A DNA stretch of 64,000 bases from Micromonospora sediminicola (GTDB taxonomy: Bacteria > Actinomycetota > Actinomycetes > Mycobacteriales > Micromonosporaceae): NCBI RefSeq assembly GCF_900089585.1, contig NZ_FLRH01000004.1, positions 1,233,001 to 1,297,000 on the forward strand, given 5' to 3'. Numbering within the stretch: the stretch's first letter is position 1; the number at the start of each line of letters is the position of its first letter. A program made the translations under genes and the position numbers. Positions 1 to 64,000 of this stretch are shown in pieces. Below the pieces are notes generated by a model. That model searched no databases. It was not told the origin of the DNA and saw only the letters and a program-made list of their open reading frames with translations.

Positions 1-753
1 GCCGACCCGGACTGCTCCGAGTCCGACCTGATGGAGGCGCTGCTCCGACCGGCGAGTTCCCGCTGCGACCTGTGGGCGGTGCCGCGGCTGTGGGGCTCCC
101 GGTCCCAGGGCGGCCACCCGGACCACATCGGGGCCATCCCGATCGTCAAGATCGGCGACACCACGCTGAGCGGTCCACGGTGGTGGGTCAAGCGCGCCTC
201 CGACGTGCTCTTCGCGGTGGTCGCGCTGATCCTGCTGAGCCCGCTGCTGCTGCTCTGCGCGCTCGCCACGTTCCTCGACGGCGGGCGCGGGATCTTCTTC
301 CGGCAGGAGCGGATCGGCCGCTACGGCGAGCCGTTCCAGGTCGTCAAGTTCCGCACCATGCGTCCCGCCGACGAGCACGAGTCGCAGACCACCTGGTCGA
401 TCGCGCACGACCGGCGGGTCGGACCGATCGGCCGGTTCCTGCGGCGCACCTCGCTGGACGAGCTGCCCCAGCTGTGGAACATCCTGCGCGGCGAGATGAG
501 CGTGGTGGGGCCACGGCCCGAGCGGCCCTACTTCGTGGAGAAGTTCTCCGTGGAGTACCCCACCTACGCGATGCGCCACCGCGTCCCGGTGGGGCTCACC
601 GGCCTGGCACAGGTCAGCGGCCTGCGCGGGGACACGCCGATCTCGGACCGCGCCCGGTTCGACAACTACTACGTGGAGAACTGGTCGCTCTGGCTCGACA
701 TCAAGATCGTTCTGCGTACCGTGGCGGAGGTCTTCCGGGGCGGCGGTCGCTGA
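1..753 (+). CDS. Polyprenyl-phosphate sugar-1-phosphate transferase (C-terminal part, cut by window edge)
   Basis: The reading frame is open from base 1, so this is the 3' part of a longer gene; the first internal ATG is at 31. The last ~190 residues are a bacterial sugar transferase domain (PF02397 type): a membrane helix rich in Leu/Val, the KFRTM motif, and the VVGPRP motif near the active site. Enzymes of this family move a sugar-1-phosphate from a nucleotide sugar to undecaprenyl phosphate at the inner membrane face, the first step of exopolysaccharide repeat-unit assembly. The residues before the helix (IPIVKIGD) look like the end of the usual CoA-binding-like N-terminal domain. It stands beside rml, wzx, wzy and glycosyltransferase genes, which fits a priming role. 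The sugar specificity cannot be read. Confidence 0.9.
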   Translation, partial: ADPDCSESDLMEALLRPASSRCDLWAVPRLWGSRSQGGHPDHIGAIPIVKIGDTTLSGPRWWVKRASDVLFAVVALILLSPLLLLCALATFLDGGRGIFFRQERIGRYGEPFQVVKFRTMRPADEHESQTTWSIAHDRRVGPIGRFLRRTSLDELPQLWNILRGEMSVVGPRPERPYFVEKFSVEYPTYAMRHRVPVGLTGLAQVSGLRGDTPISDRARFDNYYVENWSLWLDIKIVLRTVAEVFRGGGR

Positions 754-766
754 GGCCCGACGGCGG

Positions 767-1624
767 TCAGCGCGCCAGCGCCTCGGCCAGGTCGGCGTGC
801 CACGGCCCCGGCGGCGGCAGCTTCGCGGCGGCCCACCGGCCGTGGGCCAGCACGCTGTAGCGGGGACGCGGCGCCGGGCGCGGGAAACGGTCGCTGGTGG
901 TCGGGCGGATCCGGTCAGGGTCCAGGCCGCGCAGGACGAACACCGCGCGGGCCAGCCCGTACCAGGTGGTCTCGCCGGCGGCGGTGCCGTGGTAGGTCCC
1001 CGGCGCCGCGTCGCCGGCCAGCGCCGCGTCGGCCAGCGCGACGAGCCGCTCGGCGAGCCGGTACGACCAGGTCGGCTGCCCCCGTTGGTCGTCGACCACG
1101 TCGAGGTGGTCGCGCTCGGCGGCCAGCCGCAGCACGGTGGTGACGAAGTTGCGGCCCGAGGTGCTGTAGAGCCAGGCGGTGCGCACCACGTACCCGGTCT
1201 CGGGCAGCAGCCGGGCCACCGCCCGCTCGCCGGCGAGCTTGCCGCGCCCGTACGCGTTCACCGGACCGGTCGGCGCGTCCTCCGGGTAGGGCTCGGTGGC
1301 GTCGCCGGGGAACACGTAGTCGGTGGAGACGTGCACCATCCGGGCCCCGGCCAGGGCGCAGGCCCGGGCCAGGTGGGCGACCGCCGCGCCGTTGACCGCC
1401 GTGGCCGCCGGCTCCCGGGTCTCGGCGCCGTCCACATCGGTCCACGCCGCGGCGTTGAGCACCACGTCGTGGCCGGCGACCGCCGCCCGCACCGCCCGCT
1501 CGTCGGTGACGTCGAGGTCGGCGCGGGTGGCGGCGGTGACGGTGAGGTCCGGGCGGGTGCGCAGCACGGCCAGCAGGTCCCGTCCGAGCATCCCGCCTGC
1601 GCCGGTGACGAGCAGCCGGCTCAC
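767..1624 (-). CDS. rmlD: dTDP-4-dehydrorhamnose reductase RmlD
   Basis: 285 residues. It reduces dTDP-4-keto-L-rhamnose to dTDP-L-rhamnose with NAD(P)H, the last step of rhamnose donor synthesis. The N-terminus has the Rossmann motif VTGAGGMLGRD, followed by VLNAAAWTDVD, STDYVF and the SDR-type YGRGK (catalytic Tyr/Lys), all typical of RmlD. The GTG start at 1624 overlaps the rmlB stop by four bases (GTGA), so the two are translationally coupled and co-transcribed. Longer readings through the same frame exist but cross rmlB on the same strand and are rejected. Confidence 0.93.
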   Translation of the reverse strand: MSRLLVTGAGGMLGRDLLAVLRTRPDLTVTAATRADLDVTDERAVRAAVAGHDVVLNAAAWTDVDGAETREPAATAVNGAAVAHLARACALAGARMVHVSTDYVFPGDATEPYPEDAPTGPVNAYGRGKLAGERAVARLLPETGYVVRTAWLYSTSGRNFVTTVLRLAAERDHLDVVDDQRGQPTWSYRLAERLVALADAALAGDAAPGTYHGTAAGETTWYGLARAVFVLRGLDPDRIRPTTSDRFPRPAPRPRYSVLAHGRWAAAKLPPPGPWHADLAEALAR

Positions 1625-2622
1625 CCGCGGGTCGCCGTCTTCAGCGGCTCCCACCAGGCCCGGTTGTCCCGGTACCACCGCACCGTCTCCGCCAGGCCCC
1701 GGTCGAGGTCGATGCTCGGGGCGTACCCCAGCTCTGTGCTGATCCTGGTGATGTCCAGCGAGTAGCGGCGGTCGTGGCCCTTGCGGTCGGTCACCGGCAC
1801 GACCCGGTCCCAGTCGGCGCCGCACGCGGCGAGCAGCCGGGCGGTGAGGTCCCGGTTGGTCAGCTCGGTGCCGCCGCCGATGTGGTAGACCTCGCCGGCC
1901 CGCCCCTTCTCCTGCACCAGCGCGATGCCCCGGCAGTGGTCGTGCACGTGCAGCCAGTCCCGGACGTTGCCGCCGTCGCCGTAGAGCGGCACGGTGCCGC
2001 CGTCGAGCAGGTTGGTGACGAAGAGCGGGACGACCTTCTCCGGGTACTGGTAGGGCCCGTAGTTGTTGGAGCAACGGGTGACCACCACGTCCAGGCCGTG
2101 GGTGCGGTGGTAGGCCAGCGCCAGCAGGTCCGAGCCGGCCTTCGAGGCCGAGTACGGGGAGTTCGGCGCCAGCGGCCAGTCCTCCGTCCACGAGCCGGAG
2201 TCGATCGAGCCGTAGACCTCGTCGGTGGAGACGTGCACGAACCGCCGGGTCCCGTGGCGCAGCGCGGCGTCGAGCAGGGTCTGGGTGCCCAGCACGTTGG
2301 TGGTGACGAACGGCGCGGCCCCGGTGATGGACCGGTCCACGTGCGACTCGGCGGCGAAGTGGACGACCACGTCGTGCCCGGGCACCACCGCGTCGACCGT
2401 CACCGGGTCGCAGATGTCGCCCTGCACGAAGCGCAGCCGGGGGTCGTCGCGCACCGGCGCGAGGTTGGCCGGGTTGCCGGAGTAGGTGAGCTTGTCCAGC
2501 ACGGTCACCCCGGCGGGCGCCAGGTCCGTCACCTCGGCCGCGTCGCCGCCGGGCACGCCCAGCAGCATCCGCACGTACTCCGACCCGATGAAGCCGGCGC
2601 CGCCGGTGACGAGGATCCTCAC
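1621..2622 (-). CDS. rmlB: dTDP-glucose 4,6-dehydratase RmlB
   Basis: 333 residues, the usual length. It converts dTDP-D-glucose to dTDP-4-keto-6-deoxy-D-glucose using bound NAD+. Visible motifs: the nucleotide-binding TGGAGFIGS at the N-terminus, STDEVYG (catalytic Asp/Glu region), YSASKAGSD with the Tyr-x3-Lys pair, and [10 protein letters not shown]. The start is GTG at 2622, only 88 bp from the divergent rmlA start, so one short intergenic region drives both halves of the rhamnose pathway. A -10-like TAGACT lies 9 bp upstream, implying a very short leader. Confidence 0.95.
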
Positions 2623-2631
2623 GGGATTGGG

Positions 2632-2637
2632 AGTCTA
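2632..2637 (-). promoter_or_regulatory. Putative -10 box (TAGACT) of rmlBD
   Basis: Read on the minus strand the hexamer TAGACT fits the actinobacterial TANNNT -10 pattern. It ends 9 nt before the rmlB GTG, so the transcript would carry almost no leader. No convincing -35 was recognised. Confidence 0.4.
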
Positions 2638-2698
2638 CGCGAAGCCGCGGCGCAGGCCGGGGCCGACGACGGGCACCCGCGCGACGCGCCGTGACCGG

Positions 2699-2704
2699 TA
2701 CCCT
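2699..2704 (+). promoter_or_regulatory. Putative -10 box (TACCCT) of rmlAC, leaderless spacing
   Basis: TACCCT (TANNNT) ends exactly 6 nt before the rmlA GTG at 2711, placing the expected transcription start on or next to the start codon. There is no Shine-Dalgarno sequence before this GTG, which supports leaderless translation. Confidence 0.45.
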
Positions 2705-2710
2705 CCGCGG

Positions 2711-3598
2711 GTGCGTGGAATCCTGCTCGCCGGCGGCACCGGCTCCCGGCTCTGGCCGATCACCCGGGCCGTGTCCAAGCAACTGATGCCGGTGTTCGAC
2801 AAGCCGATGGTCTACTACCCGCTCTCCACGCTGGTGATGGCCGGCGTGCGGGACATTCTGATCATCACGACGCCGGACGACCGGGCCCAGTTCGAGCGGC
2901 TGCTCGGCGACGGCGCCCAGTGGGGACTGCGGCTGGAGTACGCCGAGCAGGCCCGCCCGGAGGGCATCGCGCAGGCGTTCCTGCTCGGCGCGGACTTCAT
3001 CGGCGACGAGGCGGTCGCTCTGATCCTGGGCGACAACATCTTCCACGGCGTCGGCCTCGGCCGGCAGCTCGCGCAGCACGGCGACCCGGCCGGCGCCCGC
3101 GTCTTCGCCTACCCGGTCGCCAACCCGGGCGACTACGGCGTGGTGGAGTTCGACGCGGCCGGCCGGGTGCTGTCGATCGAGGAGAAGCCGGCCCGCCCCC
3201 GGTCCCGGTACGCGGTGCCCGGCCTCTACTTCTACGACAACCGGGTGGTCGACATCGCCCGCAAGCTCACCCCCAGCGCCCGGGGCGAGTTGGAGATCAC
3301 GGCGGTGAACGAGACCTACCGCGAGTGGGGCGAGCTGTCGGTGACCGTGCTGGACCGGGGCACGGCCTGGCTGGACACCGGCACGTTCACCTCGATGATG
3401 CAGGCCGCCGAGTTCGTCCGGGTGATCGAGGAACGGCAGGGCATGAAGATCGGCTGCGTCGAGGAGGTGGTCTGGCGGTCCGGCCTGATCGACGACGACC
3501 GGCTGCGGACGCTGGCCCACCCGCTGACCCGCAGTGGATACGGCGAATACCTGCTCGGGCTGCTGGCCGAGGGGTCGACCGTGGGGAGCGGCTCGTGA
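2711..3598 (+). CDS. rmlA: Glucose-1-phosphate thymidylyltransferase RmlA
   Basis: 295 residues, the usual size for RmlA. It makes dTDP-glucose from dTTP and glucose-1-phosphate, the entry step of the rhamnose pathway. The N-terminus [14 protein letters not shown] is the nucleotidyltransferase signature, followed by [16 protein letters not shown], typical of RmlA, and by EKPARPRS and [10 protein letters not shown] later. GTG at 2711 is chosen because the family motif begins within four residues and no upstream ribosome site exists; the ORF can be read further upstream but that part overlaps rmlB antisense. The stop overlaps the rmlC start (GTGA). Confidence 0.95.
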
Positions 3599-4203
3599 AG
3601 GTCCGGCCGTTGGGCATCGAGGACGCCTGGGAGATCACGCCCCGGCAACACGGCGACTCCCGCGGACTGTTCCTGGAGTGGTACCGGTTCGACCACCTCG
3701 CCGACGCGGTCGGGCACCCGCTGCGGCTGGCGCAGGGCAACCTCTCGGTCTCCGCGCGGGGGGTGGTGCGCGGCATCCACTTCGCCGACGTACCGCCCGG
3801 CCAGGCGAAGTACGTGACCTGCGTACGCGGGGCCGTCGTCGACGTGATCGTGGACGTCCGGGTGGGCTCGCCGACCTTCGGCCGGTGGGAGGCGGTGCGC
3901 CTGGACGACGTCGACCGGCGGGCGGTCTATCTCGGCGAGGGCCTGGGGCACGGCTTCTGCGCGCTGACCGACGACGCCACGCTGAGCTATCTCTGCTCCA
4001 CCACCTACAACCCGACCGTCGAGCGTGCCGTGCACCCCCTCGACCCGGAACTGGCGATCGACTGGCCGGCGGGGACACCGCTGCTCTCCGACCGGGACGC
4101 GGCCGCGCCCAGCCTGGCCGAGGCACGCGACGCGGGCCTGCTACCCGACTACGGCACCTGCCGCGCCTTCACCGCCGGGCTGGCCACCCGCCCGTCGTCC
4201 TGA
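3595..4203 (+). CDS. rmlC: dTDP-4-dehydrorhamnose 3,5-epimerase RmlC
   Basis: 202 residues. A cupin-fold epimerase that converts dTDP-4-keto-6-deoxyglucose to dTDP-4-keto-L-rhamnose. The motifs [24 protein letters not shown] (catalytic His in GIHF), [13 protein letters not shown] and GLGHGF are characteristic. The GTG start at 3595 overlaps the rmlA TGA, so translation is coupled. The last 55 bases overlap, tail to tail, the 3' end of the Wzz-like gene on the opposite strand. Confidence 0.94.
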
Positions 4204-5099
4204 TCCGGCTCCTCGCCGGGCGGCGGCGAGGTGGCCACGGACGCTCCGCCGGGCGTCGGCCGCACCGGGTCGGGCCGGTCGCCGTCGGACGCCGACGGGT
4301 CGACGCCGGGCGGGAAGTCGTCGGCATCGCCGTCCGGCTCCGGCCCGTCCGACTCCGGCCCGTTCACGTCCGGCCCGTTCACGTCCGGTCCGTGCACGTC
4401 CGGCCCGTGCACGTCCGGCCCGGAAGCGACCGGACGCCGCCGCACCGCCGCCCAGACGGTACGCAGATCCGCGCCGACCGGCGTGCCGGCGCGGCGGTAG
4501 CCGAGCACCAGCGCGACCCCGAGGCCGATCGCGAGCCCGCCGAACGCGCCGCCGAGCGTGTGCAGCGGCCACCACACCGGTTCCGGGCGCTGCGGCGCGA
4601 CGGCGGGCCGGACCACGGCGACCTGGGCCTTCAGCCCCAGCCCGGCGGGGGGCAGGTCACGCCGGGCGATCCGTTGCAGCTCGGCGGCGAGCGCGTCGGC
4701 GATCGCCGCGGCCGTCGTACCCGACCGGTCGGTGACGGCCACGTCGATCGCCAGCGCGTTCACCGTGGACGACGCCACGACGCGCGTGGCGAGGTCGTCG
4801 GTGGTGTACGGCAGGCGGAGTGAGTCGATCACCGGGCGGGTGAGCCGGGGCGTGTTCATCATGGTGGCGTACGTCTTCACCCGCCGTTGCATGAGCCGGC
4901 CGGCCTCCGGCGCGGACGGGCGGGGCTGCGGCGGGGCGGCTCCCTCGGCCGCGAACGTGACGAGCAGCTGCGTCTCGGCGCGGTAGACGGGGTCCCGGCG
5001 CGCGGCCGGAACTCCGGTGACGACGCCGCCCAGCAACGCGAGCGCCACCACGATCGTCCACCGCCGGCCGATCACGTCGCGGTAGCGGGCCAGGTCCAC
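4149..5099 (-). CDS. Wzz/chain-length-determinant-like polysaccharide protein
   Basis: 316 residues from GTG at 5099. It has the two-helix Wzz layout: a first membrane segment near residues 15-35, an extracytoplasmic region containing TYATMMNTPRLTRPV and ALAAELQRIA, and a second helix near residues 180-205 (GGAFGGLAIGLGVALVLG). Such proteins set polymer chain length with Wzy. No tyrosine-kinase domain follows, so a separate kinase would be needed if control is by phosphorylation. After the second helix is an Asp/Pro-rich cytoplasmic tail with a GPDVH/GPDVN pentapeptide repeat. The frame is open to 5225, but starting there would run into the flippase gene; the conserved Wzz-type N-terminus begins at VDLARYRDV, so GTG 5099 is preferred. 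Confidence 0.75.
   Translation of the reverse strand: MDLARYRDVIGRRWTIVVALALLGGVVTGVPAARRDPVYRAETQLLVTFAAEGAAPPQPRPSAPEAGRLMQRRVKTYATMMNTPRLTRPVIDSLRLPYTTDDLATRVVASSTVNALAIDVAVTDRSGTTAAAIADALAAELQRIARRDLPPAGLGLKAQVAVVRPAVAPQRPEPVWWPLHTLGGAFGGLAIGLGVALVLGYRRAGTPVGADLRTVWAAVRRRPVASGPDVHGPDVHGPDVNGPDVNGPESDGPEPDGDADDFPPGVDPSASDGDRPDPVRPTPGGASVATSPPPGEEPDQDDGRVASPAVKARQVP
4361..4420 (-). repeat. Four 15-bp in-frame tandem repeats in the Wzz-like tail
   Basis: Four units of 15 bp (4361-4375, 4376-4390, 4391-4405, 4406-4420), differing only at the fourth base (t or g) and in one c/t change near the end. They encode GPDVN GPDVN GPDVH GPDVH and are flanked by degenerate GPESD and GPEPD units. Unit length is a multiple of three, so copy number can vary without breaking the frame. 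Confidence 0.9.
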
Positions 5100-5252
5100 G
5101 AGGCGTGAGCCTACCGGTCGGCCCGGAACCGGCCGGCCCGAGCCGTACCCCGGTCGCCGGCGATTGCGGAGGGCCGCTCCGGTCGGGTAGAACAGGCCGG
5201 CGACGTGGACTCGTCGTGCCCGCACATCCGCGCATCCTGGGGGAGGACCGTG

Positions 5253-6446
5253 GTGGACCTGGCGCGGCGTCTCGTCTCCCCCGAGCGTCTCTACCTCGTC
5301 GCCCTCGGCCTGACCGGGCTCGCCGCGCTGGTGTCGGTGACCCTGCCGGCGGCGGAGCGGGGGGAACTCGCCGCGAACATGGTGAGCGCCACGGTGGGTG
5401 CCGCGCTCGGCGGTCTCTCCGTCGACACCTTCCTGCTCTCCCGCCCGGCCGGCTGGATCATGTCCCGGGGCCGGGGGTGGATCGCCGGCATTCTCGCCGT
5501 GTCACTCGGTCTCACGGCGCTCGCGGCGGCGGCGCTGACCACGGCGGCCGGTCTGGGCAGCCACCCGGTGGCCATCGCGGCCGGCTGCGCCCTCACCGTC
5601 TTCAACACCGCCGCCTCGCTGGGTCTGCGGCTGCGCCGGTTCTGGTTCGTCTACGCCATGCGTGCCCTCGGCGGCGCGGTGCTGGTGGCGGGCTACGGGC
5701 TGCTCTGGCTGGGCCGGCGGCTCGACGGTGGACTGTGGAGCGAGCTGTGGCTGGGGGTGCAGGTCGGCACCGCGGCCGTGCTGGGCGTGGCGGTACTGGC
5801 CTGGGCGCGGCGGTCCGGGCCGGTGGCGGCGGCAACGGCCGGGCGACAGGAGTACCGGGCGGACCTGCTCGCGGTGGGCCGCCTGCATGTCGGAGTGTGC
5901 GCGCAGATGCTGACGTACCGGTTGGGTCAGGTGCTGGTGGCCCGGTTCGCCGGCGCGGGTCCGCTCGGCGTGTTCGCGCTGGCCGTGGCGGCGCTGGAGT
6001 TCGCGCAGTCGGGCGCCGTGGTGCGGGCGCAGCGGATCCTGGCCGAACGCGACCCGGCCGCCGTCGGTGACCACGGTCGCGAGGTCGTCAAGGGTGCGTT
6101 CCCGATCGCCGCGCTCGCCGTCGTCGGCCTGGCGGTCCTCGGGGTGCTGTCCCCGGACTACCGGAACGCATGGGTCTTCGGGCTGCTCCTGCTGCCCGGG
6201 ACACTGGCGCTGTCGGCCGGCAAGACGTGGAGCGCGGCGCTGCTCAAGCGCAGCGGCGAGGGGGCGACCACGGCCGTCGCCCTCGTCACCATGTCCGTGT
6301 CGGTCGTGCTGTACGTTCTCCTCATCCCGTGGGCCGGCGCCGTCGGCGCGGCGGTCGCCTCGTCGGTCGCCTACTTCGTGTACGCGCTCCGGACACGACA
6401 GCGCCTGCACCGGTCCACGCCGGCACTCGTCAATCGGATGGCCTAA
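5253..6446 (+). CDS. Wzx-like oligosaccharide flippase (MOP superfamily)
   Basis: About 397 residues, nearly all in hydrophobic segments: I count roughly ten to twelve likely membrane helices, the pattern of polysaccharide flippases that turn undecaprenyl-linked repeat units across the membrane. Sequence similarity to named Wzx proteins cannot be judged by eye; the call rests on topology and position between a Wzz-like and a Wzy-like gene. GGGGGAGGA just upstream gives a good ribosome site 6 nt before GTG 5253; GTG 5250 and ATG 5205 are alternatives. The next gene starts 3 bp after the stop. Confidence 0.7.
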   Translation: MDLARRLVSPERLYLVALGLTGLAALVSVTLPAAERGELAANMVSATVGAALGGLSVDTFLLSRPAGWIMSRGRGWIAGILAVSLGLTALAAAALTTAAGLGSHPVAIAAGCALTVFNTAASLGLRLRRFWFVYAMRALGGAVLVAGYGLLWLGRRLDGGLWSELWLGVQVGTAAVLGVAVLAWARRSGPVAAATAGRQEYRADLLAVGRLHVGVCAQMLTYRLGQVLVARFAGAGPLGVFALAVAALEFAQSGAVVRAQRILAERDPAAVGDHGREVVKGAFPIAALAVVGLAVLGVLSPDYRNAWVFGLLLLPGTLALSAGKTWSAALLKRSGEGATTAVALVTMSVSVVLYVLLIPWAGAVGAAVASSVAYFVYALRTRQRLHRSTPALVNRMA

Positions 6447-6449
6447 GCG

Positions 6450-7301
6450 GTGGACGTCTCAATCGTTGTTCTGACCTGGGAAGACTTCGAGCGCACCGAC
6501 GGCTGTGTCCGTTCGTTGCCGGCCGGCGTGGAAGCCGTCGTCGTCGACAACGGCAGCGCCACCGCGATCAGCGAAGCGCTGCGGGCCATGTGCGCCGAGA
6601 CCGGCGCCCGGTACGTCCGGTCGGAGACGAACCTCGGCTACGCCCGGGGCATGAACCTCGGCGTCCGGCACAGCACCCGCTCCCGGGTGGTCCTGTCCAA
6701 CAACGACATCCTGGTACGGCCGGGCGCGATCGAGCGGTTGACCGCCGCGCTCGACGACCCGACGGTCGGCGCGGCGTTCCCGAAGGTGCTGGACGCCACC
6801 GGTCGGGACCAGACCGCCGCCGGCCGGTTCCTGACCGTGGGCACCGGGATGGCCCACGCCACCGGGCTCAGCCTCGTCTTCCCGAAGCTGCGGATCGTGG
6901 CCCCGCCGGAGCGGGGGGACTGGCTCTCCGGGCCGTTCGTGGCGATCCGGCGGGAGACGCTGGACCGGATCGGCGGGGTGGACGAGTCGTCGTTCTTCTA
7001 CTCCGAGGACCTGCGACTGTGCTGGGCCGTGCGTCGGCTGGGGCTGCGCCTGGCGTACCTGCCGGAGGCCGTGGTCACGCACGAGGACGACGCGAGCGCG
7101 AAGCGCCGGTGGGCCGCGGAGGAGATCGCCCGACGGCAGACCCGGGAGTTCATCCGGGCCAGCCGCGAACTGGCCGGCTGGCGTGGCACGGTCGCCTGTT
7201 CCGCGTACACCGTCGGGGTGCTCGCGCGCGCCGCCGTCGGCGGCGGCGCGGCCCGGCGGGCGGTCGCGCGGGGCGCCCTCGAGGGCATGGGTGCCCGATG
7301 A
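6450..7301 (+). CDS. Family 2 glycosyltransferase (rhamnosyltransferase-like)
   Basis: 283 residues, GT-A fold. Motifs: SIVVLTW at the N-terminus, VVDNGS, NLGYARGMNLG, SNNDILV (the DxD-like donor-metal site) and FFYSEDLRLCWAVRRLG, the acceptor-site signature of WbbL-like rhamnosyltransferases. It would transfer a sugar from a nucleotide donor to the growing lipid-linked unit in the cytoplasm. dTDP-rhamnose from the adjacent rml genes is a likely donor (inference). It begins 3 bp after the flippase stop and its stop overlaps the next start (ATGA). Confidence 0.82.
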   Translation: MDVSIVVLTWEDFERTDGCVRSLPAGVEAVVVDNGSATAISEALRAMCAETGARYVRSETNLGYARGMNLGVRHSTRSRVVLSNNDILVRPGAIERLTAALDDPTVGAAFPKVLDATGRDQTAAGRFLTVGTGMAHATGLSLVFPKLRIVAPPERGDWLSGPFVAIRRETLDRIGGVDESSFFYSEDLRLCWAVRRLGLRLAYLPEAVVTHEDDASAKRRWAAEEIARRQTREFIRASRELAGWRGTVACSAYTVGVLARAAVGGGAARRAVARGALEGMGAR

Positions 7302-8392
7302 GGGTGCTGTTCGTCTGCACCACGGGGGGTTCCGGCCGGCGGCAGCTCGGCGGCGCGGAGCGCTTCCTGGTCGAGATGCTGCCGGCGCTGGCCGCCCGAG
7401 GTGTCGAGGTGGTGGCCGCCACCCCGGACGACGAGGTGGCGGAGGCGTTGCGGGCGGCGGGCGTGCGGTGGCTGCCGCTCGGCGCCGCCAGGCGGGTCGA
7501 CCTCGACTACGCGCGACGGATCCGGGCGCTCGTCGACGAGCTGCGGCCGGACGTGGTGAGCGCGCACCTCCTCTCCGCCGCGATGCACGCCCGCGCCGGG
7601 CTGGGTCTGCGCGGCCGGCGCACCCCGCTGGTGGTGACGTTGCACAACAGCCTCTGGCAGTACCGCGACGCGGCCGGGTCGCTGCGGGCCAGGGCCGCGG
7701 TGCAGGCCAACATCAGCACCGACCTGATGCTGCGTCGGCTCCGGCCGCACGCGACCGTGGCGGTCTCCGCCTTCGAGGCGCGGGAACTTCGGGTACGCGG
7801 GAAGGTCCGGGATGTGCACGTGATCCCGAACCCGCTCCCCGCGATCTGGCCGGACGCGGCCGACGGACCGGACCCCGCGCCGGACGGTCCGGTCCGCGTC
7901 GGCTTCCTCGGCCGGCTGGAACGGGAGAAGGGGGCCGACCTGCTCCCCGACGTGGCGACCGCACTGCCCGACGTCGAGTTCCTCGTCGCCGGCGCCGGCA
8001 CCACGCGGCTGGCCGCACGGCCCAACCTGCACCTGATCGGCCGGGTGGACGCGGCCGACTTCCTCCGGAGGGTGCACTGCCTGCTGGTGCCGTCCCGGGT
8101 GGAGGCGTTCGGGCGCAGCGCGCTGGAGGCGATGTCGCTCGGCGTGCCCGTGGTGCACTCCGGGGTCGGCGGTCTGGCCGAGGTCACCGCGGCCGGCGAC
8201 GGCGTGCTCGCCTACCGGGCCGAGCTGACCGCGCCGGCGTTGGCCTCCGCGGTACGCACGGCCACCCAGCCGGGCGCGTGGGACGAGCGACGCCACGCAC
8301 TGGCCCGGGAGTACACCGCCCGGCACTCCTTCGCCGGCTGTGTGGACACCTGGTTCGACCTCTACCGAGCGGTGGCCCATGACACCCGCTGA
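7298..8392 (+). CDS. Family 4-type glycosyltransferase
   Basis: 364 residues, GT-B fold. The N-terminal half has GGAERFLVEMLPALAARG, typical of GT4 acceptor domains; the C-terminal half has VGFLGRLEREKGADLL and LVPSRVEAFGRSALEAMSLG with the EX7E-type donor site and GVPVVHSGVGG. It adds a sugar from a nucleotide donor to the repeat unit. ATG 7298 overlaps the preceding stop and its own stop lies 14 bp inside the next gene, so the four glycan genes form a coupled chain. Confidence 0.85.
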   Translation: MRVLFVCTTGGSGRRQLGGAERFLVEMLPALAARGVEVVAATPDDEVAEALRAAGVRWLPLGAARRVDLDYARRIRALVDELRPDVVSAHLLSAAMHARAGLGLRGRRTPLVVTLHNSLWQYRDAAGSLRARAAVQANISTDLMLRRLRPHATVAVSAFEARELRVRGKVRDVHVIPNPLPAIWPDAADGPDPAPDGPVRVGFLGRLEREKGADLLPDVATALPDVEFLVAGAGTTRLAARPNLHLIGRVDAADFLRRVHCLLVPSRVEAFGRSALEAMSLGVPVVHSGVGGLAEVTAAGDGVLAYRAELTAPALASAVRTATQPGAWDERRHALAREYTARHSFAGCVDTWFDLYRAVAHDTR

Positions 8393-9713
8393 GCGACGGC
8401 TCTGGTCGGTCGGGATCCCGTTCGCGCTCGGGGTGGTCCTGCTCGTGTCGACCTGGGACGCCGGGATCGCGGTCACGATCGCGCTGGCCGTCGGCGCGCT
8501 GCTGGCCGCGCGTAGCCGGATGTGGGCGTTGGCCGCGTGCGCCGCCGTCTGGACCGCCGCGCTGACCGCCGTGCGCGTACTGCCCGGCCCGTACGACTCC
8601 TGGGCCGGTCGCGGGGTGCTGCCGGTGCTGGCCGGCTACGTGACCGTCTTCCTGCTGGCCTGGGCGGCCGGGCGGCGGTTGGTCGATCGGCGGGACGACG
8701 TCGGCGCGCGGGCCCGGCCGGAGCTGACCTGGCCGTCCGAGCGGCGCCTGCTGACCTACCTGCTCGTGCTGCTCGGTGTCGCGGCGGCGACCGCGGCGGT
8801 CCGTTTCCGGGGCACCGTGCCGCCGCTGCTCGCCGACAACCCGGACGCTGCCCGGCAGGTACTCCGCGAACAGTCCAACCTGGTCATCGGTCTGCTCTCC
8901 GAGGCGTGGACGCTCGGGATGGGCATCTCGCTGCTGCGGGCGCTGTCCGGGCAGCGGCGGGCGCTGCCGGTCTACTACGCGCTCACGGCGGTCTTCACCG
9001 TCGGCGCCGCGCTCGGCGCGAGCAAGAACTCGGTGCTGGTGGGCATCGCGCCGGCGCTGATCGCCGCGCTGTCGGTGCGGCGTACCCGGGGGCGGGCCGC
9101 GAGGTTCCTGGCCGCGCGGACGCCGGTGGTGCTCCTGATCGGCGCCGTGGCGCTCGGCGCGGCGGTGTTCCTCGGCGGGCAGCGCACCATGGCCGGCACC
9201 GGCGCGTTCGAGACCGAGTTCCGGGCCCGTTACGGCAGCAACGCGTTGACCAGCAGCGCCGGCTCGCTCGACTTGTCCCTCAGTTCCTCCACCGAGACGT
9301 TCGGGCGGGTCTGGTCGCAGCGGGAGCACCTGGACCCCCGGTACGGCACATACTCGCTGACGTTTCTCGGCTCCCGGGTCGAACCGATCGTCGGCAAGGC
9401 GGACCTGTACGGATTGACCTCACAGCTCAGCCAGCCGTACCTGATGAACACCGCCACCTTCGTGGCCATCCCGCTGCTCGACTACGGGCCGCTCGGCGCG
9501 GTGTTCTTCCTGCTCGCGCTCGGCCTGGCGGTCGGCGCGACGGAACGGTGGTTCGAGTTCTCGGCGGCTCCGGCCGGGCAGTTGGCCAGGGCCTTCGTCG
9601 TCTACTTCGCCCTGTTCGGCGTCTACGAGCTGTATCCGTTGATCTATCCGACCTGGCTGAGCCTGGTGCCCGGTCTGTGGATCCTGCACCGGCTGGGGAG
9701 GACCGCGGCGTGA
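8379..9713 (+). CDS. Wzy-like O-antigen/exopolysaccharide polymerase
   Basis: 444 residues with about ten to twelve hydrophobic segments and one large hydrophilic loop (around residues 270-350) containing SAGSLDLSLSSSTETFGRVW. This large periplasmic-side loop within a multi-pass protein is the usual Wzy layout; these enzymes polymerise flipped repeat units. Sequence signatures are weak in this family, so the assignment relies on topology and context. ATG 8379 lies within the end of the preceding glycosyltransferase gene; the downstream gene overlaps its stop by four bases. Confidence 0.65.
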   Translation: MTPAERRLWSVGIPFALGVVLLVSTWDAGIAVTIALAVGALLAARSRMWALAACAAVWTAALTAVRVLPGPYDSWAGRGVLPVLAGYVTVFLLAWAAGRRLVDRRDDVGARARPELTWPSERRLLTYLLVLLGVAAATAAVRFRGTVPPLLADNPDAARQVLREQSNLVIGLLSEAWTLGMGISLLRALSGQRRALPVYYALTAVFTVGAALGASKNSVLVGIAPALIAALSVRRTRGRAARFLAARTPVVLLIGAVALGAAVFLGGQRTMAGTGAFETEFRARYGSNALTSSAGSLDLSLSSSTETFGRVWSQREHLDPRYGTYSLTFLGSRVEPIVGKADLYGLTSQLSQPYLMNTATFVAIPLLDYGPLGAVFFLLALGLAVGATERWFEFSAAPAGQLARAFVVYFALFGVYELYPLIYPTWLSLVPGLWILHRLGRTAA

Positions 9714-10636
9714 GCGGGACGTCGTTCGACGGGCTGACGGTGGTCACGGTCCTGTACCGGTCCGCCGGCATGCTGGCCGAGACGCTGCCGACCTGGGTAC
9801 GCGGCGCCGGCGACCTGCCGGTGCGGTTCGTCTTCGCGGACAACTGGCCGGCGGACGGGTGCGCCGACGTCGTCGCCGCCCACCTGCCCGCCGACCGCTA
9901 CGCCTACCTGCCGGACGACGGCAACCCGGGTTTCGCCGCCGGGTGCAACCGGGCCGTGGAGACGGTCGGCACGGGTCACGTCCTGCTGTTGAACCCCGAC
10001 GTGTGGCTGCCCGACGGCGCGCTGGCCCGGATCTGCGCCGCCGCGGCCGAGCACCCGGACACCCCGCTCGCGGTCGGCCTCGCCATGCACGGCGGCGATT
10101 ACGTCGGCATCGACCTGAACCCGGTGTCGCTCTTCATCGACCGCCCGGCGACGGTGGCCCGGGCGCCGCTGGGCCCGTCCGGCGGGGCGGCGGTCTTCCC
10201 GACCGCGCTGTACCGCCGGTTCGGCGGATTCTGCGAGCACCTGTTCGCCTGGGGTGAGGACGCCGACCTGGCGTTCCGGCTCTACGCCGCCGGTCTGCGC
10301 ACGCGCGGGCTGGACCTGGTGCTGCCGCACGCCGGCGGGCACAGCGTGGACGGCGACGACCGGTTGCAGGGGTTCCGGGCCTTCCTGCTGGCCCGCAACC
10401 GGCTGCTGGTGGCGGCGCGCACGTTCACCTGGCCGTTGCTGCTGGTCGCGGTGCCGGTGCTCGCGCTGGCGCACGTCGCGTTGGCCGCCCGCCGGGTCCG
10501 ACAGGGCCTGCTGCGGCCGTTCCTGCGGGGCGTCGGGCGCGGACTGGTCGAAGGGCCGGGGGCGCGGCGGCGGTGGACCGGCCGCCGGTTCGGTTTCGGT
10601 TCGCTGCTCGGCTACCTGACCGCTCGGAGGGCGTGA
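9710..10636 (+). CDS. Family 2 glycosyltransferase
   Basis: 308 residues starting at GTG 9710, overlapping the polymerase stop (GTGA). Motifs: TVVTVLYRS, NPGFAAGCNRAV, LLLNPDVWLPDGA (DxD-like), GGAAVFPTALYRRFGGF and FAWGEDADLAFRLYAAG. The last is the ED acceptor motif of rhamnosyltransferase-like GT2 enzymes. The C-terminus contains two hydrophobic stretches near residues 240-265, suggesting membrane attachment. It probably adds one residue of the repeat unit. Confidence 0.83.
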   Translation: MSGTSFDGLTVVTVLYRSAGMLAETLPTWVRGAGDLPVRFVFADNWPADGCADVVAAHLPADRYAYLPDDGNPGFAAGCNRAVETVGTGHVLLLNPDVWLPDGALARICAAAAEHPDTPLAVGLAMHGGDYVGIDLNPVSLFIDRPATVARAPLGPSGGAAVFPTALYRRFGGFCEHLFAWGEDADLAFRLYAAGLRTRGLDLVLPHAGGHSVDGDDRLQGFRAFLLARNRLLVAARTFTWPLLLVAVPVLALAHVALAARRVRQGLLRPFLRGVGRGLVEGPGARRRWTGRRFGFGSLLGYLTARRA

Positions 10637-11493
10637 TGGCGGGACCGGTGTGGACCGTGGTGACGGTCACCTACAACTCGGCGGAGACGCTGCGTCGCTG
10701 CTGGTCCGGCGGGAAGCCGTACGAGTGGCTGGTGGTCGACAACGCCTCCGCCGACGACTCGGCGGCCGTCGCCGAGGAGCTGGGCGCGCGGGTGATCCGG
10801 TTGCCGGAGAACGTCGGCTTCTCCCGTGCCAACAACGTGGCGCTGCGCCAGGCGGCGGGCCGCTACGTGTTGTTCGCCAACCCGGACCTGGAGGTGCGCC
10901 CGGCCGGCCTGGACGCGCTGGCCCGGCACCTGGACACGCACGGCGGACTGGTCGGGCCGCAACTGCTCGGCGCCGACGGCACGCCGCAGGCGAACGGTCG
11001 CGGATTCCCGTACGCCACCGCGAAGCTGGGCAACCGCAGGGTGTGGCCGCTGTCCCGCCTGCACGCGTCCTACCGGATAGCGGCCGGTCCCGGCGAGGTG
11101 GTCCACGTCGCCTGGCTGATGGGGGCTGCGGTGGCGGGCCGGACCACGGACGTGACCGCGCTGGGCGGGTGGAACGAGCGGTTCTTCCTCTACTACGAGG
11201 ACCACGAGCTGGGTCTGCGCGCCTGGCGGCACGGGCTGCCGGTCGCGCTGCTCGGCGACGTGCGGTGGACCCACCACTGGGCCCGGGCGACGAACTCGTT
11301 GCGCTGGTCGCGGGCACACACGCTGGAGCTGCGCAGCGCCCGGACCTTCTTCGGCATGTTCCCCGAGTTCCTGCTGGGCCTACCGCGTCCGGCCCGCCGG
11401 CACCAGCGGGCGGCACGGATGATCGGGTCGCTGGTGCCGTCCACCGTGGCCGATCCGCCGGAGGGCGCGGGGCCGGGCGCGCGGGGCCGCTGA
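10636..11493 (+). CDS. Family 2 glycosyltransferase (WbbL-like)
   Basis: 285 residues. TVVTVTYNSAETL, VVDNASADDS, PENVGFSRANNVAL, LFANPDLEVRP and FFLYYEDHELGLRAWRHG follow the WbbL rhamnosyltransferase pattern closely. ATG 10636 overlaps the preceding TGA (its A is the A of the stop) and has GGAGG 5 nt upstream; the adjacent GTG at 10633 is too close to that site. With the two other GT2 genes this gives three rhamnosyltransferase-like enzymes beside the rhamnose-donor genes. Confidence 0.85.
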   Translation: MAGPVWTVVTVTYNSAETLRRCWSGGKPYEWLVVDNASADDSAAVAEELGARVIRLPENVGFSRANNVALRQAAGRYVLFANPDLEVRPAGLDALARHLDTHGGLVGPQLLGADGTPQANGRGFPYATAKLGNRRVWPLSRLHASYRIAAGPGEVVHVAWLMGAAVAGRTTDVTALGGWNERFFLYYEDHELGLRAWRHGLPVALLGDVRWTHHWARATNSLRWSRAHTLELRSARTFFGMFPEFLLGLPRPARRHQRAARMIGSLVPSTVADPPEGAGPGARGR

Positions 11494-11510
11494 CGCGAAC
11501 GCTGCTTTGA

Positions 11511-11516
11511 TACGGT
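11511..11516 (+). promoter_or_regulatory. Putative -10 box (TACGGT) with leaderless spacing
   Basis: TACGGT ends 6 nt before GTG 11523, and no Shine-Dalgarno is present. A weak TTGAC-like CTGACG lies about 15 bp upstream. This suggests the GT-C gene has its own promoter rather than being read only from the upstream operon. Confidence 0.4.
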
Positions 11517-11522
11517 CTCGCC

Positions 11523-13208
11523 GTGTCCGTGACACGCCCGCTGCCGGCGTTCTCCCCCGCGGTGGCGCCCGGGTCACCGGCGCCGGCGACGGCGCCCCGA
11601 CCGGCGGCGTTCGCCGCCTCCGGGTGGGACCGGGTCAGCCGGTCGCCCTACTGGCCGGTCGCCGGCCTGCTCGTGGCCTTCGGCGCCGGGCTGCGGATCC
11701 GGCAGTGGGGCTTCGCGCGCAGTTTCTGGAGCGACGAGCTGTACGTGGCGCACAACGTGCGCGAGCGTGGCTACCTGGACCTGTTGCAGCCGCTGGCGTT
11801 CAGCCAGTCGGCGCCGCCCGGTTGGCTGTGGCTGGAACGGTTCTCCCTCGAGCACCTCGGCGACTCCGAACGGTCCCTGCGGCTCGTCCCGCTGCTGTTC
11901 GGGCTGGCGCTGCTGCCGCTGGTGGCCGGGATCGGGCGACGACTCCTGCCGCCGCTGGCCGGACTGACGGCGCTGCTGCTCGTCGCGGTCGCCCCGTTCC
12001 TGATCGGCTACTCGAACGAGCTGAAGCAGTACAGCGCCGAGGCCTTCTTCGTGACCCTGGTGGTCGGGCTGGCGCTGCTGCTGTCCCAGGGTGTGCCGAG
12101 CTGGGCCGGTGCGGCCCTGTTCTGGTCCGTCGCCGCGGTCGCGGCCGTCTTCAGCACGCTGTCCATCCCGGTCGCCGGCACGCTCGGCGTGCTGCTGGTC
12201 GCGCGGACGCTGACCCGGCCGGGCCGCCTGCCGGGCCAGCGGTGGCGGGACCTTGGTCGGTTCCTCGCCCCGGCGCCGGCCTGGGCCGCGGTGGCGCTGG
12301 TGGTCTACGTCCTGTTCCTGGCGCCCGGGCTGGCGGACCAGCAGCTCGCCGCCTACTGGCAGGGTAAGTCGATCTATCCGGCCCACCCCTTGACCGACCT
12401 GCCGGCCACCGTGGACTGGATCGTCGCGACCTACCGCAGCCTGGCGACGGTGCCGTTCGTGGCCTGGTCCGCGTTCGTCGTAATACCGCTGCTGGTGCTC
12501 GGCGCGGCCGCGGGCCTGCGCCGGCTCTCCGCCGTCGCGGTGCTGGTCCTGCTCACTCCGCTCGCGGCCGGGCTCGCCGGGGCGGCGGTGTCGGTCTACC
12601 CGTTCAACGGCCGCCTGGCGCTCTACGCGGTGCCGGCCTGCCTGGTGCTCGCCGCGCTGGCCGCCGCGCCGCCGGAGGTCCGGGCCGGGATGCCAGCTCG
12701 CGTCCGCTGGGTGGTCGGGGTGGTGCTGCTGCTGGCCCTGGCGGTGCCGCAGCTGGCCACCGTGTTGGTGGCGACGGTGCATCCGGCGCGGGCCTTCGCC
12801 CAGGGCGGCGGCGCCAACGCGGCCGACTACCGCACCGCGCTCGACTATCTGGACGCCCAACGGCGTCCGGGCGACCTGGTGCTGGCCACCACCGTCTCGT
12901 GGAACGCCCAGTCCTGGTACGGGCCCCCGGCGGACGCGTACGTGGTGGCGGCCGGCCCCGGCGGCTGTCCGGGGAGGACGGTGTCGACACTGCTGGCGGG
13001 GCGCTCGCGGGTCTGGCTCTTCCAGGCGACCGACTGGGCCGACGTGGCGAACCGGGACGTCATCGTCCGGCTCGGCGGCGGTGGCGTCGCCGTCGCCGAG
13101 CGGCCGTTCGGCGGTGCCCGGGTGGTCCGCTTCGACCTGGTCGCCGGCGCCACCAAGGGGACCGACGTGTGCCTGGTGCCGCCGCCGAACGGCGCGGCCG
13201 TCCGTTAG
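11523..13208 (+). CDS. GT-C (ArnT/PMT-like) membrane glycosyltransferase
   Basis: 561 residues. After a Pro/Ala-rich cytoplasmic start there are about ten membrane helices and a C-terminal extracytoplasmic domain of ~150 residues. RSFWSDELYVAHNV in the first loop carries the Asp-Glu pair typical of lipid-phosphosugar-dependent GT-C enzymes, and SQSAPPGWLWLER and SNELKQYSAEAFF match the conserved second and third loops of the PMT_2 type. Such enzymes use polyprenyl-phosphate sugars to decorate glycans outside the membrane. It may modify the polymer made by the upstream genes. It converges on the next gene with a 4-bp overlap of stop codons. Confidence 0.78.
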   Translation: MSVTRPLPAFSPAVAPGSPAPATAPRPAAFAASGWDRVSRSPYWPVAGLLVAFGAGLRIRQWGFARSFWSDELYVAHNVRERGYLDLLQPLAFSQSAPPGWLWLERFSLEHLGDSERSLRLVPLLFGLALLPLVAGIGRRLLPPLAGLTALLLVAVAPFLIGYSNELKQYSAEAFFVTLVVGLALLLSQGVPSWAGAALFWSVAAVAAVFSTLSIPVAGTLGVLLVARTLTRPGRLPGQRWRDLGRFLAPAPAWAAVALVVYVLFLAPGLADQQLAAYWQGKSIYPAHPLTDLPATVDWIVATYRSLATVPFVAWSAFVVIPLLVLGAAAGLRRLSAVAVLVLLTPLAAGLAGAAVSVYPFNGRLALYAVPACLVLAALAAAPPEVRAGMPARVRWVVGVVLLLALAVPQLATVLVATVHPARAFAQGGGANAADYRTALDYLDAQRRPGDLVLATTVSWNAQSWYGPPADAYVVAAGPGGCPGRTVSTLLAGRSRVWLFQATDWADVANRDVIVRLGGGGVAVAERPFGGARVVRFDLVAGATKGTDVCLVPPPNGAAVR

Positions 13209-14386
13209 CTGTGCCGCTGCCAGAGGTCGCGGAGCGCGTCCCAGTTGCCGCCGAGGCCCGCCCCGCACGGGGTCTCCATGTAGATCGCGGCGACCTTGTC
13301 GTCCCGGCCCCACCAGATACCGCAGACCGGGCGGCCGTCCTGGCCGTTGCCGGCGTACTCGACGTAGTTGCCGGTGGCGCCGCTGACCCCGCCGGTGGCC
13401 TGCGCGGCCTCCCGCATGCCCGGGGCGAGCGCCCGGCCGATGATGCCCATCTGCTGTCGGAAGGCCCGGGCGGCCTCCTTCTTCTCGGCCGACTCATATG
13501 CCGCGAAGTGCAGTGACACGCCCAGGTAGCGGCAGAAGACGTGCTGCTTCTCGCCGTCGGCGAGCGCCGGGCCGCTCTTCTCGGTGTTGATCGCGCAACC
13601 ACCCACCTCGCCGAGCCAGGGCTCGGCGAGCGGCATCAGCTCGGCGTCGAACTTCGCCTTGTTCAGCGAGAGCTGGGTGGCCTCGTAGAGCGCCGGGGAG
13701 GCACTCGCCGAGGGGGTGGACGGCTCGTCACCGTCGGCCAGCGCCCCGCCGGCGAGCAGCCCGGCGCCGCCGGCCAGCACCGCGGCCATCACCACGCCGC
13801 CGATCCAGAGACCGGTCCGGCTGCGCGGCGGGCGCGCCACCGGGGCGATCCGGGGGCCGCCGGTCGAGGCGAGCGGGTCGGGAGCGGTGGCCTGGGCGGG
13901 GATGACCGGGACCGGCATGCCGGGTGACACCGGCGCGCCGGACGACGGCGCACCGGAGACCGGCTGCTGGGGCGCCATCGCCCACGGCTGCGGGCTCCAC
14001 GGCAGCTGGGGCGGGGACGAGACCGGCTGCGGCGGCGCCGAGACCGGGGGCGGCGGCGGGAGGATCTCGGCCGTGGCGGTGCGCTGGTAGTCCATACCGA
14101 GGGAGCCGAACAGCCGCTCGGCGGCGCCGTCCTCCTCGGACGGATAGGCCACCCAGGGCTGGCCCGCGGTGAAGTCGGCGTTGACGTAGCGGTGACCGCC
14201 CGGCGTCTGCGCCAGCACGTTGGCGGCGTTGGTGAAGGCCTCACGCCACCGCTGGTCGCCGGCCGCCGCCCCGTCGAGCGTCGCCACGGTCACCGGCCGG
14301 TCCTGCCCGTCGAGCGCAGCCCAGGCCCTGCCGACCTGGCACTCGCCCAGCACCTCGGTGAACCTGTACGGACCTTCCGGCTGCAT
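13205..14386 (-). CDS. Single-pass membrane protein with kinase-remnant N-terminus
   Basis: 393 residues, not recognised as a named family. Residues 1-100 resemble the N-lobe of a Ser/Thr protein kinase (YRFTEVLGECQVGRAWAALD, then RPVTVATLDG) but the glycine loop is degraded, the ATP-binding lysine is replaced and there is no catalytic lobe. Then comes a Pro-rich linker (110-185), one membrane helix (about 192-214) and an extracytoplasmic domain with three cysteines in CAINTE, FCRYLG and VCGIWWG, plus another near the end. The layout mimics a PknB-type receptor without kinase activity. GGAG 6 nt before ATG 14386 supports the start. Confidence 0.6.
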   Translation of the reverse strand: MQPEGPYRFTEVLGECQVGRAWAALDGQDRPVTVATLDGAAAGDQRWREAFTNAANVLAQTPGGHRYVNADFTAGQPWVAYPSEEDGAAERLFGSLGMDYQRTATAEILPPPPPVSAPPQPVSSPPQLPWSPQPWAMAPQQPVSGAPSSGAPVSPGMPVPVIPAQATAPDPLASTGGPRIAPVARPPRSRTGLWIGGVVMAAVLAGGAGLLAGGALADGDEPSTPSASASPALYEATQLSLNKAKFDAELMPLAEPWLGEVGGCAINTEKSGPALADGEKQHVFCRYLGVSLHFAAYESAEKKEAARAFRQQMGIIGRALAPGMREAAQATGGVSGATGNYVEYAGNGQDGRPVCGIWWGRDDKVAAIYMETPCGAGLGGNWDALRDLWQRHS

Positions 14387-14475
14387 GCCCCACTCCTCTG
14401 CTCACCCGCCGTGCGGATAGTACAGAGAGCACGCTCGCGGGTCCGCCCTGCGGTCGGATGGTGGGCGGCGCGGCC

Positions 14476-14505
14476 TTGCGCGGTGAAAGTTTTCATGCAT
14501 AGAGT
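14476..14505 (+). promoter_or_regulatory. Promoter of the RpiR-type hut regulator, leaderless
   Basis: A -35-like TTGCGC (14476-14481) and a -10-like TAGAGT (14500-14505) are separated by 18 bp. The -10 ends 6 nt before GTG 14512, so transcription should begin at the start codon. The spacer contains a perfect inverted repeat. Confidence 0.55.
14484..14495 (+). promoter_or_regulatory. Inverted-repeat operator TGAAA-GT-TTTCA
   Basis: A perfect 5-bp inverted repeat with a 2-bp centre, lying between the -35 and -10 boxes of the regulator gene. TGAAA/TTTCA dyads are the sort of site used by RpiR-family proteins. Binding here would block RNA polymerase, so autorepression is the simplest reading. 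Confidence 0.55.
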
Positions 14506-14511
14506 CAGCCC

Positions 14512-15357
14512 GTGAATGAAAGCGGCGCGTCCAGCCCCGACCGCCTGCTCGACCTCTTCCACGGCGTCCGCCTCACCCCGACCCAGCGCCGCATCGCGCA
14601 CTGCCTGGTGCGGCACGCGGGCGCGGCGGCGTACCTGTCCGCGGCGGAGGTGGCCGAGCTGGCCGGGGTCAGCCAGCCCTCGGTCACCCGGTTCGCCATG
14701 GCGCTCGGGCACGACGGCTATCCGGCGCTGCGCCGCCGGCTGCGGGAGCTGACCGCCGCCGGCGCGACGGACCCGGCCGCCGGGAACGCCCTGCAACGGG
14801 CCGTGCACGCCGAGATGGAGAACCTCGACCGGCTCGCCGCCCAACTGGCCGACGCCGACCGGATCGCCGGGGTGGGCCGGATGCTCGCCGCCAGCCGCCC
14901 GCTGCCGGTGCTCGGGCTGCGCGCCGGCGCGCCGCTGGCCGCGTACTTCGCGTACTTCGCCGCCAAGGTGCACCCGGACGTGCGGGTCCTCGACGACGGC
15001 GGCAGCCTGCTCGCCGACCGCCTCGACCAGGCGGTCGCGGCCGGCGCCACCGCGCTGCTCGCCTTCGTGCTGCCCCGCTACCCCCGGGAGACGCTGGACG
15101 CGCTCCGCGAGGCCGCCGACGCCGGGCTGACCGTGGTGGCGATCACCGACTCCCCGGTGAGCCCCGCGGCCGACCACGCCGACGTGGTCCTGCCGGCCGC
15201 CGTCGGCGCCGATCTGGTCTTCGACCTGCACACCGCACCGATGACCCTGGCCATGGTGGTGCTCCAGGCGATCTGCGACGCCGCACCGGCCGAGACCCAG
15301 ACCCGACTCGAGGCGTTCGAGTCGTCCGCCGCCCGCCGCCAGTTGTTCCTCGGCTGA
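14512..15357 (+). CDS. RpiR-family transcriptional regulator of the hut operon
   Basis: 281 residues. N-terminal helix-turn-helix of the RpiR type (RLTPTQRRIAHCLVRH, then AEVAELAGVSQPSVTRFAMALGHDGYPAL) and a C-terminal SIS domain (about residues 130-260) that normally binds a phosphosugar or, in some members, another small ligand. It lies 12 bp upstream of hutU and reads the same way, so it probably controls histidine breakdown; the ligand may be urocanate or a hut intermediate, which is inference. The GTG start has no ribosome site but is placed 6 nt after a -10 box. Confidence 0.85.
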   Translation: MNESGASSPDRLLDLFHGVRLTPTQRRIAHCLVRHAGAAAYLSAAEVAELAGVSQPSVTRFAMALGHDGYPALRRRLRELTAAGATDPAAGNALQRAVHAEMENLDRLAAQLADADRIAGVGRMLAASRPLPVLGLRAGAPLAAYFAYFAAKVHPDVRVLDDGGSLLADRLDQAVAAGATALLAFVLPRYPRETLDALREAADAGLTVVAITDSPVSPAADHADVVLPAAVGADLVFDLHTAPMTLAMVVLQAICDAAPAETQTRLEAFESSAARRQLFLG

Positions 15358-15369
15358 GAGGAGTACGAG

Positions 15370-17019
15370 ATGCACCAGCCCGTCCGCGCCGCCCGGGGCA
15401 CCACGCGCACCGCGAAGGGGTGGCCGCAGGAGGCCGCCCTGCGGATGCTGATGAACAACCTCGACCCGGAGGTGGCCGAGCGCCCGGAGGACCTGGTCGT
15501 CTACGGCGGCACCGGGAAGGCGGCCCGGGACTGGCCGTCGTACCACGCGCTGGTGCGGACGCTCACCGAGCTGCGTGACGACGAGACCATGCTGGTGCAG
15601 TCGGGACGCCCGGTCGGGGTGATGCGCACCCACGAGTGGGCGCCCCGGGTGCTGCTGGCCAACTCCAACCTGGTCGGCGACTGGGCCACCTGGCCGGAGT
15701 TCCGCCGCCTCGAATCGCTCGGCCTGACCATGTACGGGCAGATGACCGCCGGCTCCTGGATCTACATCGGCACCCAGGGCATCCTCCAGGGCACCTACGA
15801 GACGTTCGCCGCGGTCGCCGCCAAGCGGTTCGGCGGGTCGCTCGCCGGCACGCTGACGCTCACCGCCGGCTGCGGCGGGATGGGCGGGGCGCAGCCGCTC
15901 GCGGTCACCATGAACGGCGGCGCCTGCCTGGTCGTGGACGTGGACCGGACCCGGTTGGAGCGGCGGGCGCACGACCGCTACCTGGACGAGATCGCCGACT
16001 CGCTGGACGACGCGGTCGAGCGGGCGCTCGCCGCGAAGCGGGACCGGCGGGCGTTGAGCGTCGGTGTGGTCGGCAACGCCGCCACCGTCTTCCCCGAGCT
16101 GCTGCGCCGGGGCGTCGCGATCGACGTCGTGACCGACCAGACCAGCGCGCACGACCCGCTGTCGTACGTGCCGGAGGGGGTGGAGCCGGGCGACGCCCGG
16201 GACTACGCGACGGCCAAGCCGGCCGAGTTCACCGACCGGGCGCGGGCCTCCATGGCCAAGCACGTCGAGGCGATGGTCGGCTTCCTCGACGCCGGCGCGG
16301 AGGTCTTCGACTACGGCAACTCGATCCGGGGCGAGGCGAAGCTCGGCGGGTACGAGCGGGCGTTCGACTTCCCCGGCTTCGTGCCGGCGTACATCCGGCC
16401 GCTGTTCTGCGAGGGCAAGGGCCCGTTCCGCTGGGCCGCGCTCTCCGGCGACCCGAAGGACATCGCCGCCACCGACCGGGCCATCCTCGACCTGTTCCCG
16501 GAGAACGACTCCCTGGCCCGGTGGATCCGGATGGCCGGCGAGCGGGTCGCGTTCCAGGGCCTGCCGGCGCGGATCTGCTGGCTCGGCTACGGCGAACGGG
16601 ACCGGGCCGGGGTGCGGTTCAACGAGATGGTCGCGTCCGGTGAGCTGAGCGCGCCGGTGGTGATCGGCCGGGACCACCTGGACTGCGGCAGCGTGGCCAG
16701 CCCCTACCGGGAGACCGAGGCGATGGCCGACGGCTCCGACGCGATCGCCGACTGGCCGCTGCTCAACGCGCTGGTCAACACCGCCAGCGGCGCGTCCTGG
16801 GTGTCCATCCACCACGGCGGCGGCGTGGGGATCGGCCGCTCCATCCACGCCGGCCAGGTCTGCGTGGCCGACGGCACCGAGCTGGCCGGGCAGAAGATCG
16901 AGCGGGTGCTCACCAACGACCCGGCGATGGGCGTGATCCGGCACGTCGACGCCGGCTACGACGACGCCCGCGAGGTCGCCGCGCGCACCGGCGTGCGCGT
17001 CCCCATGGCCGAGGCGTAA
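15370..17019 (+). CDS. hutU: Urocanate hydratase HutU
   Basis: 549 residues, full length. It adds water to urocanate to form 4-imidazolone-5-propionate with a tightly bound NAD+. Landmarks: [19 protein letters not shown] near the start, [17 protein letters not shown] (NAD+ site), [40 protein letters not shown] split over the middle, and [18 protein letters not shown] and [12 protein letters not shown] near the end. GAGAGGAG precedes ATG 15370. The TAA stop is the first codon of a dispersed palindromic element. Confidence 0.96.
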
Positions 17020-17069
17020 GGAGGGGCCCCTTGTTAACGCATCCTGCATGGAAAGGGTCCCTTCCTCAC
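17017..17069 (+). repeat. Bipartite palindromic element, copy 1, spanning hutU stop and next start
   Basis: Begins with TAAGGAGGGGCCCC, the same 14 bases that begin the element at 45100. It contains the palindromic core GGGGCCCC, then TAACG, a short spacer and a second near-palindrome (GGAAAGGGTCCCTTCC). Here it provides the hutU stop codon, the GGAGG ribosome site and the TTG start plus about 12 codons of the M20 gene. Confidence 0.7.
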
Positions 17070-18251
17070 CGGTTCCGGGAGCTGTGGGACGAGATCGCGC
17101 CGATCGGGCGGGACGCCGGCAGCGGCGGCTACCTGCGCTACGCGCTGACCGAGCCGGAACTCACCCTGCGCGCCTGGTTCCGGGACCAGGCCGACCGGCG
17201 CGGCATGCCCGTGTCCGAGGACGGCAACGGCAACATGTTCGCCTGGTGGGGCGACCCGGCGGCCGGCGACGCGGTGCTCACCGGCAGCCACTTCGACTCG
17301 GTGCCGCACGGCGGGGCGTACGACGGGCCGCTCGGCATCGTCAGCGCGTTGCTCGCCGTGGACGAGCTGCGGGCCGCCGGCGTCACCCCGGTCCGGCCGG
17401 TGGTGGTGGCCGCGTTCGTCGAGGAGGAGGGCGCGCGGTTCGGCGTACCCTGCCTGGGGTCGAGGCTGCTCACTGGCGAGATCGACGTCGACCGCGCGGC
17501 CGGGCTGCGCGACCACGCCGGGGTGAGCTTCGCCGACGCGCTGGGCGACCGGCCGGCGGGCGCCGACCCGGCGCTGCTCGGCCGCTTCGCGGCCTTCGTC
17601 GAGCTGCACGTCGAGCAGGGCCGCGCCCTGGTCGACGCGGACACGCCGGTCGCGGTGGCCTCCGCGATCTGGCCGCACGGCCGGTGGCGGTTCGACTTCA
17701 CCGGCGAGGGCAACCACGCGGGTACGACCCGGATGGCCGACCGCCGCGACCCGATGCTCACCTACGCGTTCACCGTGCTCGCCGCGAACAAGGAGGCCCG
17801 GCTGCGCGGCGCGCACGCCACCGTCGGCCGGGTGTCGGTCGAGCCGAACGCCACCAACGCCGTCCCGTCGCGGGTCACCGGCTGGCTGGACGCCCGGGCG
17901 GCCGAGGCGGACACGCTGTACGGTCTGGTCGAGGCGGTACGGACCAAGGCCGCCGAGCGGGCCGGCCGGGACGGCACCGCGCTGACCTGCACACAGGAGT
18001 CGGCGACCCCGCTCGTGGCGTTCGACGGTGGGCTGGCCGGGCGGCTGGTCACGCTGCTCGACGCGCCGGTGCTGCCCACCGGCGCCGGCCACGACGCGGG
18101 GGTGCTGGCGGCGCACCTGCCCACCGCGATGTTGTTCGTGCGCAACCCGACCGGGGTGTCGCACTCCCCCGCCGAGTCCGCCACCGACGCCGACTGCGCC
18201 GCCGGGGTCGCCGCCCTGGCCCGGGTGCTGGAGGAGCTGGCATGCCGTTGA
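17031..18251 (+). CDS. M20-family amidohydrolase (allantoate/N-carbamoyl-amino-acid hydrolase type)
   Basis: 406 residues from TTG 17031. Metal-binding motifs of the two-zinc M20 hydantoinase/carbamoylase group are present: [17 protein letters not shown] (His87, Asp98), [10 protein letters not shown] (Glu131-133 region), [18 protein letters not shown] and a C-terminal GAGHDAG. These enzymes cut N-carbamoyl or ureido groups. In this operon, between hutU and hutF, the only missing histidine step is removal of formyl from N-formyl-L-glutamate, normally done by HutG, so that is its likely reaction (inference). No better in-frame start exists before the conserved [13 protein letters not shown] segment. 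Its stop overlaps hutF by 10 bp. Confidence 0.8.
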
Positions 18252-19600
18252 CCCGCTGGCTGGCCGAGTACGCCTGGCTGCCCGACCACGCCGAGCCCAC
18301 CCCGGACGTGCTGATCGAGGCGACGGACGGGCGGCTCACCGCCGTCACCCCGCTGACCGGCGGCGGGTCGCCGGCCGCCGGGGTGGAGGTGCTCGGCGAC
18401 GCCACCCGGCTGCCCGGGCTGACCCTGCCCGGGCTGGCCGACGCCCACTCGCACGCGTTCCACCGGGCGCTGCGCGGGCGCACCCACGACGGGCGCGGCG
18501 ACTTCTGGTCCTGGCGGGACCTCATGTACTCGGTCGCCGCCCGGCTCGACCCCGACTCCTACCTCGCGTTGGCCCGGGCCGCGTACGCGGAGATGGCGCT
18601 CGCCGGGATCACCTGCGTGGGCGAGTTCCACTACCTGCACCACGGCCCCGGCGGCACCCCGTACGACGACCCGAACGCGATGTCCGCCGTGCTGGTCGAG
18701 GCCGCCGCGCACGCCGGCATCCGGCTCACCGTGCTCGACGCCGCGTACCTGACCGCCGGGGTGGACGGCGCGGAGCTGGTCGGCCCGCAGCGCCGGTTCG
18801 GCGACGGCGACGCGTTGCGCTGGGCGGAGCGGGTCGACGCGTTCCGCCCGGCCGACGAGCACGTCCGGCTCGGCGCGGCGATCCACTCGGTCCGCGCGGT
18901 GCCCGCCGAGCAGCTCGCCACCGTGGCCGGCTGGGCCGACCGGCACGGGCTGCCGCTGCACGTGCACCTGTCCGAGCAGCCGGCCGAGAACGACGCCTGC
19001 CGGGCCGTGCACGGGTGCACCCCGACCCGGCTGCTCGCCGACCACGGCGTGCTCGGCCGGCACACCACCGCCGTGCACGCCACGCACCCGACCGCCGCCG
19101 ACGTGGCGCTGCTCGGCGACAGTCGCACCGGCGTCTGCCTCTGCCCCACCACCGAGCGGGACCTGGCCGACGGGATCGGCCCGGCCCGCCGGATGGCCGA
19201 GGCGGGCAGCCCGCTCAGCCTCGGCAGCGACAGCCACGCCGTGGTGGACCTGTTCGAGGAGGCCCGCGCGGTGGAGCTGGACGAGCGGCTGCGCACCCGG
19301 AAACGGGGGCACTTCAGCGCCGCCGACCTGGTCACCGCCGCCACCGTGGGCGGGCACGCCGCGCTCGGCTGGGGCGACGCCGGCCGGCTCGCCGTCGGCG
19401 ACCGGGCCGACCTGGTGACGGTACGGCTGGACAGCGCCCGCACGGCCGGCGTGCCGCCGGTCGGCGTGTTCTTCGCGGCCACCGCCGCCGACGTGACGCA
19501 CGTGGTGGTGGACGGCCGGACCGTGGTGGCCGACGGCCGGCACCTGACCGTCGACGTCCCCACCGAGCTGCGGGACTCGATCGCGGCGGTGTTGTCGTGA
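18242..19600 (+). CDS. hutF: Formimidoylglutamate deiminase HutF
   Basis: 452 residues, full length. An amidohydrolase-superfamily enzyme that converts N-formimidoyl-L-glutamate to N-formyl-L-glutamate and ammonia. Metal ligands are visible in [33 protein letters not shown] and [17 protein letters not shown]; the last is typical of HutF. Its presence fixes the route as the five-step histidine pathway. ATG 18242 lies within the end of the M20 gene, and hutI begins in its stop codon (GTGA), so the block is coupled. Confidence 0.94.
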
Positions 19601-20796
19601 TCGGCAGCCTGCTGGTGGACCACATCGGCGAACTGGTCACCAACGACGGGCGGGGCGGCGACCCGCTGGGCGTCCGCCGCGACGCCGCCCTGCTGATCGA
19701 GGACGGCAAGGTGGCCTGGGTCGGGCCGGCCCGCTACGCGCCCGCCGCCGACCGGCGGATCGACGCCGACGGCGCGGCCGTGCTGCCCGGCTTCGTGGAC
19801 AGCCACGCCCACCTGGTCTTCGCCGGTGACCGGGCCGCCGAGTTCGCCGCCCGGATGGCCGGCGAGCCCTACACCGGCGGCGGCATCCGGACCACCGTCG
19901 GCGCCACCCGCGCCGCCTCCGACGACGACCTGCGCGCCACCGTGCGCCGGCTGCGCGCGGAGATGCTGCGGCAGGGCACCACCACCGTCGAGATCAAGAG
20001 CGGGTACGGCCTGAGCGTCGCCGAGGAGGCCCGCTCGCTGCGGATCGCCGCCGAGTTCACCGAGGACACCACGTTCCTCGGCGCGCACGTGGTCCCCGCC
20101 GAGTACGCCGACCGCCCGGACGACTACGTGGGCCTGGTCTGCGGCCCGATGCTGGCCGCCGCCGCGCCGTACGCCCGCTGGATCGACGTGTTCTGCGAAC
20201 GGGGCGCGTTCGACGCCGACCACGCCCGGGCGATCCTCGCCTGCGGGCAGGCGGCCGGTCTGGGCGTGCGGCTGCACGCCAACCAGCTCGGCCCGGGGCC
20301 GGGCGTCCAACTCGGGGTGGAACTGGGCGCGGCCAGCGTGGACCACTGCACCCACCTGACCGACGCCGACATCGACGCGCTCGCCGGTTCGACCACCGTC
20401 GAGTGGCTCTCCGGGCCGCCGACCAACACGGTCGCCACGCTGCTGCCCGGGGCGGAGTTCTCCACCCGCTCGCCCTACCCGGACGCGCGCCGGCTGCTCG
20501 ACGCCGGCGTCACCGTGGCGCTGGCCACCGACTGCAACCCCGGTTCCTCGTACACCTCGTCGATGCCGTTCTGCGTCGCGCTCGCCGTACGCGAGATGCG
20601 GATGACCCCGGCGGAGGCGGTGTGGGCCGCGACCGCCGGTGGGGCGGCGGCGCTGCGCCGCACCGACGTGGGCCGGCTGACCCCCGGGGCCCGGGCCGAC
20701 CTGATGATCCTCGACGCCCCCACCCACCTGCACCTGGCCTACCGGCCGGGTGTGCCACTGATCCGCCAGGTTCTGCACAACGGAGTGCCGCGATGA
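19597..20796 (+). CDS. hutI: Imidazolonepropionase HutI
   Basis: 399 residues. A metal-dependent amidohydrolase that opens the imidazolone ring to N-formimidoyl-L-glutamate. Characteristic motifs: [77 protein letters not shown]. The GTG at 19597 overlaps the hutF stop; its own stop overlaps the hutH start (ATGA). Confidence 0.95.
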
Positions 20797-22331
20797 CCAC
20801 CGTGACCATCCTGTCCACCGGGATCACCCCCGCCGACGTGCTCGCGGTCGCTCGCGGCACCGCCAAGGTCGTGCTCGACCCGGCCGCCACCGAGGCCATG
20901 GCGACCAGCCGGTCCATCGTGGACGGCATCGAGGCCGCCGGCCGCCCGGTGTACGGCGTCTCCACCGGGTTCGGGGCGCTGGCCAACACGTTCGTCGCCC
21001 CGGAGCGGCGGGCCGAGTTGCAGCACGCGCTGATCCGCTCGCACGCGGCCGGCGTGGGCGCGCCGATGCCCCGCGAGGTGGTGCGGGCCATGATGCTGCT
21101 GCGGGTGCGCTCGCTCGCGCTGGGCCGCTCCGGCGTCCGCCCGCTGGTCGCCGAGGCGCTGGTGGACCTGCTCAACCACGAGGTCACGCCCTGGGTGCCG
21201 GAGCACGGCTCGCTCGGCGCGTCGGGTGACCTCGCGCCGCTGGCGCACTGCGCGCTGGTGCTGCTCGGCGAGGGCTGGGTGCTCGGTCCGGCCGGCGACC
21301 GGATCCCCGCCGCGGACGCGCTGCGCCGGGTCGGGCTGGCGCCGGTGTCGCTGGCCGCCAAGGAGGGACTGGCGCTGATCAACGGCACCGACGGTATGCT
21401 CGGCATGCTGCTGCTGGCCGTCCGCGACGCCCGGCACCTGTTCGCCATGGCCGACGTCACCGCCGCGCTGGCCATCGAGGCGATGCTCGGCTCGGAGCGG
21501 CCGTTCCTGCCCGAGCTGCACGCCATCCGCCCGCACCCCGGGCAGGCCGCGTCGGCGGCGAACATCCACCGGCTGCTGCAGGGTTCGGCGGTGATGGACT
21601 CGCACCGCGACGACCTGGCCCACGCGGTGCAGGACGCGTACTCGATGCGCTGTGCCCCGCAGGTGGCCGGCGCGGCCCGGGACACGCTCGACTTCGTCGA
21701 GGTGGTCGCCGGCCGGGAGCTGCTGTCCGTGGTGGACAACCCGGTCGTGCTGCCCGACGGGCGGGTCGAGTCGACGGGCAACTTCCACGGCGCGCCGCTC
21801 GGCTTCGCCGCCGACTACCTGGCCATCGCCGCCGCCGAGGTGGGCGCGATCGCCGAACGGCGGGTGGACCGGCTGCTCGACGTGGCCCGCAACCGGGACC
21901 TGCCGGCGTTCCTCTCCCCCGACGCCGGGGTGAACTCCGGGCTGATGATCGCCCAGTACACCGCCGCCGGCATCGTGGCGGAGAACCGCCGGCTGGCCGC
22001 CCCCGCCTCGGTCGACTCGCTGCCCACCAGCGGCATGCAGGAGGACCACGTCTCGATGGGCTGGGCGGCCACCAAGAAGCTGCGCACCGTGCTGGACAAC
22101 CTGACCAGCCTGCTCGCGGTGGAGCTGCTGGCCGCCGTACGCGGACTTCAGCTGCGGGCGCCGCTGGAGCCGTCGCCGGCGGGCCGGGCGGCGCTGGCCG
22201 CGCTCGGCGGGGCGATCGGCGAGCCGGGGCCGGACGTGTTCCTCGCCCCGCTGATGGAGGCGGCGCGCGAGGTGGTGCTCGGGCCGGCGCTGCGGGCCGC
22301 GATCGAACGCGAGGTCGGCCCGCTCGGCTGA
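20793..22331 (+). CDS. hutH: Histidine ammonia-lyase HutH
   Basis: 512 residues, full length. It deaminates L-histidine to urocanate, the first step of the pathway encoded by this operon. The MIO cofactor precursor Ala-Ser-Gly is present at residues 143-145 ([15 protein letters not shown]), the catalytic tyrosine at Tyr54 in VYGVSTGFG, and [11 protein letters not shown] near the end is characteristic. It starts inside the hutI stop codon and ends the operon, converging on a secreted-protein gene 4 bp later. Confidence 0.96.
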
Positions 22332-22335
22332 CCGG

Positions 22336-24075
22336 TCAGGCCCGGCTCCACCGCAGCATCCCGCGCAGCGGATCCGGGTCGTCGTCACAGAGCTGCGTGA
22401 AGCGCAGAGTCAGTGCGGTGAGGGCACCGTCGGCGTCGTGGGTGGCGGTGTCCACCACCAGGTCGCCGGTGACCTTGTTGCAGGCGCGACCGTTTCCGCT
22501 CACCGACAGGGCGGCCTTGACGGGGTTGCCGGCGGCGCCGTAGCCGACGGGGTACCAACCCGGCTGCCAGACGGGAGCCCATCCCGGCTGGCCCGCGAGG
22601 AAGTTCCAGGTCTCGCTGTAACCGTCGCCGAAGCTCAACCGCACCCCGGCCGCCGACCAGTCCGCCCGGGCGGCGGTGTCCACCGCCAGCAGCCGCGTCT
22701 GGCCCTGCCCGACGAACTCGCCCGGGGCCGAGGCCAGATAGAGCCAGTTGCCGGCGGCCGGCACCGCACCGGCGGGCGGCTGCCACGGATAGGTCGAGGG
22801 ATCCTTCGCGGGAGCCGGCACGGTGGCATCGTCCCGCTGGTAGCGGACGAAGCCCCGCGTCGGGTCCAGCGAGTCGGGGCAGAACTGCTCGAAGCGCAGG
22901 ACGAACCGGTCCAGCGTGCCGTCCCCACCCCGGGCCACGTCCTCCAGCACGAAGGTGGCAGTCGCGTCCGGGCTGCTGCAACTGGTCCCCGCACGCCCGG
23001 CGTCGAAGCCCGGCACGCCGTACTGGTAGCCGTGCACCGTCCAGGCGCCGGCGACGATCGGGCTGACCCGGTCACCACTGGTGGTCAGGCGCAGGGAGGC
23101 GTCCCGGTCGCCGTCGAGATCCACCCGTAGCTCCCCGTCGCTCTCCACGACCTTGACCCCGGCGGTGGCCAGGGTGTCGTACGTGCTGATCCCCTGGCCG
23201 GCCCAGTCGCCGATGCTGCTCTCCAGGTAGACGGCGGTGGCCGGCCCGGACAGCACCGGCTCCGGTGCCGTCCACGGCAGCGGTACGTCGTCGGCGTCGT
23301 CCCGGAGGATCCGGACCTGGCCCCACGGGTCGCCGATCTGCGCGTTGCCCGCCGACAGCGGTTTGAGCAGCAGGGTCTCCAGCGGCTCCGGCGACACGTC
23401 ACCCTGGACGGTCAGCGGGATGGAACCGGAGGTGGTGCTGCCCGGGAGGGTGAGCGTGCCGCCGGCAGCGGCCACGTCCTCGCCGGTTCGCGCGGTGTAC
23501 TGCGAGCGCAGCTCCCAGATGAGGGAGGTGGACTTCTTCGCCGGCACCGGAAGCGTGACCGGCACCGCGACCCGGACGGATCCGGAGTCCGGTTCGGGAA
23601 CCGTGACGTCGCCGATCACGAACCCGGCGGGCACGCCGTCGAAGACGGCGTCCCGGATCACGACCCGCCCCACCGCACGCTCGACGCCGGCGCCCGCGAC
23701 GGCGCTGACCTCGACGGTGGCGACCTGGTCGAGCGTCTCCGTCACGCCGTCCCCGCGCACCTGCACCGGGACGGACGTGGCCTGCTGGCCGGCCGCGATC
23801 GTGCCGGTGCCGGACCCGAGCACCAGGTCGGCGCCGTCCGCCGTGCCGGCCCGGACCGCCCAGGTGAAGGTGACCGGCGCGGTCGCCGGCCGGTCCAGCA
23901 CCACCGGCACCGCGGCGCGGGCGTCGGGCGCACCGCCGATCGGCTCCATCAGCCGAATGTCGCCGACGCCGAGCGCGGGCGACGTGGTCGCGGCGGCCGG
24001 CGCGGCGCCGACGGCGACCGACGCCCCCACCACCAGGACCACCGGCAGGACACGACACAGTGGACGAACGAGCAT
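22336..24075 (-). CDS. Secreted protein with Calx-beta-like domains
   Basis: 579 residues. An N-terminal signal peptide (Arg-bearing start, hydrophobic run VLPVVLVVGASVAVGAA, cleavage near AAAT) is followed by two Calx-beta-like segments (about 40-150 and 155-265: repeated pattern of AVPVVLDRPATAPVTFTW, GDGVTETLDQ and VTVPEPDSGSVRVAVPVTL). The C-terminal ~300 residues contain two similar repeats, each with a conserved FTQLCDDDPDPLRGMLRW or FEQFCPDSLDPTRGFVRY ending; I do not recognise this domain. Probably a surface or secreted adhesion-like protein. ATG 24075 has GGGGGAA 6 nt upstream; the frame extends to 24144 but the signal peptide sets the start. Confidence 0.65.
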   Translation of the reverse strand: MLVRPLCRVLPVVLVVGASVAVGAAPAAATTSPALGVGDIRLMEPIGGAPDARAAVPVVLDRPATAPVTFTWAVRAGTADGADLVLGSGTGTIAAGQQATSVPVQVRGDGVTETLDQVATVEVSAVAGAGVERAVGRVVIRDAVFDGVPAGFVIGDVTVPEPDSGSVRVAVPVTLPVPAKKSTSLIWELRSQYTARTGEDVAAAGGTLTLPGSTTSGSIPLTVQGDVSPEPLETLLLKPLSAGNAQIGDPWGQVRILRDDADDVPLPWTAPEPVLSGPATAVYLESSIGDWAGQGISTYDTLATAGVKVVESDGELRVDLDGDRDASLRLTTSGDRVSPIVAGAWTVHGYQYGVPGFDAGRAGTSCSSPDATATFVLEDVARGGDGTLDRFVLRFEQFCPDSLDPTRGFVRYQRDDATVPAPAKDPSTYPWQPPAGAVPAAGNWLYLASAPGEFVGQGQTRLLAVDTAARADWSAAGVRLSFGDGYSETWNFLAGQPGWAPVWQPGWYPVGYGAAGNPVKAALSVSGNGRACNKVTGDLVVDTATHDADGALTALTLRFTQLCDDDPDPLRGMLRWSRA

Positions 24076-24199
24076 GGCGCTTCCCCCGTCGAGAAGGGCC
24101 CGACGCTCGGGACAGGCCTGCACCGACGGTATGGCCGGGGTCACCCGTCCGCAACCGGACGCGGCCCGACGGCCGTCGGTTCCGCCGCCGTCGCCGCCC

Positions 24200-24823
24200 T
24201 CAGCCGGTTGCGGGGAGCACCTTGGCGACCAGCTTGGCCAGCTCGCGCAGCGCCTTGCCGCGGTGGCTGACCGCGTCCTTCTCCTCGGGCGTCAGCTCGG
24301 CGTTGGTCCGCTCCTGCCCGTCACCCAGGAAGATCGGGTCGTAGCCGAACCCGCCCTCGCCGCGCGGCGCGCGCAGCAGCCGGCCCGGCTGCCGGCCGTC
24401 GACCAGGTGCTCCTTGCCGCCCGGCAGCACCAGCGCCACCGTGCAGACGAAGGCCGCGCCCCGGTGCTCGTCCGGCACGTCGGCCACCTGGTCCAGCAGG
24501 AGCTGGAGGTTGGCGCGGTCGTCGCCGTGCCCGCCGGACCAGCGGGCGCTGAACACCCCGGGCATGCCGTTGAGCGCGTCCACCGCGATGCCGGAGTCGT
24601 CGGCGATGGTCGGCAGGCCGGTGCGCCGGCAGCCCTCCCGGGCCTTGATCAGCGCGTTCTCGCCGAACGTCAGGCCGGTCTCCGGCAACTCCGGATATTC
24701 CTCCACGTCGTCGAGGCCGAGCAGGGCGATCCGGTGGGCGCCGAGCGCGCCGTCCAGGATCCGCTGCAACTCGACGAGCTTCTTGCGGTTACGGGTGGCC
24801 AGGAGCACCTTGTTGTCGGTCAC
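24200..24823 (-). CDS. rdgB: RdgB/HAM1 non-canonical purine NTP pyrophosphatase
   Basis: 207 residues. It hydrolyses dITP, dXTP and related deaminated purine triphosphates to monophosphates, keeping them out of nucleic acids. Motifs: [17 protein letters not shown] at the N-terminus, [35 protein letters not shown] and [10 protein letters not shown] at the end. GTG 24823 overlaps the rph stop by four bases. The rph-rdgB pair is widely conserved in bacteria. Confidence 0.94.
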
Positions 24824-25548
24824 AGGTTCAGCGCCTTCCGCTGCGCGTCGGCCAGTTCCAGGCAGCCCGCCACGCCCAGGTCGAGCAGCGCGTCGAGCTG
24901 GTCGCGGGCGAAGACGCCGGCCTCGCCCGTGCCCTGCACCTCGACGAAGTCGCCGGCGCCGGTACAGACCACGTTCATGTCGACCTCGGCGGTCACGTCC
25001 TCGGCATAGCAGAGGTCGAGCATCGGCTCGCCGCCGATCACACCGACGCTCACCGCGGACACCGAGCGGTGCATCACCTTCTCCACCTTGCCGGTGAGCG
25101 CCTTGCGCTCGGCCAGCCAGGTCACCGCGTCGTACAGGGCGACGTACGCGCCGGTGATCGCGGCGGTGCGGGTGCCGCCGTCGGCCTGGAGCACGTCGCA
25201 GTCGAGCACCACGGAGTTCTCGCCCAACGCCTTCAGGTCGACGCAGGCACGCAGGCTGCGGCCGATCAGCCGGGAGATCTCGTGGGTGCGCCCGCCGACC
25301 TTCCCCCGGACGCTCTCCCGGTCGGAGCGGGTGTTGGTGGCGCGGGGCAGCATCGCGTACTCGGCGGTCACCCAACCCAGCCCGGAGCCCTTGCGCCAGC
25401 GCGGCACGCCCTCGGTGACGCTGGCCGTGCAGAGCACCCGGGTCGCGCCGAACTCGACGAGCACCGAGCCCTCCGGGTGGGTGCTCCAGCCCCGGGTCAG
25501 CGTCACCGGTCGGAGTTGGTCGGGCCGCCGCCCGTCAGGTCGCGCCAT
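24820..25548 (-). CDS. rph: Ribonuclease PH
   Basis: 242 residues, the normal length. A phosphorolytic 3'-5' exoribonuclease that trims tRNA 3' ends and forms a hexamer. Conserved stretches: [22 protein letters not shown] near the N-terminus (split here), [31 protein letters not shown] with the phosphate-binding arginines, and [27 protein letters not shown] -10-like box ends 6 nt before ATG 25548, so the rph-rdgB pair likely has its own leaderless promoter. Confidence 0.95.
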
Positions 25549-25554
25549 GCCTGC

Positions 25555-25560
25555 ACCCTA
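25555..25560 (-). promoter_or_regulatory. Putative -10 box (TAGGGT) of rph-rdgB
   Basis: On the minus strand TAGGGT ends 6 nt before ATG 25548, with no Shine-Dalgarno between, indicating a leaderless transcript for rph-rdgB. Confidence 0.4.
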
Positions 25561-25602
25561 TGCGGTGCGGTGATCGCCCCGCCCGCGGGTGCCGCCGGCC
25601 GG

Positions 25603-26349
25603 TCAGATGTCGTAGCTGGCGCCCGCCCGGACCACCTCGAGCGGCCCGGCGAACGCCCCGGCCGCCGACTCCACCGTGTGCGACTCGCTGCCCCACGCGG
25701 GGACGAGGTGGGTGAGCAGCAGCCGGCCCACCCCCGCCTTGGTGGCCGCCTCGCCGGCCTCCCGGCCGGTCAGGTGCAGGTCCGGCGGGTTGTCCACGCC
25801 GTCCATGTAGCTGGCCTCGCAGAGGAACACGTCGGCGTCCTGGGCCAGCCGCAGCAGCGCCTCGCAGGGCGCGGTGTCGGCGGAGTAGCAGAACACCCGG
25901 CCACCGTGCTCCAGCCGCACCCCGTACGTCTCGACCGGGTGGTTCATCCGGTCGACGGTGACGGTGAACGGGCCGATCGGGAACGTGCCCGGCTGCAGGC
26001 CGTAGAACTGGTAGACGTCCTCCACCGAGCCCTCCTCCTGCCCGTACGCGCTGGCCAGCCGGTCCGGCGCGCCGGAGGGGGCGTACATCGGCAGAGGCGG
26101 GTACGGGCCGTCCGGCGCGTACCGGCGCACCACCACGTAGGACACCGCGTCGAACATGTGGTCGCAGTGCAGGTGGGTGAGGAGGACGGCGTCCGGGGCG
26201 TGCAGCCCGACGTAGCGCTGGAGCGTGGAGAGCGAACCCACCCCGAAGTCGATCAGGAGCCGGAAACCGTCGGCCTCCAGGAGGTAGGCGGAGCAGGGGG
26301 ACTCGGGCCCGGGGAAGCTGCCCGCGCAGCCGAGGACGGTCAGTCGCAT
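25603..26349 (-). CDS. MBL-fold metallohydrolase (Rv1339-like)
   Basis: 248 residues. A metallo-beta-lactamase fold with TVLGCAGSFPGPESPCSAYLL at the start and the metal motif LLTHLHCDHMFDAV (HxHxDH with Cys in the fourth place), then ETYGVRLEHGGRVFCYSADTAPC and LTHLVPAW. Position between cysM and rph matches the mycobacterial Rv1339 gene, reported as an atypical cyclic-AMP phosphodiesterase; that activity is plausible but not shown by sequence alone. The first part (TVLGCAGSFPGPESPC) is also used by RNase Z-like proteins, the main alternative. Confidence 0.75.
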   Translation of the reverse strand: MRLTVLGCAGSFPGPESPCSAYLLEADGFRLLIDFGVGSLSTLQRYVGLHAPDAVLLTHLHCDHMFDAVSYVVVRRYAPDGPYPPLPMYAPSGAPDRLASAYGQEEGSVEDVYQFYGLQPGTFPIGPFTVTVDRMNHPVETYGVRLEHGGRVFCYSADTAPCEALLRLAQDADVFLCEASYMDGVDNPPDLHLTGREAGEAATKAGVGRLLLTHLVPAWGSESHTVESAAGAFAGPLEVVRAGASYDI

Positions 26350-26529
26350 CCGGTTGCCTCGATCTCACGGTGGGTAGTCGACGCGTCGGAAGTCGCCCCG
26401 CCGTTGATCTCTACCGACGCGCTCGCCACGCTGCGCAGCCTACGCGTCGGCCCGGTCGGGCAAGAATCATCTGCCGGAAGTTGTCATCAACGTGACACCC
26501 GTACACGTCTGGTCCCGGGAGATGACGAC

Positions 26530-26561
26530 GGTCCGGCCGGCGACACGTCGCCGACCGGACC
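26530..26561 (-). terminator. Hairpin terminator after cysM
   Basis: 14-bp arms (26530-26543 and 26548-26561) with one mismatch and a 4-base loop, 13 bp downstream of the cysM stop on the minus strand. No U-tract is obvious, as is common in high-GC actinobacteria. Confidence 0.6.
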
Positions 26562-26574
26562 GATCGTCGGGCCG

Positions 26575-27549
<975 letters not shown>

Positions 27550-27894
27550 CTAGCGGGCGGCGGTGGCGCGCGCCGCGACCGCGTGCGAGGCGATGGCCGC
27601 CGCCGCGGCGAAGCCGAACGCGCCGCCGGCCACGGCCGGCAGGATGGTCACGCTGTCGCCGTCGTTGAGCTTGGCGTCGAGCGCGCCCAGGAAGCGGACG
27701 TCCTCGTCGTTGACGTAGACGTTGACGAACCGGTGCAGCGCCCCGGCGTCGGTGACCAGCCGGGCCCGCAGGCCGGCGTGCCGGGAGTCCAGGTCGGTGA
27801 GCAGGTCGGCGAGCGTGTCACCGCTGCCCTCGACGACCTTCGCGCCGCCGGTGTAGCTGCGCAGGATGGTGGGGATGCGAACCTCGATGGCCAT
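27550..27894 (-). CDS. cysO: Ubiquitin-like sulfur carrier CysO with extended C-terminus
   Basis: 114 residues; a ThiS/MoaD-type beta-grasp protein. IPTILRSYTGG, FVNVYVNDEDVRF and DGDSVTILPAVAGG match mycobacterial CysO. In that protein the Gly-Gly is the C-terminus and is adenylated and thiocarboxylated. Here Gly90-Gly91 is followed by 23 more residues (AFGFAAAAAIASHAVAARA and four more), in frame and ending in TAG. The carrier could not be activated until the tail is removed; the adjacent JAMM protease Mec is a candidate. An annotation error is unlikely as no stop or plausible frameshift lies at the Gly-Gly. Confidence 0.88.
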   Translation of the reverse strand: MAIEVRIPTILRSYTGGAKVVEGSGDTLADLLTDLDSRHAGLRARLVTDAGALHRFVNVYVNDEDVRFLGALDAKLNDGDSVTILPAVAGGAFGFAAAAAIASHAVAARATAAR

Positions 27895-27960
27895 GGTGTC
27901 TCGTGCTCCTCGTTCGGGTCGTGCCAGGTGACGGACAGGGAAGATGTGCCGGCGCTGGGG

Positions 27961-28449
27961 TCAGCGGCCGGAACACTCGTAGTCGACCGTCGCCGGGCTC
28001 TGCCCGAACATGTAGGACTGGACGGCGTGCGGGTCCACGGCGGCATCCACGATCTCGACCGGCTCCTCGGTGACCACGCCGTCGACGATCCGGAAGGAGC
28101 GGATCTCCTCGGTGTCGGACTCACGGGTCGAGACGAGCAGGTAGTGCGCTCCCGGCTCACCGGCGAAGGAGACGTCCGTGCGGGACGGGTAGGCCTCCGT
28201 GGCGGTGTGCGAGTGGTAGATGACGACCGGCTCCTCGTCGCGGTCGTCCATCTCGCGCCAGACCCGCAACTGCTCCATCGAGTCGAACTCGTAGAAGGTC
28301 ATCGAGCGGGCGGCGTTGTCCATCGGGATGTGCCGGGTCGGGGTGTCGCTGCCGGCGGGACCGGCGACCACGCCGCACGCCTCGTCCGGGTGGTCCCGAC
28401 GCGCGTGGGCGACGATCGCGTCGATGATCGACCGGTCGATGCTCAGCAC
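27961..28449 (-). CDS. mec: Mec, JAMM/MPN+ metalloprotease of CysO-cysteine
   Basis: 162 residues. A JAB1/MPN metalloprotease that in mycobacteria releases cysteine from the CysO-cysteine adduct. The zinc motif is complete: Glu23 in PDEACG, His79 and His81 in YHSHT, then Ser89 and Asp92 in SRTD. It is separated from cysO by 66 bp and is on the same strand. GTG 28449 is preceded at 7 nt by TAGGCT, suggesting a leaderless start. It may also cut the CysO tail (inference). Confidence 0.9.
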   Translation of the reverse strand: MLSIDRSIIDAIVAHARRDHPDEACGVVAGPAGSDTPTRHIPMDNAARSMTFYEFDSMEQLRVWREMDDRDEEPVVIYHSHTATEAYPSRTDVSFAGEPGAHYLLVSTRESDTEEIRSFRIVDGVVTEEPVEIVDAAVDPHAVQSYMFGQSPATVDYECSGR

Positions 28450-28456
28450 GCCGCCC

Positions 28457-28462
28457 AGCCTA
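28457..28462 (-). promoter_or_regulatory. Putative -10 box (TAGGCT) of mec-cysO-cysM
   Basis: Minus-strand TAGGCT ends 7 nt before the mec GTG at 28449, in the 55-bp gap after the DUF2017 gene, which makes mec-cysO-cysM a possible separate leaderless transcription unit. Confidence 0.4.
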
Positions 28463-28504
28463 GCGCCTGGCCGTCCCGGGCGGCGAGGTGGCGACCGTCA
28501 CGGC

Positions 28505-29008
28505 TCAGTCGATGAGCGCGTTGAGCAGGGACTCCTGCAGATATCCGAGATAGGCGTAGACCGACAGTTGGAACACCCGGGACGAGGCCGGGTCCGCGGC
28601 GACCGCGTCGTCGAGCTCCTCGCCCAGGTCGGTGCCGTCCTTGATCTCCAGCCGGACGCCCATCGCCAGCCGGGCGTCGTTGAGCGCGCGCAGCCACGCC
28701 TCGGCCGCCTCCGCGTCCAGCCGCACCTCGCCCCCGGCGTCGCCGTCGGGCAACGCGGCGAGGATCGCGCCGGCCTGGTCGATCTTGGCGGTCTTGAGGT
28801 CGCCCTCGGTGTAGCGGCGGAACTCGGCCGTGCCGGCCGCGTCCTCCGGATAGACCTCGGGGAACAGCCGGCCGACCACCGGGTCACCGTGGTCGAAGCC
28901 GTCGGTCAGCAGCCCGACCACCTCGGAGGCGACCTTGCGCAGCACGCGCACCTCGTCGACGGCGAACGTCGCCACGTAGCGGTCGCCCCGGCGGCGGAAC
29001 ATGCTCAT
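28505..29008 (-). CDS. DUF2017-family protein
   Basis: 167 residues. [21 protein letters not shown] at the start (split), [20 protein letters not shown] and a C-terminal [13 protein letters not shown] match the actinobacterial DUF2017 family that always follows clpS. Function is unknown; the constant coupling suggests a link to the ClpS adaptor or ClpAP/ClpCP proteolysis. ATG 29008 overlaps the clpS stop (ATGA). Four further codons back there is no alternative with a ribosome site. Confidence 0.85.
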
Positions 29009-29295
29009 GAGCGGTCCACCGTCGCCCACAACCCGTACGCGTGCAACTGCGACGCGTCGTGCTCCATCCGCTCCCGGGCCCCGCTGGAGACCACCGCCTT
29101 GCCCTTGTGGTGCACGTCCAGCATGAGCTGCTCCGCCTTCTCCCTGCTGTACCCGAAGAGCTTCTGGAAAACCCAGGTCACGTACGTCATCAGGTTGACC
29201 GGATCGTCCCAGACGATGGTCACCCACGGCCGGTCGGAGACCGGCACCTCTTCGGTGTCCGGCGTCTCGACCGGCGCAACCTGTGGAGCCGCCAT
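29005..29295 (-). CDS. clpS: ATP-dependent Clp protease adaptor ClpS
   Basis: 96 residues from ATG 29295. ClpS binds N-degron substrates and delivers them to the Clp ATPase. Motifs: [17 protein letters not shown] (the Asp-Asp-Pro-Val-Asn binding-site loop), [25 protein letters not shown] and [20 protein letters not shown]. The frame is open to 29442, but the upstream part has no ClpS character; ATG 29304 is a close alternative start. It heads the minus-strand clpS-DUF2017 pair. Confidence 0.92.
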
Positions 29296-29410
29296 GCCCC
29301 CCATCGTGCCACCGGATCCGGGGAACCGATGAACCGGAACGGCGCGGCGGTCGGGATCACCCGCCCGAGCCGCGAACGTCGGCCCGGCCGCCCCCGCGGC
29401 GCCCCTGTTC

Positions 29411-30973
29411 TCAGGCAAGCAGGATGCCGTGGTCGACAGCATCGGTGAGCACCGCGCTCAGCGAGAGACGGATCACCTCGAAGCGGCGGGACACCTCGCG
29501 GGACAGTTCCAGCTCGACCTCGCGCAGGGCTCGCTGGGCCCAGGAGCGGGCGGCGCCCGGGTCATCGTTGCCCGGTGACCGCCAGTGCTGCCAACAGCCG
29601 CCGTTGAGCGCCACGCCGATCGGCGGCAGCACCTCGTCGCGCTCCGCCCCGGGCAGGCCGGCCAGCGCGTCGAGCGCGCCGGTGCCGGTCAGCCCGGCCA
29701 CCCCGGCCGTGCTGGTGACCAGGAGCACCCGGTCCAGCTCCCGGCTGTCCGGGTGGTCGGCCAGGCCCCAGCGCACGGCGTGGTCGATCCGCCGGCGCAC
29801 GCCCTCGGCGAGTGGCGCGCCGAAGACCCGGGCGGCGGCGTCGTCGACGATGCCCCGCACCGCCTCGTCGCACTGGGCCGTGGCGAGCAGCGACAGCGCC
29901 TCCAGCTCGCGGTCGAGCAGCTGCGGCAGACCGGCGCAGCCAACCCCGAAGACGATCTCCTGCACCACCCGCAGGTGGATGTTGGCCAGCTCCAGGGCGA
30001 GGTGCTGGCGGATCCGCTGGGCGCAGGAGCGGGCCTGGCGGTCGATCCGGTCGGTCAGCTCGGCGGGCTCGACCCCGGCCACCACCGGCACCCGGCCGTG
30101 CGCGCCGGGCGGCTCCGGCGGCCGGGCGCTGGCCCGGCGCAGCCCCTCGTCGGCGGCCCAGCCGACCAGGGCCCGGCGCAGGTTCGGCAGCTCCGCCCGG
30201 CGGGCCGGGAACCACCGGGCCGGGGCGAGAGCGGGCACCGCGGCCAGCAGCGCGGCGCGGTGGGCCGCGATCGAGACCGCCACCGGGTCGAGCCGACCGG
30301 CGGGGCCGGGCGGGCCGGTCCGGCCGGCCGACGGGACGGACGCCCCCGTGTCCTCCACCGCCGCGCCGTCCGCCGGCGCCGCCCAGCCGGTCACGCCGGG
30401 GGTGACCGCGAAGAAGACCGCGACCCGGGCCCGCGCCACCTCGGCCAGCAGGTGCAGCTCGGCCGCACTGAACGCCTGGTCGGCGGAGATCGTGAAGAGC
30501 AGCGCGCCGGCCCGGCCCACGGCGTCCAGCAGCACCCGGCCACCGGCCACGCCGAGGGCGCCGGTGTCCGGCGTGTCGAGCACCGAGAAGTGCCGCAGCA
30601 GCGGGTCGGGCAGGCTCAGCTCGACCCGGCGCGGCGGCCGGGCGAGCGCCGGGCCGGCGGCGAGCGGGTCGGCGCCGTAGGAGTGCGGCTGGCGGTAGCC
30701 CGGGACGTACGCGGCCCGGGTGGCGACCTTGGCGTGGTTGACCAGCAGGTGGCTGCCGGCGGGCACGGTGAGCGTCCCGGCGTCCAGCCCGAGCAGGCCG
30801 GCGATCAGCTCGCGTCGTCCGGCGCCCGCCGGACCGGCGACGACCACCGCCATCGGCTCGTCCGGCCCCGGCTCGGTCACCCCGACCCGGGTCGGCAGCG
30901 GGGCGCACCGGGGCGGCTCGGCCGGGCCTCCTGTTTCGGGCACGTCGACCGAGGGGAGTGGACCCGGCTTCAT
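29411..30973 (-). CDS. Degenerate P-loop (dynamin-like GTPase-type) protein
   Basis: 520 residues, no named family recognised. The N-terminal third looks like a GTPase domain: [15 protein letters not shown] at 42-56 has P-loop spacing but Arg53-Arg54 replaces the essential Lys-Ser/Thr, and [11 protein letters not shown] (131-141) resembles the G3 DTPG motif with the Gly changed. The remainder is mostly helical with charged and Leu-rich stretches ([17 protein letters not shown], then a C-terminal [19 protein letters not shown]), similar in character to stalks of bacterial dynamin-like proteins. It may have lost nucleotide hydrolysis. It diverges from the LAL regulator. Confidence 0.6.
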
Positions 30974-31155
30974 CAGGCGGCCTCCCGGTCAGGCGACCGG
31001 GGGGCCGGTCGCGGTCGAATCCCCTGGTCGCAGGGGATGCCGGAAGAGTACGTGTGTCAGGGATCCGACACCGAACACATCCGGTACTCACGGGTAATGA
31101 ACAGATTACTCAACTTCACTGCGTGACGGTCTGCGCGCGGACGGAACACCATCGA

Positions 31156-31161
31156 TATGCT
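31156..31161 (+). promoter_or_regulatory. Putative -10 box (TATGCT) of the LAL regulator, leaderless
   Basis: TATGCT ends 6 nt before ATG 31168 with no ribosome site between. The 194-bp divergent region also contains a relatively AT-rich stretch (31085-31120) that may hold the promoter of the opposite gene. Confidence 0.45.
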
Positions 31162-31167
31162 GCACCG

Positions 31168-33840
31168 ATGAGTAGGTGGGAGTTCGTCGGCCGAACGGAT
31201 GAACTCAACCGTCTGTTGTCGGCGGTCGGTGGCCCGGAGGGGCGCGGACTGCTCTTCAGCGGCGACGCCGGCGTCGGCAAGAGCCGGTTGCTGCGGGAGG
31301 GGGTGGCCGCGCTCTCGCCCGAACGTCACGCCATCTGGTCCGTCGCGGCCAGCGCGACCACCGCCGCGCTGCCGTTCGGCGGGCTGGTCCAGGTGCTCCC
31401 GGCCGCGCAACCGCAGGGCCTCTCCCCCGCCGGGATCCTGCGCTGGGCCGTGGACGTGCTCCAGGAACAGGCCGCCGGCCGGCCCATCGTGCTGGCCATC
31501 GACGACGCGCACCTGCTCGACCCGCCCTCGGCGGCGCTGGTGCACCTGGTCGCCCGGTCCGAGAACGCCACCGTGATCGGGACGCTGCGCAACGGGGAGC
31601 AGATCCCGCTGCCGATCCGCGCCCTGTGGACCGACGACCTGGTCGACCTGGTCGAGCTGGGGCCGCTCGGCCCGAGCGAGACCACCGGGCTGCTCGCCGC
31701 GATCCTGGGCGGCCCGGTCGACGCCGGCTCCTCCGAGCGCCTGTTCCGGCTCTCCGCCGGCAACCCGCTGCTGCTGCGCGAGCTGGTGCTGGCCGCCGAC
31801 GACGAGCTGAAGAGCACGTACGGGATCTGGAAGTGGACCGGCCGGCTGGAGCTGGCCCCCAGCCTCACCGACCTGATCGACACCCGGATCGGTCAGCTCA
31901 CCCCCTCCGTCCGGGCCGTGGTCGAGCTGGTCGCGTTCGGCGAGCCGCTCGGCCTGCACCTGCTCGAGCAGGCGGTCGATCCGACCGACGTGGAGACGGC
32001 CGAGGAACGCGGGCTCATCACCATGGTCCGCGACGACCGGCGGCTCAACGTCCGCCTGGCCCACCCGCTCTACGGCGAGGTGATGCGCCGGCAGTGCCCG
32101 GTCAGCCGCACCCGGCGGCTCCAGGCCACCCTGGCCGGGCTGCTGGAGCGGGTCGGCAAGCGCCGACGGGACGACCTGCTGCGGGTCGCGGTGTGGCGGC
32201 TCGACTCGGGCACGGCCCAGGACGTGGCGCTGCTCCTCGACGCGGCCGTGCAGGCCTTCGGCCGGTACGACGTGCCGCTGGCCACCCGGCTGGCCCGCGC
32301 CGCGCTGGAGGCCGGCGGCGGCACCGACGCCGCCGAGCTGCTCGCCACCATCCTCATGTTCGGCGACCGGCCGGACGAGGCGATCGGGGTGCTCGACCAG
32401 GTCGCCGGCGAGATCCACGACGATCGCCGACGGAGCCGTTGGCTGACCGTCCGGGGCATGGTCAGCTACTGGGGCCTCAACCGGGAGTCCACGGTGGAGG
32501 AGATCGCCGCCCGCGGCGAGGAGCTGTCCGACCCGGCCGACCGGGCCCGGGTCCGCGCCTTCGAGGCCATCATGCGGCTGCACCGGCTCGACGTCGACGT
32601 CGCGGTGCGGCTGGCCCAGGAGGTGCTCGACCGTCCGGCCGCCCCGATGGCGGCCCGCGAGCTGGCCCGCTGCACGCTCGCCCACCTTCAGGCGGCCCAG
32701 GGGCAGTACCGCCGCAGCGCCACCGCGATCGCCCGGGTGCAGGCCGAGGCCGCGTGCTGGCGGTCCGACATGCCCTACCTCCAACTCGCCATGGAGCTGG
32801 CCCGGGGCACCCGGCTGGCGCTCTCCGGCGACCTGGCCGGCATCGACGCGATCGTCGCGGACGAGTTCGCCGACCTGGCCGGTGCCGGCGACTTCCGGCT
32901 CGGCACCGGCTACCTGGCCATCCTCCAGGCGTACGCGGCCCGCCTGCGCGGACGCGGCGACGACGCGCTCAAGACCAGCCTGGGCGCCTGCGCGGTGCTC
33001 GCCACCAGCCGGGTGTACGCCGGCCTGGCGCACGCCGAACGCGCCCAGGCGGCGGCGTTGCGCGGGGACGCGGCGCACGCGGCCGAGGCGATGGCCGAGG
33101 CGGACCGGACGCACGCGCCCGGGATGGCCGTCCTCTACCCGTGGCTGGAGCAGGCCCGGGGCGCGGCGCAGGCGGCGGTCGGCGACCTGCCGGCGGCCAC
33201 CAAGCACCTCTGCGCGCTGGCCGACCGGCTGCGCGAGGACGGGCTGGCCGGGCACGAGCTGCTCGTCCTGCTCGACCTGGTCCGGTTCGACCAGGCCGCC
33301 GCGCCGGTCGGACCGACCTGCACCGACGGCGGCCGGCGCACCGTGGCGCAGCGCCTCGCGGAGCTCTCCGAACAGGTGGACGGCGTGCTGCCGCCGCTGG
33401 TCGCCCGCTACGGCCGGGCCGCGCTCGACGGCTCCCCCGACGACCTGCTCGCGGTGGCCGACGGCTTCGCCGCCCGCGATCTGGTCGTCTACGCCGCCGA
33501 GGCGACCGCGATGGCGCTGCACCGGATGCGGGACGGGCGCGCCGGAGCGACCGGGCCGGTCCGGGAGCGCCTCGCCGACCTGCTGCGCCGCTGCGACGAG
33601 ATCTCCACCCCGGCGCTGCGCATGCTCCGTCCCACGCTCAGCGACCGGGAGTGGGAGGTCGCCCGCCTCGCCGCCGAGGGCGTGACCAGCCGCGCGATCG
33701 CCGAACGGCTGTTCCTGTCCACCCGCACCGTGGAGAACCACCTCCAGCGGGTCTACAGCAAGCTCGGCGTCACCGGCCGCGGCGAGCTGCGGGCCGCGCT
33801 GCGGTCGATGCCGGGGCACGACGGCGCGGATCCGGCGTGA
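31168..33840 (+). CDS. LAL-type LuxR-family ATP-binding regulator
   Basis: 890 residues. An N-terminal AAA/STAND-like ATPase with Walker A GDAGVGKS (32-39) and Walker B IVLAIDDAHLLDPPS, a long TPR-like helical middle, and a C-terminal LuxR helix-turn-helix (LSDREWEVARLAAEGVTS, then RTVENHLQRVYSKLGVTGR). LAL regulators activate transcription in response to inducers sensed by the middle region. No target can be read; the divergent degenerate-GTPase gene and the downstream pncB are neighbours. ATG 31168 is set by the FVGRTDEL ATPase start and by the -10 box 6 nt before it. Confidence 0.87.
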   Translation: MSRWEFVGRTDELNRLLSAVGGPEGRGLLFSGDAGVGKSRLLREGVAALSPERHAIWSVAASATTAALPFGGLVQVLPAAQPQGLSPAGILRWAVDVLQEQAAGRPIVLAIDDAHLLDPPSAALVHLVARSENATVIGTLRNGEQIPLPIRALWTDDLVDLVELGPLGPSETTGLLAAILGGPVDAGSSERLFRLSAGNPLLLRELVLAADDELKSTYGIWKWTGRLELAPSLTDLIDTRIGQLTPSVRAVVELVAFGEPLGLHLLEQAVDPTDVETAEERGLITMVRDDRRLNVRLAHPLYGEVMRRQCPVSRTRRLQATLAGLLERVGKRRRDDLLRVAVWRLDSGTAQDVALLLDAAVQAFGRYDVPLATRLARAALEAGGGTDAAELLATILMFGDRPDEAIGVLDQVAGEIHDDRRRSRWLTVRGMVSYWGLNRESTVEEIAARGEELSDPADRARVRAFEAIMRLHRLDVDVAVRLAQEVLDRPAAPMAARELARCTLAHLQAAQGQYRRSATAIARVQAEAACWRSDMPYLQLAMELARGTRLALSGDLAGIDAIVADEFADLAGAGDFRLGTGYLAILQAYAARLRGRGDDALKTSLGACAVLATSRVYAGLAHAERAQAAALRGDAAHAAEAMAEADRTHAPGMAVLYPWLEQARGAAQAAVGDLPAATKHLCALADRLREDGLAGHELLVLLDLVRFDQAAAPVGPTCTDGGRRTVAQRLAELSEQVDGVLPPLVARYGRAALDGSPDDLLAVADGFAARDLVVYAAEATAMALHRMRDGRAGATGPVRERLADLLRRCDEISTPALRMLRPTLSDREWEVARLAAEGVTSRAIAERLFLSTRTVENHLQRVYSKLGVTGRGELRAALRSMPGHDGADPA

Positions 33841-33844
33841 ACTC

Positions 33845-33850
33845 TAGGCT
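33845..33850 (+). promoter_or_regulatory. Putative -10 box (TAGGCT) of pncB, leaderless
   Basis: TAGGCT ends 6 nt before GTG 33857, in the 16-bp gap after the LAL regulator stop. Its -35 would lie within that gene. Confidence 0.4.
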
Positions 33851-33856
33851 GGGGCG

Positions 33857-35143
33857 GTGAGCACCCTTCGCCCCGCGCTGCTGACCGACCACTACGAGCT
33901 GACCATGGTCAGCGCGGCCCTGCAGGACGGCACCGCCGACCGACGCTGCGTCTTCGAGGTGTTCAGCCGGCGACTGCCGGCCGGCCGCCGGTACGGGGTG
34001 GTCGCCGGCACGGGTCGCCTGATCGAGATGATCCGCGACTTCCGCTTCGACCCGGCGGAGATCGACTTCCTCCGTCGCACCGGCGTGGTCGACGACCGCG
34101 CCGCCCGGTGGCTGGCCGACTACCGCTTCACCGGCGACGTCGACGGCTACGCCGAGGGCGAGCTGTTCTTCCCCGGCTCCCCGATCCTCACCGTGTCCGG
34201 CACGTTCGCCGAGTGCGTGGTGCTGGAGACGCTGGTGCTGTCGGTGCTCAACCACGACTGCGCGGTCGCCGCCGCGGCGGCGCGGATGGTCACCGCCGCC
34301 CGGGGCCGGGCGTTGATCGAGATGGGCTCCCGCCGGGCGCACGAGGAGGCCGCGGTGGCCGCCGCGCGGGCGGCGTACCTGGCCGGGTTCCGGTTCACCT
34401 CCAACCTGGCCGCCGGGCAGCGCTACGGCATCCCCACCGCGGGCACCGCCGCGCACGCGTTCACGCTGCTGCACGACGACGAGCGGACCGCGTTCGCCTC
34501 CCAGGTCGCCACGCTGGGCAAGGACACCACGCTGCTGGTCGACACGTACGACATCGCCCAGGGCATCCGCAACGCCATCGCGGTCGCCGGCCCGGAGCTG
34601 CGCGCGGTCCGGATCGACTCGGGCGACCTCGCGGTGATCGCCCAGCAGTCCCGGGAGCTGCTCGACTCGCTCGGCGCCACCGAGACGAAGATCATCGTCT
34701 CGGGCGACCTGGACGAGTACGCGATCGCCTCGCTGGCCGCCGAGCCGGTGGACATGTACGGCGCCGGCACGGCAGTGGTGACCGGCTCCGGCGCGCCCAC
34801 CGCCGGCCTCGTCTACAAGCTGGTCGAGGTGGAGGGGCGTCCGGTGGTCAAGCGCTCCGAGCACAAGGCCACCATCGGCGGTCGGAAGGTCGCGGTACGC
34901 CGGCACAAGCCGACCGGCACCGCCACCGAGGAGGTCGTCGTGCCGCAGGGCGTGCCCGACCGGCAGCCCAACGACCGGCTGCTCCAGCACTCGTTCGTGG
35001 TCTCCGGCGAACCGGTCACGCTCCCGACGCTGGACGAGTCGCGCGAGCACCTGCGACAGTGTCTGATCTCCATCCCGTGGGAGGGGCTCAAGCTCTCCGG
35101 CGGGGACCCGGCCGTTCCGGTGACGGTCGTACCCGCGAGCTGA
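33857..35143 (+). CDS. pncB: Nicotinate phosphoribosyltransferase PncB
   Basis: 428 residues. It makes nicotinate mononucleotide from nicotinate and PRPP in the Preiss-Handler NAD salvage route. LLTDHYELTMV at the start, FEVFSRRLPAGRRYGV, EMGSRRAHEEAAV, LVDTYDI and RIDSGDL with the phosphate-binding region are characteristic. It is followed 14 bp later by pncA, so the two make a nicotinamide-to-NaMN module. In mycobacteria a pncB copy also sits next to clpS, matching this neighbourhood. Confidence 0.94.
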   Translation: MSTLRPALLTDHYELTMVSAALQDGTADRRCVFEVFSRRLPAGRRYGVVAGTGRLIEMIRDFRFDPAEIDFLRRTGVVDDRAARWLADYRFTGDVDGYAEGELFFPGSPILTVSGTFAECVVLETLVLSVLNHDCAVAAAAARMVTAARGRALIEMGSRRAHEEAAVAAARAAYLAGFRFTSNLAAGQRYGIPTAGTAAHAFTLLHDDERTAFASQVATLGKDTTLLVDTYDIAQGIRNAIAVAGPELRAVRIDSGDLAVIAQQSRELLDSLGATETKIIVSGDLDEYAIASLAAEPVDMYGAGTAVVTGSGAPTAGLVYKLVEVEGRPVVKRSEHKATIGGRKVAVRRHKPTGTATEEVVVPQGVPDRQPNDRLLQHSFVVSGEPVTLPTLDESREHLRQCLISIPWEGLKLSGGDPAVPVTVVPAS

Positions 35144-35157
35144 GGAGGACCGGCCAG

Positions 35158-35739
35158 ATGGCGAACGCCCTGATCATCGTGGACGTGCAGAACGACTTCT
35201 GCGAGGGCGGGTCCCTCGCGGTCGGCGGTGGGGCCGGGGTGGCCGCCGGGATCTCCCGGCTGCTCGCCGCCGAGCCGGACCGCTGGGACCACGTGGTCGC
35301 GACGAAGGACTACCACATCGACCCGGGCGCGCACTTCGGCGACCCGCCGGACTTCGTCGACTCCTGGCCCCGGCACTGCGTGGTCGGCACGTCCGGCTCC
35401 GAGTTCCACCCGGAGCTGGTCACCGACCGGGTGGAGGAGATCTTCCACAAGGGCGAGCACGCGGCCGCGTACTCCGGTTTCGAGGGGCACGCGCGCGACG
35501 GCGAGTGCCTGGCCGACTGGCTGCGCCGCCGCGACGTCGACCGGGTCGACGTGGTCGGCATCGCCACCGACCACTGCGTACGCGCGACCGCGCTGGACGC
35601 CGCCCGGGAGGGCTTCCGCACCACGGTGCTGCTGGACCTGACCGCCGCCGTGGCCCCCGAGACGCTGGACGTGGCGCTGCGCGCGCTCGACGGCGCCGGG
35701 GTCGCCACGACGGGCGAGCCTGTGATCAGGGCCGCTTGA
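35158..35739 (+). CDS. pncA: Nicotinamidase PncA (isochorismatase family)
   Basis: 193 residues. It deamidates nicotinamide to nicotinate, the substrate of the upstream pncB product. The catalytic triad is Asp9 (ALIIVDVQNDFCEGG), Lys98 (FHKGEHAAAYSGFEG) and Cys140 (GIATDHCVRATALDA); the metal site is in KDYHIDPGAHF. GAGGAGGA lies 8 nt before ATG 35158. In mycobacteria this enzyme activates pyrazinamide. Confidence 0.94.
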   Translation: MANALIIVDVQNDFCEGGSLAVGGGAGVAAGISRLLAAEPDRWDHVVATKDYHIDPGAHFGDPPDFVDSWPRHCVVGTSGSEFHPELVTDRVEEIFHKGEHAAAYSGFEGHARDGECLADWLRRRDVDRVDVVGIATDHCVRATALDAAREGFRTTVLLDLTAAVAPETLDVALRALDGAGVATTGEPVIRAA

Positions 35740-35777
35740 CCAGGTAATCGCTTGCGACTGTCGTACCCCGGCCCAGG

Positions 35778-37016
35778 ATGGCGCGGGAGGTACGGACCGT
35801 CGTGAACCTGAAGCCTTACCGGGAGGCCCTCGCCCTGCCCGGCCTGCGGTCGTTGCTGCTGGTGTCCGTGCTGGCCCGCATGCCGCTGACCGCGACCGGC
35901 GTGACGCTCACCTTCTACGTGGTGCTCGACCTGGGGCGGGGCTACGGCGCCGCCGGTCTGGTCGGCGCCGCGTCGACCATCGGCGCCGCGCTCGGCTCGC
36001 CGCTGCTCGGCCGGCTGGTCGACCGGCGCGGGCTGCGGCCGGTGCTGCTGCTCACCACGGTCGCCGAGGGCCTGTTCTGGGCCGCCGCGCCGACCCTGTC
36101 GTACCCGGTGCTGCTGCCCGCCGCGTTCCTGGCCGGCCTGCTCGCGCTGCCGGTCTTCTCGGTGGTCCGCCAGTCGATCGCGGCGCTGGTGCCGGCGGAG
36201 CGACGCCGGCCGGCGTACGCGCTGGACTCGATGTCGGTGGAGCTGTCGTTCATGGTCGGCCCGGCTCTCGCCGTGGCCCTGGCCACCACCGTCACGCCCC
36301 GGCTCACCCTCTGGGCGGTGGGTGCCGGGATCGTCGCCGCCGGCATCTGCTTCTGGCTGCTCGACCCGCCGACCCGGGCCGCCGACGAGTCGGCCGGCCC
36401 GCAGCGCGCGGTGTCCCGCCGGGAGTGGCTCACCCCGCGCCTGCTCGCCGTGCTGGCGGCCAGCCTGGCCGCCACTCTGGTGCTGGGCGGCACCGACGTC
36501 GCCGTGGTGGCCGTGCTCCGCGCCGGCGGCGAGGTCGGCTGGACCGGCGCCGTGCTGGCCGCCTGGGCGGTCGCCTCGCTGGTGGGCGGCTTCGCCTACG
36601 GCGCGGTACGCCGCTCCTTCTCCCCGCTGGCGCTGGTGGCGGCGCTCAGCCTCACCACCATTCCGGTCGGCCTGGGCGGGTCGCACTGGTGGCTGCTCAG
36701 TCTCGCGCTGATCCCCACCGGGGCGCTCTGCGCGCCCACCATCGCGGCCACCTCGGACGCGGTGAGCCGGCTCGCCCCGCCCGGCGTCCGCGGCATGGCG
36801 ATGGGCCTGCACGGCTCCGCCGTCACCGTCGGCATCGCGCTCGGCGCGCCGCTGGCCGGCGCGGTGATCGACGCCTCCGCGCCCGCGTGGGGCTTCGTGG
36901 TCACTGGTGCGATCGGCTCGCTGGTGGCGCTGGCCGTGCTCCCGATAGAGCTGCGCCACCGCCGCGCCCAGCTCCCCACCCCGACGGACCCCGACCTGGC
37001 CCTGGCCTCCCGCTAG
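35778..37016 (+). CDS. MFS transporter
   Basis: 412 residues with twelve likely membrane helices. The loop between helices 2 and 3 has GRLVDRRGLRPVLL, the MFS signature, and GAPLAGAVID and APTIAATSDAVSRLAP in the second half are typical of drug/metabolite exporters of the EmrD/NepI-like kind. Substrate unknown. ATG 35778 has little ribosome-site support; GTG 35802, with GGGAGG 11 nt upstream, is a real alternative. It is 38 bp after pncA and may be co-transcribed with it. Confidence 0.8.
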   Translation: MAREVRTVVNLKPYREALALPGLRSLLLVSVLARMPLTATGVTLTFYVVLDLGRGYGAAGLVGAASTIGAALGSPLLGRLVDRRGLRPVLLLTTVAEGLFWAAAPTLSYPVLLPAAFLAGLLALPVFSVVRQSIAALVPAERRRPAYALDSMSVELSFMVGPALAVALATTVTPRLTLWAVGAGIVAAGICFWLLDPPTRAADESAGPQRAVSRREWLTPRLLAVLAASLAATLVLGGTDVAVVAVLRAGGEVGWTGAVLAAWAVASLVGGFAYGAVRRSFSPLALVAALSLTTIPVGLGGSHWWLLSLALIPTGALCAPTIAATSDAVSRLAPPGVRGMAMGLHGSAVTVGIALGAPLAGAVIDASAPAWGFVVTGAIGSLVALAVLPIELRHRRAQLPTPTDPDLALASR

Positions 37017-37078
37017 CCCCCGGCCCTCACGCACGCCTTCCGCCCACCCCGCCCCGCGTGATCGAGGAGCTCGCGTCT

Positions 37079-37156
37079 CCCCGAGGCGGGGCCGACGCCG
37101 GTTCGGGGAAGTGGCTGGTTCCACGCACCCCGGACACCACCACTCCCCCGTACTGG
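37079..37156. repeat. Palindromic repeat A, copy 1
   Basis: 78 bp that closely match 37266-37341. It opens with CCCCGAGGCGGGG and contains inverted arms at 37098-37114 and 37140-37156 (14 of 17 paired). The shared core is GGGGAAGTGGCTGGTTCCA. Confidence 0.8.
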
Positions 37157-37200
37157 CGTCGCATGACGGCCCCGGCCCGGAACCCCACGTTCCCGGAAGT

Positions 37201-37257
37201 TGACCAAGGAGTTGGTGTCCCCTCATGCAGGCCAAACCGACACAAGCCCCTTGATCA
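37201..37257. repeat. Palindromic repeat B
   Basis: 57 bp with 19-base arms (37201-37219 and 37239-37257; 15 of 19 paired) around a 19-base loop, lying between the two copies of repeat A. Only one copy is in the window. Confidence 0.6.
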
Positions 37258-37265
37258 CCGGGGCG

Positions 37266-37341
37266 CCCCGAGGCGGGGCGAACCAGTACGGGGAAGTGGC
37301 TGGTTCCAGGCGCTCCGGACACCACCACTTCCCCGAACTGG
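37266..37341. repeat. Palindromic repeat A, copy 2
   Basis: 76 bp, direct copy of 37079-37156 with better-preserved arms (37283-37299 and 37325-37341; 16 of 17 paired). Confidence 0.8.
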
Positions 37342-37360
37342 TGCCGCACCCCGCCCCCAA

Positions 37361-37427
37361 CCCGTTGATCATGAAGTTGGCGGCGACAAATCGGACACGA
37401 AACACCGTCAACTTCATGATCAACGGG
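37361..37427. repeat. Palindromic repeat C, perfect 19-bp arms
   Basis: Arms at 37361-37379 and 37409-37427 are perfectly complementary (CCCGTTGATCATGAAGTTG and its reverse complement) around a 29-base loop that is AT-richer than its surroundings. I recall very similar sequences between genes in Micromonospora-like genomes, but this was not checked. Confidence 0.85.
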
Positions 37428-37454
37428 GCTGGTGGGGGCGGGCGGGAACGGGCC

Positions 37455-37491
37455 GGGCGGGGACAGGCGGGCGGGGACAGGCGGGCGGGGA
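37455..37491. repeat. G-rich 14-bp tandem repeat
   Basis: GGGCGGGGACAGGC occurs twice exactly (37455-37468, 37469-37482), with a third partial unit. The plus strand has many runs of three to four G and could form a quadruplex. Together with repeats A-C and the hairpin at 37511, it fills the 541-bp gene-free stretch 37017-37557; no further gene is seen there. Confidence 0.7.
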
Positions 37492-37510
37492 GGGCGGGAG
37501 GAAACAGAGC

Positions 37511-37543
37511 GGGCGCCGCACCCCGTGAGGGAGTGCGGCGCCC
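37511..37543 (-). terminator. Terminator hairpin after ctaD
   Basis: Perfect 11-bp arms GGGCGCCGCAC (37511-37521) and GTGCGGCGCCC (37533-37543) with an 11-base loop, 14 bp beyond the ctaD stop on the minus strand. Confidence 0.75.
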
Positions 37544-37557
37544 GGCCTTGAACTGGG

Positions 37558-39315
37558 TCAGCGCTGGTCGAGGTTGCCCGCGGTGTCCTCCTGGTAGCTG
37601 GCGCCACCGTTGACCTCGCTGGTCAGCGGCTTGGCACCGCCCTCGGGCGGGCCGGCCAGGCTCTGCCCGGCGGCCAGCTCGGGGAACTTCGCGTCGAAGG
37701 CCGGCCGCTCGGAGCGGATCCGCGGCATCCGGTCGAAGTTGCGCAGCGGCGGCGGGGAGCTGGTGGCCCACTCGAGCGAGTTGCCGTGACCCCACGGGTC
37801 GTCGACCTCGACCACCGGACCGGTCTTGTACGACTTCCAGCAGTTCCAGATGAACGGCAGGGTCGAGATACCGGTGATGAACGCGCCGATCGTGGAGATC
37901 ATGTTCAGCGTGGTGAAGCCGTCGCTGGGCAGGTAGTCGGCGTAGCGCCGGGGCATGCCCTCGTTGCCCAGCCAGTGCTGCACCAGGAACGTGGTGTGGA
38001 AGCCGATCATGGTCAGCCAGAAGTGGATCTTGCCGAGCCGCTCGTCGAGCATCCGGCCGAACATCTTCGGGAACCAGAAGTAGATGCCGCCGAAGACGGC
38101 GAACACGATGGTGCCGAAGAGCACGTAGTGGAAGTGCGCCACCACGAAGTACGAGTCGTGCAGGTGGAAGTCGAGCGGCGGGCTGGCCAGCAGCACACCG
38201 GTCAGACCACCGAAGAGGAAGGTCACCAGGAAGCCGACCGCGAACAGCATCGGCGTCTCGAACGTGATCTGGCCCCGCCACATGGTGCCGATCCAGTTGA
38301 AGAACTTCATACCGGTGGGCACGGCGATCAGGTAGCTGAGGAAGCTGAAGAACGGCAGCAGCACCTGGCCGGTGGCGAACATGTGGTGCGCCCAGACGCT
38401 CATCGACAGGGCGGCGATGGCGATGGTCGCCGCCACCAGGCCCTTGTAACCGAAGATCGGCTTCCGGGAGAACACCGGGATGATCTCGGTGATGATGCCG
38501 AAGAACGGCAGCGCGATGATGTAGACCTCGGGGTGACCGAAGAACCAGAACAGGTGCTGCCAGAGCATCGGCCCGCCGGTCGCCGGGTCGTACACGTGGG
38601 CGCCGAGCAGGCGGTCCGCGGCGAGCGCGAAGAGCGCGGCGGCCAGCAGCGGGAAGACCAGGATGGCCAGCAGGCTGGTGACCAGCATGTTCCAGGTGAA
38701 GATCGGCATCCGGAACATGGTCATGCCGGGCGCGCGCAGGGTCAGGATCGTGGTGATCAGGTTGACCGCGCCGAGGATCGTGCCCAGACCGGAGATGGCC
38801 AGGCCGACCACCCACATGTTGGCGCCGACGCCCGGCGAGTGCTCGACCGTGCTCAGCGGCGTGTAGGCCGTCCAGCCGAAGTCGGCCGCGCCGCCCGGGG
38901 CGATGAAGCCCGCGGTGGCCAGCGTGCCGCCGAACAGGTACAGCCAGTAGGCGAACGCGTTCAGCCGGGGGAACGACACGTCGGGCGCGCCGATCTGCAG
39001 CGGCACCACGTAGTTCGCGAAGGCGAACACGATCGGCGTCGCGAAGAACAGCAGCATGATCGTGCCGTGCATGGTGAAGAGCTGGTTGTACTGCTCGGGC
39101 GACAGGAACTGCAGCCCCGGTCGCGCCAGCTCGGCGCGCATGATCAGGGCCATCAGGCCACCGATCATGAAGAACGCGAACGCGGTGACCATGTACATGA
39201 TCCCGATCTGCTTCGCGTCCGTGGTGCGCAGCAGCCGCGCGATGGCCGACCCCTTGACCGGCTCGCGGACCGGCCAGGGCCGGGTCACGACCGGCTTGGG
39301 TGCGACGGTGGTCAC
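37558..39315 (-). CDS. ctaD: Cytochrome c oxidase subunit I (CtaD)
   Basis: 585 residues, twelve membrane helices. Catalytic subunit of the aa3 oxidase: heme ligand His in MHGTIMLL, the Cu-B/Tyr-His site [10 protein letters not shown], the [14 protein letters not shown] segment, HHMFATG, and [16 protein letters not shown] with the other heme histidines. No other oxidase subunit lies within the window, so ctaC/ctaE/ctaF are elsewhere. The frame is open to 39381, but GGAGG at 6 nt before GTG 39315 marks that start; the upstream residues lack conservation signals. Confidence 0.95.
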
Positions 39316-39442
39316 GAGTGGCCTCCGGTTCTGGGTTGTCCCGCTCGGCGCGCTGGTCATCGGCGCAGCCGTCATCCGCAAGGAGGATAGTCCCCGGTAG
39401 GTGGCCCCGCCGCGTGGGGTGGGCGGCTACGATCTTCGGCCC

Positions 39443-40549
39443 TCACAGCGGGCCGGTGAGGAGCCGGTAGTGCTCCCCGAAGATCCGCCCGCCGCGCCCG
39501 CGCAGCAGCGGGTCGCGCAGCGCCGGCGGCACGTCGCGGGTGCGGTTGCGGTCCCGGGTCCGGTCCCGCACCCAGCGGGTACGCGGCCGGCGGCGACTCT
39601 CGTACGCGATCAGGGCGGCGTCGACGCTGCCGGCGGCGTGCAGCGACTCGGCGAGCACGACGGCGTCCTCCAGCGCCATGGCGGCCCCCTGGGAGAGCGT
39701 CGGCGCGGTCGCGTGAGCGGCGTCACCGACGAGCAGCACCCGGCCGTGGAACCAGCGCCCCAGCTCGACCTCCTCGGTGCGTTCGACGTGCACGGTCTCC
39801 AGCGCGGCCAGCACCTCGGGCACCGGACCGCCGTAGTCGCCGAACAGCTCGTGCAGCCGGGCGAGCGGGTCGGCCGGCAGGTCGGTGCCGGCCTCGTCGG
39901 CATAGCAGTAGAGCCGACCGGCGCCGAGCGGCACGACCAGGAAGCCGGCGCGTTGCCCGAGCAGGGCGGTCCAGTCGCCCACCCGGGGGCCGCCGCGCAC
40001 GACGGCGCGGTAGACCACCTGGCCGGCCGGGCGGGGCGGACCGCCGAGCGCGGCCAGCGTGCGCACCGCGGAGCGGGGCCCGTCGGCGCCCACGACCAGG
40101 TCGTACTCCCCGCAGGTGCCGTCGGTGAAGCCGACCGCGACACGGCCGGGCAGCGGCTCGACGGTGCTCACCTCGGCGCCGTGCCGGACCGCGCCGCCGG
40201 CGCCGGTGAGCAGCACCCGGTGCAGTTCGGCCCGGGGCAGCGCCCGGCACTCCCCCACCCCGGCCCAGAGCGCGTCGAGGTCGACCTCGCACAGCGGCGC
40301 CCCGGCGGCGTCGAGGAAGCGCTGCCGGTGGACCACCTGGCCGAGCGGGCGCAGCGGACCGTCCAGGTCGAGGCGGCGCATCGCCCGGGCCGCGTTGCCG
40401 GGCAGATAGAGACCGGTGTCGGTGTGCTCGGTGGGCGGCAGCCGCTCGGTGACGTCGGGCCGGAACCCCGCCAGGCGCAGCGCCCGGGCCACGGCGAGGC
40501 CGGCGATGCCCGCGCCGACGACGAGGATGCGCAGGGGGGAACCACCCAT
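39443..40549 (-). CDS. FAD-dependent aromatic-type monooxygenase
   Basis: 368 residues. Flavoprotein hydroxylase fold: dinucleotide motif VVGAGIAGLAVARALRLAG near the start, the DG motif DLVVGADGPRSAVR (about 150-165) and GRVLLVGDAAHATAPTLSQGAAMALEDA (FAD ribityl site). This is the PHBH/UbiH-like class-A monooxygenase pattern; the substrate is unknown. The last ~45 residues are Arg-rich. ATG 40549 is preceded by no strong ribosome site. No pathway partner is next to it. Confidence 0.82.
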   Translation of the reverse strand: MGGSPLRILVVGAGIAGLAVARALRLAGFRPDVTERLPPTEHTDTGLYLPGNAARAMRRLDLDGPLRPLGQVVHRQRFLDAAGAPLCEVDLDALWAGVGECRALPRAELHRVLLTGAGGAVRHGAEVSTVEPLPGRVAVGFTDGTCGEYDLVVGADGPRSAVRTLAALGGPPRPAGQVVYRAVVRGGPRVGDWTALLGQRAGFLVVPLGAGRLYCYADEAGTDLPADPLARLHELFGDYGGPVPEVLAALETVHVERTEEVELGRWFHGRVLLVGDAAHATAPTLSQGAAMALEDAVVLAESLHAAGSVDAALIAYESRRRPRTRWVRDRTRDRNRTRDVPPALRDPLLRGRGGRIFGEHYRLLTGPL

Positions 40550-40774
40550 CGTGGGGTACGCCTCCGGAGGGGATCGGAACGCGTTGGAGGCAAGACATTA
40601 CTCGCCGCAACCAGGCGGCGAAAGTGCCCGTCGGCCCTGGCGCGGGCACCCGGTCGACGGCCTCCGCCGTCCCACCAGCAGGAATCCCACGCCAACCGGA
40701 GGATCGGCGGCCATCTCAGCTTAACCGGTCCAGTTGCGCAACGGTTTCAGACATGTAAATGTGTGACGTGAACG

Positions 40775-40788
40775 TGGGAGCGCTCCCG
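40775..40788 (+). promoter_or_regulatory. CebR-type operator upstream of the GH12 cellulase
   Basis: TGGGAGCGCTCCCG matches the Streptomyces CebR box (TGGGAGCGCTCCCA) at 13 of 14 positions and has a perfect 12-bp palindrome at 40776-40787. It is 51 bp before ATG 40840 in the 290-bp divergent region 40550-40839, where I see nothing else beyond likely promoters. CebR is a LacI-family repressor released by cellobiose. Confidence 0.85.
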
Positions 40789-40839
40789 CTCGTACCACCC
40801 CACAGATCCGGCGCCCCTCGCGCCGAGCCAAGGAGCATC

Positions 40840-41982
40840 ATGAAGCGTCCACTCAGGGCCATCGCCGCGGCCGGTCTGCTGGCCGCCAGCGCCGTCGTCG
40901 CCGTCGCGCTCGGCGGCAACGCCTCCGCCGACACCCAGATCTGCGAGCAGTACGGCTCGACCACGATCGGCGGCAAGTACGTGGTGCAGAACAACCGCTG
41001 GGGCACCAGCGCGCAGCAGTGCATCAACGTCACCTCGACCGGCTTCTCGATCACCCGGGCGGACGGCTCCGCGCCGACCAACGGGGCGCCGGTCTCCTAC
41101 CCGTCCGTCTTCGTGGGCTGCCACTACACCAACTGTTCGCCCGGCACGAACCTGCCGGTCCAGGTGAAGAACATCAGCAGCGCGCCGGCCAGCATCAGCT
41201 ACAACTACGTCAGCGGCGCGATCTACGACGCCGCCTACGACATCTGGCTCGACCCGTCGCCCAAGCGGGACGGGGTCAACCAGATGGAGATCATGATCTG
41301 GCTCAACCGGCAGGGCCCGATCCAGCCCATCGGCTCGCCGGTCGGCAACGCCAGCATCGCCGGCCGGACCTGGGAGGTCTGGCGGGGCAGCAACGGCTCC
41401 AACAACGTCATCTCGTACGTGGCGCCGTCGGCGGTCCCCAGCTTCAGCTTCGACGCGATGGCGTTCATCAACGACACCCGCAACCGCGGCGCGATCACCA
41501 ACGACTGGTACCTGACCAGCATCCAGGCCGGCTTCGAGCCGTGGCAGGGCGGCGTCGGGCTGGCCGTCAACTCGTTCTCGCAGAGCGTCAACACCGGCAG
41601 CAACCCGCCGCCCACGACCACGCCGCCGACCGGCACGCCGACGACGAACCCGCCGTCCGGCGCGGCCTGCACCGTGACGTACCGGGCGACGAACGTGTGG
41701 AACAACGGCTTCACCGCCGAGGTGACCATCAAGAACACCGGCTCCGGCACGATCAACGGCTGGACGCTGAACTACAACCTGCCCTCCGGGCAGAACGTGA
41801 CCAGCGCGTGGAACGCCACCGTGAGCCAGAGCGGCTCGGCGGTGACCGCGCGCAACGTCAGCTACAACGGCACCCTCTCCCCGGGCGCCTCGACCAATTT
41901 CGGCTACCAGGCCACGCTGAACGGCAGCTTCTCCGCGCCGAGCAGCTTCTCCCTCAACGGCGCCACCTGCGCCCGGGGCTGA
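40840..41982 (+). CDS. Secreted GH12 endoglucanase with CBM2 domain
   Basis: 380 residues. Signal peptide at 1-30 (MKRPLRAIAAAGLLAASAVV, cleavage after ASA). The GH12 catalytic domain spans about 33-245, with the nucleophile Glu150 in NQMEIMIWLN and the acid/base Glu233 in GFEPWQGG. A Pro/Thr linker (250-275) joins a family 2 cellulose-binding module (about 278-380: CTVTYRATNVWNNGFTAEV, NYNLPSGQNV, SFSLNGATC). It hydrolyses internal beta-1,4 bonds in cellulose or related glucans. AAGGAG is 5 nt before ATG 40840. The CebR box predicts cellobiose induction. Confidence 0.95.
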   Translation: MKRPLRAIAAAGLLAASAVVAVALGGNASADTQICEQYGSTTIGGKYVVQNNRWGTSAQQCINVTSTGFSITRADGSAPTNGAPVSYPSVFVGCHYTNCSPGTNLPVQVKNISSAPASISYNYVSGAIYDAAYDIWLDPSPKRDGVNQMEIMIWLNRQGPIQPIGSPVGNASIAGRTWEVWRGSNGSNNVISYVAPSAVPSFSFDAMAFINDTRNRGAITNDWYLTSIQAGFEPWQGGVGLAVNSFSQSVNTGSNPPPTTTPPTGTPTTNPPSGAACTVTYRATNVWNNGFTAEVTIKNTGSGTINGWTLNYNLPSGQNVTSAWNATVSQSGSAVTARNVSYNGTLSPGASTNFGYQATLNGSFSAPSSFSLNGATCARG

Positions 41983-41995
41983 CCACCGCAGCGCG

Positions 41996-42029
41996 AAGGG
42001 GCGCGGTCGCCGTCGCGACCGCGCCCCTT
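41996..42029. terminator. Bidirectional terminator between cellulase and aldo/keto reductase
   Basis: Perfect 15-bp arms (41996-42010 and 42015-42029, AAGGGGCGCGGTCGC and complement) with a 4-base loop, flanked by A and T on the two sides. It lies 14 bp after each convergent gene's stop, so it can serve both strands. Confidence 0.85.
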
Positions 42030-42042
42030 TCCACGTACGCGG

Positions 42043-42825
42043 TCAGCCGCCGAGGGCGTCGATGTCGCGCATCTCCTCGGCGGTCAGCGAGAACCCGAAC
42101 ACGTCGGCGTTGGCCCGGATCCGCTCCGGCGTGACCGACTTCGGGATGACCACGATCTCGTGGTCGATGTGCCAGCGCAGCACCACCTGGGCCGGCGACA
42201 CGTCGTGCGCCTGCGCGATCCGGACCAGCACCGGATCGGACAGGTCACTGGTCTTGAACGGGCTGTAGCCCTCCAACGCCACCCCCCGGTCCCGGTGGGC
42301 GGCGTGCGTCTGCCGGTCGTACAGTGACGGGCTCCAGCGGATCTGGTTGACCGCGGGCGTCTCCTCGGTGGCCTGGATCAGCTCGTCCAGCTGCGCGACC
42401 GAGTAGTTGCTCACGCCGACGGCCCGGGCCAGGTTCTCGTCCCGGGCGGCCAGCATCTCCCGCCAGACCGGGATGCTGTCACCGGGCGCGGACGGCGGCC
42501 AGTGCACCAGCCACAGGTCGACGTACCCGGTGTCCAGGGCGGCCAGGCTGGCCTCGATCGTCTCCCGCTCCCGGCCCACCCGGTCCGGCGGCAGCTTGGT
42601 GGTGATGAACAGGTCCTCCCGGCGCAGTCCGCTCTCCTTGACCGCGCGTCCCACCTCCTTCTCGTTGCCGTACATCGTCGCGGTGTCGATGTGCCGGTAG
42701 CCGGCGTCCAGCGCGGCGAGCACGGCCTGGTAGCCGTCCTCGCCGGTGGCCTGCCAGGTGCCGAAGCCGAGCAGCGGGATCCGGACGTCGCCGGGGAGCG
42801 GGAGGGTGGGCTGGTCGAGGTCCAT
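42043..42825 (-). CDS. Aldo/keto reductase
   Basis: 260 residues, TIM-barrel NADPH oxidoreductase. Catalytic residues: Asp and Tyr in DTATMYGNEKEVG, Lys in FITTKL, His in LWLVHWP. IPKSVTPERIRAN is the NADPH-binding region. This is the AKR5-like (2,5-diketo-D-gluconate reductase) type. Substrate unknown. ATG 42825 follows TAGAAC at 7 nt with no ribosome site, so a leaderless start is possible; the frame runs further upstream but overlaps the divergent gene. Confidence 0.88.
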   Translation of the reverse strand: MDLDQPTLPLPGDVRIPLLGFGTWQATGEDGYQAVLAALDAGYRHIDTATMYGNEKEVGRAVKESGLRREDLFITTKLPPDRVGRERETIEASLAALDTGYVDLWLVHWPPSAPGDSIPVWREMLAARDENLARAVGVSNYSVAQLDELIQATEETPAVNQIRWSPSLYDRQTHAAHRDRGVALEGYSPFKTSDLSDPVLVRIAQAHDVSPAQVVLRWHIDHEIVVIPKSVTPERIRANADVFGFSLTAEEMRDIDALGG

Positions 42826-42895
42826 GTCGTCGGTTCTACCCCTGATCGTCGCCGCCATGCCGGCACGACGGGCCGGTCTGACGGACAATGCGGGG

Positions 42896-43930
42896 GTGGC
42901 GGACCGGCTGGAGGAGTACCGGCGCAGGCGGGACGCGGCGCGCACCCCGGAGCCGGTCCCCGAGCGGACCCCGCGCCGCCGACGGCCGGCCCGGGCGGCG
43001 CCCCGCTTCGTCATCCAGCAGCACCACGCCCGGAGCCTGCACTGGGACCTGCGGCTGGAGCACGACGGCGTGCTGGCCTCCTGGGCGGTGCCGCGCGGCC
43101 TGCCCCGCGACCCGGGCCGCAACCACCTCGCCGTGCACACCGAGGACCACCCGATGGAGTACCTGACGTTCTCCGGCGAGATCCCGGCCGGGGAGTACGG
43201 CGGCGGGCGGATGACCGTGCACGACACCGGCACCTACCGCGCGGAGAAGTGGCGCGACGACGAGGTGATCGTCGTGCTCGACGGCGAGCGCACCAAGGGG
43301 CGGTACGTCCTGTTCGCCACCGGCGGCCGGGGCCGGGACTGGATGGTCCGCCGCACCGACCCGGCACCGGCGGGCTGGACGCCGATGCCCGAACTGGTCC
43401 GCCCGATGCGCGCCGCCGAGGGGAAGCGGCTGCCGCGCGACGCCGACGCCTGGGGGTACGAGCTGCGCTGGCCGGGCGTGCGGGCCATGGCGTACGTCTC
43501 GGGCGGCCGGCTGCGGCTGCTCGACGGCGAGGACGCGGACGTGACCGGGGCGTACCCGTGGGCGCGGGCGATGGCCGAGGAGCTGGCCCCGACCGAGGTG
43601 GTGCTGGACGGCGTGCTGGCGCGGATCGACCCGGCCGGCCGGCTCCACCCGCCCACCCGGCGCGACGGCCAGTTCCTCGCCCTCGACCTGCTCTGGCTGG
43701 AGGGCGTGAGCAGCCTCGACGTGCCGTACGCGCAACGCCGTGACCTGCTCGACGGTCTGGCGCTCGCCGGGCCGCACTGGCAGACTCCGCCCTGGTTCCC
43801 GGGAGTCGGCGCGGACGCCCTACGGGCCGCCCGTGAGCAGGGGCTCCCGGGAGTGGTGGCGAAACGCCTCGACTCCCCGTACGAGCCGGGCCGGCGCAGC
43901 CGGCACTGGCTGAGCATCGACGCGAGCTGA
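42896..43930 (+). CDS. LigD-type 3'-phosphoesterase fused to an inactive ligase-like domain
   Basis: 344 residues. Residues 36-155 are the 3'-phosphoesterase module of LigD: FVIQQHHARSLHWDLRLEHDG holds the active-site His, Asp51 and Arg53 (split here), with His81 in HTEDHP. Residues 165-344 follow an ATP-dependent ligase nucleotidyltransferase fold, but the KxDG motif reads RWPG (191-194), removing the adenylated Lys and the Asp, and LDGE becomes LDGV (about 238-241). Thus end-cleaning activity may be intact while ligation is not. No polymerase domain or Ku gene is nearby. GTG 42896 follows GGGGG closely. Confidence 0.82.
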   Translation: MADRLEEYRRRRDAARTPEPVPERTPRRRRPARAAPRFVIQQHHARSLHWDLRLEHDGVLASWAVPRGLPRDPGRNHLAVHTEDHPMEYLTFSGEIPAGEYGGGRMTVHDTGTYRAEKWRDDEVIVVLDGERTKGRYVLFATGGRGRDWMVRRTDPAPAGWTPMPELVRPMRAAEGKRLPRDADAWGYELRWPGVRAMAYVSGGRLRLLDGEDADVTGAYPWARAMAEELAPTEVVLDGVLARIDPAGRLHPPTRRDGQFLALDLLWLEGVSSLDVPYAQRRDLLDGLALAGPHWQTPPWFPGVGADALRAAREQGLPGVVAKRLDSPYEPGRRSRHWLSIDAS

Positions 43931-43938
43931 GGACCACC

Positions 43939-45102
43939 GTGCACCTGACGCACCTGGAGTGCCCGCGCTGCGGCCTGGAGCATCCGGCCGACAAGCCGCA
44001 GAACCTGTGCGGGTGCGGCTCGCCGCTGCTGGCCCGCTACGACCTGGCCACGGTGGCCGCCACGGTGACCCCGGAGCAGTTCGGGCTGCGCCCGGCCGAC
44101 CTGTGGCGCTACCGGGAGCTGCTGCCGGTGGCCGACCCGAGGTTCGTCACCACGCTGGGCGAGGGCTGGACGCCGATGTGGCGCGCGCCGGCGTACGGCC
44201 ACGAGATCGGCATCGCGGACCTGATCGTCAAGGACGAGGGGCTGACCCCGACCGGGTCGTTCAAGGCCCGGGGCGCGGCCGTCGGCGTGAGCCGGGCCCG
44301 GGAACTGGGCGTCGAGCGGATCGCCATGCCGACCAACGGCAACGCCGGGGCGGCCTGGGCGACGTACGCCGCCCGGGCCGGGATGGGCGCGACGATCGCC
44401 ATGCCGCTGGCCGCGCCGACCATCTGCCGCCAGGAGTGCCTCGCCGCCGGCGCGGACCTGCGGCTGGTCGACGGCCTGATCAACGACGCCGGTCGGGAGA
44501 TCGCCGAGCTGGTCGCCGGGTCGGACGGGCGGATCTTCGACGCCGGCACGCTGCGCGAGCCGTATCGCCTGGAAGGCAAGAAGACGATGGGGTACGAGAT
44601 CGTCGAGCAGCTCGGCTGGCAGGTGCCCGATGTCATCGTCTACCCGACCGGGGGCGGCGTCGGGTTGATCGGCATCCACAAGGCGCTGCACGAGATGCGT
44701 GAGCTGGGGTGGGTGGAGGACCGGCTGCCCCGTCTGGTGGCCGTGCAGTCCACCGGCTGCGCGCCGATCGTGCGCGCGTTCGCGGCCGGCGAGGCGCGGG
44801 CCATCCCGTGGGCGGACGCGCACACCGTGGCGTTCGGCATCACCGTGCCGGCCCCGCTCGGCGACGAGCTGATCCTGACCGCGCTGCGGGACAGCGCCGG
44901 CACCGCGATCGCGGTGGACGACGCGGAGATCCTCACCGACCTGCGCGACTTCGCCGCCCGCGAAGGGCTGCTGCTGTGCCCGGAGGGCGCGGCCTGCCTG
45001 ACCGCCGCCCGGCACCTGCGGGCCGGCGGCTGGATCCGGCCGGACGAGCGGGTGGTGGTGCTGAACACCGGCGCCGGCATCAAGTACCCGGGCCTGGTGT
45101 AA
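43939..45102 (+). CDS. thrC: Threonine synthase
   Basis: 387 residues, PLP fold type II. It forms threonine from O-phosphohomoserine. The N-terminal Cys8, Cys11, Cys24 and Cys26 form a zinc-ribbon-like motif (ECPRCG and LCGCGS) seen in many threonine synthases. PLP Lys109 is in TPTGSFKARG, and the pyrophosphate loop is TGGGVGLIG. Activity on a related substrate cannot be excluded as thr partners are absent. It starts 8 bp after the ligase-like gene, and its TAA stop opens a dispersed palindromic element. Confidence 0.85.
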   Translation: MHLTHLECPRCGLEHPADKPQNLCGCGSPLLARYDLATVAATVTPEQFGLRPADLWRYRELLPVADPRFVTTLGEGWTPMWRAPAYGHEIGIADLIVKDEGLTPTGSFKARGAAVGVSRARELGVERIAMPTNGNAGAAWATYAARAGMGATIAMPLAAPTICRQECLAAGADLRLVDGLINDAGREIAELVAGSDGRIFDAGTLREPYRLEGKKTMGYEIVEQLGWQVPDVIVYPTGGGVGLIGIHKALHEMRELGWVEDRLPRLVAVQSTGCAPIVRAFAAGEARAIPWADAHTVAFGITVPAPLGDELILTALRDSAGTAIAVDDAEILTDLRDFAAREGLLLCPEGAACLTAARHLRAGGWIRPDERVVVLNTGAGIKYPGLV

Positions 45103-45153
45103 GGAGGGGCCCCCTCCTAACGTCTCCGGTAGAGGCGGGGCCCCCGCTTAACA
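45100..45153 (+). repeat. Bipartite palindromic element, copy 2, at thrC stop
   Basis: Starts with TAAGGAGGGGCCCC, identical to copy 1 at 17017, followed by CTCCTAACG, a short spacer and a second palindromic block (GGCGGGGCCCCCGC) ending in TTAACAC. It provides the thrC stop codon and is likely to act as its terminator. Confidence 0.7.
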
Positions 45154-45169
45154 CCTGCCCCACGGGGCG

Positions 45170-45562
45170 TCAGGACGTCGGCGGCTCGTCCTCGCCGGCC
45201 TCCTCGGCCGCGTCCGCCTCTTCCTTGGTCTTGTGCACCGCGCCGTCGGCGTGCTCCGGCGGGCCGTAGACGGTGTAGAGCACCAGCGGGTTCGGGCCGG
45301 TGTTGACGAAGTTGTGCTTCGTGCCGGCGGGCACGACCACCAGGTCGCCGGAGACGACCTCCTTCTTCTCGCCCGCCACCCGCGCCTCGCCGGTGCCGCT
45401 GACGAACGTGAGGATCTGGTCGATGCCGTCGTGGACCTCCTCGCCGATCTCACCGCCCGGCGGGATGGTCATGATGACCAGCTGGGTGTGCTCCCCGGTC
45501 CAGAGCACGCGGCGGAAGTCGGGACTCTTCTCGGCGACGGTCGCGATCGTGAAATGCTCCAT
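45170..45562 (-). CDS. Cupin-domain protein
   Basis: 130 residues. A single cupin barrel: PPGGEIGEEVHDGIDQI (motif 1, with His/Glu metal ligands) and GDLVVVPAGTKHNFVNTG (motif 2, His). VSGTGEARV lies between. Cupins of this kind are small metal-binding enzymes or sensors; the role is unknown. The C-terminal ~25 residues are acidic. ATG 45562 is preferred since the family begins at HFTIATVAEKSP; ATG 45595 is possible. Confidence 0.82.
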   Translation of the reverse strand: MEHFTIATVAEKSPDFRRVLWTGEHTQLVIMTIPPGGEIGEEVHDGIDQILTFVSGTGEARVAGEKKEVVSGDLVVVPAGTKHNFVNTGPNPLVLYTVYGPPEHADGAVHKTKEEADAAEEAGEDEPPTS

Positions 45563-45764
45563 GGCCCGCTCATACCCCGTTCGCGCGCCGGCCACGCCGG
45601 GACTCGCAGATGGTGGAATTCCCCACCCCGGTCAGGTTTGGATCCTCTCCGGACGGGCATCTGCTGCCGACAAGACCGGTGCGGGCTGGGCCGGTCGAGC
45701 CAGGTCCCCGCTGACGTACCGCCGTACGGCTGCGGCGGTGGGAGACGGCCAGAGCGCGGCGACG

Positions 45765-46542
45765 TTACGACCCCGGTCGTGCGGCGCCGTGCGCTCGTCT
45801 GTGGGCCCGCACGCACCCGAGCAGCACCAGCGCCGCCGCCGCGTATCCGAACAGGTCGGCCCAGATGCCACCGCCGACCCGGGCCTGGTATTCCAGCGGG
45901 CTGTAGAAGGTCAACCCGCCGGCCGCCGGGGCCGGCAGCGCCGGCAGCGCCGCCGTCACGCCGAGCGCGGCCACCGCGGCCAGACCCAGGCCCGCCGCCA
46001 CGACGACCGCCGCCGACCGGTGCAGCGCGACCACCGCCAACCCCACCAGCACCAGGTACGGCGGCAGCACGACGTCCAGCCCCGGGGTCGTCAGGTACGG
46101 CGGCGTCACGGCGTCCCGGACCACGACGAGCGCGACGGCCGACCCGAGCAGCGCCACTGTCACCAGCGTGGCGCCGGTCGGGTCCGGTCGGCGGCAGCGC
46201 GGCGACGGTCACCGCGAGCGCCACGCCGACCAGCGCCCAGAGCAGCCAGGTGCGGGGCGCGACGGGCTCGGGGCGCAGCGCCGTCCATCCGAAGCTCGGT
46301 CGCTCCCCCACCGGCAGGCTCAGCGCGGCCAGCGCGAACCCGGCGACCGCGAGCCCGCAGCGGGTCCACCGCGACAGCGCCGGAGCGGTCAGGGCGACGG
46401 CAGCCACCGCGCACCAGGCGAGGGGTCGGGCGGCGGGCAGCAGCGGCTCGGCCGACCAGTTCCCGGCCAGATGCGCGAGCGCCAGCAGGACGGCGGTCGC
46501 GGCGAGCAGGCGGTACGGACGCACCGCGCGATGCTGCCACAC
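45765..46542 (-). pseudogene. Multi-pass membrane protein broken by a single-base frameshift
   Basis: Two adjacent minus-strand reading frames each look like half of one integral membrane protein. 46542 down to about 46180 encodes four hydrophobic segments (LLAATAVLLALAHLAGNW to WLLWALVGVALAVTVAALPP); from about 46175 to 45765 another frame continues with DPTGATLVTVALLGSAVALVV and three more segments. The joined length is 778 bases, one more than a multiple of three, so a 1-base insertion (or 2-base deletion) in GGTCGGGTCCGGTCGG near 46177-46191 breaks it. A sequencing error is as likely as real decay; two overlapping genes starting at GTG 46163 is the third reading. Function unknown. Confidence 0.6.
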
Positions 46543-46563
46543 CGGGCGGCCCGCCGTCGCCCG

Positions 46564-46968
46564 TCAGGCGAGCACGGCCAGGTGGAACGGACGGTCCGCG
46601 TGCCCGCTGGGGGCGTGCGTCTCGACGAAGACCGCGTTCGCGATGCCGGTACGGGGCGCCACGGTGATGACGCCCTGCGGGGCGAGCCCGCCGCCGGTGG
46701 CCGGGCCGACGGTTCCGACGTACGCGGCCCCGGCCACGTCCTGGTCGAACGCGACCTGGTACATCCCGGCGGCGAGTCGGGTGGCCGAGGTGGCGCCGAG
46801 ACCGCGGACCAGGGTGCCGTTCGCGTCGACCACCGCGAACAGCACCCGGGCGGTGGCCGGCAGCCCGGCCGGCGAGCACGAGTTGATCTCGGTGTCGACG
46901 CGCGCGACCTCCTGCACGCTCGGGGTGGGCTGGCCGGTCGTTCCCCTCCTCGATCTGGGGCTGGGCAT
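46564..46968 (-). CDS. Hypothetical protein, beta-rich
   Basis: 134 residues from ATG 46968, with AGAGGAA 5 nt upstream. Unrecognised. It has no signal peptide or membrane helix; the middle alternates hydrophobic and polar residues as in a beta-sandwich (ARVLFAVVDANGTLVRG, GMYQVAFDQDVAGAAYVGTVG). The gap to the next gene on the left is 21 bp. Confidence 0.5.
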   Translation of the reverse strand: MPSPRSRRGTTGQPTPSVQEVARVDTEINSCSPAGLPATARVLFAVVDANGTLVRGLGATSATRLAAGMYQVAFDQDVAGAAYVGTVGPATGGGLAPQGVITVAPRTGIANAVFVETHAPSGHADRPFHLAVLA

Positions 46969-47134
46969 GGTGTTCCTCTCTCCCACCGGTACGCCGGCGG
47001 GAGGCGTTCGTGGTGCTTGCGGACGATCAGCGGCGATCGCCCTCTTCCTCCGAAGCTATGTCGATCCGTCGCCCGTCAACCAGCGACAGGGCTGTCCGAT
47101 CACTGACAGTCAACGCCTCTGAGCTGGGAAAACG

Positions 47135-47590
47135 TCAGTCGTCGAGATCCCGGACCGGGACCCCGTCACGGCAGCGCAGTCGAAGTTCGTGCTCGTCGGA
47201 GACGCCGACGAAGCGGATCTCGACGTGGTCGTCCGGACCTCTGTCGTCGTCCTTCGTCCGGTATCCCGGCGCCGGCGACCACGTCACCACGCGCACCCCG
47301 GCCGGCCCGCACTCGGCCTCCACACTGCCGCCGGCGGTCACGAAGCCACGCCGGGACCCGGCCGGGGTGGACGGCCCGGCCGTCGTCGGCACCGGGGGCG
47401 CGCCCTCCGACCTCGGGGGAGCCGCCCCGGGCTCGGCGAGCGCGCGGGCGACGTCCTGCTCGGTGCGTACCCCGCCGGCCGTGCCGGTGATGCCCGCGCC
47501 CACCAGGTCGACGGCGGCCAGCCCGACGAGCGTGGCGGCGGCGGTGGTGGCCAACCAGCCGGCGACGGCGAGCCACGAGCGGCGATCCAT
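47135..47590 (-). CDS. Hypothetical membrane-anchored protein
   Basis: 151 residues. One N-terminal helix (WLAVAGWLATTAAATLVGLAAV) followed by a Pro/Ala-rich linker and a C-terminal ~65-residue domain ending VSDEHELRLRCRDGVPVRDLDD in parts. Unrecognised. It diverges from the response-regulator gene 103 bp away, and may be a target or a sensor partner of that system (inference). Confidence 0.5.
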   Translation of the reverse strand: MDRRSWLAVAGWLATTAAATLVGLAAVDLVGAGITGTAGGVRTEQDVARALAEPGAAPPRSEGAPPVPTTAGPSTPAGSRRGFVTAGGSVEAECGPAGVRVVTWSPAPGYRTKDDDRGPDDHVEIRFVGVSDEHELRLRCRDGVPVRDLDD

Positions 47591-47681
47591 GCCCCGAGTG
47601 TCCCCCGCGACCGGGTTGGGCGGGTCGTGGGGCGACGCTAAGGTCCGGTTAAGGGGCGCGGTCCCCGGCCCGTCCGGGGGC

Positions 47682-47687
47682 TAACCT
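47682..47687 (+). promoter_or_regulatory. Putative -10 box (TAACCT) of the two-component operon, leaderless
   Basis: TAACCT ends 6 nt before GTG 47694, without a ribosome site. Confidence 0.45.
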
Positions 47688-47693
47688 GCCTTC

Positions 47694-48386
47694 GTGGCGC
47701 GCCTGCTGCTCGTCGAGGACGACCTGACCATCCGCACCCCGCTGCTGCGCGCCCTGCGCGAGTTCGGGCACGCGGTCGCGGCCGCGTCGACCGCCCTGGA
47801 CGGGCTGCGCGACGCCCTGGACGACCGGCCCGACCTGATCGTGCTCGACCTGGGACTGCCCGATCTGGACGGTGCCGAGATGCTGCGCATGCTGCGCGCG
47901 GTCAGCGCGGTGCCGGTCGTGGTGGCGACCGCCCGCGACGACGAGGCCGGCATCGTCCGCCTGCTCGACGCGGGCGCGGACGACTACCTGGTGAAGCCGT
48001 TCACCGCCGCGCAGCTCGACGCGCGGATACGCGCGGTGCTGCGGCGTTCGGCCGTCGGGGACGCGGCGGAGGCAGCACTGGTGGTCGGCGGGCTGCGGAT
48101 CGACCCGCGGGGCCGTCGGGTCACGCTGGACGGCGCGCCGGTCGAGCTGACGCCGCGCGAGTTCGACCTGCTGCACCATCTCGCCGGCCGGCCGGGACAG
48201 GTGGTCACCAAGCGGGAGCTGCTGACCGAGGTCTGGCGGATCCCGTACGGCGGGGCGGACAAGACGGTCGACGTGCACCTGTCCTGGCTGCGCCGCAAGC
48301 TGGGCGAGAGCGCCCAGCGGCCGCGCTACCTGCACACCGTACGCGGGGTCGGAGTGCGGCTCGACGTGCCGGGATCCGACCGGTGA
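47694..48386 (+). CDS. OmpR/PhoB-family response regulator
   Basis: 230 residues. The receiver domain has the acidic pocket Glu8-Asp9-Asp10 (LLVEDDL), the phosphorylated Asp52 (IVLDLGLPDLDG) and Lys101 (LVKPF). The C-terminal winged helix (about 130-228) contains LTPREFDLLHHLAGRPGQVV and TVDVHLSWLRRKLGE, typical of OmpR/PhoB DNA-binding domains. It overlaps its histidine kinase by four bases. Confidence 0.95.
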   Translation: MARLLLVEDDLTIRTPLLRALREFGHAVAAASTALDGLRDALDDRPDLIVLDLGLPDLDGAEMLRMLRAVSAVPVVVATARDDEAGIVRLLDAGADDYLVKPFTAAQLDARIRAVLRRSAVGDAAEAALVVGGLRIDPRGRRVTLDGAPVELTPREFDLLHHLAGRPGQVVTKRELLTEVWRIPYGGADKTVDVHLSWLRRKLGESAQRPRYLHTVRGVGVRLDVPGSDR

Positions 48387-49660
48387 GGGGCCGGCTGACG
48401 CTGCTGGTCGCGGCGGTCGGCGTGCTCGTCATGATCGCGTTCCTGGTGCCGCTGGCCGTCCTGGTGCGCACCGTCGCCGCGGACCGGGCGACCACCCGCG
48501 CGGCCGCGGACGTCCAGCGCCTGGTTCCCCTGGTCGGCACTGCCGATCCGGCCACGATCCGGTCCACCGTGGACCAGTTGGGCGCCGACACCGGCCGCGA
48601 CGTGAGCGTCTTCCTGGCCGACGGCACCGTGCTCGGCACGCCGGCCCCCCGCACCCCGACGGTCGAGCTGGCCGCCCGGGGCGAGAGCCTGACCGTCGAG
48701 TCCGCCGCCGGGCGGGAGGTGGTCGTCGCGGTCCAGGGCCGCCCGGAGGGGACCGGGGTGATCCGCACACTGGTGCCCCGGGGCGAGCTGACCGCCGGGG
48801 TCACCCGCGCCTGGCTGGTGCTGGCGCTGCTCGGCGCGCTCCTGGTGCTGGTCGGCCTCGTCGTCGCGGACCGGCTGGCCGGCACCCTGGTGCGGCCGAT
48901 CTCCGCGCTGTCGGCCGTGTCCCACCGGCTCGCCAACGCCGAACTCGACGCCCGCGTGGAGCCGGCCGGCCCGCCCGAGCTGCGGGAGGTCGCGGGCGCG
49001 CTGAACCACCTCGCCGGACGGATCCAGGTCCTGCTGCGCGAGGAACGCGAGCAGGTGGCCGACCTGTCGCACCGGCTGCGTACCCCGCTGACCGCCCTGC
49101 GGCTGGAGGCCGAGACGCTGCGGGATCCGGACGACGCGGCCCGGCTGACCGCCGCCGTGGACGGCCTGGAACGGGCCGTGACCGTGGTGATCCGGCAGGC
49201 CCGATGGCGCAGCACGGCGTCCGCCGGCGGCAGCTGTGACGCGGCGGTCGTGGTCGGCGAGCGGGTGACGTTCTGGTCGGTGCTCGCGGAGGACACCGGT
49301 CGGGCGCTGACGGTCGACCTCGCGCCCGGCCCGGTGCCGGTCCGGATCGGCGGGGACGAACTGGCCGCCGCGGTGGACGCGTTGCTGGGCAACGTCTTCG
49401 CCCACACCCCGGACGGCACCCCGTTCGAGGTACGGCTCGCGGCTCGGGCGGACGAGGTGACGCTCACCGTGACCGACGCCGGCCCGGGCCTGCCCCCGGG
49501 CTCGCTGCGCAGGGGCGCCAGCGGGGCCGGGTCGACCGGTCTCGGGCTGGACATCGCCGAGCGGGCCGCCCGGGCCGGCGGCGGCCGCCTGGAGCTGTCG
49601 GCCGGTCCCGACGGGGGCGCCCGGCTGGCGCTCACGCTCGGCGTCGTGGCACCGCGCTGA
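48383..49660 (+). CDS. Sensor histidine kinase
   Basis: 425 residues. Two helices (about 5-28 and 143-163) enclose an extracytoplasmic sensor of ~115 residues; HAMP follows. The phosphorylated His230 is in DLSHRLRTPLTAL, the N box is LLGNVFAHTP (Asn near 335), and the G boxes are DAGPGLP and GSTGLGLDIA. Residues between have the usual ATPase fold. It phosphorylates the coupled response regulator. The neighbouring PepSY protein gene, 900 bp downstream, is often linked with this type of system. Confidence 0.94.
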   Translation: MRGRLTLLVAAVGVLVMIAFLVPLAVLVRTVAADRATTRAAADVQRLVPLVGTADPATIRSTVDQLGADTGRDVSVFLADGTVLGTPAPRTPTVELAARGESLTVESAAGREVVVAVQGRPEGTGVIRTLVPRGELTAGVTRAWLVLALLGALLVLVGLVVADRLAGTLVRPISALSAVSHRLANAELDARVEPAGPPELREVAGALNHLAGRIQVLLREEREQVADLSHRLRTPLTALRLEAETLRDPDDAARLTAAVDGLERAVTVVIRQARWRSTASAGGSCDAAVVVGERVTFWSVLAEDTGRALTVDLAPGPVPVRIGGDELAAAVDALLGNVFAHTPDGTPFEVRLAARADEVTLTVTDAGPGLPPGSLRRGASGAGSTGLGLDIAERAARAGGGRLELSAGPDGGARLALTLGVVAPR

Positions 49661-49666
49661 CACCGC

Positions 49667-50446
49667 CTATTCCGGCTCCCACTCGTCGAGCAGGTCGAAG
49701 AGGCCGCGGTCGCCCTCGAGGTCGAGCGAGTCCATCGGAATCCGGCCGTAGAAGGCCAGGACCAGTTCGCCGGCCGTACCCCGGGCGGAGACGTCGGCCG
49801 CGCCCGCGTCGGTGGGGCCGGGCAGGCGGTCGGCGCGTACGCCGTCCGCGGAGAGCCGCTGGCGCCAGGAGCGGCCCTCGGTGGCGTGGTAGTCGACCGC
49901 GGCGGGCCCGTGCGGCCAGCCGGCCGTCGTCGTGCAGCAGGTGGACAGGAACTCCTCGACGCCGTCGAGCGCCACGTCGTCCGGCAGCGGCCGGGGCGCG
50001 CCCACGGTGAGTTGGGCGTCGTAGGTGTGCACGGCGATCTCCTGGAGCTGGTGCCGGGCGACGGCGCCACAGGTCTGCGGTGACTGCGACGTGGCCCACC
50101 ACGTCCAGCAGCCCCGGTCCGGGCCGGCGTCCCGCAACGCGTCCACGAGGTGCCGCGTCGAGTCCGCCAGCCAGGCCAGGAGGGCCTCGCGCTCCCGGGG
50201 CGCGGCCGGTCCCTCCGGGGTGATCCGGCCCGGGGCGTCCGGTCCCGCGGCGACGGTCGCGGCCCAGGAGCGACGCCCCTCCCCCAGGTGCCGCGCCAGG
50301 TCGAACAGCGTCCACTCCGGACAGGTCGGAACCGGCAGGTCGAGGTCGGGCGCGGCGGCCACCGCGGCGCGGAAGGCCGCCGACCGTTCGTCGATCAGCC
50401 GCAGCAGCGCGGGGAACTCCAGGGTCTCGTGCACCCGCCCATTCAT
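49667..50446 (-). CDS. Maleylpyruvate isomerase N-terminal (DinB-like, mycothiol-type) protein
   Basis: 259 residues. CPEWTLFDLARHLGEGRRSW has the His of the DinB-like four-helix metal site, and HQLQEIAVHTYDAQL has the other two, as in the actinobacterial TIGR03083 family related to mycothiol-dependent maleylpyruvate isomerase. The C-terminal ~90 residues match the companion SCP2-like region (SARGTAGELVLAFYGRIP). Likely a mycothiol-dependent transferase or detoxification enzyme. It lies antisense, 7 bp after the kinase stop. Confidence 0.82.
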   Translation of the reverse strand: MNGRVHETLEFPALLRLIDERSAAFRAAVAAAPDLDLPVPTCPEWTLFDLARHLGEGRRSWAATVAAGPDAPGRITPEGPAAPREREALLAWLADSTRHLVDALRDAGPDRGCWTWWATSQSPQTCGAVARHQLQEIAVHTYDAQLTVGAPRPLPDDVALDGVEEFLSTCCTTTAGWPHGPAAVDYHATEGRSWRQRLSADGVRADRLPGPTDAGAADVSARGTAGELVLAFYGRIPMDSLDLEGDRGLFDLLDEWEPE

Positions 50447-50588
50447 CCCCCTGACCGGTCACCGGGCAACCGCTTTTCCCCCGGCCGGCCCGGTCTTCCC
50501 GCCTTAACCCGGCCTTGTCCCTCGGCTAGCGCGACGGCGACCGTGCGGGGCGCAGTCTCGACGCCAGGAATCGAGGAGAGGTGGCGAC

Positions 50589-51302
50589 ATGCGACGAACT
50601 TCCCTGGTGTTGGCGGCGGCCGGTGGCGTGGCGGTGCTGGCGGTGGCCGGCGCGGCGCTCGGCGTGACCGCCGCCGATCGGTCGGACGGGCCGACCGCGC
50701 CGGCGGCCGTGACGGTCGAGGACAACCCGGCCCGGCAGGGGGCCGACGACACGACCGGGCCAAGCGCGTCCGGCGAGGACAACCCGGAGCGGCAGGGGGT
50801 GGACGACGACGCCACCGCCGGCCCGGGCGCCGTCGGCGAGGACGCCCCGGCCCGACGGGGCGCCGACGACACCGCCGGGGGCGGCGAGGACGACCCGGCC
50901 CGACGCGGGGTGGACGACGACGCGACCCGTGCGGCGACCGGCGGCACGGTGAGCCGGCAGCGCGCGGCCGAGGTGGCGCTGGCCCGGACCGGGGGCGGCC
51001 GGGTCACCGAGGTCGAGGCGGAGACCGAGCACGGCCGTCCGGCGTGGAGCGTCAAGGTGGACCGGGACGGCTGGCGGCACGAGGTGAAGGTCGACCGGGG
51101 CACCGGCACCGTGCTGGAGGTCGAGCGGGAGCGGGCCGGCGCCGACGACCGGGGCCGGGACGACAACGGCGGCCGGGACGACGACGGCGGCCGGGACGAC
51201 GACGGGGGACGGGACGACGACGGGGGACGGGACGACGACGGGGGACGGGACGACAGCCGCGGGACGCACGACCGGCACGACGACCACGGCGACGACGACT
51301 GA
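50589..51302 (+). CDS. PepSY-domain protein with Asp-rich repeats
   Basis: 237 residues. An N-terminal hydrophobic segment (SLVLAAAGGVAVLAVAGAA) acts as signal or anchor. Residues 40-115 hold imperfect repeats of the form EDNPARQGADDT. A PepSY domain covers about 118-185 (VSRQRAAEVALARTGGGRVTEVE, GRPAWSVKVDRDGW). Residues 188-237 are GRDDDG repeats and a His/Asp tail. The acid repeats would bind divalent cations at the surface (inference). ATG 50589 has GAGAGGTG 6-9 nt upstream. It is close to the two-component genes. Confidence 0.75.
   Translation: MRRTSLVLAAAGGVAVLAVAGAALGVTAADRSDGPTAPAAVTVEDNPARQGADDTTGPSASGEDNPERQGVDDDATAGPGAVGEDAPARRGADDTAGGGEDDPARRGVDDDATRAATGGTVSRQRAAEVALARTGGGRVTEVEAETEHGRPAWSVKVDRDGWRHEVKVDRGTGTVLEVERERAGADDRGRDDNGGRDDDGGRDDDGGRDDDGGRDDDGGRDDSRGTHDRHDDHGDDD
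51153..51260 (+). repeat. Six 18-bp in-frame tandem repeats
   Basis: Units at 51153, 51171, 51189, 51207, 51225 and 51243 with core GGGACGACGACGG, encoding GRDDxG. The middle units are nearly identical, indicating recent slippage or recombination. Confidence 0.9.
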
Positions 51303-51315
51303 CCGGCGACCGGTT

Positions 51316-51356
51316 GTCGGGGCCGGAACGCGGCGGGGTCCGCGTCCGGCCCCGAC
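51316..51356 (+). terminator. Terminator hairpin after the PepSY gene
   Basis: Arms 51316-51332 and 51341-51356 pair (GTCGGGGCCGG with its complement and ACGCG/CGCGT) with one bulged A and an 8-base loop, 14 bp after the stop. Confidence 0.7.
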
Positions 51357-51428
51357 GACGTTCCTACGGCGGGAGGCCGCCGACCGGCAGCGGGGCCAGA
51401 TTCTGGTGACGGAGAGCAATCGCCCCGC

Positions 51429-51434
51429 TACATT
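51429..51434 (+). promoter_or_regulatory. Putative -10 box (TACATT) of the beta-family gene, leaderless
   Basis: TACATT ends 5 nt before ATG 51440; the local sequence is AT-rich compared with its surroundings. Confidence 0.4.
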
Positions 51435-51439
51435 GAATT

Positions 51440-52540
51440 ATGGTGCCCGCACCCGGAGCTCGACGGCCGGACCCGGTCTACCGCCCGGTGCTGGCCGGCC
51501 GGCGGGGTGAACTGGACGCCCTGGCCCACCTCGACGACGCCGCTGCGGCGCTGCTCGCCCCGGTCGTCGACGTCCCGCCCGACGATCCGTCCACACCGGA
51601 TGCCCTCGGTCGACTTCCCGCCGGTCTGCTGCCGGCCGTCGACGTGTCGGCGCTGCCGGACGCCCCGGAACACGATCCGGTGCGCTGGGGCGTACCGCTC
51701 GTGCCGGTGATCGGCCTCGCGGAGAGTGACCGACGGCTCGCCGCCCACGGCGTCGCGGCCCGGGCCTGGGCGCGGCGGGCCGTGATCCGGCTGCGGACCG
51801 GCCCGGACCGGGCCGGTCCGGACGCCACCACCGCCGCGGTGGAGCGGGTGTGGCGGTCGACCGGGCTGATGCCGGAGCAGTGCGACCTGCTGCTGGACGC
51901 GGGGGACGTGTGCTGCCCCGCCGACGTCCGGCTGGCCGAGCCGCGGGTGCGCCGCGCGGCCGAGTGGGCGCGGCGGCACGCCTGGCGCTCGGTGACCGTG
52001 GCGGCGGGCGGAATGCCACCGGCGCTGTCCCGGCTCCCCACCGACGAGCCGGTGCGGCTGGAGCGCTACGACTGGCTGCTCTGGCAGCGCCTGGCCGACC
52101 TCCGCCTGGGCTACGGCGACTACGGCGTGGGCTGCGCGGCGCGCGGGGCGGACGCCCCCGGCGACCGGTTCCCGACGGTGCGGTGGACGGCGGAGGACGC
52201 GTGGTGGGTCTACCGCTGGTCCCGGCGGGGCGGGCGGGGCGACGAACGCTTCGCCGACCTGTGCCGGACGCTGGTGGCCGCCCCGCACTGGCCGGCGGCC
52301 GGGGCCGGCTTCTCCTGGGGCGACCACGAGATCCTGCGCCGGGCCCGGCGCGGCGCGGGCGCGGGCTCGGCGGCCAACTGGATCGCCTGGAGCACGTCGC
52401 ACCACCTGGCGCACGTGCTGGCCGCGCTCGCCGGTCCGGACCGGGAGCGGCGCGAGGGGTCGCCGTGGGCCGGCCGGGACGCCCCGGAGCGGGGACGCGC
52501 CGGCCGGCAGCGCGGCGGGGAGGCCCGCCGCGCCGGTTGA
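51440..52540 (+). CDS. T4 beta-protein-family protein
   Basis: 366 residues. The start YRPVLAGRRGELDALAHL and later PVVDVPPDDPS match the PF14350 'beta family' found in phage T4 and in bacterial genomes. The C-terminal region FSWGDHEILRRARRG and SHHLAHVLAAL is also typical. The function is not established; related proteins occur in some phage-defence neighbourhoods, but no nuclease, helicase or toxin gene is next to this one. The final 30 residues are Arg/Gly-rich. Confidence 0.65.
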   Translation: MVPAPGARRPDPVYRPVLAGRRGELDALAHLDDAAAALLAPVVDVPPDDPSTPDALGRLPAGLLPAVDVSALPDAPEHDPVRWGVPLVPVIGLAESDRRLAAHGVAARAWARRAVIRLRTGPDRAGPDATTAAVERVWRSTGLMPEQCDLLLDAGDVCCPADVRLAEPRVRRAAEWARRHAWRSVTVAAGGMPPALSRLPTDEPVRLERYDWLLWQRLADLRLGYGDYGVGCAARGADAPGDRFPTVRWTAEDAWWVYRWSRRGGRGDERFADLCRTLVAAPHWPAAGAGFSWGDHEILRRARRGAGAGSAANWIAWSTSHHLAHVLAALAGPDRERREGSPWAGRDAPERGRAGRQRGGEARRAG

Positions 52541-52541
52541 G

Positions 52542-52823
52542 TCACTCCTGCTCGGTGAAACCGAACTGGACGACGCCCTCCTCGTCGACGACCGCGTCGA
52601 CCGAGGTGTCGTTGAGCAGTTCGGCGGCATCGGAGTCGAGGAAGATCCGGGCCCCCTGGGTGTCCACCACCTGGTCGCCCTGCACGGGCTCGGGCACCAG
52701 CTCGATGGAGAGCGCGCCGGCTTCGGTGTCGGCGGCGATCCGCAGCCCGCCCGCGTCGGCGACGTCCTGCTGGGCGGCGAGGTCTCGGATCACCAGGACG
52801 GCGTTGTCGGTCATGGTCAGCAT
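52542..52823 (-). CDS. IscA/HesB-like protein without cysteines
   Basis: 93 residues. LTMTDNAVLVIRDL, AGGLRIAADTEAG and GARIFLDSDAAELL follow the A-type Fe-S carrier fold, but the three cluster-binding cysteines are missing and there is no Cys at all. It therefore cannot bind a cluster in the usual way. Its role is unknown. GAGGAG 8 nt before ATG 52823 fixes the start; the frame runs upstream to 52952. It converges on the beta-family gene with a 1-bp gap. Confidence 0.75.
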   Translation of the reverse strand: MLTMTDNAVLVIRDLAAQQDVADAGGLRIAADTEAGALSIELVPEPVQGDQVVDTQGARIFLDSDAAELLNDTSVDAVVDEEGVVQFGFTEQE

Positions 52824-53052
52824 GGCGGAACTCCTCATGGCTGGGTTTCGGGATTCGCGGGCGACACGGCCCACGCGGTCGGCTCGCGACCCGGAAGTGG
52901 GCGAACCACCGTTCGCCGCACGGAAGCGGGGCGGTACACGGCCCCTCCCCACCCACGGTGCCCCCTGGACGGGGATCCGTCAAATGGAGTCGGCGGATCG
53001 GCCGCGGTCGGCGTGAACAGGGGTTTTCCCCTCCGGCGGGTCGGTGGATCCA

Positions 53053-53058
53053 TAAGCT
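53053..53058 (+). promoter_or_regulatory. Putative -10 box (TAAGCT) of the aquaporin gene, leaderless
   Basis: TAAGCT ends 6 nt before ATG 53065 with no ribosome site. The 241-bp divergent region 52824-53064 holds nothing else recognised. Confidence 0.45.
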
Positions 53059-53064
53059 CGGGGC

Positions 53065-53781
53065 ATGGACGACCCGCGCAGGTACGTCGCCGAGTTCCTC
53101 GGCTCGCTGCTGCTGATCTTCTTCGGCGTGGGCAGTGCCGTCTTCGCCCGGGTCCAGGGCGGCGTGGTGGTGGTCGCCCTGGCCTTCGGTTTCACCATGC
53201 TGGCGCTGGTGTACACGATGGGGCCGCTCTCCGGCAGCCACATCAATCCGGCGGTCACGTTGGGCGTGCTGCTCTCCGGGAAGATCTCCCCGTTGGGCGC
53301 GGTGGCGTACTGGATCGCCCAGTTCGCCGGCGCCACCGTCGCCGCGTTCGTGATCTGGGCACTCACCCGCTGGGGTGACGTGGTCGACCAGACCGGCGCG
53401 CTCGGCACCAACGGGTACGGCGCGCACATCAACCTGGGCGGCGCCGCCGTGCTGGAGACGGTGCTGACGTTCCTCTTCGTCCTGGTGGTGCTGGTGGTGA
53501 CCGGCCGCGGCGAGCACGCCGCGTTCGCCGGGGTCCCGATCGGTCTCGCGCTGGCCGCCGCGCACCTGGTCGGCCTCACCCTCGACGGCACCTCGGTCAA
53601 CCCGGCCCGGTCCTTCGGTCCGGCCCTGTTCCAGGGCGGCACCGCGCTGCGCCAACTCTGGGTGTTCATCGTCTTCCCGCTGCTGGGCGGTGCGCTCGCC
53701 GCCCTGGTCGCGCCGCTGATCCTGCGCCGGGGGGCGGACGGTCCGGGACCGGCGGAGCGGGTGGCCACCCCGCGCCCCTGA
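53065..53781 (+). CDS. Aquaporin (MIP family)
   Basis: 238 residues with six membrane helices and two half-helices carrying the pore motifs: SGSHINPAVTLG (first NPA) and GTSVNPARSFGPALF (second NPA). The NPARSFGPAL form is that of AqpZ-type water channels more than glycerol facilitators. The protein would move water, and perhaps small neutral solutes, across the membrane. Confidence 0.93.
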   Translation: MDDPRRYVAEFLGSLLLIFFGVGSAVFARVQGGVVVVALAFGFTMLALVYTMGPLSGSHINPAVTLGVLLSGKISPLGAVAYWIAQFAGATVAAFVIWALTRWGDVVDQTGALGTNGYGAHINLGGAAVLETVLTFLFVLVVLVVTGRGEHAAFAGVPIGLALAAAHLVGLTLDGTSVNPARSFGPALFQGGTALRQLWVFIVFPLLGGALAALVAPLILRRGADGPGPAERVATPRP

Positions 53782-53816
53782 GGCAGCGCCGGCGGTTGGC
53801 AATAACCTTTCGCCGC

Positions 53817-53841
53817 GGAGTCTTTCCCGCAGGAAAACTCC
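53817..53841 (+). other. Inverted repeat upstream of the PBP4 gene
   Basis: GGAGTCTTTCC and GGAAAACTCC pair around a 4-base centre with one bulge. It ends 16 bp before ATG 53858, so it could be an operator or an mRNA stem near the start; no Shine-Dalgarno is visible after it. Confidence 0.35.
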
Positions 53842-53857
53842 ATGGCAGCATCGACAC

Positions 53858-55441
53858 ATGCATCGCCGTCTCTTCACCCGGGCGCTCGCGGTGTCGGCGC
53901 TGGTCGCCACCGCGGCCGCCGCCGGCCCCACCACCGCCACGGCCGAAGCGCCCACCCCCGCGCAGACCCGGCTGCACGCGACCATCGACGCGATCCTCGC
54001 CGACAGTCGACTCGACGGCGCCCAGGCCGGCGTGGTCGTGGTCGACGCCGCCACCGGCCGCACCCTCTACGACCGCAACGGGCAGCGGCGGCTCGTCCCC
54101 GCCTCGAACACGAAGCTGCTCACCTCGACCGCCGCGATGGAGCTGCTCGGCCCCGGGCACCGCTTCACCACCGACGTGAGCACCGACGGACCGCGTCGCG
54201 CCGGGCTGCTCTCCGGCGACCTCTACCTGCGTGGCGGGGGCGACCCGACGATGCTGGCGGCGGACTACGACCAGCTCGCCGAGCAGGTCGCCGCGGCGGG
54301 CGTCCGGGTGGTGACCGGCGACCTGGTCGCCGACGACACCCGCTACGACCGCAGCCGGCTCGGCCCGGACTGGACCTGGGACGACGAGCCCTACTACTAC
54401 GCGGCGCAGGTGTCCGCGCTGACCGTCGCCCCGGACACCGACTACGACGCCGGCACGGTGATCGTCCACGCCGAGCCCGGGCCGCGGGCCGGCTCCCGGC
54501 CGAAGATCTCGATGACCCCGGACAACGGCTGGCTGCGCGTCGACAACCGGGCCCAGACCGTCGCCGGGGGCGAGACGACCATCTCCATCGAGCGCGAGCA
54601 CGGCGGCAACACCGTGGTGGTGACCGGGCAGATCGGGGTCGGTCAGGCCACCGAGAGCGACTGGGTGACGGTCTGGGAGCCGACCGGCTACGCCGCCGAC
54701 GTCTTCCGGTCCGCGCTGCGCCGGCACGGCGTACGGGTGCTCGGCCGGACCGTGCTCGGCGCGGCCACCCCGGACACCGCCCGGCCGCTGGCCCGGCACG
54801 ACTCGATGCCGCTGGCCGACCTCATGGTGCCGTTCCTCAAGCTCTCCAACAACGGCCACGCCGAGGTCCTCACCAAGGAGCTGGGCCGGGTCCTCTCCGG
54901 CTCGGACACCTGGGCCGCCGGCCTGTCCGCCATCGGCGAGTACGCCGGGGACGCCGGGGTGGACACCGGGACGCTGCGGCAGCGCGACGGCTCCGGGCTG
55001 TCCCGGCGCAACCTCGTCCCGCCGGCCCAGTTCGTCACGCTGCTGTCGGCGGTCCGCGCCGAGCCCTGGTTCGACACCTGGTACGCCGCCCTGCCGGTCG
55101 CCGGCAACCCGGACCGGTTCGTCGGCGGCACACTGCGCAGCCGGATGGTCGGCACCGCCGCCGCGGACAACGTGCACGCCAAGACCGGCAGCCTGACCGG
55201 CGCGTCCGGCCTCTCCGGCTACGTCACCGACGCCGACGGCCGGCTGCTGGCCTTCTCGATCGTGCTCAACAACTACCTGACCTCGTCGGTCAAGGGTCTG
55301 GAGGACCAGATCGCGATCGCGCTGGCCACCTACACCGAGAAGGGGGCGACCACGGCCCGGATGACGGTGCCGACCGCGCCGGACTCACCCCGGGTGCCGG
55401 AGGGGCGGGAGTGTTCCTGGGTCAAGCCGGCCCTCTGCTGA
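53858..55441 (+). CDS. dacB: D-alanyl-D-alanine carboxypeptidase/endopeptidase (PBP4, DacB type)
   Basis: 527 residues. Signal peptide at 1-30 (RLFTRALAVSALVATAAAAG). Peptidase S13 motifs: SNTK (Ser83-Lys86), SNN in LKLSNNGHAEVL, and KTG in HAKTGSLTG, with the extra domain inserted between the first two, as in PBP4. It cleaves peptide cross-links or terminal D-Ala of peptidoglycan outside the membrane. ATG 53858 is chosen because it gives the signal peptide; an out-of-phase ATG at 53842 opens a shadow frame. Confidence 0.92.
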   Translation: MHRRLFTRALAVSALVATAAAAGPTTATAEAPTPAQTRLHATIDAILADSRLDGAQAGVVVVDAATGRTLYDRNGQRRLVPASNTKLLTSTAAMELLGPGHRFTTDVSTDGPRRAGLLSGDLYLRGGGDPTMLAADYDQLAEQVAAAGVRVVTGDLVADDTRYDRSRLGPDWTWDDEPYYYAAQVSALTVAPDTDYDAGTVIVHAEPGPRAGSRPKISMTPDNGWLRVDNRAQTVAGGETTISIEREHGGNTVVVTGQIGVGQATESDWVTVWEPTGYAADVFRSALRRHGVRVLGRTVLGAATPDTARPLARHDSMPLADLMVPFLKLSNNGHAEVLTKELGRVLSGSDTWAAGLSAIGEYAGDAGVDTGTLRQRDGSGLSRRNLVPPAQFVTLLSAVRAEPWFDTWYAALPVAGNPDRFVGGTLRSRMVGTAAADNVHAKTGSLTGASGLSGYVTDADGRLLAFSIVLNNYLTSSVKGLEDQIAIALATYTEKGATTARMTVPTAPDSPRVPEGRECSWVKPALC

Positions 55442-55457
55442 CCGGCGGCCCGGGCGC

Positions 55458-55769
55458 TCAGGCCCCCGGCCGGTAGGGGCGCGGGTCGGCGGTGGGGTCG
55501 CCCCGCTCGACCAGCGCGTCGATCTCGGCCGGCGGCAGGCCGCGCAGGGCGAGCACCCGACGGCCCCAGCTGTGCAGGCGGCACGGGTGCGGGCTGGCGT
55601 CGTTGCGGCAGATCGTCCCGCCCGACCAGGACCGGGGCGCGTGCACCACCACCGCCCGCACCGCGAACTGGACGTCCTCGACCGTCACGTACGGCGGCAG
55701 CGGGATTTCCCGCAGCACGCCGCCGTCGGGGGACGGGCGGGCGGGGGCCACGGGCGCGGGGCGGCTCAT
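55458..55769 (-). CDS. Hypothetical protein
   Basis: 103 residues, unrecognised. It has two cysteines in TICRNDASPHPCRLHSWGRRV and a Pro-rich start. GGAGGAA lies 6 nt before ATG 55769, which decides that start over 55784. It is soluble by appearance. Confidence 0.55.
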   Translation of the reverse strand: MSRPAPVAPARPSPDGGVLREIPLPPYVTVEDVQFAVRAVVVHAPRSWSGGTICRNDASPHPCRLHSWGRRVLALRGLPPAEIDALVERGDPTADPRPYRPGA

Positions 55770-55859
55770 CGGTCGTTCCTCCACTGAGGATGGTCGGGCG
55801 GGACGTCGAAAACGTACGACGCCCCGCTCCCGACGCGACGGACAAACTGTCCCGGCGGG

Positions 55860-56201
55860 TCAGCCGCGGGCGGCCCGCATGCGGGCGGCGGTGCGGGCCG
55901 CGTCGTAGTCCGGGCCGACCCCGTCGATGATGATCGTCTCCCCCTCGATGTTCCGGGTCCGCAGCGGCAGGATCTCCTGGTACGCCGGGGACGCGTACCA
56001 GGCGCGGGCCCGCTCGACGTCCGGGAACTCGACGATCACCACGGTGCCCGGCCACGTCCCTTCCAGGACCTCGGGCTCGGCGCCGTGCACCCGGAACCGC
56101 CCGCCGAACGGCGCGAAGGTGGACTGCACCTTCTCGATGTATTCCAGGATCTCCTCGTTGAGCTGCGCGGGACGCAGGCTGGCGAGCGCGAACGCAGGCA
56201 T
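55860..56201 (-). CDS. DUF1330-family protein
   Basis: 113 residues. A small ferredoxin-like (dimeric alpha-beta barrel) protein: GRFRVHGAEPEVLEGTWPG, VVIVEFPDVERARAWYASPAYQEIL and plural RARG ending match DUF1330. Function unknown. GGGGAGGAA is 2-3 nt before ATG 56201; the frame extends upstream to 56249 but lacks conservation there. Confidence 0.8.
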   Translation of the reverse strand: MPAFALASLRPAQLNEEILEYIEKVQSTFAPFGGRFRVHGAEPEVLEGTWPGTVVIVEFPDVERARAWYASPAYQEILPLRTRNIEGETIIIDGVGPDYDAARTAARMRAARG

Positions 56202-56301
56202 GGTTCCTCCCCGGTGACGGCGCCGGTCTCGCGACGCGGCAGGTGCCACCGATTCTGCGCGGGCGTCCGCGCCCGGTCGATTACCCGGCGGGTAAGCGCG
56301 G

Positions 56302-56739
56302 TCAGATCCGCTCTAGCACCACCACCGGGATCTCCCGGTCGGTCTTCGTCTGGTACTCGTCGTACGCCGGCCAGACGGAGGTCATGGCACGCCACAGGCG
56401 CGGCTTCTCCGGCGGCGTGGCGGTGCGCGCCCGCGCCCGGAAGGTGTCCGGGCCGACCTGCACCGTGACCTCGGGGTCGGCGAGGAGGTTCAGATACCAG
56501 GCCGGATGCCGCGGCGATCCGCCGCGCGAGGCGACCACCAGGTACGCGTCGCCGTCCTGGCCGTAGATCAGGGCGGTGCGCCGCAGGTCACCGGAGCGCC
56601 GGCCCCGGGTGGTCAGCAGCAGGGTGAACACCCCGGGCCGCCACTCGTGCCCCTCCGCACCGCCGGTCTCCACATAGCGCCGGATGTGGTCGGCGACCCA
56701 CCCCTCGGGACTGTCGCGCACCTGCTCGCTGGTGGTCAT
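56302..56739 (-). CDS. Deazaflavin (F420)-dependent nitroreductase-family protein
   Basis: 145 residues. LLLTTRGRRSGDLRRTALIY, VVASRGGSPRHPAWYLNL and PDTFRARART match the Ddn-type split-barrel family of actinobacteria, which use F420H2 to reduce quinones or nitro compounds. MTSVWPAYDEYQTKTDREIPVVVLE closes the domain in parts. ATG 56739 precedes the family's first conserved helix. Confidence 0.87.
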   Translation of the reverse strand: MTTSEQVRDSPEGWVADHIRRYVETGGAEGHEWRPGVFTLLLTTRGRRSGDLRRTALIYGQDGDAYLVVASRGGSPRHPAWYLNLLADPEVTVQVGPDTFRARARTATPPEKPRLWRAMTSVWPAYDEYQTKTDREIPVVVLERI

Positions 56740-56816
56740 CGGTCGCTCCGGAGATCGTTCGGGCTGGTCCGGCCCACGGTACCGCCGGCCCGGGCCGGGC
56801 ACCCGGCGATCGTCGA

Positions 56817-57689
56817 TCAGCGCAGCGCGGCGGCCTGGAGGCTGACGTTCCCGCACTGGCCGAGCGACTCCTCCACGGTCCAGCTCAGCAGCAGTTTCGC
56901 GCCGCGCGGAGCCCGGAACCGGATGGTGAAGTCGGCGGTGAGCGCGGTGTGCGGATCCTCCATCCGGACCGTGCTGACCGGGCCGCCGGCGACCCGGACG
57001 TCGAGCCGGCCCCGGGCCATCCACAGCCCGGCGTAGAGGTGCAGGGTGCGCGGCTGCCCGTCGGCGGTTACGGCCAGGGTGAAGCCGCTGCCCCGGTCGC
57101 AGGTGTAGACGCCCGACATGGTGCCGCTGGCCGAGCCGACCGGCACGCCGTCGCGCCAGGCGTACTCCTCCGGGTTGTTGCTGTAGCTCTCCCGCCGCCC
57201 CCGGCCGCCCTCGTCCCGGATCGCGCCGGAGCCGCCCCGCTTGCGCACCGTGCGGTCGGCGCCGAGCAGTCCCCAGTGGACCCAGTCGACGGCGCCGACG
57301 GCGCTGAGGTCGACGGTGGCCGGCACCTCGGCGCGGCTGACCGCGAGCGTGGGGGCCACCGGGGACGGGGCCACCGTGGACGGCGACGGGCTCGGCGACG
57401 GCGGCCGCTGTCGGGGCCGCAGGCCGGGGGTGGCGACCGCGCCGTCCCCCTCGCTCGGCAGCCCGACCCGGCCGGTCGGCGCCACCGGCAGCGCCGCGCT
57501 CTCCTCGCGGGGTGTGTCGTGGTGCTCGGTGCCCAGGTAGGCCACCAGCGCGGCCAGGCAGAGGAACGCGGCCAGGCCCTCCAGCGCCAGCCGTCGCCGG
57601 CGCCGCAGCCGGCGCAGCGCGGACCGGGTGTTCGGGCGGCCCTCACGGTGCGAGCCGGGGCCGGTTCGCGAACGATCCTCCTCGCCCAC
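56817..57689 (-). CDS. Membrane-anchored protein with C-terminal DWxxWG domain (paralog 1)
   Basis: 290 residues. Cytoplasmic Arg-rich N-terminus, one helix at about 34-53 (LALEGLAAFLCLAALVAYLG), a Pro/Ser linker (60-115) and a ~170-residue extracytoplasmic beta-rich domain. The domain has DWVHWGLLGAD, WRDGVPVGS, GVYTCDRGSGFTLAV, RTLHLYAGLW and FRAPRGAKLLLSW. It is a paralog of the next gene. The pattern resembles uncharacterised domains attached to bacterial secreted enzymes, so sugar or wall binding is possible but unproven. GTG 57689 has GGAGGG closely upstream. Confidence 0.6.
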   Translation of the reverse strand: MGEEDRSRTGPGSHREGRPNTRSALRRLRRRRRLALEGLAAFLCLAALVAYLGTEHHDTPREESAALPVAPTGRVGLPSEGDGAVATPGLRPRQRPPSPSPSPSTVAPSPVAPTLAVSRAEVPATVDLSAVGAVDWVHWGLLGADRTVRKRGGSGAIRDEGGRGRRESYSNNPEEYAWRDGVPVGSASGTMSGVYTCDRGSGFTLAVTADGQPRTLHLYAGLWMARGRLDVRVAGGPVSTVRMEDPHTALTADFTIRFRAPRGAKLLLSWTVEESLGQCGNVSLQAAALR

Positions 57690-57840
57690 ACACCCTCCGC
57701 TTCGGTCACCCGGCGCCGTCGAGGGGCCACCGGAGCGCGACGGGCTTCACGGTGTCACCGGACAGCCCTTTGCGCCATATGTGGGCCGACGGGCGTTTCC
57801 AGTTCGTTACCAAGCGGTACCGGTCCGGCAACGCGGTCGC

Positions 57841-59166
57841 TCAGCTTACCGTCACCGCTTCCAGCGACACCCCGTCGTTCTCCCCGCCGGTCACGGTGAG
57901 CGCCCGCCAGGTGATCAGCAGGCGCTGGCCACGCGGCGCCCGGAAGTGGATCACGTACTGGTAGAAGCGGTCGCCCCGGGCCAGCGCCACCTCCCGCACG
58001 GCCGGGTCGCGGCCGCCGGGAAGCGACACGTCGAGCCGCGCCCCGGCCGAGAACGCGCCGACGAACAGCCGCACCGTCCGCAGATCCCCGCTGCCGGCCA
58101 CGGCGAGCGTGAAGGTCTTCCCGGCGCCGCGCTGGAAGACACCCGCCCGGGTGCCCTCCTGCCGCGCGGTGGGTGTGCCATCGGTCCAACCGAGGGCCGC
58201 GACCCCGGCGTTGTGCTCCAGCCGGTCACCGCCCGGGTCCTCGATCTCGCCGGTGCCGCGCTGCTTGCGCTGCACGCTGTCCGCGCCGGTGCCGCCCCAC
58301 TGCCGCCAGTCCCGGGTGCCGAGCAGGCTGAGCGACACCGACGGGGGCACCGGTTCCTGGTCCAGGTCGAGCAGCGGCCCGCCGGGCAGGGCCGGACCAC
58401 CGGTGTCCGGCACCACAGTGGGGGGCGCCGCCGTCGGAGCCGGCGTCGACGCGGTCGGCGCCGCCGCGGGCGGGCCCGGGCGCCGTCCGGCCGGTGGCTC
58501 CGGCGACCGCGCCGCGTACGCCAGCGCCACCACCGTCACGGTCAGCGCGGCGGTGGCGAGGACGACCCGTCGGCGTCGCCGCCGGGCGCGGGCCGCGGCC
58601 ACCCGGGTGGCCGGCTGGTCAGGCGCCGACGCCGGCCCGGGGCGCGCGGCCTCGGGCAGCCGGGCGGACCACGCCCGCACCCGGGCGGTGAGCGGGCCGG
58701 CCAGGTCGGCGAGCCGGGCGCGGAGACTCTCCGGCGCCGAGTGCCGACCCGGCGTTCTCCCGTCCCACGCCCCGTCGAGGTGGGACGACGCCGGCTCGCC
58801 CCGGGTCGCGATGCCGCCGCCGTCGTCCGACGATCGGGCGGGCGCCGGGCCGACTGGTCCGGGCCCGGTCGCTACCGGCCCGGTCGCTACCGGCCCGGTC
58901 GCTACCGGCCCAGTCGGTACGGGTCCGACCAGCGGGGACCCGCCGACGGCGGGGTGCGCCGGCACCGCGTCGACCACGGGCGCGTCACCCCCGTGCTCCG
59001 CCGTCGGGGGTTCCGGACCGGCCGGCGGGCCCGCGGGGAGGTCCGGATCGCCGGGCAGGCGGCGTGGCCCGGCGGGCGCCGGCGGCGTGCCGGCCGGCCC
59101 GTCCGGCACGGCGGGCAGCCAGCCGCCGACCCGGATTCCGGACTGCGTGAGTTCGTCCTCGGCCAC
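57841..59166 (-). CDS. Membrane-anchored protein with C-terminal DWxxWG domain (paralog 2)
   Basis: 441 residues from GTG 59166 (GGGAGGG 3 nt upstream). A long Pro-rich cytoplasmic region (1-190) with GPVAT repeats, an Arg stretch, one helix (201-219, VVLATAALTVTVVALAYAA), a Pro/Ala/Thr linker and a C-terminal domain with DWRQWGGTGAD, WTDGTPTARQ, GVFQRGAGKTFTLAV, RTVRLFVGAF and FRAPRGQRLLITW. These line up with the same motifs in paralog 1 across its full domain. The frame extends upstream to 59400 without a better site. Function unknown. Confidence 0.62.
   Translation of the reverse strand: MAEDELTQSGIRVGGWLPAVPDGPAGTPPAPAGPRRLPGDPDLPAGPPAGPEPPTAEHGGDAPVVDAVPAHPAVGGSPLVGPVPTGPVATGPVATGPVATGPGPVGPAPARSSDDGGGIATRGEPASSHLDGAWDGRTPGRHSAPESLRARLADLAGPLTARVRAWSARLPEAARPGPASAPDQPATRVAAARARRRRRRVVLATAALTVTVVALAYAARSPEPPAGRRPGPPAAAPTASTPAPTAAPPTVVPDTGGPALPGGPLLDLDQEPVPPSVSLSLLGTRDWRQWGGTGADSVQRKQRGTGEIEDPGGDRLEHNAGVAALGWTDGTPTARQEGTRAGVFQRGAGKTFTLAVAGSGDLRTVRLFVGAFSAGARLDVSLPGGRDPAVREVALARGDRFYQYVIHFRAPRGQRLLITWRALTVTGGENDGVSLEAVTVS
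58867..58926 (-). repeat. 15-bp in-frame tandem repeats (GPVAT)
   Basis: Three identical 15-bp units (58867, 58882, 58897; GGTCGCTACCGGCCC) and a diverged fourth (58912), encoding GPVAT repeats in the cytoplasmic region of paralog 2. Confidence 0.9.
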
Positions 59167-59371
59167 GGACCCTCCCTCGGCCACCGCGCCGGCGGCCGTC
59201 ACCGTGGCTCGCCGCAGGGCAGGATGACACACCCCTCGATCGTCGAGAAGCCGTCGACCCAGGCCAATTTCCCGACAGTCGCCGCGCGCCCGCCGCCGTT
59301 CCGGCGGGGTGGCCCCTTCCGAACGGACCGGTTGCCGCCAATCCCCCGAGGTGGCGGGTGATCGGGCCGGC

Positions 59372-59824
59372 TCAGCGCCGCTCGCGGCGGCGGAGCCCAC
59401 GGTCCGGGTGCCAGCTCTCGATCAGCAGGTGGTCCGGCGGGTCCCCGACCCGGGTCAGCACCACCTCGGTCACCTCGACCCGGAACCGGTGCGAGCCGTC
59501 CTCGGCCGGCGGCTCCTCGTGCGCCCGGCCGGCGATCTTCGCGTCCCCGGCCCAGGCGGACGGATCGTCCGGCGGCGTGTCCTCGGTCGGGCTGTGCACT
59601 GCCACCCGAGGATCACGTCGCAGGTCGAGGGCCTTCACGGAACCGGCCATGCTGCCCAGCCGGAGCTGCCCGTCGTCGCCGAAGTCGACCTCGGTGCCGC
59701 TGATCCGGGGTGAGCCGTCCCGCCGCAACGTCGCCATCGTGCCGTGCTTGCGGACCGCGAAACGGGCCCGCACCCGCGCCGCGAAGTCGGGCTCGGACGC
59801 CACCAGGTCGGACCACCACGTCAT
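59372..59824 (-). CDS. PPOX-family flavin/F420-binding protein
   Basis: 150 residues, split beta-barrel. FAVRKHGTMATLRRDGSPRISGTEV and DLRRDPRVAVHSP match the pyridoxamine-5-phosphate-oxidase-like family common in actinobacteria. The cofactor may be FMN or F420. Activity unknown. Confidence 0.82.
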   Translation of the reverse strand: MTWWSDLVASEPDFAARVRARFAVRKHGTMATLRRDGSPRISGTEVDFGDDGQLRLGSMAGSVKALDLRRDPRVAVHSPTEDTPPDDPSAWAGDAKIAGRAHEEPPAEDGSHRFRVEVTEVVLTRVGDPPDHLLIESWHPDRGLRRRERR

Positions 59825-59877
59825 GGGCCCAGTCTGTCCGGGAAACCTGACAGGGCGCGGCGCCTTTTCCCGCGAAC

Positions 59878-60471
59878 TCAGCCGACCTGGAACCCGAGCG
59901 CCTGGGCCAGCAGCACCGCCTGCTCGGCGTCGATCCGCGCGCCGGCCCGCTCCACCGCTGTCGGGTCGAGCGCGGACAGGTCACTGCCCCGCAGGTCGGC
60001 GCGGGTCAGCTTGACCGCGTGCAACTGGGCGCCGGAGAGGTCGACGCCGGTGAGCACCGCGCCGGCCAGGTCGGCCCCGGTCAGGTCGGCCTCGCGCATC
60101 CGTACGTCGGTGAACCGCGCGCCGCGCAGGTCGGCGCCGGGCAGCGCGACGAAGGACCAGTCACCCCGGTCGACCCGCAGCGGGCGCAGGTCGCAGCGGT
60201 CGAAGGTGCTGCCGACCAACTTGCAGCCGGTGAACTCGGCCTCGAACAGGTTGCACCGGGTGAAGGAGCACCGGGTGAACGCCGAGTCGGTGTGCCGCGA
60301 GGCGTTGAACGCCACGGAGCCGAAGACGCACTCGGTGAAGACCGCGCCTCGGCTGACCGCCTCGGTCAGGTCGACGTCGAAGAACTCGCAGCGCACGAAG
60401 TGGCGGTCGACCAGGTCTTCCGCGTACCAGTCCTGCTGGCGGTAGGTGACGTCCTCGACCGGTTCGGGCAT
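59878..60471 (-). CDS. Pentapeptide-repeat protein
   Basis: 197 residues from ATG 60471. About 25 consecutive A(D/N)LxX-type pentapeptides run from residue 30 to 175, for example ADLRGARFTDV, ADLTGADLAGAVLTGVDLSG and CSFTRCNLFEAEFTGCKL. They form a right-handed quadrilateral beta-helix. Some relatives protect DNA gyrase from quinolones by mimicking DNA; a short two-part layout like this also fits fluoroquinolone-resistance Qnr-like proteins, but no conclusion is drawn. Confidence 0.85.
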   Translation of the reverse strand: MPEPVEDVTYRQQDWYAEDLVDRHFVRCEFFDVDLTEAVSRGAVFTECVFGSVAFNASRHTDSAFTRCSFTRCNLFEAEFTGCKLVGSTFDRCDLRPLRVDRGDWSFVALPGADLRGARFTDVRMREADLTGADLAGAVLTGVDLSGAQLHAVKLTRADLRGSDLSALDPTAVERAGARIDAEQAVLLAQALGFQVG

Positions 60472-60478
60472 GCCGCCG

Positions 60479-60484
60479 ACACTA
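60479..60484 (-). promoter_or_regulatory. Putative -10 box (TAGTGT) of the pentapeptide gene
   Basis: Minus-strand TAGTGT ends 7 nt before ATG 60471. It is within ACACTAGTGT, a palindrome in the 65-bp region shared with the divergent serine hydrolase gene. Confidence 0.4.
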
Positions 60485-60524
60485 GTGTGGGCGGCCGACA
60501 CTTCCCGCCCGCCGTACCGGCCGG

Positions 60525-60530
60525 TAGGTT
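60525..60530 (+). promoter_or_regulatory. Putative -10 box (TAGGTT) of the serine hydrolase gene, leaderless
   Basis: TAGGTT ends 6 nt before GTG 60537 with no ribosome site. Confidence 0.45.
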
Positions 60531-60536
60531 CGCGTC

Positions 60537-61769
60537 GTGAGTGTCGCAGTGAGCACCGAGCCCGACCGCGTCGGCTTCGACCCCGCCCGGCTGGCGCGGA
60601 TCGACCAGCACTTCGCCCGCTACGTGGACGACGGCCGGCTCGCCGGCTGGCAGATCGTCGTCACCCGGCGGGGCGAGATCGCCCACTCGGCCACCTACGG
60701 GCTGCGGGACCGGGAGGCCGGCACGCCGGTCGAGGCGGACACGCTCTGGCGCATCTACTCGATGACCAAGCCGATCACCTCGGTCGCCGCGATGATGCTC
60801 TGGGAGGAGGGCCGGTTCGAGCTCAACGACCCGGTCAGCCGCTGGCTGCCGGAGTTCGCCGACGTCCGGGTCTACGACAAGGGCTCCGTGCTCAAGCCCT
60901 ACACCGTGCCGGCGACCGAGCCGATCCGGATCTGGCACCTGCTCACCCACACCGCCGGCCTGACGTACGGCTTCGCCCAGGTCTCGGTGGTCGACGGCCT
61001 CTACCGGGCGGCGGGCTTCGACCTGGGCGTGCCGGCCGGCGCGGACCTCGCCGCGGCCTCGGCCGGCCTGGCCCGACTGCCGCTGCTCTTCCAGCCCGGC
61101 ACGAGCTGGAACTACGGCGTCTCCACCGACGTGCTGGGCCGCCTGGTCGAGGTGGTCTCCGGGCAGTCGCTGGACGCGTTCCTCGCCGAGCGGATCCTGC
61201 GCCCGCTCGGGATGACCGACACCCGCTGGTGGGTCGACGCGGCGGACGCCAAGCGGCTGGCCGCCCTCTACGCCCCGCACCCGGCGACCGGCCAGGCGGT
61301 ACGCGCCGACGGCGTCGGCCGAGCCGCGCTGGCCGAGCCGAGCTGGCACTCCGGCGGCGGCGGTCTGGTCTCCACCGCCGCCGACTACCACCGCTTCACC
61401 CAGTTCCTGCTGCGCGGCGGCGAGCTGGACGGGGTCCGCCTGCTCGGCCCCCGCACGCTGCGCTTCATGACCCGCAACCACCTGCCCGGCGGCCGGGACC
61501 TGGCCTCGTTCTCCCCGGAGGGGTTCAGCGAAACCGTCCTCGACGGGATCGGCTTCGGGCTGGGCTTCGCCGTGGTGCTGGACCCGGTGCCGTCGCGGGT
61601 GCCCAGCAGCGTGGGCGAGTTCTACTGGGGCGGCCTGGCCAGCACCGCGTTCTGGGTGGACCCGGTGGAGGAGGTCACCGCGCTGCTGTTCACCCAGCTC
61701 ATGCCGTCGAGCACCTATCCGCTGCGCGGCCAGTTGCGCCAGCTCGTCTACTCGGCGCTCGTCGACTGA
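60537..61769 (+). CDS. Beta-lactamase-fold serine hydrolase (class C-like)
   Basis: 410 residues. SMTK (Ser75-Lys78) is the catalytic Ser-x-x-Lys; the Tyr motif is WNYGVSTDVLG, and HSGGGGLVST stands for the KTG region. This is the esterase/DD-peptidase-like family (EstB/AmpC-like). There is no signal peptide, so it probably acts inside the cell on esters or amides rather than on peptidoglycan. Confidence 0.87.
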   Translation: MSVAVSTEPDRVGFDPARLARIDQHFARYVDDGRLAGWQIVVTRRGEIAHSATYGLRDREAGTPVEADTLWRIYSMTKPITSVAAMMLWEEGRFELNDPVSRWLPEFADVRVYDKGSVLKPYTVPATEPIRIWHLLTHTAGLTYGFAQVSVVDGLYRAAGFDLGVPAGADLAAASAGLARLPLLFQPGTSWNYGVSTDVLGRLVEVVSGQSLDAFLAERILRPLGMTDTRWWVDAADAKRLAALYAPHPATGQAVRADGVGRAALAEPSWHSGGGGLVSTAADYHRFTQFLLRGGELDGVRLLGPRTLRFMTRNHLPGGRDLASFSPEGFSETVLDGIGFGLGFAVVLDPVPSRVPSSVGEFYWGGLASTAFWVDPVEEVTALLFTQLMPSSTYPLRGQLRQLVYSALVD

Positions 61770-61809
61770 CCGGTTCGGCGGAACGGCACCCGCCCGGCGG
61801 CCCGCTGCC

Positions 61810-61815
61810 TAGCCT
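61810..61815 (+). promoter_or_regulatory. Putative -10 box (TAGCCT) of the NAD(P)-binding protein gene
   Basis: TAGCCT ends 7 nt before ATG 61823. A weak GTGAGG overlaps this spacer, so either leaderless or normal initiation is possible. Confidence 0.35.
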
Positions 61816-61822
61816 GTGAGGC

Positions 61823-62464
61823 ATGAGCGACATCGTCGTGTTCGGCGCCGGCGGGACGGCGGGCTCCCGGATCGCCGCCGAGGCGGTCGAGCGGGGGCAC
61901 CGGGTCACCGCGGCGGTACGCCGCCCCGAGGCCGTCGGCTACCTGCCGCCGGGCGTCCGCACGGTCACCGGCGACGCCACCTCGGCGCGGAGCGTACGCG
62001 AGCTGGCCGAGGAGGCGGACGTGGTCGTGGTGGCCATCGGCGGCGGGGAACGCGCGCTGTGGCGCGACGCCGCCCGGACGCTCGTCGACACGCTGCGCGA
62101 GCTGCCGGACCCGCCCCGGGTGATCCACGTCGGCGGCGGCGCGACGCTGCTCACCCCGAAGGGCACCCGCTACCTGGACGAGCCGGACTTCCCGGCCGAC
62201 TACCGCGACTCGGCCGAGGGCCAGGCCGACGCGCTGGAGTTCTACCGCTCCAGCGCCGACGGGGTGACCTGGACGTACGTCTCCCCGCCGCCGTTGGAGT
62301 TCCACCCGGGCGAGCGGACCGGGCTCTACCGCACCGGCACCGACCACCCGGTGACCGACGCGCAGGGACGCTCGGTGCTCACCTACGAGGACCTGGCGGT
62401 GGCGATCGTCGACGAGATCGAGAACCCGAGGTTCGGCAACGCGCGGTTCACCGCCGCGTACTGA
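61823..62464 (+). CDS. NAD(P)-binding Rossmann protein (NmrA/atypical SDR)
   Basis: 213 residues. The N-terminal VVFGAGGTAGSRIAAEAVERGHRVTA is the atypical-SDR nucleotide-binding motif with Arg to follow for NADP (AVRRPEA). PPRVIHVGGGATL and VTWTYVSPPPLEF match the NmrA-like/oxidoreductase group. Function unknown. It abuts the next gene tail to tail with no gap. Confidence 0.87.
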   Translation: MSDIVVFGAGGTAGSRIAAEAVERGHRVTAAVRRPEAVGYLPPGVRTVTGDATSARSVRELAEEADVVVVAIGGGERALWRDAARTLVDTLRELPDPPRVIHVGGGATLLTPKGTRYLDEPDFPADYRDSAEGQADALEFYRSSADGVTWTYVSPPPLEFHPGERTGLYRTGTDHPVTDAQGRSVLTYEDLAVAIVDEIENPRFGNARFTAAY

Positions 62465-62929
62465 TCAGTCGGCCAGCCGGGCCGGGAAGCCGCCGGTGGC
62501 GATCGGACCCCAGGAGGAGATCGTGACCCGGATCAGCGACTTGCCCTGCTTCGCCATGGCCGCCCGGTACTCGTCCCAGTCGGGGTGCTCCCCGGAGATG
62601 CTGCGGAAGTAGTCCACCAGCGGCTCCAGCGCCTCGGGCAGGTCGAGCACCTCGGCCGTGCCCTCCACCTGCACCCAGGGGCCGTCCCAGTCGTCGGAGA
62701 GCACGCACGCCGAGACGCGCGGGTCGCGGCGGATGTTGGCCACCTTGGCCCGCTCCGGATAGGTGGAGATGACCAGCCGGCCCTCGGCGTCGACCCCGCA
62801 GGAGACCGGGGAGGACTGGGGGCGGCCGTCGGAGCGGGTCGTCATCAGCACGACGCGGTGCCGGGGGCGGAGGAACTCGGTCAGGGCGTCCCGGTCGACC
62901 CGGGTGTTGCGCGCGATGCTGCGTGGCAT
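62465..62929 (-). CDS. PPOX-class F420-dependent oxidoreductase
   Basis: 154 residues. Split-barrel fold: LRPRHRVVLMTTRSDGRPQSSPV, VISTYPERAKVANIRRDPRVSACVL and GPWVQVEGTAEVL are typical of the TIGR03618-like F420-binding family. ATG 62929 follows TAGAAC at 6 nt, as in the aldo/keto reductase gene. Confidence 0.87.
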   Translation of the reverse strand: MPRSIARNTRVDRDALTEFLRPRHRVVLMTTRSDGRPQSSPVSCGVDAEGRLVISTYPERAKVANIRRDPRVSACVLSDDWDGPWVQVEGTAEVLDLPEALEPLVDYFRSISGEHPDWDEYRAAMAKQGKSLIRVTISSWGPIATGGFPARLAD

Positions 62930-62960
62930 CCCTCGGTTCTACCAGGCCGGCGGCCGGATC

Positions 62961-63602
62961 TCAGCGCGGGCGGCCGGCGGCCCGCCGCGGGGAGACCTGC
63001 TCCGGCACACGCGGGCGCGCGGGCGGCCGCCAGGCGCGGCCGTTGGCGTAGATCACCCGGAAACCGAGGTACGCGGCGAGCGGCGCCCAGTGCGCCGAGC
63101 CCATCCGCAGCTCGGCGGCGTTGTGCCGCTGCCCGTTGGCCAGCACGTCGAGCAGCACGGTCTCGAAGGCGGCCGACTCGACCCAGTCGACCTCGCGGGT
63201 GAAACCGCAGACCAGCGCCGCCCCGGTGACGTCGAGGAACCCGCGCAGCGCGGCGTCCGAGGCGCGCAGCACCGAGCAGCTGCCGAAGTAGAGGCGGCGC
63301 CCCTCGCAGCGGCCGGCCATCCGCTCGGCCACGTCGGACAGCTCCACCGAGTCCCAGTCGGTGAGGCAGAGCCGGCTCGGCTCGCCGTGCATGGCGAAGA
63401 AGCCGACCCGGTGGTCCGCGTACTGCTTGAGCAGCCACCGGTCGAGGAAGTAGAACAGCTCGTCGCGGGTGGCGGCGTCCTTGTGGATATAGCGGATCCG
63501 GCCCAGCCGTTCGAGCAGGTCGAGGGTGGGCAGGACCGAGCCCCGCTCGTTGAGGTCACGGTGCCACTGCCCCTCGACGCAGAACACGCCGCCACGCGCC
63601 AA
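62961..63602 (-). CDS. Uncharacterised protein with caspase-like His/Cys pair
   Basis: 213 residues from TTG 63602. The start is decided by GGGGAGG at 63609-63615, 6 nt upstream. It resembles a conserved actinobacterial family without an assigned function. FFAMHGE (His72-Gly73) and YFGSCSVL (Cys109), each after a hydrophobic strand, match the arrangement of the clan CD cysteine peptidases (caspase, CHAT). A protease or signalling role would follow but is inference. The C-terminus is Arg/Pro-rich. Confidence 0.62.
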   Translation of the reverse strand: MARGGVFCVEGQWHRDLNERGSVLPTLDLLERLGRIRYIHKDAATRDELFYFLDRWLLKQYADHRVGFFAMHGEPSRLCLTDWDSVELSDVAERMAGRCEGRRLYFGSCSVLRASDAALRGFLDVTGAALVCGFTREVDWVESAAFETVLLDVLANGQRHNAAELRMGSAHWAPLAAYLGFRVIYANGRAWRPPARPRVPEQVSPRRAAGRPR

Positions 63603-63904
63603 CGCCCACCTCCCCGCCCACGAGGGTCGCCGCCCTGGTCGCCCCCGGGCCCGGCAGCAGACGTTACCGCCCCCGTCCGACAGGCGACATCACCCTCGGT
63701 GTCACTCCGCGCGCGGATGGTGCCCGGTCGTCCGATTCGCAAACGCCACTATTCACAGGCAATACCCAGCAACAATGGTATGTGAGAACAATTTCCGCTA
63801 ATCACCACGAAGACTCCCGTCGGCTGTCACGGTAAACAGGACGGGACGTAGCGGTCGATGTGCCCCGTCCCAACCCCAGTTCCGCTCTCATCGGGAGGAC
63901 TCCT
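63603..63904. other. 302-bp intergenic region with an AT-rich segment
   Basis: Between divergent genes. Bases 63715-63825 are clearly less GC-rich than the rest of the window and contain TATG, AATTT and TAAT runs, fitting promoter DNA for the secreted-protein gene at 63905. No gene is seen in it; short ORFs here are shadows. Confidence 0.5.
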
Positions 63905-64000
63905 GTGCGCGTCAACACCCTGAAGCGGGCGGCCGTCGCGTTCGCGCTGGCCCTGCCCGGGGCCGCCGTCGCGACGGTCGTCGCCGCACCGGCGGCCCAC
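63905..64000 (+). CDS. Secreted protein, N-terminal part only (cut by window edge)
   Basis: GTG 63905 with GGGAGG 6 nt upstream opens a frame that runs off the window. The 32 visible residues are a signal peptide: Arg/Lys near the start, hydrophobic core AVAFALALPGAAVATVV, and an AAPAA cleavage region. The mature protein cannot be identified. Confidence 0.7.
   Translation, partial: MRVNTLKRAAVAFALALPGAAVATVVAAPAAH

Follow-up and report, generated by a model that had tools for sequence, protein, structure and literature searches.

Behind the diglycine of Micromonospora CysO lies a constrained tail that the JAMM peptidase Mec probably removes

We wondered how a sulfur carrier can function when its glycine pair is internal to the encoded protein. 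The E1 enzyme activates the C-terminal glycine of its carrier, and CysM takes the sulfur from there. In the window, the 64,000-nucleotide stretch of Micromonospora sediminicola DNA analyzed here, the cysO reading frame (27550–27894, minus strand; ATG start, 114 amino acids, Pfam ThiS) continues past the conserved Gly90-Gly91 (27622–27627, minus) for 23 residues, AFGFAAAAAIASHAVAARATAAR, before its TAG stop codon (27550–27552, minus), and the encoded CysO thus does not end at Gly-Gly. The Pfam ThiS profile (64.7 bits) spans residues 5–91 only, which places this part in the beta-grasp ThiS/MoaD fold, and the sequences of solved CysO proteins align to residues 1–91 (27622–27894, minus) and stop at PAVAGG. 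An AF2 model calculated with 59 relatives in the alignment matched the CysO structures 4n6e_B, 3dwg_C, and 3dwm_A with TM-scores by target of 0.90–0.92. The body was mostly predicted with confidence, residues 90–96 fell below 50, and the tail was drawn as a helix (92–113) with block means of 49–62, a low-confidence element and not a confidently packed cap. The carrier fold and the PAVAGG ending are those of the CysO/Mec/CysM pathway of Mycobacterium tuberculosis (3dwm, 3dwg), where, in the available text of PMC3227635, Mec and CysM are likewise the partners; the solved M. tuberculosis chain stops at Gly-Gly, whereas the window protein has 23 more residues.

The surrounding genes all lie on the minus strand in the order clpS (29005–29295; Pfam ClpS, 79.8 bits), a DUF2017/AosR-like gene (28505–29008; Pfam DUF2017, 162 bits; NCBIfam AosR, 66.4 bits against a cut-off of 260), mec (27961–28449, GTG start), cysO, and cysM (26575–27540), with 9 bases between the cysO stop and the cysM start. 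CysM is a PLP cysteine synthase (Pfam PALP; NCBIfam cysKM, 341 bits, slightly below the cut-off of 344.15), and the position of cysO between cysM and an intact JAMM gene is that of the CysO sulfur carrier. Mec, our candidate trimming enzyme, is a JAMM/JAB peptidase (Pfam Prok-JAB, 108.5 bits) with a complete E..H-S-H-x7-S-x2-D motif (E23, H79-S80-H81, S89, and D92), the six columns of which are invariant in all 264 aligned distinct Mec/CysO/CysM sets. Against the NCBIfam model for the haloarchaeal desampylase it scored 75.4 bits, below the cut-off of 130. The reading frame, the Pfam boundary, and the invariant motif bear out the initial annotation, which had described a 23-residue tail past Gly90-Gly91 beside a JAMM gene with all motif residues. 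The same gene set appears as actinobacterial operon type 4d in Iyer et al. 2006 (PMC1779556), comprising a MoaD-like protein, a JAB protein, a cysteine synthase, ClpS, and a helical protein; judged by its position, the DUF2017 product would be the helical protein. The available part of that paper envisages JAB proteins releasing fused ThiS/MoaD domains and describes no tails on a stand-alone carrier.

To establish how widespread the tail is, we collected 293 loci from part of the matches of a genome search (genomes drawn automatically), from 80 named contigs (the best 80 of 464 relatives), and from fetched regions; the set includes repeats of one genome and holds 274 distinct cysO sequences. 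The diglycine is at the expected place in all of them and in 30 loci added later. CysO was present in all 24 same-genus relatives drawn, and every one reads through Gly-Gly into A[FL]GF, which leaves no sign of a sequencing error at the end of the gene. By row, 129 tails start with [AS][FLI][GA][FLI] and are 6–50 residues long, 46 proteins stop at Gly-Gly, 75 continue for one or two residues, and 43 have a different tail of at least three. A stricter motif, requiring at least eight residues with Ala or Met at positions 7–9 and so leaving out the six-residue tail SLAIWA, is carried by 59 of 60 genomes of the same genus, the exception being G267 (GG-AR-stop). Near relatives therefore do not stop at Gly-Gly, with few exceptions; a sequencing or assembly error behind the tail is ruled out by these genomes, and a frameshift beyond an original stop by a frame that is open and constrained at the protein level. 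Among the named Micromonospora loci, 16 of 17 have A[FL]GF, and Micromonospora sp. HNM0581 has another kind of tail. Within the Micromonosporaceae, the motif occurs in at least one genome of 26 of the 42 genera in which CysO was read and is missing from 16; the remaining 24 motif rows all carry Micromonosporaceae names, and no tail of this type was found among the loci read outside the family. Three of 300 family genomes had no CysO match, and the same three had no Mec. In another family of the same order (f8), five of eight loci stop at Gly-Gly and three do not. Of the 129 motif tails, 98 end in Arg and 2 in Ala, despite the Ala-rich distal tail.

A tree of Mec, CysO, and CysM was calculated with IQ-TREE in its careful setting (LG+G4) for 167 rows, taken from 282 loci with all three genes, 264 of them distinct, thinned at 95% identity save eight rows kept on purpose. 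All rows with the motif fall inside a single clade (55 rows, support 100/96), and over the whole tree the motif state switches 9 times. The root was set at the midpoint and gain or loss judged from nesting, for which one gain followed by several losses is the natural reading. Rows without the motif inside the clade include G267, Micromonospora sp. HNM0581, two of the four loci of genus g50, and small genera whose tails are short, of another kind, or absent.

Selection on the tail was examined in 69 distinct Micromonospora-type rows and, by counting changes along a tree, in 68. The first ten tail residues, AFGFAAAAAI (27592–27621, minus), gave a pN/pS of 0.130, compared with 0.245 for the body and 0.123 for body residues 60–89, although the rows had been picked by A[FL]G[FL]AA, which biases the first six positions to conservation and leaves out G267, HNM0581, and G012 (tail AFGFVAAR). 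Synonymous change is faster in this part of the tail than in the body (pS of 0.31 against 0.19). The distal tail, ASHAVAARATAAR (27553–27591, minus), differs between species in sequence and length, and its positions 11–16 gave a pN/pS of 0.970 in an ungapped alignment. On the tree, amino acid and synonymous changes numbered 166 and 362 in the body, 17 and 82 at tail positions 1–10, and 93 and 40 at positions 11–16 (Fisher P of 4e-16 between the two tail parts), where the ungapped reading inflates the counts for 11–16 as tail lengths differ. At positions 7–10, outside the selection pattern, synonymous changes numbered 40 and amino acid changes 14, of which position 10 alone had 9. The alanines at positions 5, 6, and 8 had no amino acid change at all, with 12, 22, and 11 codon changes, respectively. 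Because the alanine codons vary while the residues are fixed, and because positions 1–10 contrast with 11–16, the first ten residues are under purifying selection at the protein level, tied to Gly-Gly; positions 11–16 drift. The earlier description of the tail as Ala-rich and weakly hydrophobic is correct as such, but the constraint is limited to the first ten residues and in some species the remainder consists of tandem copies. Five Micromonospora loci (L015, L017, L018, L065, and L068) have distal tails with up to three tandem units of about ten residues, AAAAAI[AS][QS]H[SG]. An RNA hairpin at the cysO stop and cysM start, suspected from the conserved gene end and single-sequence folds and considered as a reason for the terminal Arg, was unsupported: the mean z, calculated for 60 of 68 sequences, was −0.69 compared with −0.18 for a control piece, and RNAalifold gave no consensus structure at this site.

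Residues past Gly-Gly are not peculiar to the Micromonosporaceae. Thirty genomes were added to widen the spread, and clustering of the resulting 323 loci on the final 60 residues of the body (90% identity) gave 124 clusters. At least one residue follows Gly-Gly in 263 of the 323 loci (related loci and repeats included), and a Gly-Gly terminus therefore cannot define the CysO family; by cluster weight, Gly-Gly-terminal CysO accounts for 45.8 of the 124, and in 80 clusters one or more members extend beyond the diglycine. The first residue past it is Ala (weight 39), Ser (22), Met (12.9), Gly (2.1), Cys (2), Thr (1), or Arg (1). One of Ala, Ser, Met, Cys, and Gly thus stands first in 78 of the 80 clusters, where the composition of free tail positions predicts 52%; at the second position of the same proteins, our control for kinship, the figure is 19 of 69, a free choice with Arg commonest. 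On the smaller 293-locus set, a binomial test with counts rounded to 61 of 63 gave a P of 3e-15, which is too small because the clusters are related and not fully independent. Serine at the first position is spelled by both TCN and AGC codons; therefore, the choice is one of residue and not of base. Most rows with Met in this place come from Streptomycetaceae and Glycomyces-like genomes. In Streptomyces the cysO stop and cysM start often overlap or nearly do, and translational coupling to cysM may favor some codons there.

In the Geodermatophilaceae, 11 of 19 named loci read GG-Cys-stop (L081, L083, L084, L087, L090, L092, L094, L096, L098, L102, and L108, from Blastococcus, Modestobacter, and Geodermatophilus), 7 stop at Gly-Gly, and 1 continues further; genome G039, which groups with this family, also has GG-Cys. 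As GG-Cys-stop is CysO-Cys, the known substrate of Mec, the ribosome in those Geodermatophilaceae makes the Mec substrate directly. Elsewhere, four loci (L160, L071, L308, and L319) have tails in which the end of the carrier recurs (VAGG units, ILPAVAGG) and hence more than one Gly-Gly.

JAMM trimming of sulfur carriers is already known from other pathways. In 2007, Godert et al. reportedly found that the JAMM protein QbsD trims the residues past Gly-Gly of QbsE, a tail of two. In methionine synthesis of Wolinella succinogenes, the JAMM protein HcyD removes a single Ala past the Gly-Gly of HcyS, which differs from the Micromonospora case in lineage and in being one residue only. QbsE is the sulfur carrier of the thioquinolobactin pathway of Pseudomonas fluorescens in the available text of PMC3053476, and the present locus shares with it the residues past Gly-Gly and the JAMM gene beside the carrier; in place of the two residues reportedly trimmed from QbsE it has a conserved ten-residue element and a spacer, and it serves cysteine synthesis. 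Carriers are also freed by a cut after glycine in two fusion proteins, according to the portions available of PMC4326299 and PMC8832034. M. tuberculosis MoaX is cut at Gly82-Ser83, the cleavage is obligatory, and the protease was not identified there (PMC4326299); its Ser falls within the set of residues seen in CysO. The Deinococcus radiodurans JAMM protein DRJAMM cleaves a MoaD-MoaE fusion (PMC8832034). A functional enzyme domain follows the carrier in both of these, as against what we propose to be a disposable tail in CysO.

We consider it likely that CysO is a pro-protein, that Mec removes its tail, and that the first ten tail residues are the selected element. CysO would be translated in the extended form; the MoeZ-type E1 and CysM would require a free C-terminal Gly-Gly, so the tail would have to come off first. 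That it is removed is very probable, and Mec is the probable enzyme. Mec hydrolyzes CysO-Cys in M. tuberculosis, cutting after Gly-Gly (available text of PMC3227635), and would most likely cut pro-CysO at Gly91-Ala92, the same type of bond. It would then act twice, once in maturation of the carrier and afterwards in every cycle to release cysteine, with tail residues 1–10, behind the scissile bond, serving for recognition or presentation and the rest as a spacer. The initial proposal of a pro-form trimmed by the adjacent Mec stands as the best reading of a tail that is real, clade-wide, present on CysO but not on the ThiS or MoaD of the genome, and constrained behind Gly-Gly. The fetched stretch includes a mec gene on the strand of cysO in 287 of the 293 loci and 28 of the 30 added ones, and of the six loci of the first set without a nearby Mec, the three examined all had one elsewhere in the genome. 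Against trimming by Mec count the facts that Mec adjoins tail-less CysO too, so that adjacency does not discriminate, that the repeated loss of the tail makes it dispensable, and that Met as the first residue is no obvious mimic of Cys. A scan of 416 variable positions of Mec, CysO, and CysM over 7 independent pairs, a design of low power, revealed no Mec position that follows the presence of the tail; the highest net score was 3.0 out of 7 pairs, and the two best-scoring positions were in CysO and CysM. Position 97 of Mec (Glu, counted in the aligned part) had seemed to track the tail when tailed and tail-less rows were compared, and was dropped since Glu is also the usual residue in the tail-less rows of the tree, and close sister rows share their residue whether or not they have the tail. 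An AF2 model of a Mec-CysO read-through (47 relatives) gave a pTM of 0.48 and no confident complex, with the tail helix scoring 67–82.

The missing covariation with Mec would also fit trimming by a housekeeping endo- or carboxypeptidase in place of Mec, which would then hydrolyze CysO-Cys only. Outside the Micromonosporaceae the tails vary widely in length and sequence, as expected for an exopeptidase that proceeds stepwise and stalls at Gly-Gly. We nevertheless regard this explanation as improbable, because the constraint at positions 1–10 and the restricted first residue are what an enzyme reading the Gly-Gly bond would impose; within the neighborhood, the six identified genes include no other peptidase.

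Trimming by Mec might, beyond maturing the carrier, also be regulated. The two other ThiS-family proteins of the genome end exactly at Gly-Gly (ThiS in ..ATQGG, MoaD in ..PFAGG), and the tail is on CysO alone. There is one strong ThiF-type E1 match (287 bits; contig C3:1162881), which has a rhodanese-like end and which we read as a MoeZ-type E1 from its sequence. Three further ThiF matches are pieces of 32–37 codons with 21–25 bits; one of them reaches the family cut-off jointly with its neighbors in frame, and this frame of about 400 codons looks like a divergent ThiF-like protein. One E1 likely serves all three carriers, ThiS, MoaD, and CysO. With a single strong E1 match and an AosR-like gene in the operon, the tail could delay CysO selectively and hold it inactive until regulated trimming by Mec sets cysteine output, the proteolytic switch on cysteine synthesis that the initial annotation had suggested. 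For this suggestion we found no direct support: the tail has been lost several times in the clade with Mec retained, no Mec position covaried with it over the independent pairs (low power), and the modeled tail is a low-confidence helix and not a confidently packed cap. A switch is accordingly unlikely. We would give a similarly doubtful standing to a timing gate, in which ThiS, MoaD, and CysO share the one MoeZ-type E1, only CysO is capped, and pro-CysO and CysO-Cys compete for Mec. If it were true, Mec activity would set both the pool of usable carrier and cysteine output, and the ten-residue element would be a selected propeptide of a bacterial sulfur carrier, of which our literature search gave no earlier case.

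It is very unlikely that the tail is retained for another role such as membrane anchoring, a degron, or CysM docking. The last residues of the body and the tail do form a hydrophobic run (best 19-residue mean of 1.89 in the window protein), and the regular terminal Arg is left unexplained by trimming; the tail alone, however, reaches only 1.33 over 19 residues, clear constraint covers only its first ten, Dactylosporangium tails are 12 residues long and contain His and Arg, an ssrA-like degron would favor the terminal Ala that is found in 2 of 129 tails, and by the known chemistry an uncut tail blocks Gly-Gly. A neutral run-on, in which the stop moved downstream and the tail is junk, fits positions 11–16 and perhaps many short tails elsewhere but is refuted for positions 1–10, where the residues are conserved between genera while synonymous change is free, and has next to no likelihood as an account of the whole.

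Among the matches listed by our literature search, no title or abstract start dealt with CysO tails in Micromonosporaceae, subscription journals being mostly outside its coverage. Nor did this search yield an earlier account of a family-wide tail with its first ten residues under selection, of residues past Gly-Gly being more common than not among actinobacterial CysO clusters, or of a restricted first residue and a genetically spelled CysO-Cys. If trimming by Mec is correct, a CysO ending at Gly-Gly fails as a picture for most of the actinobacterial clusters read, the JAMM enzyme of the pathway gains a second job in maturation, and cysteine synthesis in antibiotic-producing genera would be linked to the precursor processing known from ubiquitin. 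The reason for a JAMM gene accompanying the sulfur carrier CysO would become testable. In practice, expressing full-length cysO in a host lacking Mec should then yield an inactive carrier.

Two minor observations concern other proteins. Locus L336 (G349) encodes a CysO-like protein whose last residues are Gly-Gly; its stretch gave no Mec match and a CysM match of only 24 bits, and the protein is possibly the carrier of another pathway. Within the window, the translation of a plus-strand reading frame of 960 amino acids (30958–33840) resembles a large LuxR-type regulator with an ATPase part.
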